Below are positions 1 to 64,000 of a stretch of 64,000 nt of DNA, piece after piece. How positions within the stretch are numbered: the stretch's first letter is position 1; the number at the start of each line of letters is the position of its first letter. Both the position numbers and the translations under genes were made by a program. The DNA comes from Hydrogenovibrio kuenenii DSM 12350. GTDB taxonomy: Bacteria > Pseudomonadota > Gammaproteobacteria > Thiomicrospirales > Thiomicrospiraceae. The DNA is taken from contig NZ_JAGP01000001.1 of NCBI RefSeq assembly GCF_000526715.1, forward strand, positions 2,108,001-2,172,000, written 5' to 3'. Under the pieces are notes generated by a model that searched no databases, had not been told where the DNA came from, and saw only the letters and a list, made by a program, of their open reading frames with translations.

Positions 1-1223
1 ACTTTCGCGTAATACTTATTCTGAATGGTTCCATCACTCATTTGAACAAATAATGGCGCACGCTCATGCAGTACCTTTATATCTATTGGTGACATAGTCA
101 GCAGACCCCAAACCAGCATTGCACCTGCAAGCCCCATTATTGATGAGTAAACTATAACGCGTGGTCGCTTAAATAAAGGAACAAATGGCTTACCTGCAAA
201 TTCCGCTAGAGATGCATAACGAATCAACCCTTTTGGCTTTTTAATTTTTTCCATAACTGAGTCACATGCATCAATACAAAGACCACATGTAATACAACCA
301 AATTGTTGACCTTTACGAATATCAACGCCAGTCGGGCAAACGGCAACACACAAGTTACAGTCAATACAATCTCCCAATTGTGGCGCTTCTTCTCCTGGTT
401 TAGCTCGTTTCATTCGTCCACGAGGCTCACCTCTATCCACATCATAAGTCGGAACGACTGTTTCAGTATCAATCATCGCACCGTGAATACGCGCATACGG
501 GCAAAAACCAATACAGACTTGCTCACGAAGAAAACCTGCAAAAAATACAGTTGCTGCGCCTAACCCTAAAATAACGGTCGTTTCTGTATAGGTCCATTCA
601 AACTTAAACAAGCGATACCAAAGATCAAATGCAGAGTCAAAATAGGCTACAAAAGAAAAACTTGTTAAAAAACCAATTACTCCCCAAATAATCCATTTAG
701 GCAGTTTGATTCTTATTTTCTTAAAACTCAATGGCTCTTCATCTAATGCCTTTCTTTTATTAGGCTGACCTTCAATTTTTTCCTCAATCCATGTAAATGC
801 ATCTTCCCACACAGTTTGAAAGCAAGCGTAGCCACACCACAAACGCCCAGCCACAGCAGTTGAAGCAGCAAGAAGTAGTGCGAAAAACAGAAGAATCATT
901 GCAAGCAACCAAATATCTTGCGGAAGAATGGTAATCCAAAAAATATGAAACTGACGATTAGCCAAGTCAAACAAAATTGCTTGATTGCCATCCCATCTAA
1001 GATATGGGGATAAGAAGAAAATAGACCATAACGCCATGACAATCCACTTCACATTTCGAAACATCCCAGACATACGTTTCGCATGGACAGTTCCTTCAGT
1101 ATGGACCGTTAGGAGTTCTACCCCAATATTCTGCAAATTCTTGTTCGACACATCCATTTCATCGAGCATCGATGCCATTTTTGGTTCTGCATCATTTTTT
1201 ACAGGGTTCTCATGGTCTGACAT
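1..1223 (-). CDS. ccoG: cytochrome c oxidase accessory protein CcoG (FixG/RdxA family), 3' end beyond window
   Basis: Membrane-bound polyferredoxin of cbb3 oxidase biogenesis; the family is linked to copper reduction for the CuB centre. The reverse strand reads open from an ATG at 1223 for about 407 codons and runs off the window, so the C-terminal domain is missing. Visible are a cytosolic N-terminus of about 45 residues, several hydrophobic segments, and two ferredoxin-type clusters: CIDCNLCVAVCP and CITCGLCIDAC, encoded near nt 330-380 and 250-300. It follows ccoNOQP and a small membrane ORF, but a terminator at 1328-1351 separates them, so ccoG probably has its own promoter in 1224-1327, where a long inverted repeat lies. 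Confidence 0.93.
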   Translation of the reverse strand, partial: MSDHENPVKNDAEPKMASMLDEMDVSNKNLQNIGVELLTVHTEGTVHAKRMSGMFRNVKWIVMALWSIFFLSPYLRWDGNQAILFDLANRQFHIFWITILPQDIWLLAMILLFFALLLAASTAVAGRLWCGYACFQTVWEDAFTWIEEKIEGQPNKRKALDEEPLSFKKIRIKLPKWIIWGVIGFLTSFSFVAYFDSAFDLWYRLFKFEWTYTETTVILGLGAATVFFAGFLREQVCIGFCPYARIHGAMIDTETVVPTYDVDRGEPRGRMKRAKPGEEAPQLGDCIDCNLCVAVCPTGVDIRKGQQFGCITCGLCIDACDSVMEKIKKPKGLIRYASLAEFAGKPFVPLFKRPRVIVYSSIMGLAGAMLVWGLLTMSPIDIKVLHERAPLFVQMSDGTIQNKYYAK

Positions 1224-1255
1224 AAAAATTTCCTAATTGTTCGTTACAAAGTAAA

Positions 1256-1308
1256 AAATTGTATAAGAAACTTCACCAAATTACTAAGCAATGTTTCTTA
1301 TACAATTT
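1256..1308. repeat. perfect 16-bp inverted repeat upstream of ccoG
   Basis: AAATTGTATAAGAAAC at 1256-1271 is exactly complementary to 1293-1308, with a 21-base spacer. It ends 33 bases before the ccoG start codon. It is AT-rich and has no T-tail of terminator type. It could be an operator for a dimeric regulator or a leader hairpin. Confidence 0.7.
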
Positions 1309-1327
1309 AATAGAATTCTTAATAAAA

Positions 1328-1351
1328 AAAGGCCTAATAAAATAGGCCTTT
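1328..1351 (-). terminator. rho-independent terminator after the small cco-locus ORF
   Basis: Stem AAAGGCCTA (1328-1336) pairs with TAGGCCTTT (1343-1351) around a 6-base loop. Read on the minus strand it is followed by a run of T residues (complement of 1324-1330). It separates the 48-codon ORF from ccoG. Confidence 0.85.
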
Positions 1352-1361
1352 AACTGAATCA

Positions 1362-1508
1362 CTAGCTTTCTGAGGAATCATCATCCTTCTTCTCAAGTCC
1401 TTCAATCCCTCTGGTGGCTTTGTAACCAAAACCAATCAAAGCTACAATAGACAAGACAAGCGCCCCAATTGAGATCCATAAAACAAAATCACTATTCAAT
1501 TCATTCAT
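1362..1508 (-). CDS. 48-residue single-pass membrane protein in the cco locus (possible CcoM-like subunit)
   Basis: The ORF starts at ATG 1508 with a GGAGG ribosome site just upstream and ends with TAG at 1362-1364. It encodes a short N-terminus, one hydrophobic helix of about 22 residues ending in GFGYK, and a charged tail (EKKDDDSSES). It lies between ccoP and ccoG on the same strand, bracketed by terminators at 1554-1573 and 1328-1351, with a perfect FNR box at 1521-1534. The size, topology and a GFGY-K stretch recall the tiny CcoM subunit of Pseudomonas stutzeri cbb3 oxidase. I offer that only as inference, since such short sequences give little homology signal. Confidence 0.6.
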   Translation of the reverse strand: MNELNSDFVLWISIGALVLSIVALIGFGYKATRGIEGLEKKDDDSSES

Positions 1509-1520
1509 ATCCAACCTCCA

Positions 1521-1534
1521 TTGATTTAAATCAA
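1521..1534. promoter_or_regulatory. perfect FNR/ANR-type box TTGATTTAAATCAA
   Basis: This matches the consensus TTGAT-N4-ATCAA exactly. It sits 12 bases upstream of the small ORF start, directly abutting the ribosome site, and downstream of the ccoP terminator. That position is too close to the start codon for a standard class II activator site, so repression or an unusual promoter layout is possible. Confidence 0.75.
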
Positions 1535-1545
1535 TTTTGCTAAGC

Positions 1546-1573
1546 GAAAAAAAAGGAGAACCTAAGTTCTCCT
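1546..1573 (-). terminator. rho-independent terminator of ccoNOQP
   Basis: Stem AGGAGAAC (1554-1561) pairs with GTTCTCCT (1566-1573), with loop CTAA. On the minus strand the hairpin is followed by eight T residues. It lies 8 bases after the ccoP stop. Confidence 0.9.
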
Positions 1574-1580
1574 CTCAAAT

Positions 1581-2480
1581 CTATTGTCCACCACCTAATG
1601 AGTAAACATAAACTGCTAAGCGTTTAATATTCACATCAGGGTCTGGCAATCTTTCTTTAAAAGATGGCATAACTGCATTTCTTGTATGAGCAATTAACCG
1701 TCCATTTTTCTTAACGTTCACACCATATGTAATCGTTCTGATAATGTCATCTTTATCACCAGCGAAACGCCAAATATGATCCGTTAGGTTAGCTGCACCT
1801 GCTGGAGCCAAAGGCTTCCCAGCTGGACCGTGACAAGCGAAGCACATACCCTTAGTATATACAGCTTTACCAGCAGCAACACTTGGATCATTACCTTTAC
1901 CGTTTGACAAGGCAATTACATAATCTGCAACGTGCTCAATATCTTGATCAGTTAGGTTACCCATCATCCCTTTTGCAGGCATATTACCGATACGACCATT
2001 AGTAATAGTCGCTTGGATTTGAGAAGGCTTACCACCCCATAACCAATCATCGTCTGCAAGAACCGGAAAGTTAGGATTCCCTTGTCCACCTGCACCATGG
2101 CAAGCCGCACAATAATCACCAAATAACATTTTTGATGTCTTAATGGCGTAGGTTTTCAAGTCTTTATCTTTGATAATTTGATCAACAGATAATGCTGCAA
2201 GCTTTTCTTCCTGATCAGCAAATTTTTTCTTACGCCAATCTTTTAGTACTTTGTAATCTTCGTGGTATTCACCCACCTGAGACCAACCAGCTAAACCTTT
2301 AGTATAAGAATGCTCTAGCGGAATAGTTGGGTAGTAAAGTGCATAAAACACAATCATTACAAAACTGGCATAAAAAGAAAGCATCCACCAAAGTGGTGGT
2401 GGGTTATCCAGTTCACGGAGATCTTCATCCCAAATATGCCCAGTATTCCCCTCATCTGGCCATGGATTATGATGTGCCAT
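1581..2480 (-). CDS. ccoP: cbb3-type cytochrome c oxidase subunit CcoP (dihaem)
   Basis: Dihaem c-type subunit that passes electrons to the CcoNO core at the inner membrane. The 299-residue protein has one N-terminal membrane helix at about residues 33-51, then two periplasmic cytochrome c domains with haem motifs CAACH (124-128) and CFACH (213-217). Methionine axial-ligand candidates lie in NMPAKGMM and AVMPSF. Length is normal for the family. It is the last gene of ccoN-O-Q-P, 30 bases after ccoQ, and is followed at once by a strong terminator. Confidence 0.97.
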   Translation of the reverse strand: MAHHNPWPDEGNTGHIWDEDLRELDNPPPLWWMLSFYASFVMIVFYALYYPTIPLEHSYTKGLAGWSQVGEYHEDYKVLKDWRKKKFADQEEKLAALSVDQIIKDKDLKTYAIKTSKMLFGDYCAACHGAGGQGNPNFPVLADDDWLWGGKPSQIQATITNGRIGNMPAKGMMGNLTDQDIEHVADYVIALSNGKGNDPSVAAGKAVYTKGMCFACHGPAGKPLAPAGAANLTDHIWRFAGDKDDIIRTITYGVNVKKNGRLIAHTRNAVMPSFKERLPDPDVNIKRLAVYVYSLGGGQ

Positions 2481-2510
2481 AGTTATTCTCCTCAGAATAA
2501 TCAGATAATT

Positions 2511-2714
2511 TTAATCTTCGTCTAGTATTTTGTATTTTTCTTGCTCAAGCTCTTTCCTTTTACTCGGACGTAACGTTCTTGCAAAGGCAATGAGCATTCC
2601 AAAAAATACAACAAGCGTAATGGTTAATCCAATCCAATCTGAGGCGGTCATCGCGCCCCAGTTTGTTTCGAAATAAGCTGAAATTTTACTCACGGTATGA
2701 CTTACTATCGTCAA
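2511..2714 (-). CDS. ccoQ: cbb3-type cytochrome c oxidase subunit CcoQ
   Basis: Small single-pass subunit that stabilises cbb3 oxidase. It has 67 residues, with a helix at about 27-45 followed by a basic segment ([13 protein letters not shown]), the usual CcoQ/FixQ arrangement. The start chosen overlaps the end of ccoO by 29 bases, suggesting translational coupling. The N-terminal extension before the helix (about 25 residues) is longer than in many CcoQ proteins, so a later start cannot be excluded. Confidence 0.88.
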
Positions 2715-3513
2715 GCTTAACCATAGTTCCTAGAACCTGTAGGTAAGCGACCAAAGCATCCATTTCAGTGTAACCTTTAATAGCCTTATCAGCATTTGCG
2801 ATTTCAGCATCTGTATAAGGTACACCCAATTCACGCATCACTTTCAAGCGCTCAACCATATCGCGCTTAGTACCGAAGAAACTCTTCGAAATCGGGTTTT
2901 CAGCTAACCAAGGGTAAGCTGGCATAACAGATTCTGGAACCATATCCTGTGGACGCATCAAATGCATAATCTGCCACTCATTAGAATACTTCCCACCAAC
3001 GCGAGCTAAATCAGGACCTGTACGTTTTGAACCCCATTGCATAGGATGATCGTACATTGATTCTGTAGCCAATGAGAAGTGACCATAACGTTCACGCTCA
3101 TCACGGAAAGGACGAATCATCTGAGAGTGACAAATATAACAACCTTCACGAAGGTAAATATCACGGCCAGCTAACTCAAGAGGTGTATAAGGACGGACAC
3201 CATCACCTGGTTTCCAGTCACCAATAACCCATTTACCATTTTTATCTTCTTTGTATAAAACCTTATCAGAAACCAACTTTCCATTGGCGTTCACAGTAAA
3301 AGTTCTATGCCAAACTAACTCAGGAAACTTATCGTTTTTTACGTTACCGTACTTATCTGTTTTTACAGTGTAATCAACTGCACTTTTGAGATAAAACAAC
3401 GGCACAATTTCCACGATACCTGCGATAGACACCATAAGTGCGGTGGCTATAAACAACCCAAAGATATTTCTCTCTAGTCGTTCTTGTAAATTTCTAGGTT
3501 TACTATCTGACAT
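2686..3513 (-). CDS. ccoO: cbb3-type cytochrome c oxidase subunit CcoO (monohaem), with an insertion
   Basis: Membrane-anchored monohaem cytochrome c of the cbb3 core. It has an N-terminal helix at about residues 17-42, haem motif CYICH (125-129) in the family-typical context [16 protein letters not shown], and a C-terminal MPAYPWL segment. At 275 residues it is longer than the roughly 200-residue family norm. The excess lies between the helix and the haem domain (about residues 46-105), a charged Lys/Asp/Gly-rich stretch. Its stop lies inside ccoQ. Confidence 0.96.
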
Positions 3514-3586
3514 GAGTCTATGCTCCTCAACTCATAATTTATCTAACTTGCGGAAGGCAATCAAGTCTTCCGCAATCCATCAGCAA

Positions 3587-5020
3587 TTAAGCCTGAGCAG
3601 CTGCAACTGCTGAAGTTTGTCTTGATTCGGCTGTGCGAATTGTCATAACAATGTTATACAACATTACAACGGCACCAGAGAAGAACAAGAAGCCCCCTAC
3701 TGTACGCATCACATAATAAGGATGCATCGCAGCGACTGATTCGGCAAAAGTATATGCCAACGTACCATACTCATCATAAGCACGCCACATCAAACCTTGC
3801 ATAATCCCTGAAACCCACATCGCAACGATATAGAAAACAGTACCGATAGTTGCCAACCAGAAGTGGAAGTTAATCAACTTCATAGAATACATTTCTGTTT
3901 TCCAAAGCTTCATCACCATGTGGTAAATCGCACCGATTGACACCATAGCAACCCAACCTAACGCACCAGAGTGTACGTGACCGATTGTCCAGTCAGTATA
4001 GTGAGATAGAGCATTTACTGTTTTAGATGCCATAACAGGCCCTTCAAACGTTGACATTGCATAGAAAGCCAGCGAAATGATTAAGAAACGCAAGATATAG
4101 TCAGTACGCAATCTGTCCCAAGCACCTGAAAGTGTCAACATACCGTTCAATGCACCACCCCATGAAGGAATGATCATCGCCAAAGAGATAACCGCACCCA
4201 AAGATCCAGTCCAATCAGGCAACGCAGTATATTGCAAATGGTGAGCACCCAACCAAACATAACCAAACATCAGTGCCCAGAAGTGGATAACTGATAGTCT
4301 GTAAGAGTAAATTGGACGTTGCGCTTGCTTAGGTACGAAATAGTACATGATTGCAAGGAAACCAGCAGTTAGGAAGAAACCTACCGCATTATGTCCCCAC
4401 CACCATTGAATCATGGCATCTTGAACACCAGAGAACAATGAATATGAGCGGAACAATGAAACAGGAATCGCCAATCCATTTACCACATATAGGTAAGTAA
4501 TCGCGATCATCATTCCAAGGAAGAACCAGTTAGATACATAAACGTTCGGATGCGTTTCTTTATTTCTACCTGCGATTGTCATCACGAAGTTCAAAGTATA
4601 AAGCGTCCAAACAAGTGCTACTGCAATCGCCAATGGCCACTCTTGTTCATGATATTCTTTACCCGTTGTCATACCTAGTGAAATAGTGACTACAACAGCC
4701 AACAGTCCAATTGTATATAGCACTGCTGTTACCCATGCCAAGCCATTGCTCCATAGCTTGATACCATTGGTACGCTGCACCGTATAGAAGGCTGTTGCCA
4801 TCAAAGTCATACCACCAAAGGCAAAAATAACCGTATTGGTATGCATTACACGCAATCTAGCAAATGTAATCTCAGGAATATCAAAGTTTAAAACCGGCCA
4901 AGCAAGCTCTGCTGCGGCGTAAGTACCAAACAAGGTACCGACTACCAAAAACACAACTGCACCAACCGTCAGGTACTTAACCACACCGTTGTCATATTGT
5001 GGCTTTGCCATAGTATCCAT
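3587..5020 (-). CDS. ccoN: cbb3-type cytochrome c oxidase catalytic subunit CcoN
   Basis: Haem-copper oxidase core that reduces O2 at the inner membrane. It has twelve hydrophobic segments and the expected ligand histidines: RVMHTNT for the low-spin haem, WWWGHNAVGF and HHLQY for CuB, and GHVHSGALGW for the haems. I place the start at ATG 5020 because AGGGGGATC lies about 8 bases upstream. The frame stays open to a TTG at 5044, but that has no ribosome site. It is the first gene of ccoNOQP, 73 bases before ccoO. An FNR-like box and a CATTAT -10 element lie upstream. Confidence 0.97.
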   Translation of the reverse strand: MDTMAKPQYDNGVVKYLTVGAVVFLVVGTLFGTYAAAELAWPVLNFDIPEITFARLRVMHTNTVIFAFGGMTLMATAFYTVQRTNGIKLWSNGLAWVTAVLYTIGLLAVVVTISLGMTTGKEYHEQEWPLAIAVALVWTLYTLNFVMTIAGRNKETHPNVYVSNWFFLGMMIAITYLYVVNGLAIPVSLFRSYSLFSGVQDAMIQWWWGHNAVGFFLTAGFLAIMYYFVPKQAQRPIYSYRLSVIHFWALMFGYVWLGAHHLQYTALPDWTGSLGAVISLAMIIPSWGGALNGMLTLSGAWDRLRTDYILRFLIISLAFYAMSTFEGPVMASKTVNALSHYTDWTIGHVHSGALGWVAMVSIGAIYHMVMKLWKTEMYSMKLINFHFWLATIGTVFYIVAMWVSGIMQGLMWRAYDEYGTLAYTFAESVAAMHPYYVMRTVGGFLFFSGAVVMLYNIVMTIRTAESRQTSAVAAAQA

Positions 5021-5120
5021 TAGCTGGATCCCCCTTTTAGTCAAAATTAATTCAACTCCAATCGATAAATGAAATTGAGTGTTGAAATCTCCTCAAGCGG
5101 CATTATATACATTTATCAAA

Positions 5121-5163
5121 ATAATGCTCATTCCAAAGCAACTAAAAAATTAATGTACATCAA
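5121..5163 (-). promoter_or_regulatory. candidate FNR-dependent promoter of ccoNOQP
   Basis: In the 430-base gap between ccoN and hisB, 5150-5163 reads TTAATGTACATCAA. That is an FNR box with 9 of 10 arm bases matching. On the minus strand a CATTAT hexamer (5126-5121) follows at a distance that would centre the box near -41.5, the class II activator position. The rest of the gap is AT-rich with no convincing gene. Confidence 0.6.
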
Positions 5164-5402
5164 GAAAAACCGCAGAAACTTCAATACTTTCTTCATTTTC
5201 AAAAGAAGCTTCACATCCATTAACGCGGCAATTATCTCAAAGAACCCCTTTAATTTCAGCTCTATTCACTACAAAATTTTTTTATGCCTCATATTAGCTT
5301 TTCTTAATTCTTTTTAAGATTCATCGACTCAAACGTTATTACTCTTTTCTTTTCATAGAACTAGAGAACAATTCAAACCCAACAACTTTCCCAGAAAAAC
5401 AC

Positions 5403-5408
5403 TATAAT
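5403..5408 (+). promoter_or_regulatory. TATAAT -10 element before hisB
   Basis: A perfect TATAAT lies 43 bases before the hisB start codon. I see no good -35 hexamer at 16-18 base spacing, so the promoter may depend on an activator or be weak. Confidence 0.4.
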
Positions 5409-5450
5409 AGTCGCCAATAAAATCTTAAGTTAAAACATTAGGACTCCGCT

Positions 5451-6038
5451 ATGCGTCATGCACTCATTGAAAGAGACACACTTGAAACACAAATAAAAGT
5501 TTCGGTCAATTTAGACGGTACAGGTAAGGCAGAGCTAAAAACAGGTGTTCCTTTTTTAGAACACATGCTTGACCAAATTGCCCGCCACGGATTAATTGAT
5601 CTAGACATCGAAGCCAATGGTGACACGCATATTGACGACCACCATACTGTAGAAGATATTGGTATTTCACTTGGCATGGCTCTCAAAGAAGCTGTTGGCG
5701 ACAAGAAAGGTATTCAGCGTTATGGACATGCTTATGTCCCGCTAGACGAGGCCCTATCAAGAGTTGTTATTGATCTATCCGGCAGACCTGGATTTGTTTT
5801 CAATGCCGACTTCACAAAAGGTTCCATAGGAAATTTTGATACCGAACTCGTCTATGAGTTTTTTCAAGGGTTTGTTAATCATGCACAAGTTACATTGCAT
5901 ATAGATTGCTTGAGAGGTCATAACGCTCACCATCAGGCTGAGACAATCTTTAAAGCTTTTGGCCGCGCACTAAGAATGGCCCTTACACATGACGAACGCA
6001 TGGCTGGCGTTCTACCTTCTACGAAAGGTGCGCTTTAA
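5451..6038 (+). CDS. hisB: imidazoleglycerol-phosphate dehydratase
   Basis: Dehydrates imidazole glycerol phosphate in histidine synthesis. The 195-residue single-domain form lacks the phosphatase domain of enteric HisB. Mn-binding histidine motifs are present: DDHHTVED early, and [10 protein letters not shown] late. It starts the his cluster. hisH begins on the next base after the stop. Confidence 0.97.
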
Positions 6039-6677
6039 ATGGCAGCATTGAAACAAGTTGTTGTTGTGGATTATGGCATGGGCAACCTGCGCTCAGTTGC
6101 CAAAGCTGCTGAGCATGTTGCTAACGACCAGACAAAAATCCTTATCTCTAATCACCCACAAGACATAGATTCTGCTGACGCCGTTATTTTTCCAGGTCAA
6201 GGTGCTGCAAAAGCCTGCATGCAAGCTTTAAATGAAACAGGTATGATTCATAGCCTACAAAAAGCAGCTCAAGAAAAACCTTTTCTCGGTATCTGCATGG
6301 GGCTACAAGTTTTAATGACTCACAGCCAGGAAAACAACGGTATTAACTGCATGAATGTTTTAAAGGGTGATGTTGTTCAGTTTGACTTAACAAAGCATCC
6401 TGAGTTAAAAATGCCTCATATGGGTTGGAACCAAATCCATCAAACCCAAGACCACCCTATTTGGCATAAAATTCCGCAAGACAGTCGTTTCTACTTTGTA
6501 CACAGTTATTATGTCGCACCAGAAGAAACAGATATTGTGGCTGGCGAAACAACACACGGCACGAAATTTACGTCCGCAATCGCAAAAGACAATCTATTTG
6601 CCATACAAGCTCACCCTGAAAAAAGTGCAGAATCAGGGCTACAGTTATTCAAAAACTTTTTAAGCTGGCAACCGTAA
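6039..6677 (+). CDS. hisH: imidazole glycerol phosphate synthase, glutaminase subunit
   Basis: Class I glutamine amidotransferase that feeds ammonia to HisF. It has 212 residues with nucleophile Cys in GICMGLQ and the His/Glu pair in QAHPEKS, so the catalytic triad is complete. The start abuts the hisB stop, implying coupling. It is 39 bases ahead of hisA. Confidence 0.97.
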   Translation: MAALKQVVVVDYGMGNLRSVAKAAEHVANDQTKILISNHPQDIDSADAVIFPGQGAAKACMQALNETGMIHSLQKAAQEKPFLGICMGLQVLMTHSQENNGINCMNVLKGDVVQFDLTKHPELKMPHMGWNQIHQTQDHPIWHKIPQDSRFYFVHSYYVAPEETDIVAGETTHGTKFTSAIAKDNLFAIQAHPEKSAESGLQLFKNFLSWQP

Positions 6678-6716
6678 AACAGTTTATTAAATTTCAAAGG
6701 TTCAAACTTACTCACT

Positions 6717-7463
6717 ATGTTATTAATTCCTGCTATCGATTTAAAAGACGGTCAATGCGTAAGACTGCGCCAAGGCATTATGGAAGACGCTACAGTTTTT
6801 TCAGGTGACATCGTTGCCATGGCACAGCGCTGGGTTAATGAAGGTGCAAGACGCTTGCACATGGTTGATCTTAATGGTGCTTTCGAAGGCAAGCCCGTTA
6901 ATGGCGAAGCCGTTTACCAAGTTAGAGAGCATTTTCCAGAGCTTCCTATCCAGATAGGTGGTGGTATTCGCGACTTAAAAACCATTGAAGCTTACCTGAA
7001 CGCGGGTGTCAGCTATTGCATTATAGGAACCAAAGCCGTTCACAACCCAGAATTTGTTGCCGAAGCTTGCCAAGCTTTTCCAGGGCATATAATGGTTGGC
7101 CTTGATGCTAAAGAAGGCATGGTTGCTATCAATGGCTGGGCTGAAGTCACCGAGCATCACGTAGCAACACTTGGAAAACAATTTGAAGACGATGGCGTGG
7201 ATGCGATCATCTACACGGACATCGGTCGAGATGGCATGATGCAAGGTGTTAACATTGAAGCAACACAACAACTTGCTCAGGCTTTAAACATTCCTATCAT
7301 TGCTTCTGGCGGCATCACCAACCTAGACGACATCAAAGCACTGGCAACCATAGAACAAGATGGCGTTATCGGTGCCATTACTGGTCGCGCTATCTATGAA
7401 GGCACGCTTGACTTTAAAGAAGGTCAATCCTTGTCTGACCAATTATCACAAAGCGCAAACTAG
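6717..7463 (+). CDS. hisA: ProFAR isomerase (phosphoribosylformimino-AICAR-ribotide isomerase)
   Basis: TIM-barrel isomerase of histidine synthesis. It has 248 residues, starting [12 protein letters not shown] with the first catalytic Asp. The phosphate-binding loops QIGGGIRD and ASGGITN and the second-half TDIGRDG motif are present. It sits in the standard hisH-A-F order, 8 bases before hisF. Confidence 0.97.
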
Positions 7464-7471
7464 GAAGATAT

Positions 7472-8245
7472 ATGAGTTTAGCAAAACGCATCATTCCATG
7501 CTTAGACGTTGATAACGGTCGCGTCGTTAAAGGCGTACAATTTGTCGACATAAGAGATGCTGGCGATCCTGTGGAAGTCGCTAAACGCTATGATGAACAA
7601 GGGGCAGATGAAATCACCTTTTTGGATATCACTGCCACGTCTGACGACCGTGCAACCATGGTACACGTAGTCGAAGAAGTCGCTAGCCAAGTCTTTATTC
7701 CACTTACTGTCGGTGGCGGTATTCGTACACTTGAAGACATCCGAAGAATGCTCAATGCCGGTGCTGATAAAGTTGCCATTAATTCCGCAGCAATTTTCAA
7801 TCCAGCTTTTGTGCAAGAAGCCTGTGACACCTTTGGTTCTCAGTGTATCGTAGTTGCCATTGACGCCAAAAAAGTAAGTCTACCAGGAGATCCAGACAGA
7901 TGGGAAATCTTCACTCATGGTGGTCGCAGAGAAACAGGTATTGACGCCATTGAATGGGCCCAAAAAATGCAAGAACTTGGCGCAGGCGAACTGTTAGTCA
8001 CTAGCATGGATAGAGACGGCACTAAGATCGGTTTTGACCTAGCGCTTACCCGTAGCATTTCCGATTCTGTCAACATTCCCGTAATTGCTTCAGGTGGCGT
8101 TGGCGAACTTTCTCACCTCACCGAAGGGGTGGTTTCAGGTCATGCAGAAGCCGTACTGGCAGCAAGCATCTTCCACTTTGGACAACACACTGTCCAAGAA
8201 GCCAAACAAGCCATGCAGAAAGCTGGCATTGAGGTACGACTATGA
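7472..8245 (+). CDS. hisF: imidazole glycerol phosphate synthase, cyclase subunit
   Basis: TIM-barrel cyclase that partners HisH. It has 257 residues with [14 protein letters not shown] (catalytic Asp), [17 protein letters not shown] (second catalytic Asp) and ASGGVG phosphate loops. An AGGAAGA ribosome site precedes the ATG. Its stop overlaps the hisE start in an ATGA junction. Confidence 0.98.
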
Positions 8246-8571
8246 GCGAACTACTGCAAAAACTTGATGACGTTTTAGAAAACAGAAAACTAGAATCTGC
8301 TGATGACTCTTACGTTGCCAGCCTTTACCATAAAGGTCTGGACAAAATCTTAAAGAAAATCGGCGAAGAAGCGACTGAAACCGTTATGGCCGCAAAAGAC
8401 TGTGACGGCGCTTCAGATAAATCACATTTAATCTACGAAGTAACAGATCTTTGGTTTCACTCATTAGTACTGTTACATCAACAAGGACTTTCAAGCCAAG
8501 ACATTCTTCTTGAACTTGAAAGACGCTTTGGACTATCAGGCCATGTTGAAAAAGCCAACCGCAGCGAATAA
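8242..8571 (+). CDS. hisE: phosphoribosyl-ATP pyrophosphatase
   Basis: Stand-alone HisE of 109 residues, an all-alpha MazG-like pyrophosphohydrolase that converts PR-ATP to PR-AMP. The [11 protein letters not shown] helix carries the metal-binding glutamates, and an EVTDLWFH segment follows. It overlaps hisF by 4 bases. In many gammaproteobacteria hisI or a fused hisIE sits here. No cyclohydrolase domain is present, so hisI must be elsewhere. Confidence 0.95.
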
Positions 8572-8655
8572 AATTTAACCCCCTTAATCTTTCTTTGCCT
8601 TCGCCATCAAAAGTGGCTTGAACAAAAAGGTTAAACACTCTCACAAGGAAGCATC

Positions 8656-8976
8656 ATGACCTCTGAAAAAAGTATTTTTAGCAAAATCATCGATAAGGAA
8701 TTACCAGCAGAAATTCTTTACGAAGATGATAAGTGCATCGTTATTCGTGATATCAATCCGAAAGCGCGCATCCACTTGCTCGTCATTCCAAAAAAACCTA
8801 TCGCCACACTATTTGATTTATCTCCTGAAGATAAAGATTTGATGGGACATATGATGCTGCTTTTACCTCAGCTAGCAGAATCTCAAGGATTGGACGGTTT
8901 CCAAACGCGCATCCATACTGGAGAAAGCGGTGGGCAAGAAGTTTTTCACATCCATATTCACTTAATGGGAAACTAA
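8656..8976 (+). CDS. HIT-family purine nucleoside phosphoramidase (HinT-like)
   Basis: Histidine-triad nucleotide-binding protein of 106 residues. It starts SIFSKIIDKELPAEILYEDD, the typical HinT N-terminus, and ends with the triad HIHIHLMGN. It ends just after the triad, slightly shorter than HinT proteins that carry about ten more residues. It lies 84 bases after hisE and before tatABC, a common gammaproteobacterial neighbourhood. An AAGGAAG ribosome site precedes the ATG. Confidence 0.93.
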   Translation: MTSEKSIFSKIIDKELPAEILYEDDKCIVIRDINPKARIHLLVIPKKPIATLFDLSPEDKDLMGHMMLLLPQLAESQGLDGFQTRIHTGESGGQEVFHIHIHLMGN

Positions 8977-9058
8977 AGCATTAAAAGCTTTAAACAAGTC
9001 ATAAACTTTTTTTAACAAAATCGTCCCTTTAAAAGCGACTTTTTTGTACGTTAAATTA

Positions 9059-9079
9059 TTGACTCTGCTAATATTAGCA
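9059..9079 (+). promoter_or_regulatory. palindrome TGCTAATATTAGCA before tatA
   Basis: A perfect 14-base palindrome at 9066-9079 directly follows TTGACT (9059-9064), about 50 bases before tatA. It may overlap a promoter of the tat genes as an operator. Only the symmetry is direct evidence. Confidence 0.4.
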
Positions 9080-9131
9080 ATCAATTTTTTGAACCCCTAT
9101 TAAAAATGCGTTCAACCACTGGAGAAATAGA

Positions 9132-9377
9132 ATGGGCATTAGTATTTGGCAATTATTAATTATCTTGGCTATCGTTTTGGTTTTATTTGGCGCCAAGCGT
9201 CTTCGCAACGTAGGTTCAGACCTCGGTGGTGCTATCAAAGGCTTCAAAAACGCTGTTAAAGAAGAAGAAGCTAAAGAAGACGAAAAAGCAGCTTCCGAGC
9301 AAAAGCTTGAACAAAAAGATGGTGAAAACGTCTTTGATGTTAAAGCCGAAGAGAAAAAAGAAAAGCCTGACGCTTAA
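9132..9377 (+). CDS. tatA: twin-arginine translocase subunit TatA
   Basis: Forms the Tat translocation pore for folded proteins. It has 81 residues: an N-terminal helix (about 5-20), the [14 protein letters not shown] hinge and amphipathic helix containing the conserved FG, and a Lys/Glu-rich tail. A GGAG ribosome site precedes ATG. tatB follows after 43 bases. Confidence 0.96.
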
Positions 9378-9420
9378 TTCGTTAAGCGCCATCTTTCTTT
9401 AATTTTGCTGCTTCTCAATC

Positions 9421-9921
9421 ATGTTTGATATTGGCTTCATGGAAATTCTGGTCGTTCTGATCGTGGCGTTAATCGTCATCGGTCCTGAACGCATGCCAGA
9501 AGTTGCCCGTAAAATCGGACAATTCATGGGTAAAACCAAGCGTTTTATCAATAGCATGAAAGAAGACAGTGAAATCAGCTCGGCTATGCGAGAAATTCAC
9601 GAGGCCGTCAACCTTGATGAAGAGAAAAAGCAGCTAGAATCTGTTACTGAAGAATTGCAAGATGACTTCTCTCAAATGCACCAAGAATGGGGAATTGAAG
9701 AAGAAATTTCTCGTCCAACCTTTGGTGGCGAAGAACCTGCAAGCTATACAGACAGTCAGTTTAACAAGGCGCCACAACAACCTGCTTTGCCTGATTCTGA
9801 TCAAAGCAAAAAAGAGACTAAAACTAGCGATACAACAAGCAGTTCGGAAAAATCGTCAGTACAAACAGACTCAACTCCTAGCAAAGAAACCACTTCGATT
9901 ACGCAACAAGAGAAAGCCTAG
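9421..9921 (+). CDS. tatB: twin-arginine translocase subunit TatB
   Basis: Substrate receptor partner of TatC. It has 166 residues: the N-terminal helix MFDIGFMEILVVLIVALIV, then the GPERMPEVARKIG hinge diagnostic of TatB, an amphipathic region, and a long polar Ser/Thr/Lys/Gln-rich tail. tatC starts 3 bases after its stop. Confidence 0.96.
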   Translation: MFDIGFMEILVVLIVALIVIGPERMPEVARKIGQFMGKTKRFINSMKEDSEISSAMREIHEAVNLDEEKKQLESVTEELQDDFSQMHQEWGIEEEISRPTFGGEEPASYTDSQFNKAPQQPALPDSDQSKKETKTSDTTSSSEKSSVQTDSTPSKETTSITQQEKA

Positions 9922-9924
9922 ACC

Positions 9925-11052
9925 ATGAGTTCATCAGCACTACCACCTCATGATCAGGAAATGACCCTCGTTCAGCACCTGCTTGAATTGAGAAATGCCA
10001 TGACCAAAGGCATTCTCGCTATATTAGTTGCTTTTTTTGCACTCTTCCCGTTTGCTAACGACCTCTACACCTATATTTCAGAACCTCTAACTCGTTTTTT
10101 ACCTGCCGGAACGAGCATGATAGCAACAGGGGTTGCATCACCTTTTTTAACCCCTTTTAAATTAAGCTTGGTGCTTGGTGTTTACGTCGCTATGCCAGTA
10201 TTGCTGTATCAGGCTTGGCGCTTTATCGCTCCTGCTCTCTATAAGCATGAACAACAACTGGTCGCTCCAATTCTGTTTTTTAGCTCCTTCTTGTTTTATG
10301 CAGGTGGCGCTTTTGCTTTCTATGTCGTTTTCCCATTGGTTTTTGGCTTCTTATCGACCACTGCACCTCATGGCGTCACCATCGCAACTGACATTTCGCT
10401 CTATCTTGATTTTGTAATTAAGATGTTCTTCGCATTTGGCGTTGCGTTTGAAGTTCCTATTGTCGTGGTAATTCTTATTCTGACAGGCATGGTTTCCGCC
10501 GAAAAATTAACACACGCTCGCCCTTATATTATTGTTGCTGCCTTTGTCATTGGTATGCTATTGACGCCTCCAGATATCGTCTCTCAAACAATGCTGGCTG
10601 TGCCAATGTGGTTACTTTACGAAACTGGTGTGATTGTTGGTGGCAAGGTTAAAAAGAGTCGCGACAAAGCCAAAGCACGACGCGAAGCTAAAGCTGGAAA
10701 GTCAGATACAGAACAAGACAAGCCGAAGTCTAATGCTGCTGCTTCAGGTACAACTGAATCTTCATCTGTAGCACCAAACCCAGTCCCTGATAACATCGAA
10801 TTTGATGATCGTTATGCAGATCAAAATGAGCCGCTCGATAGCTTAGAGAATGATGAAGATTGGGATAAAACTTTTGATGAAATTGACTCAGAATTTGAAG
10901 CTCTGGAAAATGACTATAAAAAACGTCAGAAAGCAGAAGAAGACTCAAAAACAAATGACGATCAACAAAGTGAGTCAAAAGATGAAACTGAGCAAGGCAA
11001 CTCTGAAAATGAAGCTAAAGATGACGCTTCAGAAGAGAAGCCTAAATCTTAA
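9925..11052 (+). CDS. tatC: twin-arginine translocase subunit TatC with a long acidic C-terminal tail
   Basis: Polytopic signal-peptide receptor of the Tat system. Residues 1-240 hold the six-helix core with the conserved LVQHLLELR N-terminus, the cytoplasmic FRFIAPALY-like loop and the TPPD motif before the last helices. Residues 241-375 are an extra hydrophilic tail, first Lys/Arg/Ala-rich, then strongly acidic and low-complexity. Usual TatC is about 250 residues. It is the third gene of tatABC. Confidence 0.96.
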   Translation: MSSSALPPHDQEMTLVQHLLELRNAMTKGILAILVAFFALFPFANDLYTYISEPLTRFLPAGTSMIATGVASPFLTPFKLSLVLGVYVAMPVLLYQAWRFIAPALYKHEQQLVAPILFFSSFLFYAGGAFAFYVVFPLVFGFLSTTAPHGVTIATDISLYLDFVIKMFFAFGVAFEVPIVVVILILTGMVSAEKLTHARPYIIVAAFVIGMLLTPPDIVSQTMLAVPMWLLYETGVIVGGKVKKSRDKAKARREAKAGKSDTEQDKPKSNAAASGTTESSSVAPNPVPDNIEFDDRYADQNEPLDSLENDEDWDKTFDEIDSEFEALENDYKKRQKAEEDSKTNDDQQSESKDETEQGNSENEAKDDASEEKPKS

Positions 11053-11062
11053 AATTCTCTTA

Positions 11063-11092
11063 AGCCATCAGTTCCTAAGCGTTCTGATGGCT
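11063..11092 (+). repeat. hairpin overlapping the DUF255 gene start codon
   Basis: AGCCATCAG (11063-11071) pairs perfectly with CTGATGGCT (11084-11092) around a 12-base loop. The second arm contains the ATG at 11087. No T-run follows, so it is a weak terminator candidate for tatABC. It could occlude translation initiation of the next gene. Confidence 0.55.
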
Positions 11093-12853
11093 AATCATGT
11101 TTTATCTCGCCTTATCAAACCTCAACTGCTTACTCTCTTTCTTATATTCCTAAGTTCTAACTCGGTACAAGCATCCACATTAAGCTCTAATGACTTGGCT
11201 AACAATCCCTCGCTCTACTTGGCAATGCATGCTAAAGACCCTGTTCACTGGCAATCTTGGCAAGCAAGCGTTCTAAAACAAGCACAGAAAACCAACCGAA
11301 TCATCATGATCTCTAGCGGTTATTTCTCATGCCACTGGTGTCATGTCATGCAACGCGAAAACTACCAAAACCGTAAAGTTGCGACCTACCTGAACCAACA
11401 TTTTATTTCCGTTAAAATTGATCGCGAACTCATGCCTGATCTTGATCGCTATTTGATTGCATTTGCAAAAAAAGCATCTGGTCATGCTGGCTGGCCGGAG
11501 CATGTTTTCCTTACTCCTCAAGGTTATCCTTTTTTTGCATTAACCTATCAACCTCACCAACAGTTTCTTAAAACATTACAGCGCATCCAAAGACTTTGGC
11601 GGACTAATCCAAGCAAAATCATCAATACTGCCAAGCAATCTATTTCTTCTAAACAAGAACACAAAATCACAAATGCTTTAACGAAAATTCAGTTTGCCAA
11701 TGACTTTTTTCAATCTTTAACTGACCGTCAAGACATGCTTAGTGGTGGCCTTAAAACTGAAAACAAATTCCCTAGAGCACCATTACTTTTAGCCTTATTG
11801 TCACAACCTAATTTGACGGAAGAAAATAAATACTGGCTCATGCTGACGCTTTCACAAATGCAAAACCTGCATCTTCGAGATCATATTAATGGTGGTTTTT
11901 TTCGCTATACGATAGACCCTGAATGGCAAACACCGCATTTTGAAAAAATGCTTTATACCCAAGCTTTGCTTGCTAAAACTTACTTTCTGGCAGCTTCTCG
12001 CTTCCAACGTCATGACTTTTCACAAACTGCACAAAGTACCCTCGCTTATGTAGAACGCCATCTTTACAATCCCAAATCTAAGCTCTTTATCAGTAGTGAA
12101 TCTGCAATAGACAAACGTGGCATTGAAGGTGGTGATTACCTCTGGACAGAAGCCGAGTTGAAAAGTGCACTTACCGAAAAAGAATACAAACAAGTTTCTC
12201 AAGACTGGCACATGGATCAACCAGCACCTTTTGTCAAAAACCAGCAAACACCGGCCTGGCTGCCCACCTCAACTTCGAAAAACTGGTCACGTATTCAACG
12301 CAAACTAATGCGTCCTATGGAAGTGATTCCCAAAGACACTAAAAGTATTCTGGCGTGGAATGGTCTAATGCTTTCTGCCTATGCAAAAGCAACTAAAGCT
12401 CTACCAAACAATCGCCACTACCGTCAGCAAGGCACTCAACTCGCTGAGCGTTTAATAAGCATTTTTAAACAACCAAACCCGCCTCGCGCCTTTTCAAAAA
12501 ACAATCAGCCAATGGGCAAAGCTAACCAGCAAGATTATGCATTTGTCGTACAAGGATTAAAAGATTGGCAGGCCGTCACAAACGACTCACAGTTAACACC
12601 AACTATCCAAGCTTTGCGCCAACATGCTCACCAACATTTTTTGACTTCTAAAGGCTGGCACTATACTTCTAGCCCACTTCTGCCCGGACAAACTGGCAAC
12701 TGGGCCATTAAAGATGATGCACTTCCCAGCCCAACCGCCATACTCGACTGTAGGAAAAAAGCAGCTTTATCCAAAGTCACTTCACAAGTGACTACATCGC
12801 CGCTAGACTATGCATCTTATTTAAATCACTTTGATTGTCGAAACGGTTCCTGA
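11087..12853 (+). CDS. exported DUF255 (YyaL-type) thioredoxin-fold / alpha-barrel protein
   Basis: About 588 residues. The start at ATG 11087 gives a classic signal peptide (basic SRLIK, hydrophobic LLTLFLIFLSS, then VQAS). The open frame extends upstream into tatC but only as overlap. The mature N-terminus is the DUF255 thioredoxin-like domain with the hallmark SCHWCHVM motif. The remainder resembles the alpha/alpha-barrel of the YyaL/SSP411 family, with MLYTQALLA and WNGLMLSAYAKA segments. Related proteins are often described as cytosolic; export is suggested here. Function is not established. A redox or disulfide role in the periplasm is inference from the CxxC-type motif and the tat neighbourhood. 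Confidence 0.85.
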   Translation: MANHVLSRLIKPQLLTLFLIFLSSNSVQASTLSSNDLANNPSLYLAMHAKDPVHWQSWQASVLKQAQKTNRIIMISSGYFSCHWCHVMQRENYQNRKVATYLNQHFISVKIDRELMPDLDRYLIAFAKKASGHAGWPEHVFLTPQGYPFFALTYQPHQQFLKTLQRIQRLWRTNPSKIINTAKQSISSKQEHKITNALTKIQFANDFFQSLTDRQDMLSGGLKTENKFPRAPLLLALLSQPNLTEENKYWLMLTLSQMQNLHLRDHINGGFFRYTIDPEWQTPHFEKMLYTQALLAKTYFLAASRFQRHDFSQTAQSTLAYVERHLYNPKSKLFISSESAIDKRGIEGGDYLWTEAELKSALTEKEYKQVSQDWHMDQPAPFVKNQQTPAWLPTSTSKNWSRIQRKLMRPMEVIPKDTKSILAWNGLMLSAYAKATKALPNNRHYRQQGTQLAERLISIFKQPNPPRAFSKNNQPMGKANQQDYAFVVQGLKDWQAVTNDSQLTPTIQALRQHAHQHFLTSKGWHYTSSPLLPGQTGNWAIKDDALPSPTAILDCRKKAALSKVTSQVTTSPLDYASYLNHFDCRNGS

Positions 12854-12862
12854 CTGATATTT

Positions 12863-13549
12863 ATGATTTTTTTGATTATTGCATTTGTTGTGCTGTTTAT
12901 TGTCACCAGCTTGCCCAGTCTGTGGACCAAACACATCCTTAATAAATACAGCGCCCCTCATCCTGACATTCCCGGCAACGGCCACCAATTTGCTGAACAT
13001 TTGATTAATAAATTCCAGCTCGCGATTCGCGTTGAAGAAACACCCGATGGTGACCATTACGACCCCATTAATAAAATAGTCCGACTGTCTTCGGGAAACT
13101 ATCATTCCAATTCACTTACCGCCATCACCACCGTTGCTCATGAAATCGGTCATGCACTGCAAGACCAAGCAGACTACGAACCACTTAAACAGCGCACGCA
13201 ATTAATTGGTCGTGCGCAGTGGATGCAGAAAATGAGCGGTATTGCCTTAATGGCAACACCTGTTTTAATTCCGCTATTGCATACACCGATGATTGGATTA
13301 GTGACTTTCGCTGCGGGGTTTATCGGCATGGGCATACCGGTAATTATTCATCTCAGCACGCTTCCAGTAGAGTTTGATGCCAGCTACCAAAGAGCACTTC
13401 CACTATTGAAAGAAGGCGATTATTTAAACAAAAAAGATTTAAAAATCAGCCGAAAAATTCTCACCGCTTGTGCCATGACTTATGTCGCCGCGTCCTTATC
13501 AAGCCTATTCAATCTTTGGAAATGGCTGAGCGCTATCAAACGACACTAA
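12863..13549 (+). CDS. membrane zinc metallopeptidase (YugP family, PF04298-like)
   Basis: 228 residues. An N-terminal membrane helix (about 2-20) is followed by a domain with zinc motif HEIGHALQ and the later PVEFDASYQRAL segment, which supplies the third ligand and helix typical of YugP-like peptidases. Two or three further hydrophobic segments occur around residues 120-165 and 200-220. It starts 9 bases after the DUF255 gene and is probably co-transcribed. It ends before the inverted 19-bp repeat pair that likely terminates transcription. Confidence 0.9.
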   Translation: MIFLIIAFVVLFIVTSLPSLWTKHILNKYSAPHPDIPGNGHQFAEHLINKFQLAIRVEETPDGDHYDPINKIVRLSSGNYHSNSLTAITTVAHEIGHALQDQADYEPLKQRTQLIGRAQWMQKMSGIALMATPVLIPLLHTPMIGLVTFAAGFIGMGIPVIIHLSTLPVEFDASYQRALPLLKEGDYLNKKDLKISRKILTACAMTYVAASLSSLFNLWKWLSAIKRH

Positions 13550-13562
13550 TATTGAAACAATC

Positions 13563-13612
13563 AAAATCTGCCAGGCTGGGTCTTGTTGCTTTACCCCAGC
13601 CTGGCAGATTTT
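13563..13612. terminator. hairpin made of two inverted copies of the 19-bp dispersed repeat
   Basis: AAAATCTGCCAGGCTGGG (13563-13580) is the exact complement of 13595-13612, separated by 14 bases. The 18-bp perfect stem with A4/T4 edges lies between two convergent genes. It should act as a bidirectional terminator. It contains the only clear reverse-strand copy of the dispersed repeat seen in the window. Confidence 0.9.
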
Positions 13613-13620
13613 CGTAAAAT

Positions 13621-14334
13621 TCAAACTGCTCTAGCAACCACCCAAGCTTGCACTTTTAAATGAGGGTAAGTTTGCTTTAAAGTCTTTGCCAATTGTTCGA
13701 GCGTAGTGCCCGTCGTCATAACATCATCAATCAATACGACTTGTTTCATTGACGATAACGCTTCATTATCAATTGCAAAACAATTCTTTAAATTACGTTG
13801 GCGCTGTTTTTTATCTAACAAAGTTTGATGTGGCGTATCAACTTTACGGGTTATGCCTTGTTGTAACAATGGCATTTTCAACTGTTTAGACAAAAGCTTT
13901 GCCACTTCGTAGGATTGATTAAACCCTCGCTCAACCAATCGATTGGAATGTAAAGGCACCGCGATTAGCGCATCAATCTCGGTCATATCAATTCTTTGTA
14001 TCATCAGCTCTGCAAACACTCGACTCCAAAACAATTCACCATGGTATTTCAAACCATGAACCATCTGCTTGGCAGCTTCATTAAAAATCAACAAAGCTTG
14101 CGTTCGATCTAAATAGGATGTCTGATCCAAACAATCGCCACACAGTTGATTAACCGCACTAGGCATTGCACAAACAGGGCAACCTTGCTCCCAAAAAATT
14201 AATTCCTTGAGTAAGGCATCATCAAGATCCGCAGGAATGGTTGTCAATAAAGAGTGATTACCATGGTTCGACACAGGAAATAACCAATTTTCAATAATGC
14301 GAAACCAGCTATTTTCCTTTGTATATTGGGTCAT
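13621..14334 (-). CDS. ComF-family phosphoribosyltransferase-like protein (GntX/ComF)
   Basis: 237 residues with an N-terminal zinc-finger-like CPVCAMPS...CGDC arrangement and a C-terminal PRTase-type domain carrying VVLIDDVMTTGTT, the PRPP-binding loop. Family members are needed for DNA uptake in naturally competent bacteria (ComF) or linked to gluconate use (GntX). The sequence alone cannot decide between these. It is divergent from bioB and convergent with the peptidase gene across the repeat hairpin. Confidence 0.9.
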   Translation of the reverse strand: MTQYTKENSWFRIIENWLFPVSNHGNHSLLTTIPADLDDALLKELIFWEQGCPVCAMPSAVNQLCGDCLDQTSYLDRTQALLIFNEAAKQMVHGLKYHGELFWSRVFAELMIQRIDMTEIDALIAVPLHSNRLVERGFNQSYEVAKLLSKQLKMPLLQQGITRKVDTPHQTLLDKKQRQRNLKNCFAIDNEALSSMKQVVLIDDVMTTGTTLEQLAKTLKQTYPHLKVQAWVVARAV

Positions 14335-14414
14335 TTACCGACTTCCCTTCATTAAACGTAAGAAACTGCTCTCATTGCTTACTGTTTTTCCTGGCAGCTT
14401 TCTTATCGCCTTTC

Positions 14415-14438
14415 CGTTATAATAGAAAGAATATAACG
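14415..14438. promoter_or_regulatory. 24-bp palindrome over the bioB -10 element
   Basis: CGTTATA (14415-14421) and TATAACG (14432-14438) are perfect inverted arms around 10 bases. A TATAAT hexamer (14418-14423) overlaps the left arm on the plus strand, so a bound protein would block bioB transcription. The same CGTTATR-N10-YATAACG geometry recurs twice at 49574-49678. It does not match the enteric BirA operator as I know it. Confidence 0.6.
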
Positions 14439-14499
14439 AAATAACCCTATCACAATCAACACTAAATCTAGTGCTGATAGCAAAGCGAAGGAAAAGCAC

Positions 14500-15516
14500 A
14501 TGAGCCTTGGTGACATCCGTAACGATTGGACGCTCGAAGAAATCCGAGACATTATGAACCAACCTTTTAATGACCTCATGTTTCAGGCACAGAGCGTTCA
14601 CAGAATGCATTTTGATCCTAATGAAGTTCAAACCAGCACACTGATTAACATCAAATCAGGCGGTTGCGCAGAAGACTGTGCTTATTGCCCGCAAAGTGCT
14701 CGCCATGAATCTGATGTTGAAAAAGAACACATGATGCAAGTGCAAGAAGTCATCGAACAAGCGCTTGCTGCAAAAGAACGTGGTGCAACGAGACTTTGCA
14801 TGGGAGCCGCTTGGCGTAACCCGACTAAAAAGGATTTTCCTCGCGTATTGGAAATGGTTCGTGTTGTAAAAGATCTAGGATTAGAAACTTGTGTGACTTT
14901 GGGTATGTTAACTGATGATCAAGTTAAGCAACTGAAGGATGCTGGCTTGGATTATTACAACCACAACCTAGATACATCCGAAGCTTTCTACCCAAAAATC
15001 ATCACTACCCGAAACTATCAAGATCGTTTAGACACGATTGATAAAATTCAGGAAGCAGGCATCAATGTCTGTTCTGGCGGTATTATCGGTATGGGTGAAG
15101 AACATAAAGATCGTGCCGAACTACTTCGCACTTTCGCCACCATGCGTCATCATCCGGATTCAGTACCGATTAACCTATTGGTAGCCATTGAAGGTACGCC
15201 TTTAGCGCATATGAAAGATCAAACAGATTCATTTGAATTTATCCGTATCATCGCTACAGCTCGTATTGTCATGCCGAAAAGCTATGTGCGTTTATCTGCT
15301 GGGCGTATGTCTTTAACGGATGAAGCGCAAGCATTATGCTTTATGGCGGGCGCTAACTCTATTTTCTATGGTGACAAACTGTTAACCACCGAAAACCCAG
15401 AAGCCGATCATGATTTAGAATTGTTCAAAAAACTTGGCATCCACATGCAACAAAATGCCAAAGCTGAAATGACCGCTAAAAAAATGGCGGCGCAAATCAC
15501 TGAACTGACAGCATAA
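14500..15516 (+). CDS. bioB: biotin synthase
   Basis: Radical-SAM enzyme that inserts sulfur into dethiobiotin. It has 338 residues with the cluster motif CAEDCAYC in [13 protein letters not shown]. Second-cluster Cys residues (TCVTLG, VCSGG) and the conserved RLSAGR motif are present. A GAAGGAAA ribosome site precedes ATG 14500. It is the first of four biotin genes on the plus strand. bioA and bioD are not in this run. Confidence 0.98.
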
Positions 15517-15563
15517 CTGGCATTGCGCTCTGACGAAGTGTCGAGCGCAAGTTCTCAACCCTC

Positions 15564-16739
15564 ATGTCGATTAAATCACGTTTTCAGCCCTTACTAGAGC
15601 AACGCGCTAAAGATCATCTCTATCGCCGTCGTCCGCTAGCAACTACCGCGCAAGACACCGCAATGCAGATTAATGGCCTCCAGACCATTAATTTTTCATC
15701 AAACGATTATCTTGGGCTAGCCAACCACCCTGCATTAAAAAAAATCTTGCAAGAAACCAACGATCTCAGCGTTGGTTCCGGTGCTGCGCACCTGGTAACG
15801 GGGCACCATCTCGAACACCACTTACTAGAAGATGAATTGGCTGATTGGCTAGGCTGTGACCGTGCATTGCTATTTTCTACCGGCTATATGGCAAACTTAG
15901 CCGTACAACCCGCGTTAATGCAAAAAGGCGATTGGATTCTATCTGATAAGCTTAATCACGCTTCGTTGCTTGATGGCGCCTTGTTATCTGCGGCAGACTT
16001 AAAACGCTATGCACACAATGACATGAAGGCTTTAGAAAAACGTCTCAAACAAGCACAAGAAGCCAACATCCAATGCTTGATTGTCACCGATGGCGTTTTT
16101 AGCATGGACGGCGACCTGGCAAAACTGCCTGAGATACAGGCATTAACTCAAAAATATGGTGCTTGGTTACTGATTGACGATGCACATGGTTTAGGCGTTC
16201 TGGGACAGAAGGGTAAAGGTTGTTTCGAACACTTCGGCTTAACCCCTGATGAAAACACCCTTATTATGGGCACGCTTGGTAAAGCATTCGGTACTTCCGG
16301 TGCTTTTGTCGCAGGTAGCGAAGTGGCGATTGAAGCGCTGATTCAATTTGCCCGCCCTTATATCTATACCACCGCCATGTCGCCAGTGAATGCCAAGGTC
16401 ACACGCTCCGCGCTGAAGCTGGTGAGAGACGCCAATGTTCGCCGACAGCAACTCAAAGACAACATCGCATTTTTCCGTCAGGGTGCAACAGCCATCGGAC
16501 TGAATTTAATGCCATCAGAAAGTGCCATCCAACCTATTCTGCTCGGCGATAGTGAAGTTGCCATTGCCTGGTCAGAAACTTTGAAACAAGCCGGCTGTTG
16601 GGTGTCCGCAATTCGACCGCCAACGGTGCCCAAAGACACCGCTCGCTTGCGCATTACGCTTTCGGCTTCACATACCCATGCGCAAATCCAACAACTACTG
16701 GATGCCCTAAAAGCCATTCAACAAAAGACACACAGTTAA
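15564..16739 (+). CDS. bioF: 8-amino-7-oxononanoate synthase
   Basis: PLP enzyme that condenses pimeloyl-thioester with alanine. It has 391 residues with NFSSNDYLGLA near the N-terminus, IDDAHGLGVLG (PLP Asp/His) and GTLGKAFGTSGAF with the Schiff-base lysine. It is 47 bases downstream of bioB and 88 bases before the assigned bioH start. Confidence 0.97.
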   Translation: MSIKSRFQPLLEQRAKDHLYRRRPLATTAQDTAMQINGLQTINFSSNDYLGLANHPALKKILQETNDLSVGSGAAHLVTGHHLEHHLLEDELADWLGCDRALLFSTGYMANLAVQPALMQKGDWILSDKLNHASLLDGALLSAADLKRYAHNDMKALEKRLKQAQEANIQCLIVTDGVFSMDGDLAKLPEIQALTQKYGAWLLIDDAHGLGVLGQKGKGCFEHFGLTPDENTLIMGTLGKAFGTSGAFVAGSEVAIEALIQFARPYIYTTAMSPVNAKVTRSALKLVRDANVRRQQLKDNIAFFRQGATAIGLNLMPSESAIQPILLGDSEVAIAWSETLKQAGCWVSAIRPPTVPKDTARLRITLSASHTHAQIQQLLDALKAIQQKTHS

Positions 16740-16827
16740 ATCTTTAATTCTTGTCCTGCCCCATCAAGCAAGCAAAGGACAAAAAAGGTAAAATAACTCA
16801 CTTATTTTGATTCAACAGGCACCATCC

Positions 16828-17652
16828 GTGAACATCACTCTCAACCGAACATTTATCCCACACCAGCCAACTAAAGGCCAAACTGAGACAAATGTACCTA
16901 ACTTAACGTTAATTCATGGTTGGGCTGCGGAAAATGCAGTTTGGGAAGATTGGGCAAAGCAATATTTATCACCCTACTTTAATCTTTACTTGATTGAATT
17001 ACCTGGGTTTGGGAAAAGCCCTGCTTTTTCAGATTTAAAAGACGACGAAATCAATCCTGCTTGGCTAAATGCCTTGGCGAAACAATTGCCGGAAAAAACA
17101 CACCTATTGGGCTGGTCTCTTGGCGGACTTTTAGCGCAACAGCTTGCACTGGCTCACCCGAACAAAATCGAAACACTCATTTGTCTTGCCAGTACCCCGC
17201 GCTTTACACAAAACGACCATTGGAAATGGGCTGTCAGCCCGCCACTGTTGTTCGATTTCATGAAAGCGCTCAGTATTGAAGCAGGTAGAGTTCTCAAACA
17301 ATTCTGGCATCTTCAACTACAAGGTTCCGAAGACAGCCGCAACTTGATGAAGCGCTACACCAAACAAATGACCGGACGTAGCCAGCCCAAACTACAAGGG
17401 CTACTGCAAGGCTTGACGCTACTGAAAGACATCGATAACCGCGACAAACTTTCTGAATTGCAACAACCGACCTTATGGTTACTTGGCGAACACGACCCCC
17501 TGATCCCCAAAGACTTGATTGCTGATTTAAAGAGATTACATCCCGCTGGACAAATTGAGTTTATCCAAGGGGCAAGCCACATGCCATTTTTTTCCCATCC
17601 AGAAGCCACTGCAAAATCAATTGTCGGCTTTATTCAGGAACATACTTTGTAA
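16828..17652 (+). CDS. bioH: pimeloyl-ACP methyl ester esterase
   Basis: Alpha/beta hydrolase that releases pimeloyl-ACP from its methyl ester. The complete triad is visible: Ser in LLGWSLGGL, Asp in GEHDPLIP and His in GASHMPFFSHP. It has about 275 residues. I use GTG 16828; an in-frame TTG at 16807 is the alternative and neither has a strong ribosome site. It is followed 6 bases later by bioC, which makes its substrate methyl ester. Confidence 0.93.
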   Translation: MNITLNRTFIPHQPTKGQTETNVPNLTLIHGWAAENAVWEDWAKQYLSPYFNLYLIELPGFGKSPAFSDLKDDEINPAWLNALAKQLPEKTHLLGWSLGGLLAQQLALAHPNKIETLICLASTPRFTQNDHWKWAVSPPLLFDFMKALSIEAGRVLKQFWHLQLQGSEDSRNLMKRYTKQMTGRSQPKLQGLLQGLTLLKDIDNRDKLSELQQPTLWLLGEHDPLIPKDLIADLKRLHPAGQIEFIQGASHMPFFSHPEATAKSIVGFIQEHTL

Positions 17653-17658
17653 CACATT

Positions 17659-18594
17659 ATGCAACACTTTAGCCGAGACCACATCCAACATCATTTCGAC
17701 CATGCCGCCACCACTTACGATGACGCTGCTATTTTGCAAAAGCAGGTCGCAGAGCACTTGGATGAACGTCTCGAGCTGGTACAAATGCAACCCAAAACCA
17801 TACTGGATATTGGTGCCGGCACAGGTATTTTGACCGCTAAAATGCGTCAACGTTACCCCGACTGCAAGTTGATTGCCATTGACTTGTCTGCCAATATGCT
17901 GGCAAAAGCCGAACAAAAACTACATCAGCAATTCCCACCTTCTCTGTGGCAAAAAACCAAGTCTGCATTCGGCATACAAGACAATCCAATAGAATTTATT
18001 CAAGCAGATGCCAATCAAGTCCCTTTAGACGATGGCAGTGTAGACTTGATCGTCACCAATCTCATGTTGCAATGGTGCGATGATTTAGATGCCGTATTTA
18101 AAGAATTCCGTCGTTTATTAAGACCTGATGGACTTTTGATGATGACAACTTTCGGCCCTGACACTTTAAAAGAATTGCGCCAAGCTTGGTCAAAAGTAGA
18201 TGATCAACAGCACGTGAATACCTTTATCGATATGCATGATATCGGCGATGCATTGATTCGAAATGGTTTTGGACAGCCCGTCATGGATGTTGAACACTTT
18301 ACGCTGACCTATGACAAACCAATTGGCGTACTCAAAGACTTAAAAGCGATTGGTGCTACCAGCGCCCATAAAAACCGCCAGGCTGGGTTAATGGGAAAAC
18401 AGCACTTTACGCATATGTTAGAAGCCTACGAAGAATTTCGTCAAGAAGGCAAAGTGCCCGCAACCTATGAAGTGGTTCACGGTCATGCCTGGGCGGCACA
18501 AGAAGTTTTCAAAGGACCGGATCGAGACCGTAACGGCTTAGTCGAAATTAGCTTGGATGATTTTAAAAACCAGGCTAAACAGCTTCGTCGTTAA
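17659..18594 (+). CDS. bioC: malonyl-ACP O-methyltransferase
   Basis: SAM-dependent methyltransferase that starts biotin synthesis. It has 311 residues with an N-terminal IQHHFDHAATTYDDAA helix typical of BioC, motif I ILDIGAGTG, VTNLMLQWCDD and a TTFGPDTLKELR segment. It is the last gene of the bioB-F-H-C run and convergent with the chemoreceptor gene 11 bases away. Confidence 0.96.
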   Translation: MQHFSRDHIQHHFDHAATTYDDAAILQKQVAEHLDERLELVQMQPKTILDIGAGTGILTAKMRQRYPDCKLIAIDLSANMLAKAEQKLHQQFPPSLWQKTKSAFGIQDNPIEFIQADANQVPLDDGSVDLIVTNLMLQWCDDLDAVFKEFRRLLRPDGLLMMTTFGPDTLKELRQAWSKVDDQQHVNTFIDMHDIGDALIRNGFGQPVMDVEHFTLTYDKPIGVLKDLKAIGATSAHKNRQAGLMGKQHFTHMLEAYEEFRQEGKVPATYEVVHGHAWAAQEVFKGPDRDRNGLVEISLDDFKNQAKQLRR

Positions 18595-18605
18595 AAACGC
18601 TTTGG

Positions 18606-21600
18606 CTAAGCATTTTGTCGTGAAGTCTCCAAAGCGCGAATCAAATCTAAAATACTGTTAGACATCTCTTTCACAACAATAAAGTGAATATGCGCTTCCT
18701 CACGCTGGCCAGCATCTTGTAGATCAAACGTTTTTAACACTTCTGCACGTAATGTCGGATAGAGCTGTTCCAGCAGTTTAAACTCAGGATAATGACCAAC
18801 ACTATCCCTACCTTGACCATGTAACCAATCAACCAGCATTTGGTTTTCAGACAAGTCTTCTCGACTGATATTACCAAGCTCATTAATATAAGCTTGTAGC
18901 TTGTTCACCCAAGTTCTAACCGACCTTTCAGCTAGGGCAATATCCCACACACTCACTTCTGATTGTGGTGCCTCAATTCTGAAGCTATCCATAACGGCAT
19001 GGCTACGACTCATACCCACACCCAACTCACCCGATTTGGTATCGAAGAAACTTACTTGCTTCTTCATCTCAACCGCTTCACCACTCAACATATTGGCAGC
19101 TTCTGCTGTTTCTTTGACCAAGGTTGCATTTTGTTGGGTCACTTTATCCATGCCTTCCATCGCGACATTCACCTGATCGACACTTAATGTCTGCTCTTGG
19201 TTCGCCTGCGCAATTTGTCCGATAAACTCATACATCTTCATCAAGACATCAACGATGGTCAAAAACTCTTTATTGGATTCATCCACCAGTTCAACGCTCT
19301 GTGAAATTTGTCCTGAGGTATCTTCGATCAACTGGCGAATTTCTTTTGCCGCATCAGCCGACTTTCCAGCTAAAGAACGGACTTCACCCGCAACAACGGC
19401 AAAACCTCGTCCATGCTCACCGGCTCTAGCCGCTTCTACAGCGGCATTCAATGCCAAAAGATTGGTTTGAAAAGCGATGGCATCAATCAAGCCGATGATT
19501 TCAGAAATTTTCTGGCTGGAAGCCGACACTTCAGACATGGCGTTTTTAGTGCGGTTCATAACGGCGGAACCGTTATCTGCCTGCTCTTTAGCAGAGCTTG
19601 CCAACTTAGCAGCTTCCTGGGCATTTTCCGCATTCTGACGAACCATGGTGGTAATATTTTCCATCGAAGCAACGGTTTCTTGTAGCGTTTGCGCTTGATT
19701 TTGAATTCGACCCGATAGGTTTGCAGACCCTTCTGCAATTTGCTCAGAAGCGGTATTAACAGTATTGGATGCTGCCATCAATTCAGAAATTGCACTAGAG
19801 ATATTATCCAATGACGTATTCACAGCCTCAGACATAACACCGAGTTTACCACTGTAAGTACCTTGAACTCTTTGGGTCAGATCCCCTTCAGATTGCGCCA
19901 CCAAGACTTCTACCGTCTCAGATATCCCTTTTTCCAATTGATTCAATGACGAATTGATATTCTCTTTTAAGCTGGCCAGTTCACCAACAAGATCAACATT
20001 GAGCCTTTGAGAGAAGTTACCCTCAGAGATGGCTTTCATGGTTGCGTTAATACCACTTACCGCACTAAACGTATCGTCCATCGCCGATTTCAGCTCACTG
20101 ACCATAACGCCAAATTCACCATGGAATTTCGAGTCAGTTTCAAAATGATATTCTGCGACCTTGATGGCATGAATCGCGCGCTTCAATTCCTGAATCACGG
20201 TTTGAATATTATCTGCTGACGTATTCACGTTGTTCTTAAGGATATTCAAATCCCCTTCAACATCGGTTTCTATACGGTTATCTAACTGACCTTTAGAAAG
20301 GGTGTCGATCATATCGGAAACACTCATCATCAAGTGCTGAATTTCCGTAACATAATGGTTAAAACTGTCACCCATACGCCCTATTTCATCAGGCGAATAA
20401 ACATCTGCTCGAACAGAAAGAGAACCATCTTCAGAAGCAATTTTGAGTTTTTCTGTTAGGTTTTTCAGTGGCTTCAATACCAGGCTTCTCATCCGCCAGA
20501 AAATTTGAAGCAATAACAAAATAAACCCGCCAGACATAGCTGCCTGAGCAACATAAATCATAAAGTAGCTGTCATGCAGTACTTTATTCAAAGCGCCCGT
20601 TGATTCGGAAATAACCTGCATGCCAATCATTTTGCCGTCATGCTTTAAAGGATCTACAACCAACACACGATCACCAACAACTTGGTACCCCTTATCTTGT
20701 AAAGAAGTAAGATTTGCTTGTTGAATTTGACTATTGACAGGAGACTTCTCAAAACCTTTTGTAGGGGTCCATTGATTATTATCCAAATGGAAAACGGCAT
20801 ATTGATGATCTCGGTTTTGCTCCAGTTTAACCATTTGCGTTAATGGCAAATTAAACACCACCAAACCAATTTTCTTATCGCCAAACAAGACGGGGACTTT
20901 TGCTTGAATAAAGGCACCTTCTGGCTGGGAAACAACATCCGTAGTTAAATGATCCGGCATGCTAGTTACCGAAATAGGTACGCCGCTGTTAGACACTTTT
21001 TTCATATTGGCATCAAACACGGCTAAACCAATATTATTCATTTGAGAGCGTTTAACGTATTGCTGATAGTTCACTTGTAGAATTTGCCAAACAACCGTTT
21101 GTTGATGATCATGCAACCCATAAATCAGTGCTGAGTTACCGGCAAGCCCAACTGCATTCGTCAACGCTATCTGAGACTGACTTTGAATCTTGGCATTTAG
21201 ATTATCAATCAATAAAGACTGACGTTCATGCACACTGCTGGTATACATATTATCAGCAACTTGTTGCAGATAAACCTGCAGCACAATACTCCACATAATC
21301 GCCATTATTACCAACGGTACCATGGTTTTTCCAAGAATGCTTTTTTTCGGTAATAGGCTCAAACGTTGAATTCTTTCTGCCCAACGCGTCATAACCGCGC
21401 CACGTTGAATGACCAAGCTGCCATCTGCTAGCTTCTTATAAGCTTTCTCTACCTGAGGAATAAGGTCACGTTTAATCGGATTTCGAATAGATTTATAACC
21501 AACAACTTCGCCATTTTTCACTATAGGCGCAACATTGGCTTCTACCCAATAATGATCGCCATTATTTCGACGGTTTTTCACATATTGATGCCAGGACTGG

Positions 21601-21827
21601 CCTTTTTTTAGTGTGTCCCACAAGTCTTTAAAAACAATTGGTGGCACGTCAGGATGACGAATAAGATTGTGCGGTTGGCCTTCCAACTCTTCCCAGCTAT
21701 AACCACTAATTTCCAAAAAATGCTCGTTTGCGTAGGTAATGGTTCCTTTTAAATCCGTTTCGGATACCAAAATATAATCATCAGGAATCACAAACTCTTT
21801 TTGCGTTACAGGAGAATTATCACGCAC
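18606..21827 (-). CDS. methyl-accepting chemotaxis protein: PAS, periplasmic sensor, multiple HAMP, C-terminal CZB-like domain
   Basis: 1073 residues. Order: an Aer-like PAS domain (about 15-115, with HPDVPP and YWVEANV); membrane helix about 168-188; a periplasmic sensor domain to about 420; helix 420-443; HAMP and HAMP-like repeats (about 445-680); and the MCP signalling hairpin with the tip IDAIAFQTNLLALNAAVEAAR. The C-terminal roughly 95 residues resemble the chemoreceptor zinc-binding (CZB) fold (WVNKLQAYI, VDWLHGQG, HYPEFKLLEQLYP), but the expected His/Cys ligands appear replaced. TTATCGC at 21913-21919 (GCGATAA on the coding strand) could be part of a flagellar-sigma promoter, but the fit is weak. 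Confidence 0.95.
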   Translation of the reverse strand: MRDNSPVTQKEFVIPDDYILVSETDLKGTITYANEHFLEISGYSWEELEGQPHNLIRHPDVPPIVFKDLWDTLKKGQSWHQYVKNRRNNGDHYWVEANVAPIVKNGEVVGYKSIRNPIKRDLIPQVEKAYKKLADGSLVIQRGAVMTRWAERIQRLSLLPKKSILGKTMVPLVIMAIMWSIVLQVYLQQVADNMYTSSVHERQSLLIDNLNAKIQSQSQIALTNAVGLAGNSALIYGLHDHQQTVVWQILQVNYQQYVKRSQMNNIGLAVFDANMKKVSNSGVPISVTSMPDHLTTDVVSQPEGAFIQAKVPVLFGDKKIGLVVFNLPLTQMVKLEQNRDHQYAVFHLDNNQWTPTKGFEKSPVNSQIQQANLTSLQDKGYQVVGDRVLVVDPLKHDGKMIGMQVISESTGALNKVLHDSYFMIYVAQAAMSGGFILLLLQIFWRMRSLVLKPLKNLTEKLKIASEDGSLSVRADVYSPDEIGRMGDSFNHYVTEIQHLMMSVSDMIDTLSKGQLDNRIETDVEGDLNILKNNVNTSADNIQTVIQELKRAIHAIKVAEYHFETDSKFHGEFGVMVSELKSAMDDTFSAVSGINATMKAISEGNFSQRLNVDLVGELASLKENINSSLNQLEKGISETVEVLVAQSEGDLTQRVQGTYSGKLGVMSEAVNTSLDNISSAISELMAASNTVNTASEQIAEGSANLSGRIQNQAQTLQETVASMENITTMVRQNAENAQEAAKLASSAKEQADNGSAVMNRTKNAMSEVSASSQKISEIIGLIDAIAFQTNLLALNAAVEAARAGEHGRGFAVVAGEVRSLAGKSADAAKEIRQLIEDTSGQISQSVELVDESNKEFLTIVDVLMKMYEFIGQIAQANQEQTLSVDQVNVAMEGMDKVTQQNATLVKETAEAANMLSGEAVEMKKQVSFFDTKSGELGVGMSRSHAVMDSFRIEAPQSEVSVWDIALAERSVRTWVNKLQAYINELGNISREDLSENQMLVDWLHGQGRDSVGHYPEFKLLEQLYPTLRAEVLKTFDLQDAGQREEAHIHFIVVKEMSNSILDLIRALETSRQNA

Positions 21828-21957
21828 TACAACACCATCCTTTGTACACGAGATGAGCTTAGGTTTAGCTCAAATCGAATAGCGAACACCTTTTTCAAAT
21901 GTTCTGTTTAAGTTATCGCTACCCGAAAATTATTTATTTCAAGCTTGTCCGCAACCA

Positions 21958-23931
21958 TTAAAACTTAAATTGTTTTAACAATTGGTTCTTCAACTTGTTC
22001 TGTTCTTTTTTCACCGCTTCTTCGGCTTTTTTCTTCGCTTCGGCTTCCATACGTTTCTTTTCAGCTTCAACTTGCGCTTTAACTTGCTGCTCGTATTTCG
22101 CCTTTTGTTGATCAACATACTGTTGCGGCGACACCGACAACATTTGATCCACACTTTTCGCATTGCCATTCAATTGCACTTGATCGCCTAACAAAGACGC
22201 CAACTTTTGATTGATCGGTTTCAACTGTGCCGCCATCTGCGCATCAAACTGTTTTTTCAGTTGCGCTTTCGCATCAGTAATCTGTTTGTTTAATACCTTG
22301 TTCATGGAACTCGAAACTTTTCTGTCCAAATCTGAACGCGCCCCAATACTAGGCGCAAACAGCTTGCCAGACAATTCCGAAGTCACCGTAAACTGGTGAA
22401 TGTCGTCAAACACAGGCGCAAGATATTGCTTCACTTCTTTTGACTTGGTCGCCCCCATATCAAAATTAACTTTTTGATAATCTAAATCCACGACACCCTG
22501 CAACATTTGCGCTTCGGTTATTTTTAGCTTTCCGTTGACCGCAACCTTTGACGACTTCATTGTCAAAGGCAAACTGTCATCTTTCAGCATAGCCCAGTCT
22601 TTCAACTCATAGTTTGGCCAAGAAATTTTCGCTTCGGTAAAACCCTTACCTGGTTGAATCCAGTTACTTTGCCCCTTAATAGATAAAGCTGTTGTCTGAG
22701 TTTTTGGCTGTGCCGAAACGGTAAACAACGTTGCCATCCTACTTTTAGACTGATCAAAGTTGATGTCTTTAGCCGTCGCTTGAATTTGCCCCCAATCCAA
22801 TTCGGAAGAGAGTTTCAAACGTTTAATAATAAAGTCAGGTTCAGGGTCATGTTCCAAGAAAGCAATATTTTGTCCCACCTGACGTTTGGCTTTTTCTTTA
22901 GCTTGTTTCTCGGCTACAGCACGCTCAGCCGCAAATTTTTCAATAAATGGTTTTACCTTCTCGTAGATGGCCAAGCCTTTCTGTGTATAGTTGCGCACCT
23001 TGTCGCCATAAACCAGATAGGTAAAGTTTTTCAGCCCGTTTTGATCCAAACTATAGGTTGATTGCAGGTTGGCAAAGTCCTGCGCTGGCATTTTTTGTAG
23101 CGCATTGACGTCTTTTTGCAACTGCGGCAAATCTTTATCAAACAAGTTCTTACCCTGCTTAATCACATCCGCTTTTTGCGAAACCTCTTTTTGTAATTTC
23201 TCGAATTCCGCTTGTTTTGCTTTTAAGTCAGCCAAACTTTTGATTGACCCTTTTGTTAAGGCCTCAAAACGTTTTTGATAATCTGCAATCACTTTGCTGT
23301 TAGGCATTTGTTTCTGCAAATCCGTCCACTTGCTATTAAGTTGATTCAACGATTGATTGATTTTGTCAGCTTGCTCGCTGGTCTTAAAGGTTTGGCGGCT
23401 CAAAATCTCTTCTGGCTTAGGCACAATCATACTTGGCACTGCAAACCCACTATCCTTTTTCGACTTTTCAGCCTCGCTGGTTTCTTTTACCTTGCTCGTT
23501 TTTTTCACAACGAGCGCACCAGAGGTTGTTCTTGGTTGATTGAATGCAAGATGCTGCAAACTCATATCTTCAATTACAGTACGACCCACAACCAATTGAT
23601 ACAGATTCAAACTGGCACCCAAATGGCCAATGCTAACCAAGTTCTGCATCGGTTTTTTCGGATCCGTTACCTCTATACCACTGAAGCTAACGCCCAATGG
23701 TATAAAGTTAAAATCCAAACGATGGATGCTGATTTGCGCACCCCATGCTTGAGAAGCATACTTTTCAATCTGCGATTTTAAAATCATTGTCAGCGCCAAG
23801 TAGGTGATGGCAAAGCCAATACCCACCAAAACCAAAAAGCTAACCAACCCCGACCAACGAATCCAACCCTTAGGCTTTTTAACGTCTTCTGGCTTAGGTG
23901 TATTTTCTGTTTGATTGTTTTGTTGTGTCAT
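21958..23931 (-). CDS. TIGR03545-family membrane-anchored protein
   Basis: 657 residues. It has a Pro/Lys-rich cytosolic N-terminus, one membrane helix at about 28-52, then a large periplasmic region. That region begins with an AsmA-like segment (LDFNFIPLGVSFSGIEV) and carries coiled coils (about 190-290) and a strongly charged Lys/Glu/Ala coiled-coil tail. I recognise the pairing with the preceding TIGR03546 gene, whose last 4 bases overlap its start. Function unknown; the AsmA-like part suggests envelope or lipid-related work, which is inference. Confidence 0.8.
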   Translation of the reverse strand: MTQQNNQTENTPKPEDVKKPKGWIRWSGLVSFLVLVGIGFAITYLALTMILKSQIEKYASQAWGAQISIHRLDFNFIPLGVSFSGIEVTDPKKPMQNLVSIGHLGASLNLYQLVVGRTVIEDMSLQHLAFNQPRTTSGALVVKKTSKVKETSEAEKSKKDSGFAVPSMIVPKPEEILSRQTFKTSEQADKINQSLNQLNSKWTDLQKQMPNSKVIADYQKRFEALTKGSIKSLADLKAKQAEFEKLQKEVSQKADVIKQGKNLFDKDLPQLQKDVNALQKMPAQDFANLQSTYSLDQNGLKNFTYLVYGDKVRNYTQKGLAIYEKVKPFIEKFAAERAVAEKQAKEKAKRQVGQNIAFLEHDPEPDFIIKRLKLSSELDWGQIQATAKDINFDQSKSRMATLFTVSAQPKTQTTALSIKGQSNWIQPGKGFTEAKISWPNYELKDWAMLKDDSLPLTMKSSKVAVNGKLKITEAQMLQGVVDLDYQKVNFDMGATKSKEVKQYLAPVFDDIHQFTVTSELSGKLFAPSIGARSDLDRKVSSSMNKVLNKQITDAKAQLKKQFDAQMAAQLKPINQKLASLLGDQVQLNGNAKSVDQMLSVSPQQYVDQQKAKYEQQVKAQVEAEKKRMEAEAKKKAEEAVKKEQNKLKNQLLKQFKF

Positions 23932-24431
23932 TCCATCAACCCCACAACTGTTTTAACCTTACTGCTGCCTTTCAATAACTGAACGATTTTAAACTTAGAC
24001 ACCCATTTCAAAAATGCATGGCGATAGGTTCTTATCAATACAAGGAAAATAAAGAAAGCAGGAATTGCCAACACATAACTCACCAACACGCTGCCTAACA
24101 CAACCGTATTATTAAAGTGAATCGCGCGCCAGAAGGCATTGTTATACATATCGGTAAACATTGGTTCTAATGAAGGCATCTGCAACACCATCAACCCCAC
24201 TTGGTTGAATACGGGGTCCAACAAATACGCAACTCCGGAGAAAAATGCCAGCGAAACCAGCACTGCCGAAACATTAACCCTTAAGAAAAACACCAGCGCC
24301 AGTGTCAGCAGATTATGAGCGAAAAAGAGCGGCGTTAAGCCCATAATCATCCCCAATACAAAAGACAATGCTATCTGACCAGGGTACTGGTTTGCATTCA
24401 ATGCCTTAAAGAGTTTCACCAATAGAGTCAT
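23928..24431 (-). CDS. TIGR03546-family (DUF2062-like) membrane protein
   Basis: 167 residues with three or four hydrophobic segments. The N-terminal NANQYPGQIALSFVLGMIMGLTP is characteristic of the TIGR03546/DUF2062 group. It overlaps the downstream TIGR03545 gene by 4 bases, so the two are probably translated together. Function unknown. Confidence 0.83.
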   Translation of the reverse strand: MTLLVKLFKALNANQYPGQIALSFVLGMIMGLTPLFFAHNLLTLALVFFLRVNVSAVLVSLAFFSGVAYLLDPVFNQVGLMVLQMPSLEPMFTDMYNNAFWRAIHFNNTVVLGSVLVSYVLAIPAFFIFLVLIRTYRHAFLKWVSKFKIVQLLKGSSKVKTVVGLME

Positions 24432-24560
24432 TTGAAACTTTCCTTAAATTTGTTCAACCGCGAGACAAAAACATCACTCATTTTTATAGAATTTATCATA
24501 AAGCTTTTTCAAACCGACACCAAACATTTTGGGCTTTATTACCATGCGTTTTATAAGGGA

Positions 24561-26795
24561 TTAAGCCATTTCTTGCGGGTCAACATCTATTGACCAACGC
24601 ACTTTATTCACCAACGGATGCGCATAAATATTCGACTCCAAACTGCCAAGCCAATGATGCAATAACCCGCGATGCGAACACTGTAATAACAACTGATAAC
24701 GAAATCGCCCTTGTCGTCTTAACATCGGCGCTGCAACAGGGCCAAACGCATCTAATGGCGCATCCCCCTGCCTGGCAGATTTTGCTTGATCTACCGCTTT
24801 TAATTGCAATGCGGATTCTATGTCTAATAAAAACTGCCAAGCGGACTGAGGGTCTATTGACTCGGCACGCAGCATAATTTGATAAGTATAAGGCGGTAAA
24901 TCGGCTACTTTTCGCTCCGCCAATGCTTCCGATGCAAACGCATCATAGCCTTGCTCAACCAATGTTCTTAACAATGGATGATCTGGATGATGCGTTTGTA
25001 TCACCACTTCACCTTGTTTTTCCGCGCGACCGGCACGCCCGGCAACCTGCACCACCAATTGCGCCATCCGCTCTGCGGCACGGAAATCACAACTAAACAA
25101 CCCTTGATCTATATCCAGCAAAGCCACTAATGTCACCTTCGGAAAATGATGCCCTTTCGCCAACATTTGCGTGCCAATCAAAATATCCGCGTGACCCTCT
25201 CGGGCAATCTGCGTGACCTTCTCCATCTGCCCTTTATTGCGGGTAGTGTCTCGGTCGATGCGTAAAGTCTTATGTTTGGGAAACCAGCTTTGAATAATAG
25301 TTTCCAGCTTCTCCGTACCTTGACCCACATCCACAAAATCCTGTTCACCACAGTTCGGACACGCCGGTGGCGCTTTTTGCTGATAACCGCAATGATGACA
25401 ACGCAACTCACGGAATTGATGGTGATAAGTCATATTCGCATCACAGCTCGGGCAAGCTGCCTGCCAACCACAACTATGACACATCAACACCGGCGCAAAA
25501 CCGCGGCGGTTCAAGAACAACAATACCTGTCCTTGCTGCTCAAGATGGTTCGTAATCATCTCACGCAAAACCAAAGACACGCCTTCATGCTGCTGAACAG
25601 AACGATCACCCCGCACATCCAGCAAACGCATATCCGGCATAGATGCACCACCGGCACGTTCTGTCAGTTTCAAATAACCATAGCGTTGTGACAACGCATT
25701 ATGCAGGGTTTCCAAAGATGGCGTTGCCGAGCCAAGAACCACCGGCACTTTTTCTAACTGTGCACGGCGCACCAACGCATCTCGCGCCGAGTAGCGAAAG
25801 TTATCTTGCTGCTTAAAAGACAAATCATGTTCTTCATCGAGAATACACAAGCCCAAGTTGGCAAAGGGCGTAAACAATGCCGAGCGTGTCCCCAACAAAA
25901 CTTTCACCTGATTTGATTGCACCATATACCAAGCGCAATGGCGTTCTTTATCAGTTAAATCTGAGTGCATTACCGCCACAGGTTGATTCAAAAATCGCTC
26001 AAACCGATCAACCGTTTGTGGCGTCAAACCAATCTCCGGCACCAACACCAACACCTGTTTGCCTTGTGCAATCACCTCTTCAATCATACCGAGATAGGTT
26101 TCGGTCTTACCGCTGCCCGTCACCCCCTCCAATAAAAAGGCATTGAACCCCTCGTTTTGCAACACCATATCCACAGCCGCTTGCTGCTGCTCATTTAACG
26201 CATGATTCACTTCTTCATTTCGCTGCCAGGCATGAAGACAATTTTTTTCGGTTTTATCCACCCAGCCCATTTCGTGAAAGCGCTTCATCGGCACACGCCA
26301 ACCACTCAAACAAGTCGCTATGGTTGATTCGGTTACAGGGTAAGGGTGAGATTTAAGAAATTCCAATAAGTTCAGTTGCTGAATCGCATTCGAACGAATT
26401 TTATCTGTCGCTTCGGCACGACCCGAGTCATTCAATTGCCAAGCAGTGACACCATCTAATACAACCGATTCACCTTCTTTCAAACGCTTCGGCAAGGCCG
26501 TTTGCATTACATTACCGATTGGCTCGTGATAGTAGTGCGCCGCCCATTGCAAAAACTGCAAATCCCGCTCTGAAAAAATCGGTTCGCCATCCACTATCTC
26601 CGTCACCGCACGAATCTTTTTCGCGTCCAGCTCCGTCGTTTCTTTTATCGACATGACAATACCAATCAGTTTTCGATTACGAAACGGCACCCAGACACGT
26701 CCGCCCACTACAGGCAGAATCTGCTTATCATCATAAACATATTGGTAATCCAGCGGCGTTAAAAACGGCCCCGGCACGGCGACTTGAATAAACAT
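24561..26795 (-). CDS. priA: primosomal protein N' (replication-restart helicase PriA)
   Basis: Superfamily-2 3'-5' helicase that reloads the replisome at stalled forks. It has 744 residues: an N-terminal DNA-binding domain, Walker A GVTGSGKTE, DEEH box in CILDEEHD, and two zinc-binding clusters (CHSCGWQAACPSC and CHHCGYQQKAPPACPNC). The C-terminal domain contains a variable loop (KSARQGDAP) encoded across a copy of the 19-bp dispersed repeat at 24765-24783. The gene is on the minus strand and divergent from pxpA. Confidence 0.98.
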   Translation of the reverse strand: MFIQVAVPGPFLTPLDYQYVYDDKQILPVVGGRVWVPFRNRKLIGIVMSIKETTELDAKKIRAVTEIVDGEPIFSERDLQFLQWAAHYYHEPIGNVMQTALPKRLKEGESVVLDGVTAWQLNDSGRAEATDKIRSNAIQQLNLLEFLKSHPYPVTESTIATCLSGWRVPMKRFHEMGWVDKTEKNCLHAWQRNEEVNHALNEQQQAAVDMVLQNEGFNAFLLEGVTGSGKTETYLGMIEEVIAQGKQVLVLVPEIGLTPQTVDRFERFLNQPVAVMHSDLTDKERHCAWYMVQSNQVKVLLGTRSALFTPFANLGLCILDEEHDLSFKQQDNFRYSARDALVRRAQLEKVPVVLGSATPSLETLHNALSQRYGYLKLTERAGGASMPDMRLLDVRGDRSVQQHEGVSLVLREMITNHLEQQGQVLLFLNRRGFAPVLMCHSCGWQAACPSCDANMTYHHQFRELRCHHCGYQQKAPPACPNCGEQDFVDVGQGTEKLETIIQSWFPKHKTLRIDRDTTRNKGQMEKVTQIAREGHADILIGTQMLAKGHHFPKVTLVALLDIDQGLFSCDFRAAERMAQLVVQVAGRAGRAEKQGEVVIQTHHPDHPLLRTLVEQGYDAFASEALAERKVADLPPYTYQIMLRAESIDPQSAWQFLLDIESALQLKAVDQAKSARQGDAPLDAFGPVAAPMLRRQGRFRYQLLLQCSHRGLLHHWLGSLESNIYAHPLVNKVRWSIDVDPQEMA
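24765..24783 (+). repeat. 19-bp dispersed repeat, intragenic copy in priA
   Basis: 18 of 19 bases match the consensus (A5 to T). It lies antisense to priA and encodes part of a variable loop (KSARQGD) between conserved C-terminal segments. Confidence 0.85.
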
Positions 26796-26853
26796 AAAGG
26801 GTCAATTTACATTAAAATGGCGTTTATTTTACGTTAACTTATCCATACAAAAA

Positions 26854-27573
26854 ATGATTCTGATTAATTGCGACATGGGTGAAAACCTCACACCCAACCC
26901 AGACGCTTTAGTAATGCCGCACATTCATCTGGCAAACATCGCCTGTGGCGGTCATGCCGGAGATGCAACCAGCATAATGGAAACGCTCGCGCTGGCAAAA
27001 CAACATAGCGTAAAAATCGGCGCGCATCCAAGCTATCCAGACAAAGACAACTTTGGTCGCCAATCGCAATCACTTTCAGAAGCAGCATTACATCAAACAC
27101 TCACCGAACAAGTCTCTGCGTTGGAAAATCTTGCCAGTAGTTTAGGTTTGCAACTCCACCACATCAAACCGCATGGCGCGCTTTATCTCGATATGATGCG
27201 TTCCGAACAAATCTTTCTACAACTGCTGTCTTTTTGCCAAGCTTTCAATCAAGGCAAAGCGCAACCAATCAAGCTTATGATACAAGGCGGCCTAAAAGAT
27301 AAAGATTACCAAACCCTTGCAGATACCTATAGCATCGAGCTTTTGTTTGAAGCCTTTGCCGACCGAGCTTATTTGCCAAACGGTCAGCTTGCCCCACGCA
27401 GTCAACCAAATAGCCTATACCAACACACCGACAATATCATTGAACAAAGCTGGCAATTTCACAAAACTCATCAGCAAGCATCTACCCCGAACACCCTGTG
27501 CTTTCACTCAGACAATCCTGTTTCGGTTGATGCCTTGATTGCCTTTGCAAAAGAACTCAAAGAATCCTCATGA
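26854..27573 (+). CDS. pxpA: 5-oxoprolinase subunit A (LamB/YcsF family)
   Basis: One of three subunits of the ATP-dependent enzyme that opens 5-oxoproline to glutamate. It has 239 residues and starts LINCDMGEN, with ANIACGGHAGD, KIGAHPSYPD and FADRAYLPNG motifs typical of the family. It starts 58 bases from priA, divergent. It overlaps pxpB by 4 bases. Confidence 0.95.
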   Translation: MILINCDMGENLTPNPDALVMPHIHLANIACGGHAGDATSIMETLALAKQHSVKIGAHPSYPDKDNFGRQSQSLSEAALHQTLTEQVSALENLASSLGLQLHHIKPHGALYLDMMRSEQIFLQLLSFCQAFNQGKAQPIKLMIQGGLKDKDYQTLADTYSIELLFEAFADRAYLPNGQLAPRSQPNSLYQHTDNIIEQSWQFHKTHQQASTPNTLCFHSDNPVSVDALIAFAKELKESS

Positions 27574-28292
27574 CGTTTCATTACCAAATCCAACCCGCTG
27601 CGGAAAACGCTTTATTACTGACGTTTACCTCCACCAGCAAAGCTGATGCAGGGTTAATGGATTTTTTGCCCGTATTACAAAAGTTCATTCCTCAGGTTGA
27701 AAGTACTTTTGCCGAAAACTTACGCGAGTTGGTGCCGTCTTATCACAGCTTATTATTGGTGTTCAAAAACCCGAATCTTGCCTCAGCAACCCAGCAATTA
27801 AATGATTTATTGATCGAGTTGCAGCAAAACCCTACCGACCCCAGCCTGGCAGATTTTCAAGGTCAAACGCATACTATTCCAGTGTGTTACGATCAAAGCT
27901 TCGGGCTCGATTTACTCACGCTTGCCGAGCAAAAATCACTGTCGATTGATGAAATCATCCAACTGCACAGCCAACAAACCTATCAAGTTTGCGCCATTGG
28001 TTTCGCCCCCGCTTTTGCTTATTTAGGCGAAGTAGACGAACGCCTTGCCTCACCCAGACACGCCTCGCCACGCTTAAAGATTCCCGCGGGCAGTGTCGGC
28101 ATTGCAGACCGACAAACCGCCATCTACCCCAAAGCTTCTCCCGCTGGTTGGCAAATACTTGGGCAAACGCCGTGGGATTTATCGCTCACCAACCCCGATA
28201 ACCTCACCCGCTTTCGTGTGGGCGACCAAGTGAAGTTTGAGCCGATTAGCCTTGAAGCGTTTCTCGCCATTCAAAACGGAGAAACATTATGA
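27570..28292 (+). CDS. pxpB: 5-oxoprolinase subunit B (KipI-like)
   Basis: 240 residues of the AHS1/KipI family. It has the IPVCYD start of the cyclophilin-like C-terminal domain, CAIGFAPAFAYLGEV, and RLKIPAGSVGIADRQTAIYP. It overlaps both pxpA and pxpC by 4 bases. The linker between its two domains is encoded across a perfect copy of the dispersed repeat (27839-27857, giving DPSLADF). Confidence 0.95.
   Translation: MTFHYQIQPAAENALLLTFTSTSKADAGLMDFLPVLQKFIPQVESTFAENLRELVPSYHSLLLVFKNPNLASATQQLNDLLIELQQNPTDPSLADFQGQTHTIPVCYDQSFGLDLLTLAEQKSLSIDEIIQLHSQQTYQVCAIGFAPAFAYLGEVDERLASPRHASPRLKIPAGSVGIADRQTAIYPKASPAGWQILGQTPWDLSLTNPDNLTRFRVGDQVKFEPISLEAFLAIQNGETL
27839..27857 (+). repeat. 19-bp dispersed repeat, perfect intragenic copy in pxpB
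   Basis: Matches the consensus at all 19 positions. It is sense to pxpB and encodes PSLADF in the inter-domain linker. Confidence 0.95.
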
Positions 28293-29188
28293 ACACCCAA
28301 ACTTGTACAGGCTTCAAGGTAATAAAAGCCGGCTTTCAAGCAAGCATTCAAGATGCCGGACGTTTCGGCTATCAACAATTCGGTTTGGCGACTTCCGGCG
28401 CGTTGGACGATGTCAGTTATGAGTGGGCAAACAAACTGCTCGGCAACGCCGACAATGCCGCCGTGTTGGAAATCCCCTACGGGCATGTCACTTTGGTTGC
28501 CAATGCCGCAACGCGCATTGTCATTACCGGTGCCAATCTCGGTGCCACCTGCAATGGCAAGCCAGTGCTTCGCTACCAACCTTTACAGATAAACGCGGGG
28601 GATAAAATTGAATTTCATCAGGCGCAGACTTTAGACGGCGTTCGGGCTTATTTAGGCGTGGACGGAGGCTTTCAAACCGAGGAATTTTGGGGCAGTCGTT
28701 CGGTGAATTTTCGTGAAGGCATTGGTCGTGCAATTCAGGTAGAAGATTGTTTGCCGTTTAGCCCAACTACAGAAGAAAAAGAAGCGCCCTATTTTCCACA
28801 ATCCGAGTTAACGGAATATTTGGAATTCGGAGATGTGGTCACCTTGAGATTGCTACCCGCACACCAATTCTATGACTTTGACGAAGCGCAACGCCAAGCG
28901 TTTTTCAAACAAACCTTTGAAGCCTCAAATGAATTCGACCGTACCGCTTGCCGCTTAATTGCCGAGCAAGAAATAAAACCGCCCTACACCCAAATGGTGT
29001 CACAAGGCATGACACCCGGCACCGTGCAAATACCACCATCAGGTCACCCCATTATCATGCTAAAAGATCACCCAACCATTGGCGGCTATCCCAAAATTGG
29101 TACGGTGATTGCAAAAGATTTGGCTAAACTGGCACAAAGCCAGCCTCGACAGAAACTCCACTTTAAGCTAGTATCTTTACGTAATTAG
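28289..29188 (+). CDS. pxpC: 5-oxoprolinase subunit C (KipA-like, biotin-dependent carboxylase-type fold)
   Basis: 299 residues of the AHS2/KipA family. IQDAGRFGYQQFGLATSGALDD is near the start, VYLGVDGG-like and FWGSRS segments follow, and HPTIGGYPKIGTVIAKDLAKLAQ is near the end. It completes pxpABC. A frameshifted second copy of its last 35 or so codons lies 1.2 kb downstream (30427-30536). Confidence 0.96.
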   Translation: MNTQTCTGFKVIKAGFQASIQDAGRFGYQQFGLATSGALDDVSYEWANKLLGNADNAAVLEIPYGHVTLVANAATRIVITGANLGATCNGKPVLRYQPLQINAGDKIEFHQAQTLDGVRAYLGVDGGFQTEEFWGSRSVNFREGIGRAIQVEDCLPFSPTTEEKEAPYFPQSELTEYLEFGDVVTLRLLPAHQFYDFDEAQRQAFFKQTFEASNEFDRTACRLIAEQEIKPPYTQMVSQGMTPGTVQIPPSGHPIIMLKDHPTIGGYPKIGTVIAKDLAKLAQSQPRQKLHFKLVSLRN

Positions 29189-29223
29189 TTTCAAGGCAAA
29201 CAAACTATCAAGGAAGATAACTG

Positions 29224-29646
29224 GTGTTAAAGTCACTTAAAATAGCTCTACTTGTATTGTGTATTTCTTTCATTCCAATGACTCTGTGGAATGCTGGATA
29301 CCTCTTTACTTCCGAATCATGCGATCCTAAATTTGGCTGCCAAGGTACATTTTTCTTAAAAACCTATATCCTTAGTTTCAGCGTAATCCTTTCTACCTTT
29401 ACAATAACTATTGCCCACTACTTCATTCTTGGTAGACATAACATTCAAAACACACGTAAAGTCATTATTTTTACCTTTATTTTTGCTTTGATATTGGGAG
29501 TTATTGGCAATGAATCTATAATGATTGCTCAAAAAATAGGCATTGCAACTTTAATTGCCTTATGGGTAGCGATTCCACTATTTATCTCCATAGGCTTTTT
29601 TGAGTCCGAAAAAAACAAACTCGAACAATCAACTCAACACTCTTAA
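29224..29646 (+). CDS. small membrane protein, function unknown
   Basis: 140 residues with four hydrophobic segments (about 5-28, 40-65, 77-97, 103-128) and a polar C-terminus. The GTG start at 29224 has AAGGAAG upstream. I recognise no family. The loop with SCDPKFGC holds two cysteines that could pair. It lies inside the segment bracketed by intact pxpC and its 3' fragment, so it is probably a later arrival. A repeat copy starts on the base after its stop. Confidence 0.7.
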   Translation: MLKSLKIALLVLCISFIPMTLWNAGYLFTSESCDPKFGCQGTFFLKTYILSFSVILSTFTITIAHYFILGRHNIQNTRKVIIFTFIFALILGVIGNESIMIAQKIGIATLIALWVAIPLFISIGFFESEKNKLEQSTQHS

Positions 29647-29665
29647 CCCCAACCTGGCAGATTTT
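29647..29665 (+). repeat. 19-bp dispersed repeat
   Basis: 18 of 19 consensus bases (G6 to A), immediately after the stop codon of the small membrane protein gene. Confidence 0.9.
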
Positions 29666-29774
29666 TCCAATTAATAAAGAACTTTTACCAAAATATTCGC
29701 TCTTTAGTTGATCATTTAGTTTAATTAAAAATCACCGCCTATTTGTGACTATCAATGTAAGCAGAGGAAAATAT

Positions 29775-30407
29775 ATGTTCGGACCTAATCCAAATGATAA
29801 AGAACCCATGAAAGGTTTTCCTCAAGTCGGCTTTTTGAAAAACTTTATTACGCGAGATAACATCGAAGTGGGTGATTACACCTATTACGATGACTTGGAC
29901 GGGCCGGAAAACTTTGAGAAAAATGTCCTCTATCACTATCCGTTCATCGGCGACAAACTCATTATTGGAAAGTTCTGCGCCATCGCAACCAATGTGAAAT
30001 TCATCATGAATGGTGCCAATCACAAAATGTCCGGCCTTTCGACCTATCCTTTCGGCATTTTCGGTCAAGGCTGGGAAGCGGCAATCCCTAAACCTGAAGA
30101 CTTGCCTTTTAAGGGAAATACCGAAATCGGCAACGATGTTTGGATTGGGTATAACGCTACGATTATGCCCGGCGTCAAAATCGGGCATGGTGCGATTATC
30201 GCAGCAGAGTCGGTTGTGGTTAAAGACATCCCTCCCTATGCCATAGTTGGAGGAAATCCTGCTCAAGTGGTTCGTATGCGCTTCAACCAAGACGAGATAG
30301 ACAAACTGATTGATATCGCTTGGTGGGAATGGCCTGTCGAAAAAATCACTAAAAATCTCTCTGCCATTACTGGCGGCGATCTTTCTTCACTACAAAAAGT
30401 AACATAA
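29775..30407 (+). CDS. CatB/Vat-like O-acetyltransferase (left-handed beta-helix)
   Basis: 210 residues of the xenobiotic acetyltransferase group related to streptogramin and chloramphenicol acetyltransferases. GKFCAIATNVKFIMNGANHKMSG holds the catalytic histidine. Hexapeptide repeats follow (IGNDVWIGYNATIMPGVKIG, AIVGGNPA). The start at ATG 29775 has AGAGGAAA upstream. Substrate cannot be assigned from sequence; many chromosomal members are not resistance genes. It sits in the region flanked by pxpC and the pxpC fragment. Confidence 0.9.
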   Translation: MFGPNPNDKEPMKGFPQVGFLKNFITRDNIEVGDYTYYDDLDGPENFEKNVLYHYPFIGDKLIIGKFCAIATNVKFIMNGANHKMSGLSTYPFGIFGQGWEAAIPKPEDLPFKGNTEIGNDVWIGYNATIMPGVKIGHGAIIAAESVVVKDIPPYAIVGGNPAQVVRMRFNQDEIDKLIDIAWWEWPVEKITKNLSAITGGDLSSLQKVT

Positions 30408-30426
30408 AGTTTAGGCTTGAATTAAC

Positions 30427-30536
30427 TCAACCATTGGCGGCTACCAAAAATCGGAACAGTGATTGCCAAAGAGTTGGCGAAGCTAATGCAAAGTCAGCCA
30501 AGACAAAAAATTCAGTTTAAACTTACAAGCGTTTAA
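30427..30536 (+). pseudogene. remnant of a second pxpC 3' end
   Basis: The stretch is clearly homologous to the last 110 or so bases of pxpC (29070-29188). It contains CAACCATTGGCGGCTA, and then reads KIGTVIAKELAKL and QSQPRQK before a stop at 30534-30536. Relative to pxpC it is diverged and has lost one base near 30445, which breaks the frame. No upstream portion remains. It suggests that 29189-30428 was brought in by recombination with a related pxp locus, or follows a partial duplication. Confidence 0.85.
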
Positions 30537-30545
30537 AACGAGCGC

Positions 30546-31073
30546 CTACGCCTTGACCGTCATAGGAAAATACGTCTCATAGCCATTACCCGTAACAATC
30601 AAATGAAACGGCGACTTGTTTCGAGCGATTTCTGATTCCACAAGAGCGCTTTGGGCTGCGGGATTTCCCTTTAACATCTCATATTGATTACTGTATTCAG
30701 TGTAGTGCTCGGCTGCTCGATGCAGGCTTGATACTGCAGATATTTTCGCGTAACGCTGTTGCAATTCAGGGTGATCTTTGAACATTTGCTCAATGCGCTG
30801 TTTATCAGGATGATCATTCGCAACCCGTACATACCCCTGACGATCATTCGTTAACGCAACTTCAGGTGGAACATGAATTCCTGCTTTCTCTAGTAGCTGG
30901 CGAACATCCTCTGAAAAGCTTTTTGTTTCTTTTTCTAATTCCGCTCGAGTCGGCAGCTCCAGTGGTGGCAATTCAAGTTTAGTCGAATTAAATGCTACTT
31001 GTCCGTTTGCTGCTTTTTGCTGCGGCAAAGCTGTTGGATATACCGTACTTGATGTGGCTGTCACAGATGTCAT
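30546..31073 (-). CDS. uncharacterised 175-residue protein
   Basis: No family recognised. The N-terminal 40 residues are Thr/Ser/Pro/Gln-rich and likely disordered. Residues 40-165 are mostly predicted helical, with AGIHVPPEV, VRVANDHPDKQRIEQMF and a His/Tyr-rich segment HRAAEHYTEY. There is no signal peptide or membrane helix. AGGGGAA lies before the ATG. It stands alone and is oriented opposite to the pxp genes. Base use looks ordinary. Confidence 0.7.
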   Translation of the reverse strand: MTSVTATSSTVYPTALPQQKAANGQVAFNSTKLELPPLELPTRAELEKETKSFSEDVRQLLEKAGIHVPPEVALTNDRQGYVRVANDHPDKQRIEQMFKDHPELQQRYAKISAVSSLHRAAEHYTEYSNQYEMLKGNPAAQSALVESEIARNKSPFHLIVTGNGYETYFPMTVKA

Positions 31074-31181
31074 GATAATTCCCCTTGTTTAATGACTATC
31101 CAGCACCCAAAAGAAAAGCAAAAGACATTCCATAATAATCAACAAGGTCAAACTCGATTGATTTGTGAAGTCCATTCATAC

Positions 31182-31200
31182 CCCAGCCTGGCAGATTCTT
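31182..31200 (+). repeat. 19-bp dispersed repeat
   Basis: 18 of 19 consensus bases (T18 to C) in the gap between two minus-strand genes. Confidence 0.88.
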
Positions 31201-31269
31201 ATGTGTAACAACAGAAGGTTTACCTTCGCAAGCTATCCCTGATAAGGTAGTTTTAGCAATTTTTATATA

Positions 31270-32175
31270 CTATAAAATTTCAGCTACCTGGTTATCCGCA
31301 TAGTGCTTTACATCTTCTCTTGGGTTGATTCCAAAGTAAGCGGAATAATCCCGACTGAATTGTGAAGCGCTCTGGTAGCCGGCTTGAAAAGAGGCCGTGG
31401 TGACATTCATTTTATTAAGTAACATGAACTTTCTAGCATGTTGCAGACGCTGTATTTTGATATAGCGTAAGGGGCTGACTTGTGTCATGTTTTTGAAGTG
31501 CTTATGAAAAGTCGATACCCCCATATTGGCGTATTCGGCAAGTTCATCGACACTCAAGTCTTCAAAAAGATGTTCGTTAATATAGGAAATCGTTTTAGAG
31601 ATTTGATAAGCGGCTCCGCCACTATAGGCGTATTGCAACAAAACATAATTGTCGTTGGAGTGCAGCAATCGATAGAGTATTTCTTTCAGGTAAAGGTCTT
31701 CCAAAGCAGAGATATCTTCAGTTTTTTGCTGAAGCTTTGCCAACCTCACCACAACTTCTAATAATTCTTCTGTGATGTCATTTGATCCCATTGCAAGATC
31801 AGTATGGTTTTTATGTTCTATCTGAAAAGAATATTCCTTAACGGCTTCGAGAATTTTGGGTACCGAGAAAACAATCTGCAAAGATAAAAAAGGGGTTTCC
31901 GGCGATGCCTCGGTAATTTGGCCTGTCACCGGCAAGAAGGCGGTTGATAGCAAATATTTTTGCGGACAATACTCAAACAAATACTGGTCAAGGTAGACAT
32001 TCTTGGCGCCTTGAACAATCACAAACAACGCCGGTTCATAAACGCTCTGCAACGGCTTGGTTATCGTAGAAGACTTAAACACTCGGACGGACGGAACCGC
32101 AGTTTGATTCAATCCTTCGTTTAAGTCTTCTGCAACAAGCAGCGCTTTCAATTGTGTTAATAAATCTGCTGTCAT
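31270..32175 (-). CDS. AraC-family transcriptional regulator
   Basis: 301 residues: an N-terminal AraC-type sensor domain (EPALFVIVQGAKNVYL, TAFLPVTGQI) and a C-terminal double HTH (LAEYANMGVSTFHKHFK and ASFQAGYQSASQFSRDYSAYFG). ATG 32175 is used; an in-frame TTG at 32181 is less likely. It starts 7 bases after the SDR gene and is probably co-transcribed with it, so it may regulate the pair. The arrangement resembles YqhC-like regulators next to oxidoreductases. Confidence 0.92.
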   Translation of the reverse strand: MTADLLTQLKALLVAEDLNEGLNQTAVPSVRVFKSSTITKPLQSVYEPALFVIVQGAKNVYLDQYLFEYCPQKYLLSTAFLPVTGQITEASPETPFLSLQIVFSVPKILEAVKEYSFQIEHKNHTDLAMGSNDITEELLEVVVRLAKLQQKTEDISALEDLYLKEILYRLLHSNDNYVLLQYAYSGGAAYQISKTISYINEHLFEDLSVDELAEYANMGVSTFHKHFKNMTQVSPLRYIKIQRLQHARKFMLLNKMNVTTASFQAGYQSASQFSRDYSAYFGINPREDVKHYADNQVAEIL

Positions 32176-32182
32176 AATCAAA

Positions 32183-32935
32183 CTATAGTAGCGTACCGCC
32201 TGACAATTCTACTCTCTGCCCATTTAACCACTTACAGTCATCAGAAACCAGAACGGCAAGTGCCGCACCAATATCATCCGGCAACCCTGCTCGCCCTAAT
32301 GCGGTTCTAGAGGCAGTCAAATCATTCACTTCTTGGTTGTCTCTCACCAAACCACCACCAAAGTCGGTTTCAATAGCGCCAGGTGCGATCGTGTTTACCG
32401 TAATTTGTCGGTGACCTAATTCCACCGCCAGATAACGTGTCATCACTTCTACTGCGCCTTTCATTATGGCATAAGCACCAAAATTCGGGAGCGTGAAGCG
32501 AGTTAAACCGGAAGAAATATTCACAATATTGCCGCCATCTTTAACACTAGACAATAACTTTTGCGTCAAAAAAAACGGTGTCTTAATGTGAATATTCACC
32601 ATCTCATCAAACGTCGTTTCAGTCGTGTCTGCAATGGGTGAATACGCACCTATCCCTGCATTATTGACCAATAAATCCAGTTGGTCTGTTTGCCAATTTA
32701 ACTGCATTGCCGCTCTGACATCTGACACAAATTGATCTAACGTCGCCGGAGCGGAAGCATCGAATTGTAGAGCAACCGCTTGCTGACCAAACCCCTCAAT
32801 TTCTTTTACGGTTTCTAGCGCTTGCGCTTCTGACTGCTTATAGGTCACAATCAAATTATAATTTTTTTGAGCAAGGTGAACCGCCATACTCTTGCCTAGA
32901 CCTCTACTACCACCTGTTACAAGTGCAACTTTCAT
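32183..32935 (-). CDS. short-chain dehydrogenase/reductase
   Basis: 250 residues with Rossmann motif TGGSRGLG, structural NNAG, catalytic Ser in NISSGL and YAIMK (Tyr-x3-Lys), and the C-terminal LNGQRVELSGG. Cofactor and substrate are undetermined; Arg after Ser in the first motif leans to NADPH. It is the first gene of a two-gene unit with the AraC regulator. Confidence 0.93.
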   Translation of the reverse strand: MKVALVTGGSRGLGKSMAVHLAQKNYNLIVTYKQSEAQALETVKEIEGFGQQAVALQFDASAPATLDQFVSDVRAAMQLNWQTDQLDLLVNNAGIGAYSPIADTTETTFDEMVNIHIKTPFFLTQKLLSSVKDGGNIVNISSGLTRFTLPNFGAYAIMKGAVEVMTRYLAVELGHRQITVNTIAPGAIETDFGGGLVRDNQEVNDLTASRTALGRAGLPDDIGAALAVLVSDDCKWLNGQRVELSGGTLL

Positions 32936-33084
32936 TGGTAAACTCCTTTTAAAATGACTTCGATTTTTTGATAAAACCTGCTGGAATCAGCTAAAAGTCA
33001 TACTAAAGAAGGGTTGCCAACAATCCTATACAGATTATCTTCAATTCTTGCCTGATTCTCTAAATTCAATCAAAAAGTTCATTC

Positions 33085-33103
33085 CCCCAGCCTGGCAGAT
33101 TTT
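33085..33103 (+). repeat. 19-bp dispersed repeat, perfect copy
   Basis: Matches all 19 consensus bases, in the 504-base gap between the SDR gene and the acetate-type transporter. Apart from this and the small remnant at 33192-33272, I see nothing coding in the gap. Confidence 0.95.
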
Positions 33104-33191
33104 CATAGCCATATTTCATATGTCGTTTTTCTTCAATAAATCCACTTAACGAGTGCCTACCATTGAAGCTGTCTAACACAGGAGGCACACT

Positions 33192-33272
33192 ATGACTAAA
33201 CGCATCAACTACGCAGCTATTTCGCCGGAAGATGAAAGTAAAAAACCAATAAACTTGTATCATACATTCTAA
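33192..33272 (+). pseudogene. possible N-terminal remnant of a carboxymuconolactone decarboxylase-like gene
   Basis: An AGGAGG ribosome site is followed by ATG and 26 codons reading MTKRINYAAISPEDESKK, then divergent sequence and a stop. The RINY...SPE opening resembles many carboxymuconolactone decarboxylase/AhpD-like proteins. The remainder of such a gene is absent. The match is short and from memory, so this is tentative. Confidence 0.35.
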
Positions 33273-33439
33273 TAATGATAGTATTCGCTTACCTTGTCGC
33301 GACACTCTAACAAAACAGGCCATTTTATGGCGCTTAGCGAGCTTTAACCAAGTGCAGCAATAGCGAAATCAATGCAGTTTTAAATCATAGCTTCAAGGCA
33401 AAAAACTTATAAAAACTCTAAAGATAAAGAGGAATTATC

Positions 33440-34000
33440 ATGTCTGAAACAAAATTTTCTAACCCTGCTCCGCTAGGCTTAATCTCCTTCGGTCTGACCA
33501 CTTGGATGCTAAGCATGGTGAATGCTGGCTGGTTTACTGGTCACAGCATGGGAATGGTTCTATCACTAGCCTTCGCTTTCGGTGGTACAGCTCAAATCAT
33601 CGCTGGTATTATGGAGCTACCACGAGGCAACACTTTTGGTACGACTGCTTTCATCAGTTATGGTGCATTCTGGTGGTCTTTTGCTTTGTTTGTGCATTTC
33701 TTCGGCGCAGGCGTGCCAGCAGCTTTTGTTGGCTGGTATCTGTTTATGTGGGGTGTTTTCACTTTCTATATGTGGATTGCCACTTTCCCTGCTCCAAAAG
33801 CACTACAGTTGGTTTTCCTAGCGTTATGGATCACCTTCGTACTGCTTGCAATTGGCGAATGGACGGCTTCTATCACTTGGCATCACGCCGGTGGTTATGT
33901 AGGTTTGGTAACGGCCATCCTAGCGATTTATTTGTCAGCAGCTGAAGTGATTAACGAGCAGCATGGTCGCACGGTTCTGCCTATCGGCGCTAAAGCTTAA
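33440..34000 (+). CDS. acetate uptake transporter (GPR1/FUN34/YaaH, SatP-like)
   Basis: 186 residues with six membrane helices. The family signature NPAPLGLISFG is at residues 8-18, and the motifs FAFGGTAQIIAGIMEL and FGTTAFISYGAFWWS follow. It likely moves acetate or succinate with protons. GAGGAA precedes the ATG. It is monocistronic. An inverted repeat, AGGTTGCCT at 34015-34023 with AGGCAACCT at 34048-34056, follows but has no T-tail. Confidence 0.93.
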   Translation: MSETKFSNPAPLGLISFGLTTWMLSMVNAGWFTGHSMGMVLSLAFAFGGTAQIIAGIMELPRGNTFGTTAFISYGAFWWSFALFVHFFGAGVPAAFVGWYLFMWGVFTFYMWIATFPAPKALQLVFLALWITFVLLAIGEWTASITWHHAGGYVGLVTAILAIYLSAAEVINEQHGRTVLPIGAKA

Positions 34001-34128
34001 GCGTCTTTAAAATAAGGTTGCCTACACCAAAAGCGTTTCGCAGGTAAAGGCAACCTCACACAGCAATCATTAGGTGGGGGCAAAGTAGATTTATTTTGAG
34101 CGTTCACACGAATGCTTTTACCTTGCTT

Positions 34129-34147
34129 CCCCAGCCTGGCAGATTTT
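34129..34147 (+). repeat. 19-bp dispersed repeat, perfect copy
   Basis: Matches all 19 bases, 93 bases before the EamA gene start. Confidence 0.95.
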
Positions 34148-34239
34148 TACTTCACAAACTATTATTTTGTCTGCCCGCCTTTCCATTTGGCACCATTCAT
34201 TCTTATAATGCACCATCCTATATTTTCAGAGAGCACTCT

Positions 34240-35145
34240 ATGTCCAACACCCGACTTGCCTATCTTTTATTAATCCTCACCACTTTCTTTTGGGCAGGTA
34301 ATTTTGTGCTCGCGCGTGCGGTGCATGCGAGTGTGCCGCCAATTGGGTTGGCGTTTTGGCGTTGGTTTGCGGTGGCAGTATTTATTGTGCCTTGGGCTTG
34401 GAAAGACTTAAAACAGCAATGGCCTGTCATGCGTGCGCACCCTTGGTTGATGCTGACATTTGGTGTCTTTAGTGTGGGGGCGTTTAACACTCTGGTGTAT
34501 ATCGGCTTGCAAACCACTACGGCGGTGAATGCTCTATTGCTATTGTCAGCAGGGCCTGTATTTATCATGCTGTTGTCGGCAATCATTCTTGGGCATGGGC
34601 TTAAGGCTGTTCAGGTTGTTGGGCTGACCATCTCTGCTGCCGGGGTATTAATGGTGCTGACACATGGCGATTTATCAAACCTTGCCGGTTTTGAAAACAA
34701 TGCGGGGGTGCTTTGGGTTTTGGGCGGAGTAATTAGTTGGGCGCTATACTCGGTATTGCTTCATAAAAAACCTAGCGGCATTGGTGGGCAGGGCTTCTTC
34801 GCGATGACGGTTATTATCGGCGTGATCGGACTCTTACCTTTTTACCTGATGGAAACCTTTGTACAAAACAGACCAGTTCATATTGATATGAACTTGGTGC
34901 TTACAGTCGCTTATGTTGCTATTTTCGCTTCCATCCTAGCTTATTTGTTTTGGAATAAAGCTGTGGAGTTGATTGGCGCAAACCGTTCCAGCCCGTTTAT
35001 TCATTTGATTCCTGCTTTTGGTTTAGTGCTATCTGTGCTGTTTATTGGTGAGCAAATTACGACCTCCGGCTTTGTAGGGCTGGCGCTTATTTTTGCGGGG
35101 CTTGTGGTGGCTGCGGGTAAATTTGGATTAGGAAAACAAGGCTAG
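34240..35145 (+). CDS. EamA/DMT-family permease
   Basis: 301 residues with ten membrane helices in two EamA repeats (FFWAGNFVLARA and GGVISWALYSVLL). Such proteins export metabolites or amino acids, but the substrate is unknown. I start at ATG 34240 because the hydrophobic first helix follows directly. The open frame continues upstream through a repeat copy, which is not credible coding sequence. arfB starts 3 bases after its stop. Confidence 0.92.
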   Translation: MSNTRLAYLLLILTTFFWAGNFVLARAVHASVPPIGLAFWRWFAVAVFIVPWAWKDLKQQWPVMRAHPWLMLTFGVFSVGAFNTLVYIGLQTTTAVNALLLLSAGPVFIMLLSAIILGHGLKAVQVVGLTISAAGVLMVLTHGDLSNLAGFENNAGVLWVLGGVISWALYSVLLHKKPSGIGGQGFFAMTVIIGVIGLLPFYLMETFVQNRPVHIDMNLVLTVAYVAIFASILAYLFWNKAVELIGANRSSPFIHLIPAFGLVLSVLFIGEQITTSGFVGLALIFAGLVVAAGKFGLGKQG

Positions 35146-35148
35146 AAA

Positions 35149-35568
35149 ATGTTAAGGCTTTCAACCGGACAAATCATTCCCGAATCCGAAATCACTTGGC
35201 ACGCCATGCGCGCGCAAGGTGCCGGCGGGCAAAACGTAAATAAGGTTGAAACAGCGATTCATCTGCGCTTTGACATCAAGCAGTCATCTTTGCCAGAAGA
35301 CTTCAAGCTACGGTTGTTGAGAAAATCTGACCGACGCATTACCAAAGATGGCGTGATTATTATCAAAGCGCAATCTCACCGCACACAAGCAGCAAACAAA
35401 GAAGAAGCACTACAGCGATTACAAGCGATATTGGAAGAATCCGCGGTGCGACCCAAGGCGCGCATACCGACTCGCCCCAGTAAAAATGCACGCCTCAAAC
35501 GCGTGAATGAGAAAAAACAGCGCGGCCAAATCAAAAATCTCCGGCAACGAGTGCGACATGACGATTAA
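35149..35568 (+). CDS. arfB: alternative ribosome-rescue peptidyl-tRNA hydrolase ArfB
   Basis: 139 residues with the catalytic GGQ at 26-28 in RAQGAGGQNVNKV and a basic C-terminal tail (KKQRGQIKNLRQRVR) that enters the empty mRNA channel of stalled ribosomes. It lacks codon-recognition domains, as expected for ArfB/YaeJ. It is 3 bases behind the EamA gene and 46 bases before murI. Confidence 0.95.
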   Translation: MLRLSTGQIIPESEITWHAMRAQGAGGQNVNKVETAIHLRFDIKQSSLPEDFKLRLLRKSDRRITKDGVIIIKAQSHRTQAANKEEALQRLQAILEESAVRPKARIPTRPSKNARLKRVNEKKQRGQIKNLRQRVRHDD

Positions 35569-35614
35569 AATAACCCCATCTCTTCATACTCATAAAGACT
35601 AACCAGATAATTGT

Positions 35615-36415
35615 ATGACCGATTCCAGACCCATTGGCGTATTTGACTCAGGCATTGGCGGCTTGCCCATAGCCAAAAAAATTCGTGAATTGTTGCCAAA
35701 CGAAAACCTGATCTATGTTGCAGACACACACTATGCTCCCTATGGCGAAAAGTCGGAAGACACTATTCTGCAACGCTCATTAGCTGTGACAGACTTTTTA
35801 CGCTCACAAGATGTGAAGGCCATTGTCGTTGCTTGCAATACCGCCACCATGGTCAGTATTAAAACCCTTAGAGCGGAATATGGCGAAAAATATGACTTGC
35901 CATTTATTGGTGTAGAACCAGGCGTAAAACCTGCCGCCATCCATACCAAAACGGGCGTTATTGGTGTATTGGCAACAGAAAAGACTTTGACCAGCCATGC
36001 GTTTGATGCACTGGCAAAACGCGTAGCGGGCAATGCTCACATGGAAATACAACCCTCTCCCAAACTGGTTCGCTTGGTGGAAAATTTACAACTGGATGAT
36101 GACGCAGCCGTCAAAGCCGTGGAAGAATATGTTCATCCATTGATAGAAAAAGATGCAGACACCATTATCCTAGGTTGCACACACTTTGCCCACCTAGCGC
36201 CTGTGATTGAAAAGGTAGCGGGAGACAAGGTTTCGGTTATCAGCACCGAACTGGCAGTTGCCAAAGAAGTAGTAAGACGCCTAAAAGTGGAAAACCTGTT
36301 AACGACACAACCGGATTTCGGAACAACAGAGTTTTTCAGCAATGGAGACTTGGCGCTTTTCCAACAACAAATCCAATACCTATGGGGAATAGATGCGCAA
36401 GCACAGCGCTTCTAA
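35615..36415 (+). CDS. murI: glutamate racemase
   Basis: Makes D-glutamate for peptidoglycan. It has 266 residues: GVFDSGIGGL at the N-terminus, the first catalytic Cys in VVACNTAT and the second in ILGCTHFAHL, with YAPYGEK. All expected motifs are present. A repeat copy starts 14 bases after the stop. Confidence 0.97.
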   Translation: MTDSRPIGVFDSGIGGLPIAKKIRELLPNENLIYVADTHYAPYGEKSEDTILQRSLAVTDFLRSQDVKAIVVACNTATMVSIKTLRAEYGEKYDLPFIGVEPGVKPAAIHTKTGVIGVLATEKTLTSHAFDALAKRVAGNAHMEIQPSPKLVRLVENLQLDDDAAVKAVEEYVHPLIEKDADTIILGCTHFAHLAPVIEKVAGDKVSVISTELAVAKEVVRRLKVENLLTTQPDFGTTEFFSNGDLALFQQQIQYLWGIDAQAQRF

Positions 36416-36429
36416 CGCCACTCTGTTTA

Positions 36430-36448
36430 CCCCAGCCTGGTAGATTTT
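36430..36448 (+). repeat. 19-bp dispersed repeat
   Basis: 18 of 19 bases (C12 to T), 14 bases after murI. Confidence 0.9.
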
Positions 36449-36606
36449 GCATTTAAAAATCTACACTCGGTTCACCTAAGAAAAATATTCTTGCTGATTC
36501 AACAACAATGAATTCTCTAAATATAAACAAAAATGCAAAAATGTCTTGCTAAAATCCTAACCAAAATAAGCACAATCAGTCTAGTTTCAATCCTAAGGAG
36601 TCATAC

Positions 36607-37170
36607 GTGGATACCTACAACAAGCTCAGCAAACAAACTATTTTTCTTCACTGGGTGGTCGCCACCTTTATGATCGCACTTCTGGCAGTCGGTGTGTATA
36701 TGCACGAGACCAAAAGCTTCTTTTTATACTCTTGGCACAAGTCTTTCGGTGTGTTGATTGTTGTGTTTGTCGTTTGGCGTATTGTCAACCGCATGAAAAA
36801 CGGCTGGTTGGAACCAGTTAGACAATACACGCCGATTGAAATCAGCCTATCGAAAATTGTACATTGGTTGCTGATTATCGGTACCATCCTGATGCCTATT
36901 TCCGGGATGATGATGTCTGGTCTGGGCGGTTACGGTATCCCGTTCTTCGGTTTAGAATTAGTCGCACCAAATCCGAACCCTGACGACCCGACTAAAATGA
37001 TTCCGCTGAATGCGCCTTTGGCTCAAGCGGGTAAAGTAGTACACAGTTTGGCGGGTGATATTTTGATTGGTGCGGTGGCATTACATATTGCCGGTGCATT
37101 GAAACACCACTTCATCGATAAGGACAACACCCTGAACCGTATGAAAGGCGCAGACATTTCCCCTAAATAA
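36607..37170 (+). CDS. cytochrome b561-family membrane protein
   Basis: 187 residues, four membrane helices, with haem-ligand histidines in FLHWVVATF, WHKSFGV, VHWLLII and LHIAGALKHH. It probably passes electrons between quinone and a periplasmic partner, but the role is unassigned. The GTG start at 36607 is preceded by AAGGAG. It ends before a strong terminator. Confidence 0.93.
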   Translation: MDTYNKLSKQTIFLHWVVATFMIALLAVGVYMHETKSFFLYSWHKSFGVLIVVFVVWRIVNRMKNGWLEPVRQYTPIEISLSKIVHWLLIIGTILMPISGMMMSGLGGYGIPFFGLELVAPNPNPDDPTKMIPLNAPLAQAGKVVHSLAGDILIGAVALHIAGALKHHFIDKDNTLNRMKGADISPK

Positions 37171-37197
37171 TCAATAAGCTCTCCTAGCTTAAAATTT

Positions 37198-37235
37198 ATG
37201 CGCTTCAATCAACCTCGTTGAAGCGCATCTTTTTA
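37198..37235 (+). terminator. rho-independent terminator after the b561 gene
   Basis: ATGCGCTTCAA (37198-37208) pairs perfectly with TTGAAGCGCAT (37218-37228) around a 9-base loop, followed by CTTTTTATTT. Confidence 0.92.
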
Positions 37236-37243
37236 TTTACAAC

Positions 37244-37262
37244 GCCCAAACTGGGTAGATTT
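37244..37262 (+). repeat. degenerate copy of the 19-bp dispersed repeat
   Basis: GCCCAAACTGGGTAGATTT-type sequence keeps the CCCA...CTGG...AGATTT skeleton with several changes. It lies just after the b561 terminator and before the GGDEF-EAL gene end. Confidence 0.4.
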
Positions 37263-37276
37263 CAAGTAGAGTTCCG

Positions 37277-39346
37277 CTAAGCTAATTGAGCAGGCCGTCC
37301 AAGCAGATAGCCTTGGAATAGATCCACCTCTTTATTTTCCAACCAACGTTTTTGAGCTTCGGTCTCGACACCTTCAATCAACACTTTCAGGTTCATAGCT
37401 TTCGACATAGCAATCATGGCTTTAACCATCTCCTGCGTTTCGTTCGAGGTTTCTATGTCGTTAACAAACTCACGGTCAATTTTCACAATATCAATTGGAA
37501 GTTTCTTCAATATCGCCAATGATGCATACCCAGTCCCAAAATCGTCCAACAGAATATGGCAACCTTCTTTCCTTAACTTCTGTAAGGCATCAATCGTCGC
37601 GCTTACATTGTGCATAATAGCGGTTTCAGTGACTTCAAAGTTGAATCTATTGATGGGAACCGACTTGTTATGTGAAATGGCACAGAGTTTTTCAACCAGT
37701 TTAGGGTTATCCAATTGCACAGCTGACAGGTTGATGCCAATCTTTATATTGTCATCCAATCTCTTTGCGTTAATGTCATCACACACTTTTTCAAACAGCG
37801 CAAACCCTAACTGAGAAATCAAACCATTTTGTTCCGCATATTCAATGAAATTAATAGGATAAATTAACTTACCATCATCGTTTTTTAGGCGTATCAACGC
37901 TTCATACTCCACAGGGGTTACAAAACTGTCTTTGCGAAAAATTGGTTGATAATGCATTTCAATATAACTTTTAGGCTTCTCTATCGCCTGCCAAATCAAA
38001 CGAGCCATTAAATTCATTTCTATGAGGTCTTGCTCATCTCTTTCTTCAAAGAGCTGGCAACTATTCCTACCCTGCTCCTTGGCGCGGCACATAGCCGAAT
38101 CTGCTCGACGCAATAATTCTTCGACATTATCGCCATGTTCCGGGTAGAAGGTTACGCCAATCGAGGCTGTCAAACGATGTATATGCTTACCACGAACATA
38201 GGGTTTGGATAGCCTTCTAACCAAACTTTCCGCCATTTCTTCGACGCTTCTATCACGAACAATTTGCGTCAAAACGATCACAAATTCATCCCCACCAAAT
38301 CGGCATGCCAAGTCCGGCTCTCGTATATAGGAAGAAATCCTTTTTGAGGCTTCTTGCAGTATCCAGTCACCTTCACTATGACCAAAATGATCATTCACAT
38401 ATTTGAACTTATCCAAATCTACGAACAACACGGCAACTTTTCCACCATTGTTTTTTTGTGATTCGATGATACTTGTTTCCAAATAGCGTGTGAGCAAGGT
38501 GCGGTTTGCCAGTCCGGTAAGTGAATCATAATAGGCCAGTCTATCAAGGCGTTTTTCATCGGCTTTTTTCGTACTCATGTCGGCCATAACACCAACATAA
38601 AATGGCTTACCGGAAAACTCATCAACAATTTTGGAAGCCTGCAACCAACCAGGATAAATGGTTCCGTTTTTTCGCCGACTCCATATTTCACCTCTCCAGC
38701 TCCCTTCATCATCCAGACTTTTCCATAAATTCTGGTAATAGTCATCATTATGAACACCGGAGCGGAATAAAGTAGGTCGCTGATTGATCACTTCCATTTG
38801 TGCATAGCCAGTAGTTACTGAAAATGCCCTATTCGCCTTAATGATTTTGCCTTGCTCATCCATTAAAAGTACACCATCTCCAATCTGGTCAATTAAGGCA
38901 TTTGCAAGGTGTAAAGAATGAATATTGGAAGATTCTTCGGTTAATGGGTTGAGATACACCAAACAATAAGATTCTTCAGAAGGGTCCAGCTTGAGCAACT
39001 GGCTATGCAAAGTGAAAAAACTGCCGTCATGCAGCTCGAATACATGGTTTTGATGAACCACTTGATGGCCGATGGATTCATCCCTTGTATTAAGGAATCT
39101 TATAAAAATTTCCGTGCTATCAGAGGACAACAAATCATGGAAGTGCCTGCCGACAATACTTTCTGACAAGCTTAAAAAATCACAAGCCGGCGTATTGATA
39201 AAAACAATTTTTCCATTGGGACATAGAAGAATGGCAGGTGTCAGACAAGACTCAAACAGGGCGTGATAGAACCTCAAGCTTTTAAACGGCTTCCTTTCCA
39301 AAACGTTACTTGCAGTAAAATTCGTTCTTTTTTGTTGGCTCACCAT
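37277..39346 (-). CDS. PAS-PAS-GGDEF-EAL c-di-GMP signalling protein
   Basis: 689 residues, cytosolic. Two PAS-like domains (about 25-130 and 150-265) precede a diguanylate cyclase domain with intact CRFGGDEFVIVL and a phosphodiesterase domain with YEALIRL, DDFGTGYASL and KIDREFV. Both catalytic domains therefore look competent. No membrane helix is seen, so the PAS domains probably sense an internal cue. Monocistronic. Confidence 0.95.
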   Translation of the reverse strand: MVSQQKRTNFTASNVLERKPFKSLRFYHALFESCLTPAILLCPNGKIVFINTPACDFLSLSESIVGRHFHDLLSSDSTEIFIRFLNTRDESIGHQVVHQNHVFELHDGSFFTLHSQLLKLDPSEESYCLVYLNPLTEESSNIHSLHLANALIDQIGDGVLLMDEQGKIIKANRAFSVTTGYAQMEVINQRPTLFRSGVHNDDYYQNLWKSLDDEGSWRGEIWSRRKNGTIYPGWLQASKIVDEFSGKPFYVGVMADMSTKKADEKRLDRLAYYDSLTGLANRTLLTRYLETSIIESQKNNGGKVAVLFVDLDKFKYVNDHFGHSEGDWILQEASKRISSYIREPDLACRFGGDEFVIVLTQIVRDRSVEEMAESLVRRLSKPYVRGKHIHRLTASIGVTFYPEHGDNVEELLRRADSAMCRAKEQGRNSCQLFEERDEQDLIEMNLMARLIWQAIEKPKSYIEMHYQPIFRKDSFVTPVEYEALIRLKNDDGKLIYPINFIEYAEQNGLISQLGFALFEKVCDDINAKRLDDNIKIGINLSAVQLDNPKLVEKLCAISHNKSVPINRFNFEVTETAIMHNVSATIDALQKLRKEGCHILLDDFGTGYASLAILKKLPIDIVKIDREFVNDIETSNETQEMVKAMIAMSKAMNLKVLIEGVETEAQKRWLENKEVDLFQGYLLGRPAQLA

Positions 39347-39580
39347 AACTAATCCTTATTATGGGCATCCTATTAGATCTAGCTAGCGTCAAAATATATG
39401 AATTTATAACTTTAAACACCCTTAACCACTCGCTCAGGTCATTTTCAGGTGTTTCACATTAATCTTCTGCAGAATTCCTTCCTTTAGAAGAACATATTAC
39501 AATCTACATAAATAAAATTTATCTATCTATATAAATAAAACTAAATTATTTTAAACAAAACGTATGTATTTTTACTTAAA

Positions 39581-39644
39581 CCTACCCATAGGTAGGCGAT
39601 TAAAATTCATTCTAGCATAAACATACCTACTAATAGGTATGTTT
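39581..39644. promoter_or_regulatory. two palindromes before the XRE-type regulator
   Basis: The 312-base AT-rich gap 39347-39658 holds two symmetric elements. CCTACC/GGTAGG is at 39581-39596 and AAACATACCTA/TAGGTATGTTT is at 39619-39644. Both share an ACCTA...TAGGT core. The second ends 14 bases before the start codon. They look like operators for autoregulation. Confidence 0.6.
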
Positions 39645-39658
39645 TATTGTGAGACTTT

Positions 39659-39958
39659 ATGAATCAAAAAAATAAAAAACAAAAGAAAGAATGGATTCGC
39701 AATGTGTATCTTCAGATTGGGCAAAACGTCAAAAGGTATCGTACAGAAAAAGGATTTTCTCAAGTTACGCTAGCACATGCATTAGGACATGATTCTGTCG
39801 GCGTAATATCAACAGCTGAACTTTGCTTAAACGGCAAACATTTCAATATTGAACATTTAACAAAAATCGCCTGTGTTTTGGAGATTGATATTTGCTGCCT
39901 TTTCGAAGGGGTAAACGAACTCGCCGACGCTCAAAAGAAAGCATCAACAGATTGCTGA
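39659..39958 (+). CDS. XRE-family helix-turn-helix protein
   Basis: 99 residues. A basic N-terminus (NQKNKKQKKEW) precedes a Cro/C1-type HTH: GQNVKRYRTEKGFSQVTLAHALG through IEHLTKIACVLEIDICCLFEG. It probably binds the paired palindromes just upstream. There is no partner gene on the same strand. Likely an autoregulated small regulator, possibly of phage or plasmid ancestry. Confidence 0.85.
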   Translation: MNQKNKKQKKEWIRNVYLQIGQNVKRYRTEKGFSQVTLAHALGHDSVGVISTAELCLNGKHFNIEHLTKIACVLEIDICCLFEGVNELADAQKKASTDC

Positions 39959-39978
39959 CCCAGTCAGGCAGGTTTTTT
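39959..39978 (+). repeat. degenerate copy of the 19-bp dispersed repeat
   Basis: CCCAGTCAGGCAGGTTTTTT directly after the XRE gene stop keeps CCCAG, GGCAG and the T-run. It might equally be a simple T-rich gene end. Confidence 0.35.
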
Positions 39979-40191
39979 GTATCCTGGGTACAAATGATCA
40001 TTACCACAAAGGACTTCCAGCTCCCAAACAGCTTTTGAAGAGCGTCTCCGTTCAAATATTTATTATTCGGACAATGATAATTCTAGGTCTACTACTCTTT
40101 ATTTATACTCTCGCTGATTTCTGCCACCCTATTCCCAAGAGGTTCAGTAATGTGACTAGCCACCTTGGCTTCGCAGACGATGATCTGATGT

Positions 40192-40872
40192 TTAGGGCAA
40201 CGACTGCGTTTTCAGTTTGTTTTGAGTGAATTCATAAAGCATAGGTGTGCCTGTCGGGATTTCCAACTGCAGAACATCATCTTTAGACAGGTTTTCGATG
40301 TGCATCACAATCGAACGCAAGCTGTTACCGTGCGCAGACACCAGTACATTTTTGTTCTCAGCCAATAGCGGCATCACGCTTTCTACAAAAAAAGGAATAG
40401 TGCGCTCCGCAGTCTCTTTTAAACATTCACCATTCGGTGGCGGCACATCATAACTTCTTCGCCAGATATGCACCTGCTCATCCCCGAACTCTTCCGCCAC
40501 TTGCGCTTTGTTTCGCCCTTGTAACCCACCGTAATAGCGTTCGTTCAAATGCCAGTTGTGATACACAGGCAACACATTCGCCAGCGTTTCCTCGCTGTAA
40601 ATACCGGTTTTGTCCTTCATCTCCGGGTCGTCATGCAACACCACCGGGGTTTTCTCGCTATGCGATTGCACCAACGCAATCATCGCGGTTTCCATCGCGC
40701 GAATCTGCATAGAGCTGAACACCACATCAAACTCAATACCCGCGATTTTCTGCCCAGCGGCTTCCGCCTCCTTGATGCCGTTTTGCGACAAAGGCACATC
40801 CACCCAACCGGTAAAGATATTCTTCAGATTCCACACGGACTCACCGTGCCGCAATAAAACTAGCTTTGACAT
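40192..40872 (-). CDS. gpmA: 2,3-bisphosphoglycerate-dependent phosphoglycerate mutase
   Basis: Glycolytic enzyme of 226 residues with the phospho-histidine motif LVLLRHGESVWN, ERYYGGLQGRNK, and SAHGNSLR carrying the second catalytic His. The start at ATG 40872 has GAGG about 8 bases upstream; the in-frame codons before it lack support. The C-terminal tail is short but complete through GTPMLYEF. Confidence 0.96.
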   Translation of the reverse strand: MSKLVLLRHGESVWNLKNIFTGWVDVPLSQNGIKEAEAAGQKIAGIEFDVVFSSMQIRAMETAMIALVQSHSEKTPVVLHDDPEMKDKTGIYSEETLANVLPVYHNWHLNERYYGGLQGRNKAQVAEEFGDEQVHIWRRSYDVPPPNGECLKETAERTIPFFVESVMPLLAENKNVLVSAHGNSLRSIVMHIENLSKDDVLQLEIPTGTPMLYEFTQNKLKTQSLP

Positions 40873-41094
40873 CACGCACCTCAAACAAAGGAAGATAGAG
40901 TTTTATCATAATAATTTTGGTGATTGTTTTGTATGGAAGAAGTCGTGAGATGAATGTTTACGACACATAAAACACCTTTCCTGAACGAACTATATAAACA
41001 TGACGGCACGAAACTCCCTACAACATCTTAGCGAGGTGTAAACCTTGTATCTTCCAATCCACCCTTTGTTAGAAAATATTTAACTACTCATTTA

Positions 41095-41131
41095 CAGTAA
41101 ATAATTATCGTATTACAATAATTTTTTACTG
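41095..41131. promoter_or_regulatory. inverted repeat before the DUF2975/HTH pair
   Basis: CAGTAAATAATTAT (41095-41108) and ATAATTTTTTACTG (41118-41131) are complementary at 13 of 14 positions. They lie about 50 bases before the DUF2975 gene, and are a likely operator of the small HTH protein encoded in the same unit. The rest of the gap 40873-41182 shows nothing else I can name. Confidence 0.55.
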
Positions 41132-41182
41132 CAATTCAATTTTAAACATTTGGTACTCTAATGCTATATGAGGATTTCTTAA

Positions 41183-41728
41183 ATGAATCAAAATATTAAT
41201 AAAATTAAAAAACTCAGTTCCACACTTCGTTTACTTGTAAGGTTTTTGATTGTTGCCATTCCTTCTTATTATTTAATCTATTGGGTTTTTATCAATCAGC
41301 TTCCAACGACTCTTATTAGCGTTAATACAGAACCTAAGATGATTTTGGAATATCCTTTAGAAGTAAAATTTCAAATAATCGGTTTCCTGTTTGCCTTACC
41401 AGTCTTACTGTCGTTGCTATACGGCTTGGTAAATGTCGACAAACTATTCATTTTTTACCAAAAGGGCGTAGTTTTTTCATATGACCAAGTTAGACTTTTT
41501 AAAAACATTTCAAAAGCTTTAATTTTTTGGGTAGTGGCTTCCACTATTTATCAATCCGCTAAAAGCGTTTTATTTACTTTACATAATCCTCCTGGGGAAA
41601 GAATGATAACTATTGGATTTGGCTCGGCAGAAGTCATGATTTTAGTTGTTGCGGCATTGGCTATTTTAGTTGCTTGGACTGTCGAAGAAGGACAGCATTT
41701 GTCAGAAGAACAAAAATATACGATTTAA
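41183..41728 (+). CDS. DUF2975 membrane protein
   Basis: 181 residues with four hydrophobic segments (about 15-37, 65-85, 105-125, 147-165). The layout and the FQKGVVFSYDQVRLFKNISKAL-like middle segment fit DUF2975. Function unknown. It is typically paired with a tiny YozG-like HTH gene, as here, with the HTH gene 10 bases downstream. Confidence 0.85.
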   Translation: MNQNINKIKKLSSTLRLLVRFLIVAIPSYYLIYWVFINQLPTTLISVNTEPKMILEYPLEVKFQIIGFLFALPVLLSLLYGLVNVDKLFIFYQKGVVFSYDQVRLFKNISKALIFWVVASTIYQSAKSVLFTLHNPPGERMITIGFGSAEVMILVVAALAILVAWTVEEGQHLSEEQKYTI

Positions 41729-41738
41729 GGATTAATAC

Positions 41739-41945
41739 ATGGCAATTATTGTAAATTTGGATGTTGTTTTGGCAAAAAACAAAATGAGATCAAACGATTT
41801 AGCAAAGCTGATTGGAATTACTGAACAAAATTTGTCCATCCTAAAAACTGGAAAAGCTAAGGCAATAAAATTGACTACCTTGAATTCCATTTGCAAGCAT
41901 TTAAATTGTCAACCTGGCGATTTATTAGAGTTTAAGGAAGATTAG
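41739..41945 (+). CDS. small Cro/C1-type (YozG-like) HTH regulator
   Basis: 68 residues, almost entirely the HTH: VNLDVVLAKNKMRSNDLAKLIGITEQNLSILKTGKAKAI and LNSICKHLNCQPGDLLEF. It is co-transcribed with the DUF2975 gene. A self-regulating pair is the usual interpretation. A hairpin terminator follows. Confidence 0.92.
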   Translation: MAIIVNLDVVLAKNKMRSNDLAKLIGITEQNLSILKTGKAKAIKLTTLNSICKHLNCQPGDLLEFKED

Positions 41946-41963
41946 GTTTAAATAACTGGATAT

Positions 41964-41996
41964 AAAAAACCGCCAGACCCAACCTGGCAGTTTTTT
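41964..41996. terminator. bidirectional terminator resembling a repeat pair
   Basis: AAAAAACCGCCAG (41964-41976) pairs with CTGGCAGTTTTTT (41984-41996) with one mismatch and a 7-base loop. It serves the HTH gene and metE, which converge here. The right arm with its preceding ACCCAAC strongly recalls the dispersed 19-bp repeat, like the hairpin at 13563-13612. Confidence 0.85.
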
Positions 41997-42012
41997 CAGC
42001 ATTTAGAATGAA

Positions 42013-44358
42013 TTAGGCGCTTTGAACTTTTTCTTCAAACTGCTTTCTTAAAACCCTCGCGGCTTCAACCATATTGGCAAGCGCGGGTTCGGTTTCTTTC
42101 CAGCTGCGGGTTTTGAGGCCGCAGTCCGGGTTCACCCAGAGTCTTTCCGCGGGAATATTCTTAGCCGCCTTTTGAATCAAATCCACCATCTGCTCAACCG
42201 TTGGGATATTCGGTGAGTGGATGTCGTAAACCCCCGGCCCGATTTCATTCGGATATTGGAAATCGACGAAGGCATCCAACAGTTTCATTTGCGACTTGGA
42301 CGTTTCAATGGTGATGACATCGGCATCCATTTTCGCCACGGCTTCGATAATGTCATTGAACTCGGAATAACACATATGGGTATGGATTTGCGTGTCGTTC
42401 TGCACCCCGGAAGTGGTGAGGCGGAAGCTGTTGACCGCCCAATAGAGATAATCCTCCCAATCGGAACGCTTCAACGGCAAGCCTTCACGCAATGCGGCTT
42501 CGTCAATTTGAATCATGTGAATGCCGGCGGCTTCCAAGTCCAGCACTTCATCTCTGAGAGCCAAGGCAATCTGATTGCAGGTGGTTTCACGGGTTTGATC
42601 GTTACGCACGAACGACCATTGCAACATAGTCACCGCACCGGTCAGCATACCTTTCATAATCTTGTCGGTCTGGCTTTGTGCATAGGTTGACCAGTTGACC
42701 GTCATCGGCAATGGACGCGAGACATCCCCGAAAATAATCGGTGGTTTAACACAACGCGAACCATAGGACTGCACCCAACCGTACTGGGTAAAGGCATAGC
42801 CGTCCAACTGCTCGCCGAAGTATTCGACCATGTCGTTGCGCTCGGGTTCGCCATGCACAAATACATCAATACCGATGCGTTCCTGACGCTCGCAGACATC
42901 GCGAATTTCCGCCTGCATGGCTTCAATATAATCCAACTCATCCAGCTCACCGTTTTTGAACTTGCGTCTGGCCTGACGGATTTCCTGCGTTTGCGGGAAG
43001 GAACCAATGGTAGTGGTCGGGAACAAAGGCAGATTGAATTTGGTTTTCTGCAACTTAGCCCGGACAGCATAAGGTTCGTCTCGGGTCAGCGAGATTTCAT
43101 CCAACTTGGCAAGGCGAGTTTGCACCTCGGCATTATGAATCAGCTTGGAATTGGCTTTGGCTGCCAATGCTTGTCGATTATCTTCTAATGCTTTTTTATC
43201 TGCCTTGCCATGCAACGCATCATTCAGCAGTTTGACTTCACCGAGTTTCTGTTTGGCGAATGACAGGTAGTTTTTCAACTCGGGATTGAGCTTGGTTTCC
43301 ACTTCGAGATTGACCGGCACGTGCAACAGCGAACAACTCGGCGCTATCCATAGGTTATCGCCAAACTTGGCTTTGACGTCTTGAAGCTGTTCGATAGCAT
43401 CGGTGATGTCGGTTTTCCAAATATTACGCCCGTCCACCAGACCAATAGACAAAACCTTGTCTGCCGGGTACCGCTCAACCAAGTCATCCAACTGCTTGGC
43501 GCCACGCAAACCGTCATAATGCAGCCCCGAAACAGGTAACTGACATGCCAAATCAAGATTGTCCCCCAGGGTTTCAAAATAGGTTGCCAAAAGCAGTTTG
43601 ACCGGAGATTGCGCCAGTGTTTGATAAGCGTCTTTAAAGGCGTTTTGCCACTCGGCTTCCAGCTCCAGCACCAAAATCGGTTCGTCGATTTGTACCCACT
43701 CAACACCCTGCTCCGCCAAGCGTTGCAAGATTTGCCTATAGACTTCCAACAACGCAGGCAAACGACTGAGCTTAGGAATAGCCGTGCCTTTGTTTTCTGC
43801 CAGATACAAATAGGTCACGGGACCAACCAACACCGGTTTGAAATCAATATTGTTTCCATCCTGCTTTAGGGTCAATGCCTCCGCCACTTCATCGAAAAGA
43901 CGTGTGTCTGTAATGGCGAACTCTGTGTCGTCTTCCAACTCCGGCACAATGTAGTGGTAGTTGGTGTCGAACCATTTTTTCATCGCTCCGGCGTAATCGG
44001 CTTTAGACTGTGTTTCACAACCATGTCCTGCACAACAACCATGCCTATCATCAGAAGGCGCACGGCCACGCGCCATACGAAACGCAACTTCCACATCGAA
44101 ATCTTCTTGACGGAAACGCTTTGGAATCACACCCAGCAACGTACTCATGTTCAACACTTGATCGTAGTAGGCGAAATCATTGACTGGTATCAGCTCCACC
44201 CCGGCTTTGATTTGCGTTTGAAAATTCTGATAACGAATTTCTCTAGCTTGCGCTTCGAGATCCGCTAAACTTTTTTCGCCCTTCCAATAGGCTTCTAGCG
44301 TAAATTTCAATTCACGAAAATCGCCGATACGTGGGTAGCCAAGATTGTGTAATGCCAT
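42013..44358 (-). CDS. metE: cobalamin-independent methionine synthase
   Basis: Transfers methyl from methyltetrahydrofolate to homocysteine. It has 781 residues from ATG 44358, which has AAGGAG upstream. Zinc ligands are present in [11 protein letters not shown] and [10 protein letters not shown], and the N-terminal [13 protein letters not shown] is typical. A Cys-rich loop HGCCAGHGC (residues 106-114, nt 44017-44043) is inserted before [15 protein letters not shown]; it is not a feature I know in E. coli MetE. Divergent from metR with two MetR-type boxes between. Confidence 0.97.
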
Positions 44359-44430
44359 GATGTTTGTCTCCTTAAATGGTTTGCTTGATGCACGACTCGC
44401 ATAGTAAGCTTGGACAAACATGAAAACAAA

Positions 44431-44464
44431 CGAATAAAATTCACATAAACATGAAAATAATTCA
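44431..44464. promoter_or_regulatory. paired MetR-type boxes between metE and metR
   Basis: TGAAAATAATTCA (44452-44464) matches the MetR consensus TGAA-N5-TTCA exactly. CGAATAAAATTCA (44431-44443) matches all but one base. The two are 21 bases apart, about two helical turns, suiting a LysR-type tetramer that controls both genes. Confidence 0.7.
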
Positions 44465-44475
44465 TAATACTGCTC

Positions 44476-45387
44476 ATGTTAGAAATCAAACACCTCAAAA
44501 CCATCCTGTCACTGGCGGAAACGCATTCGGTGAATATCAGTGCGCAGCAGTTACACATGACGCAGTCAGCACTGTCGCATCAAATAAAACTGCTGGAGTC
44601 GCAACTGGGGCAAAACCTGTTCGAGCGAAAATCCAACCCGATTCGTTTTACCCCTGCTGGTGAAACCCTGCTGGCTTGCGCCAAAGAAGTGCTACCGAAA
44701 ATCCAGCACACCGAGCAGGTGCTGACGGCAATGGAACAAGGCAACCTTGGACGCTTATTAATTGGGGTCGATTGCCATACCTGTTTCGACTGGCTACTGC
44801 CTTTGGTGCAAAGCTACCAGGAGAAATGGCAGGGCGTGGACCTGGATATTTTGAACGTGTTCGGCAACAATCCGGAGCTAAGTGGTGAGTTGACCCTTGC
44901 CAAGCTGGATAATCAGGAGTTGGATTTGGTCATCACTTCCGACCCTGAGTCTTCAGAAGACAGAGTTTTTACCCCGTTGTTCAGCTATGAGCAGGTTTGC
45001 GTGTTTTCTCCGCAACATGCTTTTGCACAAAAAGACGTTTTACTGCCGAAGGACTTCAAAGATCAAACCCTGATTGTCTATCCGGTAGATAAACAGAAAC
45101 TCGATTTTTTCCGTCGTTTCTTAAACCCTGCGAATATCAAGCCGAAGGAAATCCGCCACTCACAACTCACGGTGATGATGTTGCAGAATGTCGCTTTGAA
45201 TCGCGGCGTGTGCATTTTGCCGAAATGGCTTATCAAAACCTTACCAGAGTTCAGTCACCTGCCGACCAAACCGCTCGGTAAAGAAGGCTTGTGGTCAACG
45301 CTTTACGTCGCTACTCGCCAAAGCGAACAGAAACGGCCTTACATAGAAGACTTTATCCACTTGATAGCGGATAATATGAACCCTTAA
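44476..45387 (+). CDS. metR: LysR-type regulator of methionine synthesis
   Basis: 303 residues. The N-terminal winged HTH reads [31 protein letters not shown]. The effector domain has [17 protein letters not shown], typical of MetR, whose co-inducer is homocysteine. Its divergence from metE and the intergenic boxes support the name. Confidence 0.93.
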
Positions 45388-45405
45388 CTTTTACATACTT
45401 TGAAC

Positions 45406-46272
45406 ATGAACGCGACCCTTGCCCTGATTTCGGAAACCGACCCTGCATTGAACACGGCCTTGCAAGCGCTGACGCAAGCGCTCGATTTGCCCTTACTAGA
45501 CCGGGAATCGGCACTGAAAAAACACACCAATATCAGCAATTACGACTTTCTGTTGGGTTGGTTAAACACAAATGAAAATGTTCTCCCCCCCAGGCTGGCA
45601 CTTTTTTCCAAAAAAACCGGCCCTGTTTTTATCGACTTTTTAGGGGGCAAAAAGAATCATCGCCGTCAATTCGGTGGAGGCAAAGGTCAACCACTTGCCA
45701 GAGCCGTTGGTGCTTCGGCAGAACATCCGCCAAAACTGATTGATGCGACAGCGGGCATGGGGGGAGATGCCTTTGTGTTTGCGACACTTGGTTGTGACGT
45801 ATTGATGATTGAACGCTCACCAGTTATCGCCGCACTATTACAAGATGCCTTAAATAGAGCAAAAACCGAACTTAAATTGGAACACGAAGGTCAAACAACG
45901 AGATTCGATGCGGAAGAGCGTACATTTTTAGAAGAAACCATTGAGCATATGAGTTTGGTGAATGCTGATGCGGCTGATTTTCTCAATAATGAAAAACCTG
46001 ATGCTGATGTTATTTATCTCGACCCGATGTACCCAGAAAAAAAGAAAAAGGCGGCGACCAATAAAGAAATGACCGCATTACAGGGATTAGTTGGCCCAGA
46101 CATGGACTCTAGCAATCTACTGGAAGCGGCATTGCAAGTGGCGAAAAAACGAGTAGTAGTGAAACGCCCAACCAAAGCCGAACCGATTCAACTTGCGGAT
46201 GGTCGATTGCCTTCTGCCAACATCCAAAGCCCAAACACTCGTTATGACCTTTACACGCTAAGTCGCCTCTAA
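45406..46272 (+). CDS. rsmJ: 16S rRNA (guanine-1516-N2)-methyltransferase
   Basis: About 288 residues. FIDFLGGKKNHRRQFGGGKGQPLARAVG, motif I LIDATAGMGGDAFV and the catalytic-type IYLDPMYPEKKKKAA followed by RVVVKRP are hallmarks of RsmJ. The start is ATG 45406; a TTG lies 6 bases upstream in frame. A degenerate repeat-like stretch (45588-45606) falls in its N-terminal part. Confidence 0.94.
   Translation: MNATLALISETDPALNTALQALTQALDLPLLDRESALKKHTNISNYDFLLGWLNTNENVLPPRLALFSKKTGPVFIDFLGGKKNHRRQFGGGKGQPLARAVGASAEHPPKLIDATAGMGGDAFVFATLGCDVLMIERSPVIAALLQDALNRAKTELKLEHEGQTTRFDAEERTFLEETIEHMSLVNADAADFLNNEKPDADVIYLDPMYPEKKKKAATNKEMTALQGLVGPDMDSSNLLEAALQVAKKRVVVKRPTKAEPIQLADGRLPSANIQSPNTRYDLYTLSRL
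45588..45606 (+). repeat. degenerate copy of the 19-bp dispersed repeat inside rsmJ
   Basis: CCCCAGGCTGGCACTTTTT matches 16 of 19 consensus bases, sense to rsmJ, encoding PRLALF. The protein aligns well with the family here without an obvious insertion, so chance similarity is possible. Confidence 0.4.
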
Positions 46273-46507
46273 AACCACCTAAAACCTAAACAAAACGCGA
46301 CAACCCTGAATTTCAATTAGGGAAAAATCTTTATATTTCTTGCACTTATTAGTAATTCTATCCACCTTGATACAAATAATTTATAGCTAATATTACAAGC
46401 AACTTATATAAAAAATATTTGGCTAAAATTTTCTATAAAACCTTGTTAAATCAATTGGTTGAAATAAATTATTTTTAAAAATTTAATGCATTCTTCACAC
46501 AAAATGC

Positions 46508-46591
46508 TAGAATACTGCTCCCTTCCCCCTCCACCCTACTATTGAACCTACTGTCTTCTACCCATAAAATTGAAAGGTTGATGCAGATCAA
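46508..46591 (+). promoter_or_regulatory. extended -10 and perfect FNR box before the DUF4395 gene
   Basis: In the 339-base AT-rich gap 46273-46611, TGCTAGAAT (46505-46513) looks like an extended -10. TTGATGCAGATCAA (46578-46591) is a perfect FNR-type palindrome 20 bases before the start codon. If that -10 is used, the box lies downstream of the transcription start, a repressor position. No gene is seen in the gap. Confidence 0.6.
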
Positions 46592-46611
46592 AAAAACAAT
46601 GGAGTTTTCCT

Positions 46612-47397
46612 ATGTCAAATTTGTTAAACGATATTTCGGACGTTTTTAAAAACCTTTGGTTCCGAGATACGAAAGAAGACGTGATCTTCTTGAATGACGC
46701 TGCGGTTCGTATTCGTGCGGGGATGTTGTTATTTATTTCTATTTATATGAGTTTCACACTTTGGAACGCTTTTTTTGTCTCCCACTGGGTGGTCGATGGC
46801 AATACTGCGGTGGATAGTGGTGATATGGATTGGGATAACAATATTATCTACAGTGTACAAGCGATCAAGCGTGTATATGATTGGACTTTCCAAACCAACT
46901 TACTTTGGTATGGTTTATTTGAAATGCTTGCGGGCATGACGGTATTTACTTCCCGTTTCTCCCCTACGATTTATATCGCTGCATTTCTAGCAAAAAGAAC
47001 AGCAAAACCTATTTGGAAACCTTTGCTACCAAAACGTTTTGCTTGGTCCATTGGTGCCACTATTATTGCTACTTGTTTAATATTCTTTAACCCTGATGTA
47101 TTTGCGAACTGGGTCAATACTTTAACAGGCCATGAATTATTGCCGACAGATCGTCAATACATGTCTTATTACATTCCATTGAGCTTAGTTTGGGTATGTT
47201 TGGGCTTTATGTGGATGGAAGCGGTGCTTGGTTTCTGTGTAGGCTGTAAAGTACATGCTTTACTGGTGAAAGTAGGTGTACTGAAAGATGCTTGTGAAGC
47301 CTGTAACAATATTGATTGGGACGAGATTGCGCGTAAAAACCAAGAACGTCTTGCTAAAGAAGCTGCTCAAAACAACAAAGAGCAACACGCTTCTTAA
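46612..47397 (+). CDS. DUF4395-type integral membrane protein
   Basis: 261 residues with four hydrophobic segments (about 33-57, 95-125, 140-165, 190-220). The FCVGCKVHALL motif near the last helix is typical of DUF4395 proteins, with further cysteines in DACEACNNIDW. The C-terminus is a charged Lys/Glu/Gln tail. Function unknown. An oxygen-linked FNR box upstream and the paired cysteines hint at a redox or sulfur role, which is inference. Confidence 0.75.
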   Translation: MSNLLNDISDVFKNLWFRDTKEDVIFLNDAAVRIRAGMLLFISIYMSFTLWNAFFVSHWVVDGNTAVDSGDMDWDNNIIYSVQAIKRVYDWTFQTNLLWYGLFEMLAGMTVFTSRFSPTIYIAAFLAKRTAKPIWKPLLPKRFAWSIGATIIATCLIFFNPDVFANWVNTLTGHELLPTDRQYMSYYIPLSLVWVCLGFMWMEAVLGFCVGCKVHALLVKVGVLKDACEACNNIDWDEIARKNQERLAKEAAQNNKEQHAS

Positions 47398-47436
47398 CGA
47401 ATTCCTCCCCCCTTGTTTCAGGATGATTACAGATTA

Positions 47437-47459
47437 AACGGCACGGATGCCGTTTTTTT
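47437..47459 (+). terminator. terminator after the DUF4395 gene
   Basis: AACGGCA (47437-47443) pairs with TGCCGTT (47448-47454), loop CGGA, followed by a T run to 47459. Confidence 0.85.
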
Positions 47460-47483
47460 ATGCCTGCAATTCAAGGGGATTGT

Positions 47484-47810
47484 TTAGGCAGAAAGATTTT
47501 CTTCCGTTACTTTCTTTTTCTCTTTGTGTTTGTCTTTATCATCATGAGACTTACCTGAGGACTTCTTGGCAAAGCCGACCCCTTTTTTGGTTTTCGCTTG
47601 TAAATCTAATGAGCCAATCAACTCTCGATAATCCACGCCAAGGCGGTGAAATTCTGCAAAGCTTTTGACTATAACGGCGATAGTATTTGGGACTTCGCCC
47701 TTTTTCTTATAAGCCTGTAGGTTCTTTTCACTCACTTTAATTAAGCGGCTAAACTTAGGCAAAGAAATATCCGCATCCAACAAAGTTTTCTTAAACTCAA
47801 TAAATGTCAT
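47484..47810 (-). CDS. HTH-domain protein with Lys-rich tail
   Basis: 108 residues. The N-terminal half fits an XRE-like HTH (LPKFSRLIKVSEKNLQAYKKKGEVPNTI). The C-terminal 35 residues are Lys/Glu/Asp-rich and likely disordered. AAGGAGGGCGA precedes the ATG. It is convergent with DUF4395 and divergent from the histone-like gene. Regulator of unknown targets. Confidence 0.75.
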   Translation of the reverse strand: MTFIEFKKTLLDADISLPKFSRLIKVSEKNLQAYKKKGEVPNTIAVIVKSFAEFHRLGVDYRELIGSLDLQAKTKKGVGFAKKSSGKSHDDKDKHKEKKKVTEENLSA

Positions 47811-47924
47811 AACTCGCCCTCCTTAAATAAATAACAACCACTTTTTTTGATTGCCCGAGTATTCTCTGGCAATTCCGGCGCCGAATTATAACCTCTCTTG
47901 CAACCACTGGTTATATAAACGCGT

Positions 47925-47952
47925 TTGACAAACACTATAAAATCATTAGAAT
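47925..47952 (+). promoter_or_regulatory. sigma-70 promoter of the histone-like gene
   Basis: TTGACA (47925-47930), 16-base spacer, TAGAAT (47947-47952). It predicts a leader of about 90 bases before the 48051 start. Confidence 0.65.
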
Positions 47953-48050
47953 CGTAATAACTTATTACTATTAGACCTATTCTATTACAGTTTTTGAACA
48001 ATAGTAATAAGAAACCACTTTAACTTTTAACACTCGTCAAGGAGTACCTC

Positions 48051-48236
48051 ATGTCAAAAGCTCTTAAGAAAAAAGCTGTAAAAAAAGTTGCATCAAAAAT
48101 GAGTAAGAAATTGGTTTCTAAAAAGAAAGCAAAAAAAATCACTAGCAAAGTTGCTAAGGCAGTAATGAAGAAAAAGCCTTCAAGCAAAAAAAGTGCACGT
48201 AAAGCGGCTAAAAAAGCTGTGAAGCGTATTGCTTAA
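48051..48236 (+). CDS. histone H1-like lysine-rich protein
   Basis: 61 residues, close to half lysine, with Ala, Ser and Val filling (KKAVKKVASKMSKKL and SSKKSARKAAKKAVKR). The composition matches bacterial histone H1-like DNA-compacting proteins. A strong AAGGAG ribosome site, a good promoter and a terminator all frame it, which supports a real expressed gene despite low complexity. Confidence 0.82.
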   Translation: MSKALKKKAVKKVASKMSKKLVSKKKAKKITSKVAKAVMKKKPSSKKSARKAAKKAVKRIA

Positions 48237-48269
48237 TTAACGATCAACTCGTTAATTTAATGCAAAAAG

Positions 48270-48295
48270 CTCCTTAGAAACGTCTAGGGAGTTTT
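48270..48295 (+). terminator. terminator of the histone-like gene
   Basis: CTCCTTAGA (48270-48278) pairs with TCTAGGGAG (48283-48291) through one G-U pair, loop AACG, then TTTT. Confidence 0.8.
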
Positions 48296-48455
48296 CCATT
48301 CCACCTTCATCAAACATCATTCTTCACTTTCTTTTACTGACATCTTCACATTACCTTGTATAAAATGATTAAATAACAGTTAGTTAGCCCTTAAATTGTT
48401 ATCGGTTTTTTGCGTAAATACTCTAACGCTTAGCTCACCGACAAAGGAGTTTGTG

Positions 48456-49505
48456 ATGACTGAAACAACCACTTCAATAAAGATTCCAGAAAAAATGAAG
48501 GCGATTGCAGCGCTTGCTGCTAAAGAAACCAATACAACCAAAAATCTCGTCGAAATATCATTACCAACACCTAGTCCAGCACATCGAGAGCTGTTGGTTA
48601 AAATTGAAGCCGTCTCCGTTAACCCCGTCGATACCAAAGTTCGTCAACGTCATGCAACTCAATCAGATGACACTAATCCTAAAGTGCTGGGTTGGGATGC
48701 TGCAGGTACCGTAGTTGCCGTAGGTGATGAGGCCATAGACTTTAAAATCGGCGATGAAGTTTGGTACGCTGGAGAACTCACACGTCAAGGATCCAATGCG
48801 GAGTATCAGCTGGTAGATGAACGCTTGGTCAGCCTAAAACCGAAAAGCTTAAATTTTGCGGAAGCAGCCGCCATGCCCCTTACAATACTGACTGCATGGG
48901 AAATGTTATTTGATCGTTTACAACTTAAGCAAGATGACAATAAATGCCTACTGATTATCGGTGCTGCTGGCGGTGTGGGCTCCATTATGATTCAACTTGC
49001 CAAGCTACTAACGCAAAAAATCATTATCGGTACCGCTTCCCGACCAGACTCAGAACAATGGCTTAAAGATTTAGGCTGTCACCATACAATCAACCATCAA
49101 GAATTACTCGTACCGCAAATCAAAGCATTGCATTTACCAGCAATCAATCACATTATTTCTTTGAACCATACTGATCAACACCTGGATGAAATTGCAGAAC
49201 TCATTGCCCCACAAGGTAAATTCGGTTTAATTGATGACCCGCTAACTTTTGATATAAGAGTACTTAAACAAAAAAGCGTATCCGTTCATTGGGAATTTAT
49301 GTACACCCGTTCTTTATTCAAAACTGATGACATGAACCAACAACACATTATTTTGAATGAAACAGCACAAATGATTGATAAAGGCCTAATCAAATCTACG
49401 TTAAACCACCACTTCGGCAAGCTCAATTTAGAAAACCTGAAAGCTGCTCATGAGTTTATAGAAACGCATTCGGCCATTGGAAAAGTGGTACTAGAAGGCT
49501 TCTAA
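48456..49505 (+). CDS. zinc-type alcohol dehydrogenase-like (quinone oxidoreductase family) protein
   Basis: 349 residues of the MDR superfamily. It has a GroES-like N-terminus with VNPVDTKVR, VLGWDAAGTVVAVGD and DEVWYAG, then a Rossmann fold with LLIIGAAGGVGSIMIQLAK. The structural and catalytic zinc-ligand cysteines of true alcohol dehydrogenases are absent, so it is likely an NADPH-dependent quinone or enone reductase. AAAGGAG precedes ATG 48456. Monocistronic. Confidence 0.93.
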   Translation: MTETTTSIKIPEKMKAIAALAAKETNTTKNLVEISLPTPSPAHRELLVKIEAVSVNPVDTKVRQRHATQSDDTNPKVLGWDAAGTVVAVGDEAIDFKIGDEVWYAGELTRQGSNAEYQLVDERLVSLKPKSLNFAEAAAMPLTILTAWEMLFDRLQLKQDDNKCLLIIGAAGGVGSIMIQLAKLLTQKIIIGTASRPDSEQWLKDLGCHHTINHQELLVPQIKALHLPAINHIISLNHTDQHLDEIAELIAPQGKFGLIDDPLTFDIRVLKQKSVSVHWEFMYTRSLFKTDDMNQQHIILNETAQMIDKGLIKSTLNHHFGKLNLENLKAAHEFIETHSAIGKVVLEGF

Positions 49506-49573
49506 GCACCGATTTTAGACAAAATATAAAAAAAGGATTTGCAATCCAACCACTGAGATGTTGTAATAATTAT

Positions 49574-49678
49574 CGTTATGTTCAGTCGTACATAACGTAT
49601 CAGAAATAATCATTAGGGTATTCGAATTGGCTCAGCCAATTTTTTTATGGTTACCGTTATACCTTTCTGAACATAACG
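49574..49678. repeat. two 24-bp palindromes flanking a terminator
   Basis: CGTTATG-N10-CATAACG at 49574-49597 and CGTTATA-N10-CATAACG at 49655-49678 share geometry with the bioB promoter palindrome. The outer arms CGTTATGTTCAG (49574-49585) and CTGAACATAACG (49667-49678) are also perfect inverted repeats 105 bases end to end. This could be an operator pair or a tiny terminal-repeat element. No target duplication is evident. The gap 49506-49823 holds no gene. Confidence 0.65.
49625..49646 (+). terminator. terminator of the oxidoreductase gene
   Basis: AATTGGC (49625-49631) pairs with GCCAATT (49635-49641) around TCA, followed by a T run. It lies between the two 24-bp palindromes. Confidence 0.85.
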
Positions 49679-49748
49679 TTTCATCTTTGATGATGAATTA
49701 CTCTCTTTAGTTTTTATATTTATCTGTCATTTAACTAAAGCTTTTAAG

Positions 49749-49774
49749 CCAGGGTTTCACCTGGCTTTTTTTTG
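49749..49774 (+). terminator. second plus-strand terminator
   Basis: GCCAGG and CCTGGC pair around TTTCA-type loop sequence and are followed by eight or more T residues. A second terminator 110 bases after the first, with no gene between, raises the chance of a short RNA here. Confidence 0.8.
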
Positions 49775-49789
49775 CCCAAAATCGGGTGA

Positions 49790-49808
49790 CCCCAGCCTGG
49801 TAGATTTT
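49790..49808 (+). repeat. 19-bp dispersed repeat
   Basis: 18 of 19 bases (C12 to T), just past the recQ 3' end. Confidence 0.9.
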
Positions 49809-49823
49809 GACGAGACTTTTTGA

Positions 49824-51653
49824 CTAAGCTTGACGCAGTAGATTTAAAAACTCGAAACCGTAGCGGCTGAGTTTAGTTTCACCCACCCCGCTAATTTTCA
49901 GGAGTTCATGGTCACTTTTCGGCAGGGCGACCGCCATTTCCAGCAAGGTGGCATCACCAAACACCTGATAGGCGGGTTTGTCCTCACTGTCGGCAATCTC
50001 TTTGCGTAAGGCCCTCAAATTCTCAAACACAGATTGCTGAGATTCGGTCAGACCTTCTCTTGCAGTCGCCCGACCCTGACTGGCAGATTTTGTCGATTTA
50101 ATTCGTGGTTTTGCCAGCTGCAGTTCGACCTTACCTTTCAGCACATCACCAGACGATGCGGTCAACTTCAATACAGAATAGTTGCGAATATCCTGCATCA
50201 AATAGCCACGGTGAATCAGTTGACGGAAAATACTTTGCCACTCGGCAACCGAAAATTCCTTGCCGATGCCATAGGTGCTGAGCTGTTGATGCCCAGATTG
50301 GCGAATGCGTTCATTGTCCGCCCCTCTCAACACTTCAATCACATAGCTCATGCCAAAGCCCTGTTGTAATCGGTACACACAAGACAAGGCTTTTTGCGCG
50401 ACGACCTTACCGTCAAACAACACAGGCGGGTTCAAACACACATCACAATTACCACAGGCATGATGCATGGGGTCGCCAAAATAATTCAGCAGAACACTAC
50501 GACGGCAGGTCTGGGCTTCAGCAAACTCAACCATGCTGGCGAGCTTGAAACTTTCTATCCGTTTTTGATCCTCATTGCCGACCTGTTCGATAAAATGCCG
50601 AGCCGTCACCACATCCTGCGAACCGTAAAGCAACAAGGCTTCAGACGCCAGTCCATCACGCCCGGCGCGTCCGGTTTCCTGATAATAGCCTTCGATGTTT
50701 TTTGGCAAATCGTAATGCACCACAAAGCGGACATTGGGCTTATCGATCCCCATGCCGAATGCCACCGTCGCCACCACAATGCTTACTTCATCTCGCATAA
50801 ACTGTTGATGCACTTTGTGGCGTATTTCAGCTGGTAGCCCCGCATGGTAAGCCTGTGCGCGATAGCCTTTTTGTTGTAATTGCAACGCCACTTCTTCCAC
50901 CCGCTTGCGGCTTAAACAATAGACCACGCCACTTTCTTCCGCTGCGTTTCGCTGGTCTAAAAAATCGGCCAGTTGTTTAAATGGCTGTCGTTTTTCCAAT
51001 ACGGTATAGCGAATATTCGGGCGGTCAAATCCGCTGACATGCACCCTTGGCGACTGCAACGACAAACGCTGCACAATATCCTCACGGGTGGCGGCATCTG
51101 CCGTCGCGGTCAAGGCAATAAAAGGCACCTGGGCAAACAGGTGACGCAACTGACCGATACGACTGTATTCCGGCCTAAAATCATGCCCCCATTGTGAAAT
51201 ACAATGCGCTTCATCAATGGCAAACAGACTGATCGGCAAGCTCTGCAACTGTTGAACAAAATCCTGATTCAACAATCTTTCGGGCGCGACATACAATAAA
51301 TCCAATTGCCCGGTATGCAACTGCATCAACACTTGGTTGGCTTCTTCCAGACCGAGAGTTGAGTTGTAATAAGCCGCTTGCACACCATTCGCCTTCAAAG
51401 CGCTGACTTGATCTTGCATCAGTGAAATCAATGGCGACACCACGATTGCCGTGCCTTCGCGCAACAAGGCTGGAATCTGATAACACAAGGATTTTCCGCC
51501 CCCGGTCGGCATCAACACAAAGCAATCAGCACCCTGCATCACATCCTCAATTACTTCGATTTGATGCGAACGAAATTCGGTATAACCAAAGGTCGATTGC
51601 AGACAATCTAATGCCTGTTGCTGACAAAAAACAGAATGGGACTCAAGTGACAT
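49824..51653 (-). CDS. recQ: ATP-dependent DNA helicase RecQ
   Basis: 3'-5' helicase of recombination and repair. It has 609 residues: Walker A MPTGGGKSLCYQ, DEAH box AIDEAHCISQWGHDFRPEY, motif VI QETGRAGRDG, zinc-binding CRRS...CGNCDVC, an RQC winged helix and a C-terminal HRDC domain (PAYQVFGDATLLEMA). The RQC-HRDC linker (IKSTKSASQGRA) is encoded across a repeat copy at 50073-50091. Confidence 0.98.
   Translation of the reverse strand: MSLESHSVFCQQQALDCLQSTFGYTEFRSHQIEVIEDVMQGADCFVLMPTGGGKSLCYQIPALLREGTAIVVSPLISLMQDQVSALKANGVQAAYYNSTLGLEEANQVLMQLHTGQLDLLYVAPERLLNQDFVQQLQSLPISLFAIDEAHCISQWGHDFRPEYSRIGQLRHLFAQVPFIALTATADAATREDIVQRLSLQSPRVHVSGFDRPNIRYTVLEKRQPFKQLADFLDQRNAAEESGVVYCLSRKRVEEVALQLQQKGYRAQAYHAGLPAEIRHKVHQQFMRDEVSIVVATVAFGMGIDKPNVRFVVHYDLPKNIEGYYQETGRAGRDGLASEALLLYGSQDVVTARHFIEQVGNEDQKRIESFKLASMVEFAEAQTCRRSVLLNYFGDPMHHACGNCDVCLNPPVLFDGKVVAQKALSCVYRLQQGFGMSYVIEVLRGADNERIRQSGHQQLSTYGIGKEFSVAEWQSIFRQLIHRGYLMQDIRNYSVLKLTASSGDVLKGKVELQLAKPRIKSTKSASQGRATAREGLTESQQSVFENLRALRKEIADSEDKPAYQVFGDATLLEMAVALPKSDHELLKISGVGETKLSRYGFEFLNLLRQA
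50073..50091 (+). repeat. 19-bp dispersed repeat, intragenic copy in recQ
   Basis: 16 of 19 bases, including the complete CTGGCAGATTTT end. It lies antisense to recQ in the variable linker between RQC and HRDC. Confidence 0.7.
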
Positions 51654-51831
51654 AGTGCGGGGGAAAACCTAGATTTTTATTCGAGAAGGCAACAGGATTA
51701 TTGCTTTGTTTATCGGCAGTATTATACCCGTTACAAGACTATTTATCGGCATCATTGCCAAACAAAACCGAACATTAAGTGGGCGCCGAGCAAACCTCAA
51801 CACCTACTTAAAAGGGGCAATCTTTGCTTTA

Positions 51832-51850
51832 CCCCAGCCTGGCAGATTTT
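51832..51850 (+). repeat. 19-bp dispersed repeat, perfect copy
   Basis: All 19 bases match; it ends 2 bases before the 3' end of the RND pump gene. Confidence 0.95.
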
Positions 51851-51852
51851 AA

Positions 51853-54800
51853 TTATTTTTTAACGTCGAAATTCTGCAGTGCCGCTTCTAGCTTACGCGT
51901 TGAGCGAAGTGGTGAACCGCTACGTTTAGCCAATAAGGCATAAGCAATAGGGATAACAAACAGACTCAACAGCGTGGAGAAGGTCACACCCCAAAAGAGC
52001 ACTTCACCGAGAATCTGGCGGGATTCAGCACCTGCACCACTTGATAGAATCAACGGCACCGTCCCCGCTACAGTGGTGATGGAGGTCATGATAATTGGGC
52101 GAAAACGCAACTGGGTTGCCGTTACCAATGCGGTATAGAGAGACAATCCTTTATCACGCAATTGGTTGGTGAACTCGACAATCAAAATCCCGTTTTTGGT
52201 CGCCAATCCAAGTAACATCACCATCGCGATTTCACTATAGATATTGAACGTCAGCCCATACATTTTCATGGCAAACACGCCACCGGCCAAGGCAAGCGGT
52301 ACGGTGAGCATAATGACCAAGGGTTGGATAAAGCTTTCAAATTGTGCAGACAGAACAAGGAAAATCACCACCAAACCAAACAGGAAGACAAACACCATCG
52401 AGCTGGTGGATGACTGGAAATCTTTTGATTGCCCTTTGTAGTCGATTGTGGCGTCTTCCGGTAGTGTTTTGCGCGTGAGCTTATTGAGATAATCCAATGC
52501 TTGCCCAAGTGAATAACCATCATCCAGTTTTGCCGACAGCGTGATGGATTTGATTCGGTTGTAGCGGTACAAACTGGAAGCAACCCCTTCTACCTTGGCA
52601 CTGACAAACATGGATAAGGGCACCATGCCATTAGTGGTTGATGAGCGTAGGTAGATTTGTTCCAAATCCTGCGGCGATTCAAACCACTTGGAATCCGCTT
52701 TGAGAATAATATCGTACTCTTCACCATTGTATTTGATGGTCGTGACGTTTTTACTACCAAGCAGGGTTTGTAGCGTTTCACTAATGTCTTGATAGGTGAT
52801 GCCGAGCGCTTTGGCCTTGTCGTAATCTACCTTCAGACGAAGTTGTGGTTTATTGGGCTCAAAATCCCAATCCAAACTATTAAGCCCAGGATTGGTTTTA
52901 GCGATGGCCTCATCCATTTGGTCTTTCCATTTCGCCAACGCTGCATAACTTGGCCCACCAATAACAAATTGCACCGGCTTTTGAATACGCCCACCAATGG
53001 CAGAACGCATCACAGGAATCGCTTTTACCCCCGTTAGATCAGAAAGCTTTTGACGCACTTCTTTCATAATCGTAAAGGCGGACCGACGCTCCGACCAGTC
53101 GTTTAACACCACAATCACGAAACCGGAGTTGAAGATTTCGGAGTTGCTGAACGAACGCGGCGCACGCACCAATAATCGCTTGGCTTCGCCATTGTTCACC
53201 AACGGCATCAGACGTTTTTCGATTTCGGCCATATAACTTTGCATATAGTCGAAGGTCGCACCTTCAGGCCCCTTCACCATTACAAAGAAAACACCTCTAT
53301 CTTCTTTTGGTGCATATTCTTTTGGCACCTGTTGACCAAAATACGCCATGCTTGCCGTCAACACTGCCAATATCGTCAACATCAGCCAAGGATAACGCAA
53401 ATTTTTAATCAACAATTTTCGGAACCAAAATAATCGTTTATCCAGTTTTTTTGGTTTATCTGTTTGGTTTGCACTTGTTTTAGGTTTGCTGCCTTTCAAC
53501 AACACCGAGGCCAAAGCGGGTGACAAGGTTAAAGCCACCCACATCGAAAACATCACCGCCACCGCGAGCGTGACGGCAAACTCGGAAAACAGCCGCCCGA
53601 TATTCCCTTCCAAAAAGCCTATCGGCATAAAAACAGCGACCAATACCATTGTTGTTGCCAGTACCGCAAAGCCAACTTGCCTTGTGCCCAAGAAGGCTGC
53701 AGCAATCGGTTTATGCCCCATTTCAATATGACGCTGGGTGTTTTCCAAAACCACGATGGCATCATCCACCACCAGGCCGATCGCCAGAACCAATGCCAAC
53801 AAAGTTAAAAGGTTGACGGAGAAACCAAGCATCCACAGCACCCAAAAGGTCGCCATAATCGACACAGGCAAGGTCACCATCGGTACCATCGCAGCACGGA
53901 AACTGCGCAAAAAAACCAGCATGACACCGACCACCAACGCCAAGGCAATGGCAAAAGTCTTGTACACCTCATCAATCGCTTCTTGTACAAACACCGAAGC
54001 ATCATAGCTCGCGTGCAGCTTTAACCCTTTGGGCAAGGTTTTATTGACCAAATCTTTGCGATCCCGCGCCAGCTTAGCCACCGTCAGGGTATTGGCGGTG
54101 GATTGCTTCACAATGCCGATACCCACCATCGGAATCCCGTTACCGTTAAAAATACGACGACGCTCAACCGCCCCCATATAGACCTGGGCGATATCGCCTA
54201 AAGTGACCTGCCCGATTTGTTTGTCTTGTTTGACGATGAGATTCTTGAAATCCTGTACCGTTTGCATAGGTTTATCCACATGCAAACTGAGCTGAACCTG
54301 ACTGCCTTGTAAAGAACCAATTGGCAACTCGACGTTGGCGGAGCGTAACTGATTCTCCACGTCTTGCGTGGTCAGACCGTAAACCGCCATTTTTTGCGGG
54401 TTTAGCCAAATGCGCAATGCCAGGGTTTGTCCGCCACCAACACGCACGTTTGCCACACCATCCAGCACGGAAAAGCGGTCTACGATATAACGCTCGGCAT
54501 AGTCGGTGAGCTGCGGTACGGTCATGCGATCGCTGGCAAGGTTAAACCATAGAATCGGGCTGGCATCACTATCGGCTTTCTGCACTCTCGGTGGATCGGC
54601 CTGTTCTGGCAGTTTATTGATGACACGGGAAACCCTGTCGCGAATATCGTTGGCGGCATCGTCAGTATCCCGGTCGATGCTAAACTCGACTTTAATCGAA
54701 GAGCGCCCATCGGATGAGGTGGAGTCAATGGAATCAATCCCCGCGACCCCGGAAATCTGGTCTTCAATGAGCTTGGTTATGCGGTTATCGACCACTTCGG

Positions 54801-54966
54801 AAGACGCCCCGAGATAATCGGTGGTGATGGTGACAATCGGTGGATCGACATTCGGATATTCGCGCAAGCTCATGCGGTCAAACGACATCAAACCAAAAGC
54901 AAACAACAATAGAGAAACAACGGCAGCAAAAACCGGCCTTTTAACGGACGTATCGGAAAGCCACAT
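51853..54966 (-). CDS. RND-family efflux transporter (AcrB/HAE1-like)
   Basis: Proton-driven inner-membrane pump of 1037 residues. It has the usual duplicated layout: first helix FAAVVSLLLFAFGL, two large periplasmic loops, and helix 4 VLAIGLVVDDAIVVLEN with the proton-relay Asp pair. Closing helices include GLATKNGILIVEF. Its adaptor is encoded 1 base upstream. No outer-membrane channel gene is adjacent, so it probably shares a TolC-like protein. Substrate unknown. Confidence 0.96.
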   Translation of the reverse strand: MWLSDTSVKRPVFAAVVSLLLFAFGLMSFDRMSLREYPNVDPPIVTITTDYLGASSEVVDNRITKLIEDQISGVAGIDSIDSTSSDGRSSIKVEFSIDRDTDDAANDIRDRVSRVINKLPEQADPPRVQKADSDASPILWFNLASDRMTVPQLTDYAERYIVDRFSVLDGVANVRVGGGQTLALRIWLNPQKMAVYGLTTQDVENQLRSANVELPIGSLQGSQVQLSLHVDKPMQTVQDFKNLIVKQDKQIGQVTLGDIAQVYMGAVERRRIFNGNGIPMVGIGIVKQSTANTLTVAKLARDRKDLVNKTLPKGLKLHASYDASVFVQEAIDEVYKTFAIALALVVGVMLVFLRSFRAAMVPMVTLPVSIMATFWVLWMLGFSVNLLTLLALVLAIGLVVDDAIVVLENTQRHIEMGHKPIAAAFLGTRQVGFAVLATTMVLVAVFMPIGFLEGNIGRLFSEFAVTLAVAVMFSMWVALTLSPALASVLLKGSKPKTSANQTDKPKKLDKRLFWFRKLLIKNLRYPWLMLTILAVLTASMAYFGQQVPKEYAPKEDRGVFFVMVKGPEGATFDYMQSYMAEIEKRLMPLVNNGEAKRLLVRAPRSFSNSEIFNSGFVIVVLNDWSERRSAFTIMKEVRQKLSDLTGVKAIPVMRSAIGGRIQKPVQFVIGGPSYAALAKWKDQMDEAIAKTNPGLNSLDWDFEPNKPQLRLKVDYDKAKALGITYQDISETLQTLLGSKNVTTIKYNGEEYDIILKADSKWFESPQDLEQIYLRSSTTNGMVPLSMFVSAKVEGVASSLYRYNRIKSITLSAKLDDGYSLGQALDYLNKLTRKTLPEDATIDYKGQSKDFQSSTSSMVFVFLFGLVVIFLVLSAQFESFIQPLVIMLTVPLALAGGVFAMKMYGLTFNIYSEIAMVMLLGLATKNGILIVEFTNQLRDKGLSLYTALVTATQLRFRPIIMTSITTVAGTVPLILSSGAGAESRQILGEVLFWGVTFSTLLSLFVIPIAYALLAKRSGSPLRSTRKLEAALQNFDVKK

Positions 54967-54967
54967 A

Positions 54968-56086
54968 TTATTTCACCACTGCGGTATCAGACGGTTTTTT
55001 GCCCGACTTCTTTTGAGATTCCAGCAATTCGGATTGTGGCTGATCGGTTTGCATCACCTTTATTTTGACCGCCTTGCCAGGACGTAAACTCATAATGCCT
55101 TGGCTAACAATCACATCGCCAGGGGTAATACCTTTTAGCACCTGCGTTTGTTTGAAACCACGCTCACCTGTTTGAATTTCAACTCTTTGCGTTTTGTAAG
55201 AGCCTTCCACTTTGCCAGGCTTTAAACGGTAAACATATTGGTGATCGCCTATCGCTAAAATAGCGCTAGAAGGAATACGTAATTGCTTTTGTGGCGGCAA
55301 TAATAAGTGTGCTTCCACAAGCATATTGGTTTTCAAACGGCTATCTGTATTAGGCACTCTTGCTTGCACTTGAACCATACGTAAATTGGACTGCAAACGA
55401 GGAGCAATCGCAAAAATCGCTCCTTTAAAAATTCGATTCGGATAAGAAGCGGTGGTAAGTTGCACAGGTTGACCGACTTTCAAATCTTTTAGGTAACGAC
55501 TCGGCAATAACAACTCCACCTTCATTTGACTGGTATCTTCCAAAGATACAATCGTGGCGCCTGCCGACACATACGCGCCAACACTGAATTGATGGAACCC
55601 CACTTGTCCTGCAAAAGGCGCATAAAGACGACGATCGGCAACTTGCGCTTCGATAACCTTACGCTTGGCAATCGCAGCTTTCCAATCACTATAATATTGG
55701 TCAACCATCGCTTTGGTGACGTTACCACGCCCTTCCACTTCTTTGACACGCTTATATTGTCGGTTGGCTTCTTCAGCCACTTCTTTTGCTTCTTCCAACA
55801 AAGCCAGTTGCTCTTGGGCATTCAATTCAACCAACAGCTGGCTCTTACGCACCATTTGACCATCTTTAAAGTGCAGTGCCTTCAACACTTCAGAAACGGA
55901 AGCAGCAATATTTACGGAATCCTTTGCCTTTAAGCTCCCCAAAGCGCGTAAACTTTGCTGTACAGGCTTAGAGCTTACTTTGTATGCAATGACATCAATT
56001 GCCTTGCCTGCTGCGACAACTTGAGTGCTCGTAGCAAAGACAGAGACCAAAAATAACCGTGAAAAAATACGTGCTAGTAGCGACAT
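54968..56086 (-). CDS. periplasmic adaptor (membrane-fusion protein) of the RND pump
   Basis: 372 residues with an N-terminal signal segment (LLARIFSRLFLVSVFATSTQVVA). Lipoyl-like halves SVNIAASVSEVLKALHFKDGQ and RLYAPFAGQVGFHQFSVGAYVSAG are joined by a helical hairpin (about 95-150). A beta-barrel and membrane-proximal domain follow. It starts the two-gene pump operon and is divergent from the envelope operon at 56304. Confidence 0.95.
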   Translation of the reverse strand: MSLLARIFSRLFLVSVFATSTQVVAAGKAIDVIAYKVSSKPVQQSLRALGSLKAKDSVNIAASVSEVLKALHFKDGQMVRKSQLLVELNAQEQLALLEEAKEVAEEANRQYKRVKEVEGRGNVTKAMVDQYYSDWKAAIAKRKVIEAQVADRRLYAPFAGQVGFHQFSVGAYVSAGATIVSLEDTSQMKVELLLPSRYLKDLKVGQPVQLTTASYPNRIFKGAIFAIAPRLQSNLRMVQVQARVPNTDSRLKTNMLVEAHLLLPPQKQLRIPSSAILAIGDHQYVYRLKPGKVEGSYKTQRVEIQTGERGFKQTQVLKGITPGDVIVSQGIMSLRPGKAVKIKVMQTDQPQSELLESQKKSGKKPSDTAVVK

Positions 56087-56303
56087 AAAAAAGAAGTTCC
56101 AAAGTCGAGTAAAACTAAATGAAAGAAATTAAATAGAAGAAAACAATTGTAGTCCGAACCCTTTTCTTTGCAAAGGAGTATCGTGCCAGAAACCTGACAT
56201 TTTCATGAATCGGGCCTCTCTAACAACAAGTGATTTGACTCGGCAACACCCGATGTTTAGAATCATTACATAACACCCACTTTTTATGGGGAGACAACAT
56301 CAA

Positions 56304-57113
56304 ATGACATTAACCCTTTCACCTTTTTGCCGAAGCCACAAATCTGTGAAATCACTCGGCTTAATGCTCTTCTTTTTATTTTCTGTAACGACTCAAGCAG
56401 CTTTTGCAAATGACTCGTCAAAAGAAATTGATATACAAGCGTTGGTTCGCCATGTAGATAACCTTTGGCGCGGCACCACCTCTCACGCACATATGTCGAT
56501 GATAGTAAAAACCCGCCATTATCAACGTACGCTCACTCTGGAAGCTTGGTCTCACGGAAAAGACAATTCACTGGTCGTCATTCAAGCACCTATAAAAGAC
56601 CGAGGCATTGCCACTTTGAAGGTGGGTGAAAACATCTGGAACTACCTACCCAAAATCAACCGTGTCACCAAAATTCCACCGAGCATGATGTCAGGCTCTT
56701 GGATGGGAAGCCATTTTACCAATGATGACTTGGTAAAAGAAAACACTTTTGAAGCGGACTATAACGTCAGTTTGACTTTCTCCGGTGAACGCAACGGACA
56801 ACAAATTTATGAAATCACCGCCATTCCAAAGCCTAACGCAGCCGTGGTTTGGGGCAAAGTGATTATGGATGTGATTCAGTCATCACTCACACCGACCCGT
56901 GCCGATTATTATGATGAAGACGGAAGCTTGATTCGTCGCATGACATTTGCAGACTTCAAACAAATAGACGGCAAAACCGTGCCGATGATTATGCGTTTGC
57001 AACCGGAAGACAAACCTAATGAGTCGACAACGCTTGAATACAAAGACATCGAATTTGATGTCCCTATTCCGAAAAGCTTCTTCTCTTTGCAGTCCCTTAA
57101 AAGACGCCACTAA
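56304..57113 (+). CDS. LolA-like outer-membrane lipoprotein-sorting family protein
   Basis: About 269 residues with a signal peptide (SLGLMLFFLFSVTTQAAFA). The mature part has KTRHYQRTLTLEAWSHGKDNSLVVI, NIWNYLPKINRVTKIPPSMMSGSWMGSHFTNDDL and a C-terminal LEYKDIEFDVPIPKSFF, all typical of the LolA-like family found with MacB/FtsX-type exporters. I prefer ATG 56304, preceded by GGGGAG; an in-frame ATG at 56286 overlaps that site. It probably carries a hydrophobic ligand across the periplasm for the ABC genes downstream. Confidence 0.88.
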   Translation: MTLTLSPFCRSHKSVKSLGLMLFFLFSVTTQAAFANDSSKEIDIQALVRHVDNLWRGTTSHAHMSMIVKTRHYQRTLTLEAWSHGKDNSLVVIQAPIKDRGIATLKVGENIWNYLPKINRVTKIPPSMMSGSWMGSHFTNDDLVKENTFEADYNVSLTFSGERNGQQIYEITAIPKPNAAVVWGKVIMDVIQSSLTPTRADYYDEDGSLIRRMTFADFKQIDGKTVPMIMRLQPEDKPNESTTLEYKDIEFDVPIPKSFFSLQSLKRRH

Positions 57114-57183
57114 AAAAGAGTTTTTCAAAGGTCACTATGGAAAAGTGTAATCGTTTTCACTTAATTGCCAAGGTAGAAAATTC

Positions 57184-58497
57184 ATGAAAATTCTTTTTTT
57201 CATCGCTTGGCGCAATATCTGGCGTAACCCGCTGAGAAGCCTATTAACGATTTCCGCGCTCTCCGGTAGCTTGGTCATGCTGATTCTTTACTCAGCCTTT
57301 CTGCAAGGGATGTCAGATCAAATGGTGAGTTATGCTACCGACATTTCCACCGGAAAACTACAAATTCACCGTAAAGCCTACCTTGACGACCAAGACATCT
57401 ATGCCACCCTTTCTTGGCAAACGCTTTCAAAACTAGAAAAACAAAATCCAGATCTTAAATTCACTCCTAGACTTTATTCCGCAGGGCTGGCGAGCTCCAA
57501 ACAAAACTCGACAGGCGTCTTGATAGAAGCCGTTAGCCCAACACAAGAGAATCAAGTCACGCACCTACTTGAGCATTTGCGGACAGGCACTGCGAATTTA
57601 GGAATAGCACCGCTAACGTCAGACACTAATAAAGACGAAATTGCGCCGGAAGTTTACTCGGTCCTTGTTGGAACACAGCTGGCAAAAAACCTTAAGCTCA
57701 CCATCGGTAGTGAATTGATTTTAATGACGCAAGCGGTGGATGGCAGTATTGGGAACGCCCTTTATCGTGTCTCGGGAATTTTGAGTCCATTTGATCCCAA
57801 CTTTGATCGCATGGGCGTACTTATGTCCGTTCCCGCTTATCAAGATTTAATGGCATTGCAAAACGGCATACATGAAATCGCAATCAAAACACCGAGTGAT
57901 GCAAATTTAACGGATGTGCAACAACGCCTACAACATCAGCTACAACAAATTTCAACACAGCAGCTGCAATCCGGCAAAACACTCAAAGACCTTGGCGGTA
58001 AACCTATTGTTGAAACCTGGAAACAAATCAATCCATCTGTCGCCAGCATGCTATCACTCAGCCATTCAATGCTATTGATTATTGGCGCAATCGTTATCAG
58101 CTTAGCGGCGCTGGGCATGATTAATACGCTCATGATGGCCATTCACGAACGTACTCATGAATTTGGTATTTTGCTCTCTATCGGCTTAAAACGCTGGGCA
58201 CTATTGGCGATGGTGCTACTCGAATCTTTTTATTTGGCAATTTTATCCGCAGTAATCGGCGCGATCATTGGCGGCTTTTTGGCCTTGCACTTTGAACATC
58301 ACGGTATTGATTTCAGCAGCCAATTACCTGACGGGTACGATTGGGCAGGAGTTGTATTTGAACCTGTAATGAAAGGTGCCATTTCAACTGAACAAATCAT
58401 CCAAGCGGTCGTGTTGATGTTAATTTTAACGATCATCGCCTCTTTAATCCCAGCACTTCGTACCTTAAAGCTAAATACCGCGGAGGCGATACGATGA
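57184..58497 (+). CDS. ABC transporter permease (FtsX/MacB type), first
   Basis: 437 residues. An N-terminal helix opens IAWRNIWRNPLRSLLTISAL, then a large periplasmic domain (about 40-280), then three helices with ALGMINTLMMAIHERTHEFGILLSIG, the LolE/FtsX signature. It overlaps the second permease by 4 bases. Together they should form a heterodimeric extractor driven by the ATPase gene. Confidence 0.93.
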   Translation: MKILFFIAWRNIWRNPLRSLLTISALSGSLVMLILYSAFLQGMSDQMVSYATDISTGKLQIHRKAYLDDQDIYATLSWQTLSKLEKQNPDLKFTPRLYSAGLASSKQNSTGVLIEAVSPTQENQVTHLLEHLRTGTANLGIAPLTSDTNKDEIAPEVYSVLVGTQLAKNLKLTIGSELILMTQAVDGSIGNALYRVSGILSPFDPNFDRMGVLMSVPAYQDLMALQNGIHEIAIKTPSDANLTDVQQRLQHQLQQISTQQLQSGKTLKDLGGKPIVETWKQINPSVASMLSLSHSMLLIIGAIVISLAALGMINTLMMAIHERTHEFGILLSIGLKRWALLAMVLLESFYLAILSAVIGAIIGGFLALHFEHHGIDFSSQLPDGYDWAGVVFEPVMKGAISTEQIIQAVVLMLILTIIASLIPALRTLKLNTAEAIR

Positions 58498-59849
58498 AAC
58501 AAACATCTTATCACCCTACCCCAGCCTGGCAGATTTTAACGGCAACGCTAATCAGAATGGCATGGCGTAATCTTTGGCGTAATCGTAAACGTACCTTAAT
58601 TACACTCAGCTCAATTGCCATTGGTTTTGCCTTAGCGGTACTGTTTATCGGCATGGGAGATGGTAGTCATAACTCGATGATTCGCAATGCGATTCAACTG
58701 GGTGAAGGGCATATCACCATACAACCCAAAAACTACCAGGCTGCCCCCAGCAACCACTTATTTCTGGCCGATGGCAAACGACTAGAACAAACCATCAAAA
58801 CGCTACATATTCCCGGAAAAGTCATGCCGAGAATCACCATACAAACTCTTGCAAGTACAGCCAATAATGCGGTTGGCGCAGGATTATTGGGGATTGAAAC
58901 AGATAGCAAAACAGCGCTTGATCCAATGGAAGAAAAGCTCAAGCCAACCCTTGTTTCTGGAGGCTGGCTCAAACCTAACGACAATCGAGGCGTGGTTATT
59001 GGTTCGGGCATGGCTCGCAAACTCAAAGCGAAAGTTGGCAATAAAATCGTGCTCATGGCGGGTAAAAAAGGCGGGGATTCACAGGCTTATCTGGCAAAAG
59101 TGCGTGGTATTTTCAATGCCCCCCTGGATGAAATGAACGACTTCTTTATTGTGAGTCACTTATCTTTTGCGCGCCAATTTTTATTGGGTGAAGGCGGAAA
59201 AGCCTCTCTTGAACCGGTTACCCGTTTCGCTATTTTCCTTAATAACTCCGACACACAAGACGACTGGAAACAGCAACTAAAAATCGCTGTTAATAAAGCT
59301 TTTCCAGTAGGCAGCAAAACCGACACTAAAACTGGCGAAGATACTGCAACACCTGTCGTTTTGGATTGGCAGGAAATGATGCCACAACTGATTCAATTCA
59401 TTGCGCTGGACAATGCTGGCAACTATGTCTTTTTGGTGTTTATTTTAATCATGGTGGTGTTTGGTATTCTGAACACTGTCTTGATGAGTGTACTGGAACG
59501 CACACGTGAATTTGGGTTATTGCGCGCGCTTGGCATGAACCGCCGTCACCTGCTTTTTCTGGTGCTGTTTGAATCTTTGTTACTGAGTTTTCTTGCCATT
59601 ATTGTCGGTTGGTTTTTGGGTGGACTCACACAGCTTTGGTTTAGCCATCACGGCATAGACTTCTCTGCCTTTATGGAAGGTGGTACCAGCTTGATGGGCA
59701 CGATGATGGATCCAATCATTTATACCGAATTATCTTGGGATCGCGTTAAACAACTGACGATTATTGTATTTGTAACCACATTGATCACAGGCATTTACCC
59801 TGCGGTTAAAGCCGCTAAAGTAACGCCAATTGAAGCATTACGCACCTAG
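58494..59849 (+). CDS. ABC transporter permease (FtsX/MacB type), second
   Basis: 451 residues with the same architecture: RMAWRNLWRNRKRTLITLSSI, a periplasmic domain, and GILNTVLMSVLERTREFGLLRALG plus three helices. The first 20 or so residues (SYHPTPAWQIL) have no counterpart in the first permease and are encoded across a perfect dispersed repeat. The real start could be an in-frame ATG at 58557, though that lacks a ribosome site and the ATGA overlap favours 58494. Confidence 0.92.
   Translation: MKQTSYHPTPAWQILTATLIRMAWRNLWRNRKRTLITLSSIAIGFALAVLFIGMGDGSHNSMIRNAIQLGEGHITIQPKNYQAAPSNHLFLADGKRLEQTIKTLHIPGKVMPRITIQTLASTANNAVGAGLLGIETDSKTALDPMEEKLKPTLVSGGWLKPNDNRGVVIGSGMARKLKAKVGNKIVLMAGKKGGDSQAYLAKVRGIFNAPLDEMNDFFIVSHLSFARQFLLGEGGKASLEPVTRFAIFLNNSDTQDDWKQQLKIAVNKAFPVGSKTDTKTGEDTATPVVLDWQEMMPQLIQFIALDNAGNYVFLVFILIMVVFGILNTVLMSVLERTREFGLLRALGMNRRHLLFLVLFESLLLSFLAIIVGWFLGGLTQLWFSHHGIDFSAFMEGGTSLMGTMMDPIIYTELSWDRVKQLTIIVFVTTLITGIYPAVKAAKVTPIEALRT
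58519..58537 (+). repeat. 19-bp dispersed repeat, perfect copy at a permease N-terminus
   Basis: All 19 bases match. It encodes TPAWQIL near the start of the second permease, or lies in the leader if translation starts at 58557. Confidence 0.95.
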
Positions 59850-59886
59850 CAAAACGAATGACTTACAAAGAATATGGGAGAACAGC

Positions 59887-60654
59887 ATGTCAGACAAAAC
59901 AGGTGAGGTTATGACAGCCGACAAAAGCAGTGTCGATGCTGAATCGCCTCTACTGGCACTTAGCCATATCAACAAAATTTACCGACAAGGCGAACTTCAA
60001 GTTGATGCGCTGACCGATATAGAATTGACTATTAATAAAGGCGAATTTGCTGCTTTAGTTGGCCCATCAGGCTCAGGAAAAACGACTTTACTTAATATTA
60101 TCGGTGGTTTGGACCGCCCATCACAAGGTTCGGTACACCTTAATGGCGTGGATATGACACAACTTTCAGAATCCGCTTTATCCGATTTTCGCCTTTACCA
60201 ACTTGGCTTTATTTTTCAGGCTTACAACCTCGTACCTGTCTTAAGTGCTCTGGAAAATGTCGAGTTGATTATGGTACTGCAAGGCATTGATGAAAAAGAA
60301 CGCAGAGAACGAGCTGAACATTATCTTGGTCTTGTTGGTTTGCAAGATGTACTAAATCGTCGCCCTGCCGCCCTGAGTGGTGGACAACAACAACGTGTGG
60401 CCGTTGCACGTGCTTTGGCAGCAAACCCAACATTGGTACTTGCAGATGAACCAACTGCGAACCTGGATTCAGAAAACGCGTTTGCGCTGCTCGACATTAT
60501 GCATAAGCTTTCGCATGAAGAGAAAACTACCTTTTTGTTTTCCACACATGACCCTCGAGTTATGGAACGTGCCGAACGTATTATTCGTTTACGTGACGGT
60601 AAGATTGAGCATGATGGTAATCACAATTCCGGCCATAAAAACCCAACGATGTGA
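59887..60654 (+). CDS. ABC transporter ATP-binding protein (LolD/MacB type)
   Basis: 255 residues from ATG 59887, which has GGGAG upstream. Walker A GPSGSGKTTLL, Q-loop FIFQAYNLVPVL, signature LSGGQQQR, Walker B LVLADEPTANLD and the switch His in STHD are all intact. It energises the two permeases. Its stop overlaps the next start (TGATG). Confidence 0.96.
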   Translation: MSDKTGEVMTADKSSVDAESPLLALSHINKIYRQGELQVDALTDIELTINKGEFAALVGPSGSGKTTLLNIIGGLDRPSQGSVHLNGVDMTQLSESALSDFRLYQLGFIFQAYNLVPVLSALENVELIMVLQGIDEKERRERAEHYLGLVGLQDVLNRRPAALSGGQQQRVAVARALAANPTLVLADEPTANLDSENAFALLDIMHKLSHEEKTTFLFSTHDPRVMERAERIIRLRDGKIEHDGNHNSGHKNPTM

Positions 60655-61913
60655 TGAATATTCTCAATCATTTGACCCTACGCTTTATTCTACCGATACT
60701 CGCTTTTGGCTATGCTTCCGTAAGCTATGCAACCCCACAATTTACGGGTAGAGTTTCCGTATTAGGCGCTTTATCTCACGCAGATGCGGATCAAGTAAGT
60801 ACCGGAAAAGACACTTATCTACATGCAAACCAACAAGGTTTACGTCTGATGTTAGATGACACTTCTGACCAAGACCAATGGTCTGTTCATTTACGCACAG
60901 TTCGCCAGTATTTAGAAAACTACCCCACAACGTCATTACACAGTTCCGATTTGTTTCGCGTGAAACCTTTATCAAATGGTTGGACAGACACCTCCACACA
61001 CACACAAACCAAAATCGGTTATGTATTAGACCGTGCCGTCTACAGAACCCAATTACCCAAATTTTCACAGCTAATGAATGATGGCTCCGCCAGTGTTTCC
61101 ATTGGTCGTCAACCGATTGACTGGGGAGCTGGGCGTTTTTGGCAACCGATGAACGTGTTTGGTGGTTTTGCCCCGACCGACCTAGATACCGAATTTAAAC
61201 CCGGTATTGATGCGGCAACACTCGATATCTACCCAAGTGCTTTCTCTTCACTCACTGCGGCCTATGTGCTTTCCTCCGACAAACAGGCACTGTCAAAAGG
61301 CAAAAACAACCTGGCACTGCATTACCGCGCGCAGGTTGGTGATCAATCAGAGTTAAGTTTGCTTGCAGCAGATGTTTTGGACAATCGTATTTTAGGCGGT
61401 GCACTTGAAACCAGTTGGCAAGGCATCGGCTTGCGCTGGGAAGGCACGAGAACGCATGATAATACAATGGAAAAAGACTATAACTTTTGGGTAGCTGGAC
61501 TAGATTATCAGTTCGATAACGGTACTTTGATTATGGCAGAAGTTTACGACAATGAACGAGGGGCTGAGAAAACCAGTGAGCTAAATACCGTGGCTGCACA
61601 ACCTTGGTTTCGCTATGGGTTACAACCGCAACTCAGTCGTCATGTCGCAGGTGTGAGTATTCAAAAAGATGTAACACCACTTTGGCAAGTGCAATATCTG
61701 GCATTATCGAGTTGGCTAAAAGACAATAACAACCAGAACCGTTCATCCTGGCTTCATCAAATCAATGCCACCTATTCACTAAGCAACGAATCAAGCCTGT
61801 TACTTTCGGCTCTTTTCACTCAAGGCAAAGGATTGAACAGTAGCCAACAACTCCAGTCTGAGTTTGGTGCCGTTCCCGTCAGTGTCACTGCTAAGTTTGT
61901 GATGTACTTTTAA
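60654..61913 (+). CDS. secreted, probably outer-membrane beta-barrel protein of the envelope operon
   Basis: 419 residues, signal peptide (LTLRFILPILAFGYASVSYA), then alternating amphipathic strands rich in Trp/Tyr/Gln. It ends with VSVTAKFVMYF, an aromatic C-terminus of the kind recognised by the barrel assembly machinery. No named family recognised; a porin-like or alginate-export-like barrel is plausible. Coupling to the ABC genes suggests it takes part in the same export path. Its 3' end overlaps the convergent GGDEF-EAL gene by 23 bases. Confidence 0.8.
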   Translation: MNILNHLTLRFILPILAFGYASVSYATPQFTGRVSVLGALSHADADQVSTGKDTYLHANQQGLRLMLDDTSDQDQWSVHLRTVRQYLENYPTTSLHSSDLFRVKPLSNGWTDTSTHTQTKIGYVLDRAVYRTQLPKFSQLMNDGSASVSIGRQPIDWGAGRFWQPMNVFGGFAPTDLDTEFKPGIDAATLDIYPSAFSSLTAAYVLSSDKQALSKGKNNLALHYRAQVGDQSELSLLAADVLDNRILGGALETSWQGIGLRWEGTRTHDNTMEKDYNFWVAGLDYQFDNGTLIMAEVYDNERGAEKTSELNTVAAQPWFRYGLQPQLSRHVAGVSIQKDVTPLWQVQYLALSSWLKDNNNQNRSSWLHQINATYSLSNESSLLLSALFTQGKGLNSSQQLQSEFGAVPVSVTAKFVMYF

Positions 61914-64000
61914 GACGCTCGCAAACTTCTTGTAGCGCAACCGGCCTTGCCAAAAAGTAGCCTTGAATAATATCGCAGCCTAATTCTCTAAGGGTTTGCA
62001 ACTGAACTTCTTGCTCCACCCCTTCGGCAACAACTTTTTTGCCTAATGCTTTCGCCATGGATATGGTTGCCGCTACAATTGCATAATCATCTTCATTGGT
62101 ATGCACATGCTCAACAAACTGCTTATCAATTTTGAGGTGCGTACTTTTAAACTGACGTAAAGATGCTAATGAAGAATAACCTGTTCCAAAGTCATCAACT
62201 GCAATAGTGCCTCCACTATCCTTAAACTCTTTCAACAAGACTTTCACCTCATCGGAAAGTTCTGCATAAGCTGTTTCAGTAATCTCAAACTCCAGGTCAT
62301 CAAACTCTAGGCTTGAGTCCTGAATGGCTTGCCGTAACTCAATCAAATCCTCTACGTGATTGAGCTGCTTACCCGACAAGTTGATCGAAATACGACTTGT
62401 AAAACCAGCCTGGCGCAAAATAGGTAAATCTCGTTCTACTTCGCCTATTTCCCATAAACATAAATCTTGAATCAGGTTTCGGCTTTCCGCCACGGGAATA
62501 AAAACAGATGGCACATTATTGGGCCTAACATTTTCAGGTGCATGTGGCCAGCGAACCAGTGCTTCAGCACCAACAGGTTCCAATGTCATTGCATCAAATT
62601 GCAATTGATAGTGCAGTTCGAACTCATTATTTTGTATCGCATGGGTTAAGGAATTAAAGAGCACCATATCCTTATGCACTTTATCCAACATGGAAGGCTC
62701 ATAGAATACATAAGCATTTCGACCCGAATTTTTCGCTTCATACAAGGCGGTATCAGCTTGAGAAATAATGGTATTACAAGACAATGTAGGATCACAAAAT
62801 ACAATACCGATGCTGGTTGATGTTTTTACATGATGCTCACCAATTTCAAAAGCTGAGTGAAAACTTTTAATAATCTTTTCAGCAACATTGGAGGCCTCAA
62901 TACCCCCTGTTTCCTGATTCAACAAAATGGCAAACTCATCCCCTCCCATGCGAGCAAACACATCATTATCCCGCAAAATACGACGCACTCGATTCACCAC
63001 TCTTAACAGCAATTGATCCCCTATTGGGTGTCCTAACGAATCATTAATTTCTTTAAAATGATCCAAATCTAAGTACAAAATAACGGCACGGTGAGTGCTA
63101 TCTCGTTCCTTTGTCAGCTCTTCGGTCAGGCTATCCAAAAACATGCGACGATTCGGTAGGCCAGTCAGAGGATCGTGGTAAGACAAACGACTGATTCTTT
63201 CCTTTTGCTCGACAACTTGCGAAATATCACGAAAGGTAATGACCGAACCAATAATTTCACAATCCTTTTGAATTGGGGTGCTCCAGTATTCGACTGGAAA
63301 TGATGAGCCATCTTTACGCCAGAGTACTTCATCCGTTACATGATAATCTGCACCGGTACGAATCGGCATCATCATTTTACATTCACTGACGGGAATCTCT
63401 CGTCCAGATGGGTAGGTATGATGTATGAGCTCTTGATTAACCTTGCCCACCAACTCTTCTTCTTGATATCCCAGCATTTTTAAAGCCGCAGGATTAACAA
63501 ACGTCGTCACCCCTTTAAGATCGATGCCAAAAATCCCTTCATTAGCACTGTTTAACAGCAGGTTAGAAAACTCTTGTGCCTTGAAGTAATCGGTCATGTC
63601 CACAAAATAACCGTAAAGGGATTTTACCTCTCCATTTTTGTGATATTCAACCTGACTGTAATCATAAAAATCTCGGTAATGACCAGACTTGGTCTTGAGA
63701 CGATAAGACTGTTCAAAACTATGATATTGGTCAAAAATACTTTCTTCCACTTCCGTTTTAACCCGATCATAGTCTTGAGGGTGGATTAATTTCTCGAAAG
63801 AGAAATCCGGGGATAAAACCTCTTCCTGTGTATAACCTAATACGTTTTCAACATTTTTCGATGCATAAACAATCGGCCAACCATCCACCGGCTTCCACTG
63901 CAAAATAACGGTTGGCCCGCCAGCAAAAAGGTTACGCTCTGCACGCAACGCCTGTTCAACCGCTTTCGAGTCTGAAATATCATCAATAACCCAAATCACG
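61891..64000 (-). CDS. multi-PAS GGDEF-EAL c-di-GMP signalling protein, N-terminus beyond window
   Basis: At least 703 residues; the 5' end lies past the window. Visible are three PAS/PAC regions (one cut by the edge, then FYDYSQVEYHKNG and a third with FVNPAALKMLGYQEEEL), a GGDEF domain with intact FARMGGDEFAILL, and an EAL domain with GAEALVRW, DDFGTGYSSL and LKIDKQFV. Both activities look possible. No membrane helix is seen in the visible part. Confidence 0.95.
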   Translation of the reverse strand, partial: VIWVIDDISDSKAVEQALRAERNLFAGGPTVILQWKPVDGWPIVYASKNVENVLGYTQEEVLSPDFSFEKLIHPQDYDRVKTEVEESIFDQYHSFEQSYRLKTKSGHYRDFYDYSQVEYHKNGEVKSLYGYFVDMTDYFKAQEFSNLLLNSANEGIFGIDLKGVTTFVNPAALKMLGYQEEELVGKVNQELIHHTYPSGREIPVSECKMMMPIRTGADYHVTDEVLWRKDGSSFPVEYWSTPIQKDCEIIGSVITFRDISQVVEQKERISRLSYHDPLTGLPNRRMFLDSLTEELTKERDSTHRAVILYLDLDHFKEINDSLGHPIGDQLLLRVVNRVRRILRDNDVFARMGGDEFAILLNQETGGIEASNVAEKIIKSFHSAFEIGEHHVKTSTSIGIVFCDPTLSCNTIISQADTALYEAKNSGRNAYVFYEPSMLDKVHKDMVLFNSLTHAIQNNEFELHYQLQFDAMTLEPVGAEALVRWPHAPENVRPNNVPSVFIPVAESRNLIQDLCLWEIGEVERDLPILRQAGFTSRISINLSGKQLNHVEDLIELRQAIQDSSLEFDDLEFEITETAYAELSDEVKVLLKEFKDSGGTIAVDDFGTGYSSLASLRQFKSTHLKIDKQFVEHVHTNEDDYAIVAATISMAKALGKKVVAEGVEQEVQLQTLRELGCDIIQGYFLARPVALQEVCERLKSTSQT

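Follow-up and report, generated by a model that had tools for sequence, protein, structure and literature searches.

At positions 13563-13612 of a 64-kb window from the Hydrogenovibrio kuenenii DSM 12350 genome (the window being the whole stretch analysed, 64,000 nucleotides), two copies of one word face each other between convergent genes. Is this pair a local terminator, or one instance of a repeat with a wider role? The answer we favour, with a probability of roughly 0.72 and judging from sequence comparison, is that the word would work like a DNA uptake sequence, which would make this the third bacterial family to have one, and that its inverted pairs would double as terminators.

The inverted pair and its neighbours

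An earlier reading of the window, made from the sequence only, had described a perfect 18-bp stem of two opposite copies between convergent genes, and this was confirmed. Both arms are AAAATCTGCCAGGCTGGG, pairing at 18 of 18 positions around a 14-nt loop (Table 1). The RNA fold of this segment reaches -33.0 kcal/mol on the + strand, against a shuffle mean of -13.0 (z -7.3), and -35.1 kcal/mol on the - strand (z -7.8 against shuffles). A simple terminator scan has a loop limit of 3-8 and is thus blind to the 14-nt loop. Rfam at its gathering threshold gave no matches in the 64-kb window, and a tRNA scan of the same window likewise gave none.

The competence-linked family of the right-hand gene had also been offered as evidence, which our results do not support. 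The gene scores 101 bits against the comF model, under the 233-bit cut-off, and copies of the word are spread genome-wide. In general, 34 of 104 sampled copies lie in convergent gaps.

The window holds 17 copies at up to 3 mismatches, 15 of them on the - strand. One belongs to a second hairpin, at 41964-41996, which had been described as a similar but more decayed pair and lies between metE and a small HTH gene (identified from the sequence). The hairpin itself is real, with fold z-scores of -3.4 (+) and -4.2 (-), but it is no decayed full pair. Rather, one full copy in the GGTTGGG form (the T dialect described below), 2 mismatches from this species' word, is closed by the half copy AAAAAACCGCCAGACCCAACCTGGCAGTTTTTT.

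Table 1. Features in the window (C and T dialects differ at base 14 of the word; G001 and G010 are related genomes)
Feature	Position	Strand	Detail
Left convergent gene, zinc peptidase Zn_peptidase_2 (PF04298)	12863..13549	+	Pfam match
Whole inverted pair (putative bidirectional terminator), convergent gene ends	13563..13612	.	stem of 18 bp; fold z -7.3 (+) and -7.8 (-)
Left arm of the pair: C-dialect motif copy	13563..13580	+	exact AAAATCTGCCAGGCTGGG
Right arm of the pair: C-dialect motif copy	13595..13612	-	exact AAAATCTGCCAGGCTGGG
Right convergent gene, ComF/GntX-like phosphoribosyltransferase	13621..14334	-	NCBIfam TIGR00201 (comF), 101 bits, under 233-bit cut-off
Motif copy inside gene; T at base 14 in G010 and G001	18370..18387	+	
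Motif copy inside priA gene	24766..24783	-	
Motif copy inside gene; PSLADF here, PNLVDF in G010	27840..27857	-	
Motif copy, sister (T) dialect	29648..29665	-	
Motif copy	31182..31199	-	
Motif copy	33086..33103	-	
Motif copy inside ORF	34130..34147	-	
Motif copy	36431..36448	-	
Degenerate motif copy, 3 mismatches	39959..39976	-	
Motif copy, sister (T) dialect, part of hairpin 41964-41996 by metE	41978..41995	-	48/48 aligned bases = G001
Motif copy inside gene, 3 mismatches	45589..45606	-	
Motif copy at gene end; T dialect at same place in G010	49791..49808	-	
Degenerate motif copy inside gene	50074..50091	-	
Motif copy just downstream of AcrB-type gene	51833..51850	-	
Motif copy inside ORF	58520..58537	-	

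Abundance and form of the word

The word was counted in the whole H. kuenenii genome (G000; 2,452,457 bases in 2 contigs). This yielded 401 copies of the 18-mer AAAATCTGCCAGGCTGGG at up to 3 mismatches and 211 exact copies of the 13-mer CTGCCAGGCTGGG (94 forward, 117 reverse), with 0 in the backward-word control in both cases. The 3.4-kb second contig holds 0 copies. In a 464-kb sample we found 90 copies of a 17-mer at up to 3 mismatches, against 0 both in Markov sequence and for the reversed word; mismatch classes 0, 1, 2 and 3 contained 25, 38, 16 and 11 places, respectively. The consensus of 120 distinct copies (624 kb) reads AAAATCT[G/A]CCAGGCTGGGGT, with abrupt edges. Weak AT-rich flanks are present near -8 and +10 to +12, at offsets similar in G010 and G001, although this agreement is not independent as the sites are partly orthologous. 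USS have AT-rich flanks as well, and that of Haemophilus influenzae is present in well over 1000 copies, more than the word has here. The exact 18-mer was found in 10 stretches of named genome contigs, one match each and nine of them in other taxa, in a search that may omit records near the window's genome.

Placement relative to genes

Placement was scored for 104 copies in 544 kb of the H. kuenenii genome with mechanical ORF calls. Of these, 34 lie wholly inside ORFs, 5 partly and 65 are intergenic, the last group divided between convergent (34), tandem (25) and divergent (6) gaps. Convergent gaps make up 7.4 of the 49.9 kb of intergenic DNA (15%), yet hold 34 of the 65 intergenic copies (p 2e-12, or 1e-8 with pairs counted once). 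Close pairs (up to 70 bp apart) numbered 14 in the same 544 kb, where about 1.4 adjacent pairs of any orientation were expected; all 14 are inverted and none is direct. Nine stand in convergent gaps and five in tandem ones, and their A/T tails point inward in 8 and outward in 6. These counts lend good support to the proposal of an uptake-sequence-like repeat whose inverted pairs mark the ends of genes, and a search for further pairs at convergent ends found enrichment.

Inverted pairs at convergent ends may double as putative bidirectional terminators. That the word is a family of transcription terminators and nothing else is very improbable. The strong hairpins at convergent gene ends would suit such a family, but just 28 of the 104 copies belong to close pairs and 34 of 104 are wholly inside ORFs, and terminators need neither an exact 18-base word nor the concerted base switch reported below. 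We rejected this explanation on the intragenic and single copies.

Strand distribution

Copies favour the leading over the lagging strand at 131:80 (ratio 1.64, p 0.0005), a count summed from position bins with the terminus set at 1.2 Mb and 17 reverse sites assumed to lie beyond 2.23 Mb. This bias and the genome-wide spread could indicate a site for a chromosome-organising or recombination protein, Chi, KOPS and matS being the sites for comparison. We consider this quite improbable: the ratio of 1.64 is near the roughly 1.49 estimated from GC skew alone and far from a polar signal, and the inverted gene-end pairs and the concerted base change would be left unexplained. A strand-polar KOPS-like signal was rejected on the 131:80 distribution. 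DUS and USS are described, in passages of PMC1939737, as without orientation bias on the chromosome; the H. kuenenii word differs in its mild leading-strand excess, near the GC-skew expectation.

Non-syntenic stretches showed no depletion: 17.8 kb of them held 5 copies, and the 213 kb used for comparison held 43 (p 0.42), in a small sample of stretches that are only putatively mobile. In sampled stretches of the main contig (G000:C1), GC skew flips sign between 1.12 and 1.22 Mb, suggesting a terminus at 1.12-1.22 Mb and an origin near the contig start.

Conservation of sites and the switch at base 14

We compared 244 kb, containing 51 H. kuenenii sites, with genome G010, which is about 75% identical to H. 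kuenenii in one aligned stretch. Ten sites were without synteny in the compared DNA. At the 41 syntenic sites G010 has the motif in 40 and a decayed form in 1. The 40 kept sites comprise 33 that align without gaps (up to 4 mismatches), 6 with gaps and the motif within 60 bases, and 1 placed by flank anchors. Among the 33 gapless pairs, base 14 is the same in only 3 and is C in H. kuenenii and T in G010 in 30. The other 16 non-wobble positions are identical at 517 of 528 bases, and base 8, the G/A wobble, is the same in 25. Similarly, of 46 sites compared with G001, 38 were syntenic and 37 retained the motif, base 14 being the same in 2 of 27. Across sampled stretches, base 14 is C in 48 copies and T in 3 in H. 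kuenenii, T in 58 and C in 1 in G010, and T in all 52 in G001. Sites thus keep their place and their other letters while base 14 switches at nearly all of them, and copies change in place, not by insertion.

In the reverse direction, 47 of 59 G010 sites were syntenic, with the motif present in H. kuenenii at 41 and absent at 6 (4 with gaps). These six leave room for a few insertions or deletions, and the many near-identical short copies might recall a mobile repeat of REP or MITE type spread by insertion. Such an origin is nonetheless extremely improbable, given that 33 of 41 syntenic sites are gapless with the motif in both species, that it is shared at 40 of 41, that one third of copies are inside ORFs and that each species spells these shared sites in its own way. 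REP/MITE insertion was rejected on the gapless orthologous sites.

Two places in the window stood out in these alignments. Between 41955 and 42005, the T-dialect copy and its hairpin match G001 at 48 of 48 bases within an aligned block that is 82% identical, and this metE-side piece was possibly exchanged between species. Around 50074, in the gene at 49824-51653 (609 aa), a block is 92% identical to G001 and 81% to G010, unlike its neighbourhood, and a recent exchange at this gene is possible.

Effects on proteins

Twenty sites lie within ORFs, 17 of them comparable with G010 and 3 without a hit. In eight proteins the motif reads P-S-L-[A/V]-[D/E] in H. kuenenii and P-N-L-[A/V]-[D/E] in G010, placing Ser and Asn, respectively, at the same motif codon (e.g. 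PSLADF and PNLADF). Five further sites differ at the affected codon: A becomes V at two, and single sites show A to T, R to N and Q to L. In the R-to-N and Q-to-L cases, the H. kuenenii copy also deviates from the word at an adjacent base. No clear dialect change was seen at the other four of the 17 sites. When the eight proteins were compared by blastp, no two different ones matched below E 0.2. The simplest reading is that these residue changes would be driven by a force that acts on the word as DNA and not on the proteins. For Neisseriaceae, passages of Frye et al. (PMC3630211) point out that Q/L and S/C variation in proteins would be possible in a genome carrying two dialects.

Dialects in the genus and family

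Each of the 10 other genus genomes has 0-2 exact copies of this species' 13-mer, and each of 44 further genomes searched has 0-1. At up to 3 mismatches the 18-mer has 411 copies in G001 and 377 in G010, and 2-31 in the eight remaining genus genomes. Sister dialects comprise words with GGTTGGG endings, CCAGGGGTGG and the palindrome CCAGGCCTGG. In k-mer scans, G007 uses AAAATCGCCAGGGGTGG (14 copies in 78 kb), and (A)CCAGGCCTGG(T) is the word of seven other genus genomes, G003 and G006 being scanned in 20 kb each. CCAGG is the inner core common to the genus dialects. The palindrome CCAGGCCTGG has 367-677 copies in 7 of the 11 genus genomes and 0 or 1 in H. kuenenii, G001, G010 and G007. To our knowledge, such palindromic dialects are unlike any known DUS or USS.

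Across the family, 26 of 62 genomes carry more than 200 copies of CCAGGCCTGG, against at most 2 in the backward control. By group, these are 7 of the 11 genus genomes, all 9 of g6, 9 of 32 in g3, the single g4 genome and 0 of 9 in g2, g5 and g7 together. Other family words, from 20-40 kb per genome, are ACAGGCCTG[T/C], [C/G]CAGGCCTG[G/C], AAACTCAACAGGCCGGGT and ACCGGCCGGT. No strongly over-represented word was found in 80 kb of G024 or in 60 kb each of G018, G012, G061 and G062; the top 8-mers of G061 and G062, TACCGGCA and GCCGGTAA (6-7-fold), resemble part of ACCGGCCGGT. NCBI taxonomy places Hydrogenovibrio in Piscirickettsiaceae.

In G008, tracts of A and T border the palindrome left and right (27 sites, EM-oriented, null subtracted); flanks were weaker in other genomes. 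It looks as if the H. kuenenii word were a one-sided version of the G008 palindrome. An asymmetric core and a palindrome stood at the same place (up to 1 mismatch) at 2 of 5 sites between H. kuenenii and G008, 1 of 6 between G010 and G008 and 1 of 4 between G001 and G008; comparison with other palindromic genomes gave same-place matches at 0 of 8. In a ComEC tree (one gene, 11 genomes), the GGTT pair is sister to GGCT, G007 follows on a long branch with its place unsure, and a branch supported at 99/98 has all seven palindromic genomes on the same side. The dialects fit this tree and follow phylogeny.

The palindromes bring to mind the iterated palindrome HIP1 of cyanobacteria. A HIP1-like word would be kept by methylation-linked mismatch repair or by an intracellular DNA-binding protein, and the asymmetric form would be derived. 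The commonest family dialect is indeed the true palindrome CCAGGCCTGG, with its A and T tract flanks in G008, and HIP1 likewise has alternate forms that replace one another. According to passages of Elhai 2015 (PMC4390886), HIP1 and the alternate HIPs are palindromic, dispersed and replaced by other palindromes in some species, but are tied to matching methylases. Maintenance of the HIP1 type is weakened here because six of the 11 genus genomes, H. kuenenii included, lack the C5-methylase (PF00145), while all 11 carry an over-represented dialect. Furthermore, the dialects do not have any one methylase site in common: CCWGG is absent from ACCGGCCGGT and ACAGGCCTGT, and GGCC from the H. kuenenii word, which is asymmetric over 18 bp and not palindromic. 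We consider a HIP1-like origin unlikely. Dcm/very-short-patch repair was rejected, as H. kuenenii has no C5-methylase (PF00145).

It is also rather unlikely that the words are the footprint of an undescribed intracellular system converting sites of about 18 bp genome-wide to the current spelling. Such a system would rewrite residues in unrelated proteins, and its specificity would drift between palindromic and asymmetric forms across the family.

Competence genes

The lack of competence genes would have sat poorly with an uptake sequence, as the sequence-only reading had recognised, but such genes are present. ComEC was found in 11 of 11 genus genomes and DprA in 62 of 62 family genomes. In H. 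kuenenii, both comEC (an 868-aa ORF) and dprA hold a motif copy. The genome also encodes a YifB-family ATPase (the family to which ComM belongs), a secretin of MSHA type that scores over cut-off, an ATPase resembling MshE and an operon of prepilins. In about a quarter of the genome, a regex scan bearing on PilQ, PilT and ComEA saw only the MSHA-type pilus secretin and ATPase. Neither ComP_DUS (PF16732) over cut-off nor GspH/FimT (PF12019) was found in any of the 11 genus genomes, and ComP and FimT were rejected as the receptor on this basis; another protein may serve as the receptor. The copy within comEC, at G000:C1:937684, is in the sister (T) dialect, one of 3 T among 51.

An uptake-sequence-like word

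We infer a receptor, preferential uptake, spread by transformation and terminator activity behind these patterns. The word of 18-20 bp (AAAATCTGCCAGGCTGGGGT here) would be recognised by a receptor that the natural-transformation machinery exposes on the cell surface, and fragments with the word would be taken up preferentially. Recombination would then spread it, with copies gathering wherever tolerated: in gene-end gaps, and in coding DNA where the encoded residues are acceptable. A shift in receptor specificity would pull hundreds of dispersed copies to a new spelling, giving species dialects, and inverted pairs at convergent ends would serve a second use as bidirectional terminators. We favour this reading because of the abundance of the word, its dialects, positional conservation, concerted switch, pairing and gene-end placement, and the presence of ComEC and DprA. 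It is weakened by the lack of depletion in non-syntenic stretches and the mild leading-strand bias, by the failure to find ComP_DUS and GspH/FimT in the 11 genus genomes, and by the five family genomes that keep DprA with no strongly over-represented word in 60-80 kb.

The word shares several features with the Neisseriaceae DUS as presented in passages of Frye et al. 2013 (PMC3630211). These are its many copies, dialects that follow phylogeny and in some cases differ by a single base, an inner core common to the dialects (CTG in Neisseriaceae, CCAGG in Hydrogenovibrio), terminator-linked inverted pairs, genic copies that affect residues, and family members without the motif. It differs in sequence and family, in its longer conserved word, in its palindromic dialects and in having no ComP over the Pfam cut-off, and it is known here from sequence alone. 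The Pasteurellaceae USS, according to passages of PMC12616744, is likewise gammaproteobacterial, with two dialects that share a core, and often forms inverted repeats with a terminator role; the word itself is different, and the receptor candidate there is ComN/PpdA.

Passages of the same paper (PMC12616744) give only two families as known to discriminate DNA by uptake sequence. In the accessible parts of the open-licence PMC literature we came across no description of a motif like this for Hydrogenovibrio, Thiomicrospira or Thiomicrorhabdus, and the available main text of a 2026 paper on Piscirickettsia salmonis transformation genes does not contain 'Hydrogenovibrio', 'Thiomicro' or 'DUS'. 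If the uptake-sequence reading is true, a third family, of sulfur-oxidising autotrophs, would be added, and its dialects, some of them palindromic, would vary far more widely. Sister species whose shared sites differ by a single switched base would give a direct view of a receptor and hundreds of sites changing together, and a DNA-level force would be seen to impose one and the same residue difference on eight or more unrelated proteins. As a practical lead, transformation of Hydrogenovibrio might be aided by placing the cognate word on the DNA.

Other repeats in the sampled genomes

In G016, a g7 genome, AAAAAGTCGGGGACCCCC has 7 dispersed copies in 80 kb (L164-L167), distinct from the tandem array there, and forms an inverted pair at L166 17886/17929; it may be the dialect of another genus. 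The tandem array in G016 (L164 4137-4254) has a period of 15, and another in G062 (L178 8598-8980) a period of 123 bases. In G018, nearly 100 copies of overlapping words such as CTCGCTGCCGCCA and CCAAGGCAG fall within 20 kb (L118; G018:C1:100001-120000), a cluster that looks like a large repeat gene. Lastly, six copies of CT[A/G]AAGCCTGCGCCCCA are clustered in about 3 kb of G013 (L115 4252-7450).
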